Source: Candidatus Bathyarchaeota archaeon (GTDB lineage: Archaea; Thermoproteota; Bathyarchaeia; 40CM-2-53-6; FEN-987). From it: a stretch of 10,261 nt of DNA. The translations under genes were made by a program, and so were the position numbers. The DNA is taken from contig PMBQ01000375.1 of the NCBI GenBank assembly GCA_003152955.1, positions 4,146-14,406 of the forward strand, written 5' to 3'. This document shows, one piece after another, positions 1 to 10,261 of the stretch (its first letter is position 1; the number at the start of each line of letters is the position of its first letter). The notes below the pieces were generated by a model. That model was not told the DNA's origin, did no database searches, and saw nothing but the letters and a program-made list of their open reading frames with translations.

Positions 1-243
1 CGGGTTCGAGAGTCCATCCTAACGAAGGAGGGTGTCCTGAACAGATTTAGAGAGCAAGTCGTTCGCATGCCAGAACGGTTCAAACAGGTTCTTAGCAACC
101 GACTGCAAATACTGGAAATGAAGCGAATTTACATTCCACTCATAAGAATATCTGTCCAGAAGGGACTCGTCCCCATTGAAATCGTGGTCAATGGAGCAAG
201 CGGAGAACTCGCAAACAACGACCTCCTGGAACTACTTGAGTAA
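1..243 (+). CDS. C-terminal end of an unrecognised protein (5' end outside window)
   Basis: Frame 1 is open from the first base to a TAA at 241-243, giving the last 80 residues of a protein that begins before the window. The piece is charged, with a basic, probably helical first half (around VLNRFREQVVRMPERF) and then a more hydrophobic stretch (YIPLIRISVQKGLVPIEIVV) that could be a pair of beta strands, ending in an acidic LLELLE tail. I see no Cys motif, membrane helix or nucleotide-binding motif, and I do not recognise the family. It lies on the same strand as the next gene, 72 bases upstream of it, so the two could be separately transcribed. That the frame is coding rests on its uninterrupted length up to a window edge only. 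Confidence 0.55.
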   Translation, partial: RVRESILTKEGVLNRFREQVVRMPERFKQVLSNRLQILEMKRIYIPLIRISVQKGLVPIEIVVNGASGELANNDLLELLE

Positions 244-268
244 TTAGAATCACTTAGAGAATAGAGCA

Positions 269-278
269 AGTTAATTTG
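269..278 (+). promoter_or_regulatory. Possible TATA element of the CFI-box protein gene
   Basis: The 72-base gap before the gene contains AGTTAATTTG, the only AT-rich box that would place a start of transcription (about 25 bases on, near 297) before the ATG at 316. The match to an archaeal TATA box is weak and no ribosome binding site stands out. Confidence 0.25.
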
Positions 279-315
279 TCAGCAGCCAGCCTTCAGGCGA
301 AAGCACTATACGAAG

Positions 316-1431
316 ATGAGCGGGTTGTCTATTTCATCAAAGCTAGTTCTACCTCTCATCCTTGGCATATTGATTCTCGTATCACCCGCCGTATCACAGC
401 CTGCGCTGTCAATCACGGTCTCTACGGATAGGGCTCGATACACGCCGGGAGAAACTGTCGCGATATCTGGAGCGGTACTGGATAACCAAAACAAACCTGT
501 CTTCGGCGCGGGAGTCTCCATTCAGGTCAATGACCCGGGTAACAACGTAGTTCAGGTTCAACTGTTATCTTCTGACCAGTCAGGCAGTTATGCGGAGACA
601 TTGAGCCTACCTGCCAACTCACCCATGGGACAATACATAGTGTACGCTTCTGCCAGCAAACCTGGATACAGCAATGGCCAAAGCCAAGCACAATTCTCAG
701 TGTTGATCCAAACTGCCACTTCATCATCGACCTTGACGACACCTTCAACAACAATTTCGACAACATCTTCCTCAACAACTTCCTCCGATCAAACCACCTC
801 GACATCCAACACCACAACTTCGTCATCGTCATCATTGTCGACGACAACGAACGCTCCTCCTAAATGTCTGATCGCTACGGCAACTTACGGGTCGGAAATC
901 GCGCCCGAGGTTACGTTGCTGAGAAATTTTCGAGACTATGCCGTTCTGCGGACCTCTGCGGGAGAGGGCTTCATGCAGGTTTTCAACGCGTTCTATTACA
1001 GTTTCAGCCCAGGAGTTTCCTCTTTCATAGCTTCTCACAACCTAATCAGAACTGGAATGAAGATTATTCTTTATCCCTTAATCGGCATCCTTTATGTCTC
1101 GAGCCTGGTGTTTGCCGCAACTTCTTTCAACGGTGAAGTAGCCGTGACCACCGCAGGAGTTCTTGCTTCATTCGAGATTGGCCTCATTTACCTCGGACCA
1201 ATCTTGACCATTCTATCCAGACTCAAGTCCCACTCATCGCGACTGTATGCCATTCGAGTAGCATTCTTCCTTGGGGTCGCTTCAATGGTGGGACTGTTTC
1301 TGGCAGAACTCTGTCAGCTTACCGTTCTCTTTGCGATAACCTCGGTCGGCGCGGTTCTGAGTAATATCGCTCTGGGAGGGTTGCTGGTTCCATGGGCTCT
1401 AACTCTAAAATGGTCGCTTGGGCACAAATGA
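316..1431 (+). CDS. Secreted/membrane protein with CFI-box C-terminal domain
   Basis: 371 residues, role unknown. Residues 1-27 look like a signal peptide: Lys9, then a long hydrophobic core, and a likely cleavage near SPAVS. Residues 30-131 read as an extracellular beta-sandwich of the MG2/Big type (start around ITVSTDRARYTPGETVAISG). Residues 134-179 are almost all Ser and Thr, a linker typical of glycosylated archaeal surface proteins. Residue 184 begins CLIATATYGS, the hallmark of the CFI-box-CTERM domain, and the rest of the domain follows (EVTLLRNFRDYAVL, then FYYSFSP and SFIASHNLIR). After this come about four hydrophobic segments (near 247-268, 274-300, 312-340 and 342-366), so the C-terminal part is probably membrane embedded. 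Likely layout: outer domain on a sugar-coated stalk tied to the membrane. The ATG at 316 is chosen because it gives the complete signal peptide. It converges with the S12 gene. Confidence 0.85.
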   Translation: MSGLSISSKLVLPLILGILILVSPAVSQPALSITVSTDRARYTPGETVAISGAVLDNQNKPVFGAGVSIQVNDPGNNVVQVQLLSSDQSGSYAETLSLPANSPMGQYIVYASASKPGYSNGQSQAQFSVLIQTATSSSTLTTPSTTISTTSSSTTSSDQTTSTSNTTTSSSSSLSTTTNAPPKCLIATATYGSEIAPEVTLLRNFRDYAVLRTSAGEGFMQVFNAFYYSFSPGVSSFIASHNLIRTGMKIILYPLIGILYVSSLVFAATSFNGEVAVTTAGVLASFEIGLIYLGPILTILSRLKSHSSRLYAIRVAFFLGVASMVGLFLAELCQLTVLFAITSVGAVLSNIALGGLLVPWALTLKWSLGHK

Positions 1432-1451
1432 AAATGGGACCTGCGCCTGGG

Positions 1452-1456
1452 TTTTT
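1452..1456 (+). terminator. Possible oligo-T terminator after the CFI-box protein gene
   Basis: A run of five T lies 21 bases after the TGA at 1429-1431, in the 65-base gap between two convergent genes. Archaeal polymerases stop at T-rich tracts without needing a hairpin, and I see no convincing hairpin here. A T5 run is short, so this is only a candidate. Confidence 0.25.
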
Positions 1457-1496
1457 GGCTCGTTAAGAACGATAGAGAACGCTGACTCGCTGCAGT

Positions 1497-1940
1497 CTAC
1501 CGTCTAGGTTTCTCTTTCTTTCCCTTCATCAGGGCGTCAAGGGATACCGAATTGATGGCATAGACTTTGTAGCGTATTCCCGGTATGTCACCCATGGCCT
1601 TGCCTTCGGCACCACCAATTCCCTCAATCAAAACCTCGTCATGTTCGTCTATGAAGTTGAGGGCGCCGTCTCCCGGAACGAATGCGGTAATGACTTTTCC
1701 ATTCTTGATCAATTGAACTCGAACGGCTTTACGTACAGCGCTGTTTGGTTGGCGTGATTCGACACCTACCTTCTCAAGCACGATTCCTCGTCCTTGGGGC
1801 GCACCCTGCAAGGGGTCTGCCTTGTAGTCGAGCCCCAGCATTCTTCGTTTGTAGGGTCGATAGTGCCATCTAAGACGACCTCTGTCCTTTGTTGCCTTCC
1901 TAGCGGCTAGGAGTCCACCAGCGCCTTGACCCAAACTCAT
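1497..1940 (-). CDS. rps12: Small ribosomal subunit protein S12 (uS12)
   Basis: 147 residues from the ATG at 1940. uS12 sits at the decoding centre of the small ribosomal subunit and helps check codon-anticodon pairing. The archaeal/eukaryotic form is plain: [42 protein letters not shown], the PGDG loop, [16 protein letters not shown], then [11 protein letters not shown] and the basic tail [13 protein letters not shown] and PGDG are the two loops that touch the decoding site. Length is normal for archaea. A GTG directly before the ATG (1943) could add one residue; I prefer the ATG. A Cys common after PNSA-x-RK in relatives is Ala here. The gene stands alone: no nusA, rpl30e or rps7 is next to it on the same strand, unlike the rpo-nusA-rps12-rps7 cluster found in many archaea. 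Confidence 0.97.
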
Positions 1941-1980
1941 CACGTTTCTTGTAGATCCGGATCTGCAACCTCTGATTCGC

Positions 1981-1990
1981 TCTATATGTG
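1981..1990 (-). promoter_or_regulatory. Possible TATA box of rps12
   Basis: On the minus strand this reads CACATATAGA, about 41-50 bases before the rps12 ATG. Transcription starting some 25 bases on would leave a leader of roughly 15-20 bases. Sequence and spacing are acceptable for an archaeal TATA box but the match is not strong. Confidence 0.35.
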
Positions 1991-2122
1991 CTTATCGTAC
2001 TAAGACGTCACCTCGATCGGATAGTTCAATACTTCAGCAACTCACCTCCTGTTTCTATGAAGGGGGACGAATATGAGTGACGAAGTGCCTGCGCCAATCT
2101 ACCCCCCACCTTGAAAAACCAG

Positions 2123-2175
2123 ATCAAGAAAAAAGCGGCATATTGCCAAAGCTCAACCATAGCGTATTTCTTGAT
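2123..2175. repeat. 9-base perfect inverted repeat with nested small hairpin
   Basis: The arms ATCAAGAAA (2123-2131) and TTTCTTGAT (2167-2175) are exact reverse complements with a 35-base loop. Within the loop, GGCA and TGCC can form a second small stem around TAT (2137-2147), and GCT (2151-2153) can pair with AGC (2161-2163). It lies about 180 bases from both flanking genes. Confidence 0.5.
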
Positions 2176-2307
2176 AGTCATAATTCGTGAACCGGGAGAT
2201 TCACTGGTGAGAACAAAGCGCTCTTCGGACGTTCGATAGACTGGTCATTGCGGACATGGACCTAGCTCTGTGCAAGTTCTGAGGTTTCATCACCGGTCAA
2301 ACCATAG

Positions 2308-2315
2308 CTTAAATT
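2308..2315 (+). promoter_or_regulatory. Likely TATA box of the IMP dehydrogenase gene
   Basis: CTTAAATT is a fair archaeal TATA box. Its distance from the TTG start at 2354 would put the transcript start near 2337 and leave a leader of under 20 bases. AGGT at 2343-2346 could act as a weak ribosome binding site about seven bases before the TTG. Confidence 0.45.
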
Positions 2316-2353
2316 GCGAACAGCGCACTCTCTTTCAAAAGCAGGTCTGACTA

Positions 2354-3826
2354 TTGAAAGCGGAGAGTTCTAGTCAAACATTCCTCGATAAGTTCAAGAG
2401 CATACAGGTCGCTCTAACATTTCGAGACGTTTTCATACTCCCCGGCCGCGCCGAAGTCGAGCCAAGTGCAGTGGATGTTCGTACCCGCGTGACGAAGCGG
2501 CACAAGCTCAACATTCCATTCGTCTCCTCTCCCATGGACACGGTGACTGAGAGCGACATGGCTATCGCCCTCGCTAGGCAAGGAGGGTTGGGAGTAATTC
2601 ACAGGAATTGCTCCGTCGATGAACAGGTGGCGATGGCAAAGCGAGTAAAGAGAGCCGAAGCCGTAATCATTCGTGACGTTATCACAATATCTCCCGACGA
2701 TACCGTGGGTCAGGCCCTGGCCTTAATGGAGAAGCATAGCATCTCGGGACTGCCCGTAGTTGACAAGACGAAACTGGTCGGAATCGCAACCGGTAGAGAC
2801 GTTCGCTTCGCAGAGCCAAGTTTGCTTGTAAAGCAAGTGATGACAAGAAACGTCGTGAAAGCGGAAGAAGGAACGAGCATTGAGGAAACACAGAAACTTC
2901 TTCACGATCATAAGATCGAAAAACTCCCCATAGTCAACAAAGCAGGAGAATTAGCGGGACTCATAACGTTCAAAGACATCCTTCTCCGAGGAAAATACCC
3001 ATCCGCAGCTCGAGATGAAAACGGACAGCTGCTTTGCGCCGCAGCCGTTTCCCCGTTCGATCTTGATCGCGCTAAAAAACTCGATGAGTACGCAGATATC
3101 CTCGTGACTGACGTTTCACATTTTCACAACGACAATGTCTTCAAAGCTACCAAGAAGCTAATGGCTGAAGTTTCCGCAGAAGTTATAGTTGGAAACATTG
3201 GAACCTATGAAGCTGCTGAAGATGCTATCGCAGAGCTTGACGGGATCAGCGGTTTCAGAGTAGGAATTGGATCCGGATCGATTTGCACCACAGCTGAGAT
3301 AACCAAAGCTGGTTCTCCAACACTGTTCGCTACTGGCCAGGTTTCAGATGCAGTTGCCAAATACGGCGCAGACATTCCCGTAATGGCCGACGGTGGAATT
3401 CGAACACCAGGAGACGCAGCAATCGCCTTGATAGCAGGTGCGTCGGTGGTTATGGCGGGGAATCTGTTTGCGCGCTGCAGAGAATCGCCAGGCACGCTCA
3501 TTACCATAGGCGGACGATATTACAAACAATATAGAGGGATGGGCAGCCCGACAGCACGGGCGAGGCGCTACTCCCTTGACCGTTACAGTCTCCCTTCCAA
3601 GAATGTCCCTGAGGGAGTTGAGGGATGGGTCCCCTACAAAGGAGAAGTCAGCATTGTCATTGAGGAACTGGTATCGGGACTGCGTGCCTCGATGGGTTAC
3701 GCGGGCGCGAGCAGTATTCAGGAGCTTTGGAGTAAGGGACGACTGGCGGCTCTGAGTCCTTCCGGTGAAGAAGAAGCGCGGCCTCATGACATACTCTTGC
3801 CAAGCGAAACGCAAGAAAGAGTCTAG
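2354..3826 (+). CDS. guaB: Inosine-5'-monophosphate dehydrogenase
   Basis: 490 residues. It oxidises IMP to XMP with NAD, the committed step of guanine nucleotide synthesis in the cytosol. The barrel starts at VALTFRDVFILPG (residues 19-31) and SSPMDTVTES; two CBS domains follow (about 104-212, with SISGLPVVD and KIEKLPIVN). The catalytic loop is GIGSGSICTT with Cys311; MADGGIRTPGDAA (344-356) binds substrate; the flap includes YRGMGS (393-398), the Arg410-Tyr411 pair and EGVEGWVPYKG (420-430). A typical length is about 485-500. The TTG at 2354 is chosen because a TGA lies just upstream (2348) and no ATG or GTG occurs before the conserved barrel start. Odd: the strand usually ending in DxAHGH or DxSxG reads DVSHFHND (253-260), with Phe where Gly is usual. 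It appears to be transcribed alone, divergent from rps12. Confidence 0.95.
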   Translation: MKAESSSQTFLDKFKSIQVALTFRDVFILPGRAEVEPSAVDVRTRVTKRHKLNIPFVSSPMDTVTESDMAIALARQGGLGVIHRNCSVDEQVAMAKRVKRAEAVIIRDVITISPDDTVGQALALMEKHSISGLPVVDKTKLVGIATGRDVRFAEPSLLVKQVMTRNVVKAEEGTSIEETQKLLHDHKIEKLPIVNKAGELAGLITFKDILLRGKYPSAARDENGQLLCAAAVSPFDLDRAKKLDEYADILVTDVSHFHNDNVFKATKKLMAEVSAEVIVGNIGTYEAAEDAIAELDGISGFRVGIGSGSICTTAEITKAGSPTLFATGQVSDAVAKYGADIPVMADGGIRTPGDAAIALIAGASVVMAGNLFARCRESPGTLITIGGRYYKQYRGMGSPTARARRYSLDRYSLPSKNVPEGVEGWVPYKGEVSIVIEELVSGLRASMGYAGASSIQELWSKGRLAALSPSGEEEARPHDILLPSETQERV

Positions 3827-3847
3827 AATTGGATTCAGCCGTAGCAC

Positions 3848-3869
3848 GTTTATATAACCTGCGTCATAC
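3848..3869 (+). promoter_or_regulatory. Promoter of the HTH regulator gene: TATA box with overlapping operator-like element
   Basis: CGTTTATATAACC is a strong archaeal TATA region. It runs straight into a 17-base element at 3853-3869, TATAACCTGCGTCATAC, which matches elements at the sufB promoter (14 of 17) and the sufC promoter (12 of 17). Transcription should begin near 3880, leaving about ten bases before the ATG at 3890. A protein bound just downstream of the TATA box would block polymerase, so autorepression is likely if the HTH protein is the binder. Confidence 0.7.
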
Positions 3870-3889
3870 TTTCCAACTGGAATTCCGCA

Positions 3890-4273
3890 ATGCCAATGAT
3901 TCTCCCCGAGGAACTTGCTTCAAAGTCCGTAATTCCAGCGATTAGAGCACTTGTCGTGAAACGGCTTGTTGAAGAACACGGGATGACACAGCAGGAAGCC
4001 GCCAAGCTCTTGGGAGTAACCCAACCAGCCGTAAGCAAGTACCTTCACCAAAAACGCGGTGCAGCAATACGACTCACCGGAATCAAAGAAATCGAGCGAG
4101 CGACGGGTGACATTGCTGACATGGTCTCCTCACGCAAAGTAAAGCCTATCGAGGTCATGAGCAAGATCGAAGCGGCATGCGAATACGTCAGGAAAAACCG
4201 CTACATGTGCGATCTACATAAACGGCTAGAACCCGGCATAGATACAGAGTCATGCCACGTCTGTGAGCAGTGA
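3890..4273 (+). CDS. HTH transcriptional regulator with Cys/His-rich C-terminal tail
   Basis: 127 residues, cytosolic DNA-binding protein. Residues 15-57 hold a classic archaeal helix-turn-helix of the COG2522 type: VIPAIRALVVKRLVEEHGMT, then QQEAAKLLGVTQPAVSKYL with the recognition helix at TQPAVSKYLHQ. A middle helical region (about 64-95) may serve in dimer formation. The tail holds Cys97, Cys107, His110, Cys122, His123 and Cys125, arranged CDLH-x11-CHVC, well suited to bind zinc or an iron-sulfur cluster. No ThiN domain is fused. A second Met at codon 3 is an alternative start. The promoter carries the element also found before sufC and sufB, and the next gene encodes a peroxiredoxin, so I infer a redox or iron-sulfur sensor controlling suf. 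The regulator class is well supported; target and ligand are inference. Confidence 0.85.
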   Translation: MPMILPEELASKSVIPAIRALVVKRLVEEHGMTQQEAAKLLGVTQPAVSKYLHQKRGAAIRLTGIKEIERATGDIADMVSSRKVKPIEVMSKIEAACEYVRKNRYMCDLHKRLEPGIDTESCHVCEQ

Positions 4274-4300
4274 GCAATTCACCTCCAAGCTGAGATATAC

Positions 4301-4305
4301 GAGGT
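4301..4305 (+). promoter_or_regulatory. Ribosome binding site of the peroxiredoxin gene
   Basis: GAGGT lies six bases before the ATG at 4312. A good Shine-Dalgarno in a 38-base gap suggests translation from a shared transcript with the HTH gene, in contrast to the near-leaderless HTH, sufC and sufB starts. Confidence 0.55.
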
Positions 4306-4311
4306 TCTATC

Positions 4312-4773
4312 ATGGAGATCAAAATCAAAGTTGGCGACCTTGCCCCCGATTTCGAAGGGCCAACGGCCGACGGAAGTCTACTGGGCCTCAAAGATTTTGT
4401 TGGAAAGAAGAATGTCGTGCTCTATTTCTATCCAAAAGATGACACTCCGGGCTGCACGAAAGAAGCGTGCAGCTTCAGAGACAATCTGCAACCGATAAGA
4501 TCGCTGAATACTGAAATAGTCGGCGTGAGCCTTGACGGTGTCGAGTCCCACAAGAAGTTCATCACAAAATACAAGTTGACCTTTCCACTCATCAGTGACA
4601 AAGAGAAGCATATCGCAAGATCATACGGTATACTCAAGGATACGAGAACTTCCACAAACCGGGTTACATTTCTGATCGACAAGAATGGAAAAGGGGCAAA
4701 GATCTTTCCAAAAGTAGATGTCACCAAACATACCAACGAAGTCGTGGCAGCCCTTAGAGAACTCTCGGCCTAG
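4312..4773 (+). CDS. bcp: Thioredoxin-dependent peroxiredoxin, Bcp/PrxQ type
   Basis: 153 residues, cytosolic. It reduces hydrogen peroxide and organic hydroperoxides, using a thioredoxin-like donor. The thioredoxin fold opens with [15 protein letters not shown] (residues 7-21). The active site [20 protein letters not shown] carries the peroxidatic Cys48 and, five residues on, Cys53, the resolving Cys typical of atypical 2-Cys PrxQ enzymes. The conserved Arg is Arg117 in [11 protein letters not shown]. Length is normal for the family. It starts 38 bases after the HTH regulator stop, with its own ribosome binding site, so the two are probably co-transcribed. That pairing supports a redox role for the regulator. 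No sign of truncation. Confidence 0.93.
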
Positions 4774-4814
4774 AGGCTGGATTCTTGATCACATCGGTTC
4801 GATCAAAGAGCACT

Positions 4815-4850
4815 ATGTGTGTCTGTTGTTACTGCGACATGACTACCTAG
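4815..4850 (+). other. Tiny Cys-rich frame MCVCCYCDMTT (doubtful)
   Basis: In the 153-base gap between the peroxiredoxin gene and nuoB, an ATG opens an 11-residue frame with four Cys (CxCCxC) and stops at TAG 4848-4850. Such spacing could bind a metal or cluster. There is no strong ribosome binding site before it, and a frame this short arises easily by chance. The rest of the gap holds a T5 run at 4862-4866 that could end the upstream transcript. Confidence 0.15.
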
Positions 4851-4915
4851 ACTTGACAAACTTTTTCAATGGTGTTGTATTCGGATTCTCGAACGCACAC
4901 TGAGATAGTGGTTGC

Positions 4916-4919
4916 GGAG
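4916..4919 (+). promoter_or_regulatory. Ribosome binding site deciding the nuoB start
   Basis: GGAG lies seven bases before the ATG at 4927. This favours that ATG over the in-frame TTG at 4912, which lies upstream of the site. Confidence 0.55.
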
Positions 4920-4926
4920 CAGAAAA

Positions 4927-5445
4927 ATGAGCCAAGAAACACTGCAGGACTTTGCAGGCGTTTGGATCGGCAAGATAAGCGAGTTGGTGCGAACCATCAT
5001 TGGTTCTGGTCCGATCAAGTACGTGGTAAACTGGAGTCGCATGTACGCCCTATGGCCCGTTCATATCACCACGGCTTGTTGCAGCGCGGAGTTCGGGGCA
5101 ATGATGGGGCCACGTCTCGATCCGGAACGGTTTGGCATGCAAGCCGTTGCTGGAGGTCTCAGACAATGCGACCTGTTGATCGTAGAGGGCACGGTCACTA
5201 AGAAAATGGCTAAGCGGCTGAAAGTGGTCTACGAGCAAATGGCCAAACCGCGTTACGTCATAGCTATGGGTGACTGCGCTTGCTCGGGTGGATTGTTTCA
5301 TGATTCCTATAGCATCGTTAACGACGTCCACAAGCTCTTCCCAATCGACGTGTATGTACCTGGATGCCCCCCCAGACCTGAAGCACTCTTGAGCGCGATT
5401 GTTAAGCTCAGAGAGAAGATACGTAGACAAGAGGTGTTCGAATAG
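4927..5445 (+). CDS. nuoB: Complex I-like subunit NuoB (N2 cluster subunit)
   Basis: 172 residues. In complex I and its archaeal Fpo/Fqo relatives this peripheral-arm subunit holds the last [4Fe-4S] cluster (N2), which passes electrons to the quinone or phenazine. The ligands are visible: Cys51-Cys52 in TTACCSAEF, Cys117 in GDCACSGG and Cys147 in VPGCPPRPEA. The segment GPRLDPERFG is also typical. Related small subunits of group 4 NiFe hydrogenases share these Cys, but the NuoD partner here lacks nickel ligands, pointing to an oxidoreductase. It heads a tight operon: its TAG shares one base with the GTG start of nuoC. No nuoA precedes it; the gene upstream is a peroxiredoxin. An in-frame TTG at 4912 would add five residues. 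Confidence 0.95.
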   Translation: MSQETLQDFAGVWIGKISELVRTIIGSGPIKYVVNWSRMYALWPVHITTACCSAEFGAMMGPRLDPERFGMQAVAGGLRQCDLLIVEGTVTKKMAKRLKVVYEQMAKPRYVIAMGDCACSGGLFHDSYSIVNDVHKLFPIDVYVPGCPPRPEALLSAIVKLREKIRRQEVFE

Positions 5446-5939
5446 TGAGCCAAGATTCCATCTCCAGAGAAAAAAACACTATTGAGCAATTGAAAGCTCA
5501 GTTTCCAGATGCGATCAAAGACGCCGAAGTCGAACGACCACACCGTATCACGGTCAAATTCGAAAAAGACCACCTTCTGGATATTGCAAGATTCATGCGT
5601 GACCAACTTGGGTTCGACCACGTGAAGGGCGTAGCCGGCGTAGACTTTCCTACTCAGAAGAAAATAGAGGTCTTGTATTTCGCGGGTTCATATTCGAAAG
5701 CTGAAGTCAAGGACGTCATAGTCATACTCAAAACAGGGATGCCACGCGACAACCCTACGATCGCTTCTGTTGTCTCTGTGTGGGAGAGCGCTCATTACCA
5801 CGAACGCGAAACATTTGAAATGTTCGGCGTGAAATTTGAAGGCCACCCGGACCTCAGAAAATTGCTAACACTGGAGAACTGGGAAGGACCGCCTCCTATG
5901 CTCAAAGATATCAAATTCCCCGAGATGGGTCAACGATGA
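5445..5939 (+). CDS. nuoC: Complex I-like subunit NuoC (30 kDa-type subunit)
   Basis: 164 residues, a structural subunit of the peripheral arm that packs against NuoD and NuoB; it carries no cofactor. The family signature stands out at residues 120-141: ERETFEMFGVKFEGHPDLRK followed by LL, close to the usual ERE-x2-DMFGI-x-F-x-GHPDLRR. The end, ENWEGPPPMLKD, corresponds to the usual W-x-x-PLRKD. The N-terminal half (36-100) has the mixed alpha/beta pattern of the domain. The start is the GTG at 5445, which shares its first base with the nuoB stop; the end overlaps nuoD by four bases (ATGA), so the genes are translationally coupled. It is not fused to NuoD, unlike E. coli. Confidence 0.93.
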   Translation: MSQDSISREKNTIEQLKAQFPDAIKDAEVERPHRITVKFEKDHLLDIARFMRDQLGFDHVKGVAGVDFPTQKKIEVLYFAGSYSKAEVKDVIVILKTGMPRDNPTIASVVSVWESAHYHERETFEMFGVKFEGHPDLRKLLTLENWEGPPPMLKDIKFPEMGQR

Positions 5940-7069
5940 CAACAAACCCACCGAGCCCAATCACCAGCTCAAACAGGACTCCACAATCATCAACTCTCGA
6001 TGTAGCTGTCGGGCCTCAACACCCCGGTTCAGGTCACTGCCGGATACTCATCCGCGTCGACGGCGACTACATTGTGAGCTGTGATCCAGACATAGGATAC
6101 GTGCATAGAGGTTGCGAGAAGATTGCTGAATATCGGAATTATGTAAGCAACATACCACACCTTGAGCGCCCATGTATCCCAGACGCAATTCACATGAATT
6201 GGGGCTACGTGCTTCCAATTGAAGAACTACAAGGCGTGGAAGTGCCGCCGAGAGGAAAGTACATCTCAACCATAGCCGCGGAAATGAATCGCATAATGAG
6301 TCATTTGTATGGGCTCGCGATCATGCAAGGAGTCTTTTCGGGACACACGACAATCTTCATGTGGGGCTTCGGCGACCGTGACCTTTTCATGGAACTTGCA
6401 GAAATGCTAACTGGCGCCCGCATGACTTACTCTTTCTTGGCTCCCGGTGGCCCAAGGCGAGACCTTCCTTTTGGGTTCGAAGACCGCTTAACTAAGTTGC
6501 TGGATTATTTTGAGAAAAGACTTGTTGAATATGACAGAATGTTCTTCAGAAATCCCACCGTAATTGCAAGAGCCAAAGGAGTTGGGGTCCTCAAGCGAGA
6601 AGACGCGATGAAACTGGGCGTTGTGGGTCCAGTGTTGCGGGCTTCAGGAGTCGACTATGACGTCCGAAAAGTGGAACCCTATGGCGCATATAGCGACTTA
6701 GACTTCGAGATTCCAACGTTTGATGAAGGAGACTCCTATTCACGTTTCATCGTAAGATTTGAAGAGATGAAGCAGAGTGTAGGAATAATTCGGCAGGCTC
6801 TTAAGAAGATCCCCCAAGGTCCCATAGCACGCAAAGCACCTCTGGTTGCACCTGAAGGAGAAGCAACTGGACGGGTTGAGTCTTCTCGTGGCGAAATCGC
6901 TTACATGGTCATGGGTGACAACAGCGACAAACCGTATAGAGTCAAGATCATGAATGGGTCATTCCGAAACTTGATAGCTCTCCCATTCTTGATTCGCAAC
7001 GTGCACGTAGCAGACATGCCGATTATCTACGGAAGCTTGGACTATTGGCCCGTGGAAGCGGATAGGTGA
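5936..7069 (+). CDS. nuoD: Complex I-like subunit NuoD (49 kDa-type quinone-site subunit)
   Basis: 377 residues. Together with NuoB this subunit forms the quinone-reducing site. Landmarks are VGPQHPGSGHCRI (25-37), IGYVHRGCEKIAEYRNYV (53-70), a long helical core including MSHLYGL and FMWGFGDRD, ARMTYSFLAPGG, and the C-terminal GSLDYWPVEADR. The Cys pairs that bind nickel-iron in the homologous hydrogenase large subunits are missing: the N-terminal site has RGCEK rather than R-x-CG-x-x-C, and the C-terminus has no CxxC. So this is a complex I-type subunit, not a hydrogenase. Odd: the usual HPSTHG reads HPGSGH, and where many NuoD have RLDY this one has RPCI, so the His/Tyr pair of the quinone pocket seems altered. 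Residues 1-20 form a Ser/Pro/Thr-rich unstructured start. It overlaps nuoC by four bases. Confidence 0.94.
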   Translation: MTTNPPSPITSSNRTPQSSTLDVAVGPQHPGSGHCRILIRVDGDYIVSCDPDIGYVHRGCEKIAEYRNYVSNIPHLERPCIPDAIHMNWGYVLPIEELQGVEVPPRGKYISTIAAEMNRIMSHLYGLAIMQGVFSGHTTIFMWGFGDRDLFMELAEMLTGARMTYSFLAPGGPRRDLPFGFEDRLTKLLDYFEKRLVEYDRMFFRNPTVIARAKGVGVLKREDAMKLGVVGPVLRASGVDYDVRKVEPYGAYSDLDFEIPTFDEGDSYSRFIVRFEEMKQSVGIIRQALKKIPQGPIARKAPLVAPEGEATGRVESSRGEIAYMVMGDNSDKPYRVKIMNGSFRNLIALPFLIRNVHVADMPIIYGSLDYWPVEADR

Positions 7070-7079
7070 GGGTTGTTCT

Positions 7080-7565
7080 ATGAGCGCTGCAATTCTCGGA
7101 GCAGTGTACGAAGGAGTGAAACACATCTTCAAGCGTACCTTCACTGTGAAGTACCCCTATCAGAAGGTCCTCCTTCCAAAAGGATTCCGAGGTCGACATC
7201 TGCTCTACATGGAAAAATGCACAGGCTGCGGCATCTGCGCTTGGATCTGCCCTGAAAGATGCATTTCATTAGTTCCGGTTTCGGACAACAAAGAGTACCC
7301 ACAGAACCCGGAGAAACGTTTCCCCCAATACTGGTACGCTCGTTGCTGTTTCTGTCATTTCTGCACAGACTACTGTCCGACGGGAGCCTTGGACTACACG
7401 CCGGATTACGAATTAGCAGAGTACGATCGCGCTCTACTGCTGTGGAGCCCTGAACGTCTCTCGAGACCTCCGACGAACGTCGGTGAATATCGTTCGGTGT
7501 TCCACGGAGGCAACGGAAACCATGGAGTCACATACGAGTCCGCCCTGAAGCAGAAAACAAAATGA
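7080..7565 (+). CDS. nuoI: Complex I-like subunit NuoI (two [4Fe-4S] ferredoxin subunit)
   Basis: 161 residues. In complex I this subunit carries clusters N6a and N6b and relays electrons towards NuoB. Two ferredoxin motifs are complete: Cys47-x2-Cys50-x2-Cys53-x3-Cys57-Pro and Cys89-x2-Cys92-x2-Cys95-x3-Cys99-Pro. Cys61 and Cys90 are extra. Upstream, VKYPYQKVLLPKGFRGRHLL is the usual NuoI lead-in. The C-terminal tail beyond residue 125 is not recognised and has a Gly/Asn-rich patch (HGGNGNHG). The ATG is 10 bases after the nuoD stop, and GGTGAGGG across that stop is the ribosome binding site. Odd: nuoH normally lies between nuoD and nuoI and is missing here, and no nuoJ, K, L, M or N follows; the next gene is sufC after a gap of about 190-225 bases. 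Confidence 0.95.
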   Translation: MSAAILGAVYEGVKHIFKRTFTVKYPYQKVLLPKGFRGRHLLYMEKCTGCGICAWICPERCISLVPVSDNKEYPQNPEKRFPQYWYARCCFCHFCTDYCPTGALDYTPDYELAEYDRALLLWSPERLSRPPTNVGEYRSVFHGGNGNHGVTYESALKQKTK

Positions 7566-7720
7566 CGTCGCATCAAGGTTGAAATTTGGGTTCTCGACTA
7601 TGCGCCAGCTGACGATTGCTACCTGAGATTCGAGACTAAATCAGAGATGAAATTCAGACGAGGACACAAGTGCGGTCCGTATCGGAAATCCTCACCTATG
7701 CCGATGGAAATTTAGTCAAT
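7566..7720. other. Intergenic stretch between nuoI and the sufC promoter
   Basis: About 155 bases without a supportable frame, RNA gene or clear terminator. CTCGA near 7593 and TCGAG near 7630 could pair weakly. The sequence becomes AT-rich only at the sufC promoter itself. Confidence 0.3.
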
Positions 7721-7737
7721 TATAACGTACGGCATAT
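7719..7737 (+). promoter_or_regulatory. Promoter of sufC: TATA box with overlapping operator-like element
   Basis: AATTATAAC is the TATA region. The 17-base element TATAACGTACGGCATAT occupies 7721-7737 and differs at three positions from the one before sufB. A second AT-rich box, CATATTTAATAAAC (7733-7746), follows directly and could be an alternative TATA box. With the first box, transcription would begin near 7748, just before the GTG at 7755; with the second it would begin near 7765 and only the ATG at 7791 could be used. Confidence 0.7.
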
Positions 7738-7790
7738 TTAATAAACAGACAAAAGTGTCAGCAAACACAAACACCCGACACGGGATCACA

Positions 7791-8585
7791 ATGGTCACAA
7801 CACTCGAAATCAAGGACCTGCACGTAAGTATCGAGTCGAAGCAGATCCTAAAGGGCGTCAATCTTAGAGTCGCTCAAAGCGAGATTCACGCGATCATGGG
7901 TCCAAATGGATCCGGAAAGAGCACTTTGGCAAATACTTTGATGGGACATCCAAAATACAAAGTGGATAGCGGCGACATTCTAGTCAACGGAGAGAGTATT
8001 ATCGGATTGACACCAGACAAACGTGCCAAGAAAGGACTGTTCTTGGCGTTCCAGTATCCGCTGGAGATTTCCGGTGTCCCGCTTGCACAATTCCTCAGGT
8101 CTGCCTACAGGGCAGTCAAAGGAGAAGCACAGAAGACGGAAACGAAAGGGGTAGGCGGCGAGATGATCTCCGCGTTGGCTTTCAAGAAGAAGTTGGAGGA
8201 GAAGCTGAAGGAAGTTGACCTGGATTCGTCATTCACAAAACGCTATCTGAATGAGGGTTTCTCGGGTGGAGAGAAGAAACGTGCCGAAATCCTTCAAATG
8301 GCCATCCTGCAGCCGGCTATAGCGATTATGGATGAAACCGATTCTGGATTGGATATTGACGCAGTGCGAAAAGTCGCTGAAGTGATTGCTAGAATGGCTG
8401 GCCCTGAGATGGGAGTCCTCCTAATAACGCACTATCAGCGGATTCTCGATTACATTAAACCTCAGTTCGTTCATGTGATGGCCGACGGGCGAATATTCCA
8501 GTCAGGTGGTCCCGAATTGGCGAAGATGCTTGAAGTAAAGGGCTATGAATGGATTGAGCATCAGGCTTCGCCAACTCCTGTTTGA
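7791..8585 (+). CDS. sufC: Fe-S cluster assembly ATPase SufC
   Basis: 264 residues from the ATG at 7791. SufC is the ABC-type ATPase that drives shape changes in the SufB-SufD scaffold during cluster assembly in the cytosol. All motifs are present: Walker A GPNGSGKST (37-45), the Q loop around LAFQYPLEISGVP, signature GFSGGEKKR (156-164), Walker B with the SufC-typical DETDSGLDID (181-190), and the switch His in LLITHYQRI. Length is normal (about 250-265). An in-frame GTG at 7755 would add 12 residues. The family usually begins near the LEIKDLHV strand, favouring 7791, but the spacing from the shared promoter element (22-25 bases before the start in the HTH and sufB genes) favours 7755; I leave this open. 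sufB follows 46 bases on with its own promoter. Confidence 0.97.
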   Translation: MVTTLEIKDLHVSIESKQILKGVNLRVAQSEIHAIMGPNGSGKSTLANTLMGHPKYKVDSGDILVNGESIIGLTPDKRAKKGLFLAFQYPLEISGVPLAQFLRSAYRAVKGEAQKTETKGVGGEMISALAFKKKLEEKLKEVDLDSSFTKRYLNEGFSGGEKKRAEILQMAILQPAIAIMDETDSGLDIDAVRKVAEVIARMAGPEMGVLLITHYQRILDYIKPQFVHVMADGRIFQSGGPELAKMLEVKGYEWIEHQASPTPV

Positions 8586-8593
8586 AGAGAATA

Positions 8594-8612
8594 CTTATAA
8601 CGTATGTCATAC
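8594..8612 (+). promoter_or_regulatory. Promoter of sufB: TATA box with overlapping palindromic operator-like element
   Basis: CTTATAAC is the TATA box and the 17-base element TATAACGTATGTCATAC lies at 8596-8612. Its core GTATG-T-CATAC (8602-8612) is a perfect palindrome around one base, the expected shape for a dimeric HTH repressor site. Transcription would begin near 8624, about eight bases before the ATG. It shares 14 of 17 positions with each of the HTH-gene and sufC copies, and lies in a 46-base gap. Confidence 0.75.
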
Positions 8613-8631
8613 GAGGACGTGTTGACTCTAA

Positions 8632-10035
8632 ATGGCCGCCAAACAAACGCTCGACATCGATTACACGAAGTACAATTTCAGAGACTCAGATGCTTCCTAC
8701 GAATACAAATTTCCGAAGGGATTAACGCGGGAAGTCGTCGAGCGGATTTCACAAATCAAGAAAGAACCTGACTGGATGCTCCAGTTCAGGTTGCGGTCCT
8801 ATGAGCATTTCATGAAGAGACCACTGCCCGCCTGGGGTGGAGACCTCAGCACGCTGAAATTTGACGACATGCTCTACTATGCCAGCTCAACCGAAAAGAA
8901 GAGCCGATCATGGGACGATGTCCCAGCGTACATCAAAGACACATTTGACAAGTTAGGCATACCTGAAGCCGAAAGAAAATTCCTAGGAGGAGTGGGTGCT
9001 CAATACGAATCAGAAGTCGTCTATCACAGCCTGCGAGAAGATCTCGCAAAGAAGGGCATCATATTTGCAGACACGGATACCGCTCTTCGAGAATATCCTG
9101 AATTGTTCAAGAAATATTTCGGCACGGTAGTTCCCCCCGAAGACAACAAGTTTGCCGCACTGAATAGTGCAGTATGGAGCGGTGGGAGCTTCATCTACGT
9201 ACCCGAGGGAGTGACAGTGGATGTGCCTCTTCAGGCGTACTTTAGAATAAACACTCAGAACATGGGCCAATTTGAAAGAACACTGATAATTGCTGACATG
9301 GACAGCCGGTTGCATTACATTGAAGGATGCACGGCGCCCATCTACTCTACCGATTCACTTCACTCAGCAGTGGTCGAAATAATCGCCAAGCCCGGGGCAC
9401 ACGTTCGCTATACTACCATTCAGAATTGGTCCAATGACGTGTACAACTTGGTCACGAAGCGCGCGTACGCGTACGCGAATGCGACGATGGAATGGGTTGA
9501 CGGAAATCTGGGAAGCAAATTGACTATGAAGTATCCGTCGATCTATCTGCTTGGACCCGGCGCCAAGGGGGAGATCCTCTCCGTTGCCTTTGCCGGTAAA
9601 GGCCAACACCAAGATTCTGGAGGCAAAGTAGTGCACCTCGCGCCCAACACGACTTCCCGAATCACATCAAAATCGGTCTCGAAGGATGGGGGAAGAACTA
9701 CATACCGTGGGTTACTCCACGTGGCCAAAGGGGCGAAGGGCGTCAAGTCCAGTGTCCGATGTGATGCGCTGCTCCTCGACGAATATTCCAGAACAGACAC
9801 ATATCCATACAATGAAATCAATGAAGACGACGCAACCACAACCCACGAAGCAACGGTAGGAAAGATTGGGGAAGACCAACTGTTCTATTTGATGTCACGT
9901 GGTCTCTCTGAACAGGACTCCCTGAGCATGATCGTTATGGGATTCATGGAACCCTTCACCAAAGAACTGCCCATGGAATACGCCATTGAACTGAACCGGC
10001 TCATCCAAATGGAAATGGCAGGTTCAGTTGGCTAG
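8632..10035 (+). CDS. sufB: Fe-S cluster assembly scaffold protein SufB
   Basis: 467 residues. SufB is the cytosolic scaffold on which new iron-sulfur clusters form, in complex with SufD and the SufC ATPase. The N-terminal part has the family helix [18 protein letters not shown] (43-60); the core is a long beta-helix with [15 protein letters not shown] (192-206), [13 protein letters not shown] with Cys233, and [18 protein letters not shown] with Cys377, which lines up with the essential C-terminal Cys of E. coli Suf[10 protein letters not shown] (404-412) provides His405 and Glu406, the likely further cluster-forming residues. The C-terminal helices ([14 protein letters not shown]) bind SufC. 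Length is normal. The ATG follows a near-leaderless promoter. SufD follows 67 bases on. A GC-rich palindrome inside the gene (9462-9477) encodes part of RAYAYANA. Confidence 0.97.
9462..9477. repeat. 16-base perfect palindrome of alternating purine-pyrimidine
   Basis: CGCGTACGCGTACGCG is its own reverse complement and alternates pyrimidine and purine throughout. It lies within sufB and encodes part of an Ala/Tyr repeat, so coding constraint may explain it. Confidence 0.6.
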
Positions 10036-10049
10036 ATCGACTAACCTTT

Positions 10050-10066
10050 TACTTTGATCAGCATAC
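10050..10066 (+). promoter_or_regulatory. Weak copy of the suf promoter element before sufD
   Basis: TACTTTGATCAGCATAC sits after the T-rich AACCTTTT, in the place a promoter element would have. It shares the TA start and the CATAC half-site with the sufB element, but only 8 of 17 positions in all. It could be a half-site, or chance. It lies 36 bases before the sufD ATG. Confidence 0.25.
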
Positions 10067-10102
10067 TCGAACCATCAAATTCCATCTAAGGTGTGTGCGT
10101 TT

Positions 10103-10261
10103 ATGGCAGAGTTGACATTAGCCTCTGCAACAGAACAATCCATTGCTGCGCTTTCAGGTTCCAGACAAGAACCTGATTGGCTGCAAGCATTTCGAATCAG
10201 GTCGCTTAGGCTTTTTCGGGAGCTGCCGGCTGAGCTCTCGAGCTTGTACACCAAGTATGTT
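10103..10261 (+). CDS. sufD: Fe-S cluster assembly protein SufD, N-terminal part (cut by window end)
   Basis: The ATG at 10103 opens a frame that runs off the window after 53 residues. The segment SRQEPDWLQAFRIRSLRLFRE (about 20-40), followed by LPAEL, is the N-terminal helix shared by SufB and SufD (EPxWL-x3-R-x3-hydrophobic), and the LP after it fits SufD. Position directly after sufB completes the SufBCD complex in the order C-B-D common in archaea. SufD pairs with SufB to form the scaffold and is needed for iron entry. The rest of the protein cannot be judged. GGTG at 10091-10094 may serve as its ribosome binding site. Confidence 0.88.
   Translation, partial: MAELTLASATEQSIAALSGSRQEPDWLQAFRIRSLRLFRELPAELSSLYTKYV

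Follow-up and report, generated by a model that had tools for sequence, protein, structure and literature searches.

The window, i.e. the whole 10,261-nucleotide stretch of DNA analysed here, comes from a Bathyarchaeia-type archaeon and carries on its forward strand a gene for a 127-residue helix-turn-helix (HTH) protein (3890..4273), a candidate regulator. Further along lie the iron-sulfur (Fe-S) cluster assembly genes sufC (7791..8585; 333 bits to TIGR01978, cut-off 212.8) and sufB (8632..10035; 720 bits to TIGR01980, cut-off 346.4), followed by the start of a sufD-like gene (10103..10261) which is cut by the window end and has a homologous full open reading frame after sufB in the nearest relative. 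This relative is the contig MEMY01000063.1 (L001) of archaeon RBG_16_50_20, an organism placed in the Bathyarchaeia in a table of PMC7642518; "class" is used below for the taxonomic class assigned to its genome by the search tool. Between the S12 gene and sufD, L001 has the gene order of the window except for two additional genes, with identities of 86-87% for the HTH protein and 92-93% for SufB, and comparison of the two sequences places the start of sufC at the ATG at 7791, the longer open reading frame beginning with a GTG at 7755.

Between the HTH and the suf genes (4312-7565) lie a peroxiredoxin gene and nuoB- and nuoI-like genes, the two open reading frames between the latter being nuoC/D-like by eye, and this order is kept in L001. 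Further upstream (316-1431), a 371-residue protein is encoded that combines an MG2 domain with a C-terminal CFI-box domain and has a relative at the same place in L001.

Three similar 17-mers, at 3853-3869, 7721-7737 and 8596-8612, had been reported ahead of the HTH gene, sufC and sufB, respectively, in a first-pass annotation made from the sequence alone. They exist as claimed, with zero mismatches to the proposed pattern; by reading, 12 of the 17 columns are common to all three and the sufB element shares 14 with each of the others. The corresponding operators on the forward strand are TATAACCTGCGTCATA at 3853..3868 (dyad core 3854-3867; overlapping the TATA-like TTTATATA) 5' of the HTH gene, TATAACGTACGGCATA at 7721..7736 (core 7722-7735) 5' of sufC and TATAACGTATGTCATA at 8596..8611 (core 8597-8610) 5' of sufB. 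A fourth match to the 17-base pattern was not found in the window with 3 mismatches allowed, and three matches at that tolerance were reached in none of 200 shuffles (mean 0.13), a test that is post hoc since the pattern was read off the sites themselves.

Because the 17-base pattern was derived from the window sites, a matrix was built from 66 unique sites of other genomes, excluding the window and L001; as the training sites were picked with a core regular expression, the matrix is sharpened in its core columns. The matrix ranks the window sites first, with scores of 23.3 for sufB (8595), 19.4 for sufC (7720) and 14.7 for the HTH gene (3852), the next-best place in the window scoring -1.5 and the best among 40 shuffled windows 8.96. 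On L001 (17.9 kb) the three orthologous places again come out on top (19.3, 14.7 and 14.6; next 4.0). No matrix place lies between 4312 and 7565 ahead of the sufC site, and none in the window belongs to the sufD-like gene, which is thus probably read through from sufB. By sequence comparison, the three window sites are copies of one conserved operator with two-fold symmetry.

What is conserved is the dyad ATRAC-N4-GTCAT, preferably flanked by T and A (T before the dyad in 69% and A after it in 79% of the matrix training set). Among 49 unique sites, the arm pairs hold in fractions of 1.0, 1.0, 0.86, 0.92 and 1.0, the three values of 1.0 being forced by the search expression and the other two being free, while the flanking pair holds in 0.41 and the central pairs in 0.20 and 0.65. 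The element had earlier been described as a TATA box plus GTATGTCATAC, with an 11-bp palindrome in the sufB site. This palindrome, GTATG-T-CATAC, is present in the sufB site, but its symmetry is not the conserved one, as its pairs hold in 0.39, 0.41, 0.76, 0.08 and 1.0 of the 49 sites (the last being forced). The palindrome was therefore rejected as the conserved dyad. The unit is not a TATA box plus GTATGTCATAC either, and TATAAC is better described as the left half-site of ATRAC-N4-GTCAT: the sufC operator of L001 has CATAAC at this position, followed by a separate TATA-like CTTAAATAA. The operators overlap or adjoin TATA-like elements, and in the HTH promoter of the window TATAAC does overlap TTTATATA.

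Conservation of the operator was examined in the 160 bp upstream of sufB, sufC and rhodanese genes that had been located by protein and not by motif, using an expression that also permits ATTAC, GGCAT and, with ATGAC, GTTAT. The operator precedes sufB in all 17 loci (19 were given; L056 and L057 were dropped, as the gene start was not covered), sufC in 17 of 18 loci (the exception being G002) and the rhodanese gene in 15 of 16 (the exception being G015). Shuffled versions of these upstream regions never gave more than one site in 200 rounds. The site in the relatives is TATAACATACGTCATAA or TATAACGTACGTCATAA before sufB and mostly ATGACGTACGTCAT before sufC, where it directly follows a TATA-like CTTAAATA; an example from the HTH gene is ATGACATAAGTCAT. 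When 18 sufB promoters (window, L001 and 16 relatives) are aligned, the operator is, by reading, the best conserved block 5' of the coding sequence, with a TATA-like block upstream of it conserved among the 16 relatives only. The rhodanese genes (L295-L310) mostly carry a second operator, 27-30 bp away from the first and covering the start codon, again by reading.

Across 21 genomes of the order, strand matches to the core ATRACNTNNGTCAT number 172, vs 19 for the same pattern read backwards; both counts were summed from a table, with palindromic places counted on both strands for both patterns. A stricter pattern has matches in 13 of 22 genomes of the order, several of those outside the SUF-bearing genomes (G027, G030, G031, G036, G037) having other central bases. 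Loss of the element before the suf genes of relatives, or equal abundance elsewhere, would have spoken against the dedicated Fe-S assembly regulon proposed at the outset; the element was found to be conserved before these genes and rare elsewhere. The three elements are thus almost certainly operators of such a regulon.

The operator was next sought at the promoters of the HTH gene family itself, which has matches, paralogs included, in 197 of 256 genomes of the class. The sample comprised 74 loci (window, L001, L011-L032, L183-L192 and L237-L276), those beyond L032 being leading entries of the match list and not a random draw; L033-L038, L039 and further listed HTH matches lie outside it. The operator is present at the gene's own promoter in 53 of the 74 loci (mean 0.055, largest 1, in shuffled sequences), including 20 of 20 for the window, L001 and L011-L028, and is missing from 21. 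Paired sites occur at 23 loci, spaced 19-22 bp from start to start; in the divergent class members L183-L192, two ATGAC-N4-GTCAT sites stand just upstream of a TATA-like element. The distant matches L033-L038 gave no site with a slightly different expression, L037 giving no alignment.

Presence of the site co-varies with residue 50 in the recognition helix, which is Lys in 51 and Arg in 2 of the 53 proteins with a site, and Leu in 14, Lys in 6 and Gln in 1 of the 21 without, so that 15 of the 21 site-less promoters accompany a different residue. A tree of the 74 proteins, built on few columns and with weak forks, accounts for the site label with 4 changes vs 18.6 with shuffled labels. The tree groups the window and L001 proteins with site-less paralogs and not with other SUF-bearing genomes, a placement with a long branch and weak support (91/77, 86/35). 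Counts from complete lists of the strict palindrome ATGAC-RYRY-GTCAT gave at least 2 places in 16 of 18 genomes picked for strong HTH matches, the other two, G216 and G217, having none. Of 20 genomes for which the HTH copy examined has no site, 15 gave no strict place; G114, G123, G146 and G147 have one each, and G185 has four, a second HTH copy (C5:35244) lying directly behind two of them. Sites are present in G005 and G020 with no HTH match found there, the completeness of these genomes being unstated. The operator at the gene's own promoter, together with the co-variation of residue 50, marks the HTH protein as the likely regulator, and we consider it very probable that the protein encoded at 3890-4273 regulates the Fe-S regulon of the window.

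The HTH protein belongs to the HTH_3 (XRE-like) family, its domain at residues 23-54 scoring 32.6 bits (Pfam cut-off 23), while a relative in L024 falls below the cut-off with 21.8 bits. An alignment of 30 sequences keeps four cysteines throughout, C97, C107, C122 and C125, which suggests an Fe-S or metal sensor. C94 and C110 are also present in 51 of the 53 proteins with a site; the window and L001 proteins have E94 and H110 and so lack two of the six cysteines of most relatives. An AF2 model of the protein is all-helical (mean pLDDT 76, pTM 0.72). Searches with E-values up to 0.001 gave no relative of known structure by sequence and no solved fold relative of the model.

The regulon is wider than the first-pass annotation proposed. 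Among the matches listed and the loci fetched, and with Pfam names taken from one example each, the recurrent neighbours of the operator are genes for FeS_assembly_P (SufT-like) proteins, two-domain rhodaneses, PALP enzymes, a ZIP transporter (38.5 bits, cut-off 35.1) and a protein of 125-126 residues that gave no Pfam or NCBIfam match, besides sufB and sufC. In 14 of 18 loci the FeS_assembly_P gene and the HTH gene are arranged divergently. A dedicated Fe-S assembly regulon is taken here to need a shared conserved operator 5' of the assembly genes, an operator at the promoter of the regulator itself and a regulator that responds to Fe-S supply. The first two were found (sufB 17/17, sufC 17/18; HTH gene 20/20, and 53/74 overall), and the third is predicted.

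A cysteine-rich HTH protein thus probably controls its own gene and the genes for Fe-S cluster assembly. It would bind ATRAC-N4-GTCAT as a dimer at its own, sufC and sufB promoters, where the bound dimer would cover or adjoin the TATA element or the start region and block initiation by barring TBP, TFB or RNA polymerase from the overlapping core promoter. The cysteine-rich C-terminal part may sense Fe-S, redox or metal status: with clusters plentiful the protein would repress, and with loss of the cofactor the suf, sulfur-transfer and iron genes would be released. This model as a whole, a repressor of the suf regulon responding to any Fe-S, redox or metal signal, is given a probability of about 0.6. 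Within it, repression is a likely mode of action, and for the cofactor being an Fe-S cluster rather than another cofactor the chances appear even. Comparing sequences establishes the operator, how well it is conserved, which genes it precedes and its association with this HTH family; DNA binding, dimer formation, the sign of control and the cofactor are inferred. Counted against the model are the 21 site-less promoters among 74, the sites of G005 and G020, the absence of strict palindromes from G216 and G217, the single palindromes of four site-less genomes, the tree placement, the redox targets outside the SUF-bearing group and the missing C94 and C110.

Alternative explanations can be weighed against the same data. 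The resemblance of TATAAC to a TATA box and its overlap with TTTATATA in the HTH promoter would suit a general core-promoter feature and nothing more, but in both the window and L001, which hold other genes as well, the three places are isolated, the element has few places per genome (172 vs 19 strand matches in the control) and the dyad persists where the left half reads CATAAC or ATGAC; this reading was rejected on the matrix ranking and the genome-wide counts and is given almost no weight. Another protein might bind the operator, the HTH gene being merely a target, and a candidate is the 247-residue HTH protein whose gene adjoins the operator beside the ZIP gene in L164, as that of its relative does in L105. 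This is improbable, as the operator tracks the promoter of the 127-residue HTH family itself over the class, together with the recognition-helix residue.

The same operator and HTH protein could also serve activation, or both roles depending on the position of the site. From a position immediately 5' of the TATA box, archaeal activators can assist TFB or TBP, and the paired sites of L183-L192, at such a position, could suit an activator too, a point counted against repression. The sufC site of the relatives directly after the TATA-like CTTAAATA, and the second rhodanese site, which by reading lies mostly over the start codon, suit blocking instead, and activation appears rather unlikely. There is some chance, still a minor one, that the regulon and its regulator are as proposed while the cysteines hold a structural zinc and the signal is a thiol switch, the sulfide or cysteine level, oxygen or similar. 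The CxxC-like pairs and the His for Cys at 110 in the window and L001 proteins suit zinc too, and rhodanese and PALP enzymes are among the targets, but the targets taken together have Fe-S assembly and iron, besides sulfur, at their centre.

The proposed HTH repressor invites comparison with the known bacterial regulators of Fe-S supply. SufR of cyanobacteria and some actinobacteria, as described in PMC8593673, likewise has an N-terminal DNA-binding domain, a four-cysteine C-terminal part and a palindromic operator at the suf and its own promoters with autoregulation. The same paper gives a cysteine spacing of C-X12-C-X13-C-X14-C and an operator CAAC-N6-GTTG for SufR, whereas the HTH protein has C97-X9-C107-X14-C122-X2-C125 and ATRAC-N4-GTCAT. 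The present system also differs in being archaeal and in its wider targets. A [4Fe-4S] cluster and repression further characterise SufR; for the HTH protein a cluster is suggested by the cysteines and repression is the likely mode. Judged from sequence, the HTH system would resemble SufR in its logic but differs from it in family, cysteine spacing and operator. With IscR, a bacterial member of the Rrf2 family, it shares control of Fe-S supply and autoregulation as a principle, but has a domain of the HTH_3 type. Models of the SufR and Rrf2 types are present in the searched libraries. The HTH protein gave no SufR-type family match at E-values up to 0.001 (10 Pfam and 3 NCBIfam matches) and no Rrf2-type match in Pfam or NCBIfam, and its membership in either family was therefore rejected. 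It belongs with the uncharacterised archaeal HTH_3-type regulators with a cysteine-rich tail; its relatives, where named, are called predicted transcriptional regulator, uncharacterized protein or hypothetical protein. The open-licence papers searched yielded no description of an archaeal suf regulator or of an operator, regulon or function for this HTH family.

Taken across the class, the data would fit an archaeal family of Fe-S/redox sensors, unrelated to IscR and SufR, that kept a palindromic operator and autoregulation across deeply divergent Bathyarchaeia, served redox genes and came in the SUF lineages to act as a master switch for building Fe-S clusters, transferring sulfur and handling iron, in which case it would be the first dedicated regulator of archaeal Fe-S assembly; this scenario is put forward as one that might equally turn out right or wrong. 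As regulator, operator and target list are proposed together, one small protein and three short DNA probes would suffice for testing, and the control of an essential Fe-S assembly pathway in archaea would become directly testable. The pairing of operators and the co-variation of residue 50 in the recognition helix suggest that this widespread, uncharacterised family of archaeal regulators has a specificity code.

Outside the SUF-bearing group, the targets that were read are redox genes and not suf. In these other Bathyarchaeia, the operator precedes genes with Oxidored_molyb, Flavodoxin, Nitroreductase, FAD_binding_4, DUF116 and TFIIB domains, among them molybdopterin oxidoreductase, FAD oxidase and TFB genes (L217, L224, L226, L229, L231, L234, L236, L220, L221, L230 and L233) and, by eye, genes for a ferritin-like and a small membrane protein, both without a Pfam match. 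The ZIP gene follows the operator in L123, L128, L133, L135, L149, L153, L160 and L164; on the other side of the operator lies the gene for the 247-residue protein, with its HTH-like start, in L164 and for a protein weakly VIT1-like, below the cut-off, in L128. Two further genes were seen at an operator on one occasion each: a carbonic-anhydrase gene in L176 and, identified by eye, an OsmC-like gene in L131. Motif matches that do not recur or lie in a reading frame were not counted as targets (L126, L136, L139/L145, L141, L144/L157, L151, L155 and L156).

A further target family of 114-126 residues gave no Pfam or NCBIfam match; its place in the regulon suggests that its role concerns Fe-S, sulfur or iron. 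Its members (L127, L132, L134, L142, L154, L158 and L006) have the operator about 25 bp before the start, mostly in common with a divergent PALP-enzyme gene. The model of a 125-residue protein of this kind is helical (mean pLDDT 84.5) and has no solved fold relative at E-values up to 0.001; C27, C63, C82 and an HHY-x-E motif are kept in four aligned members.
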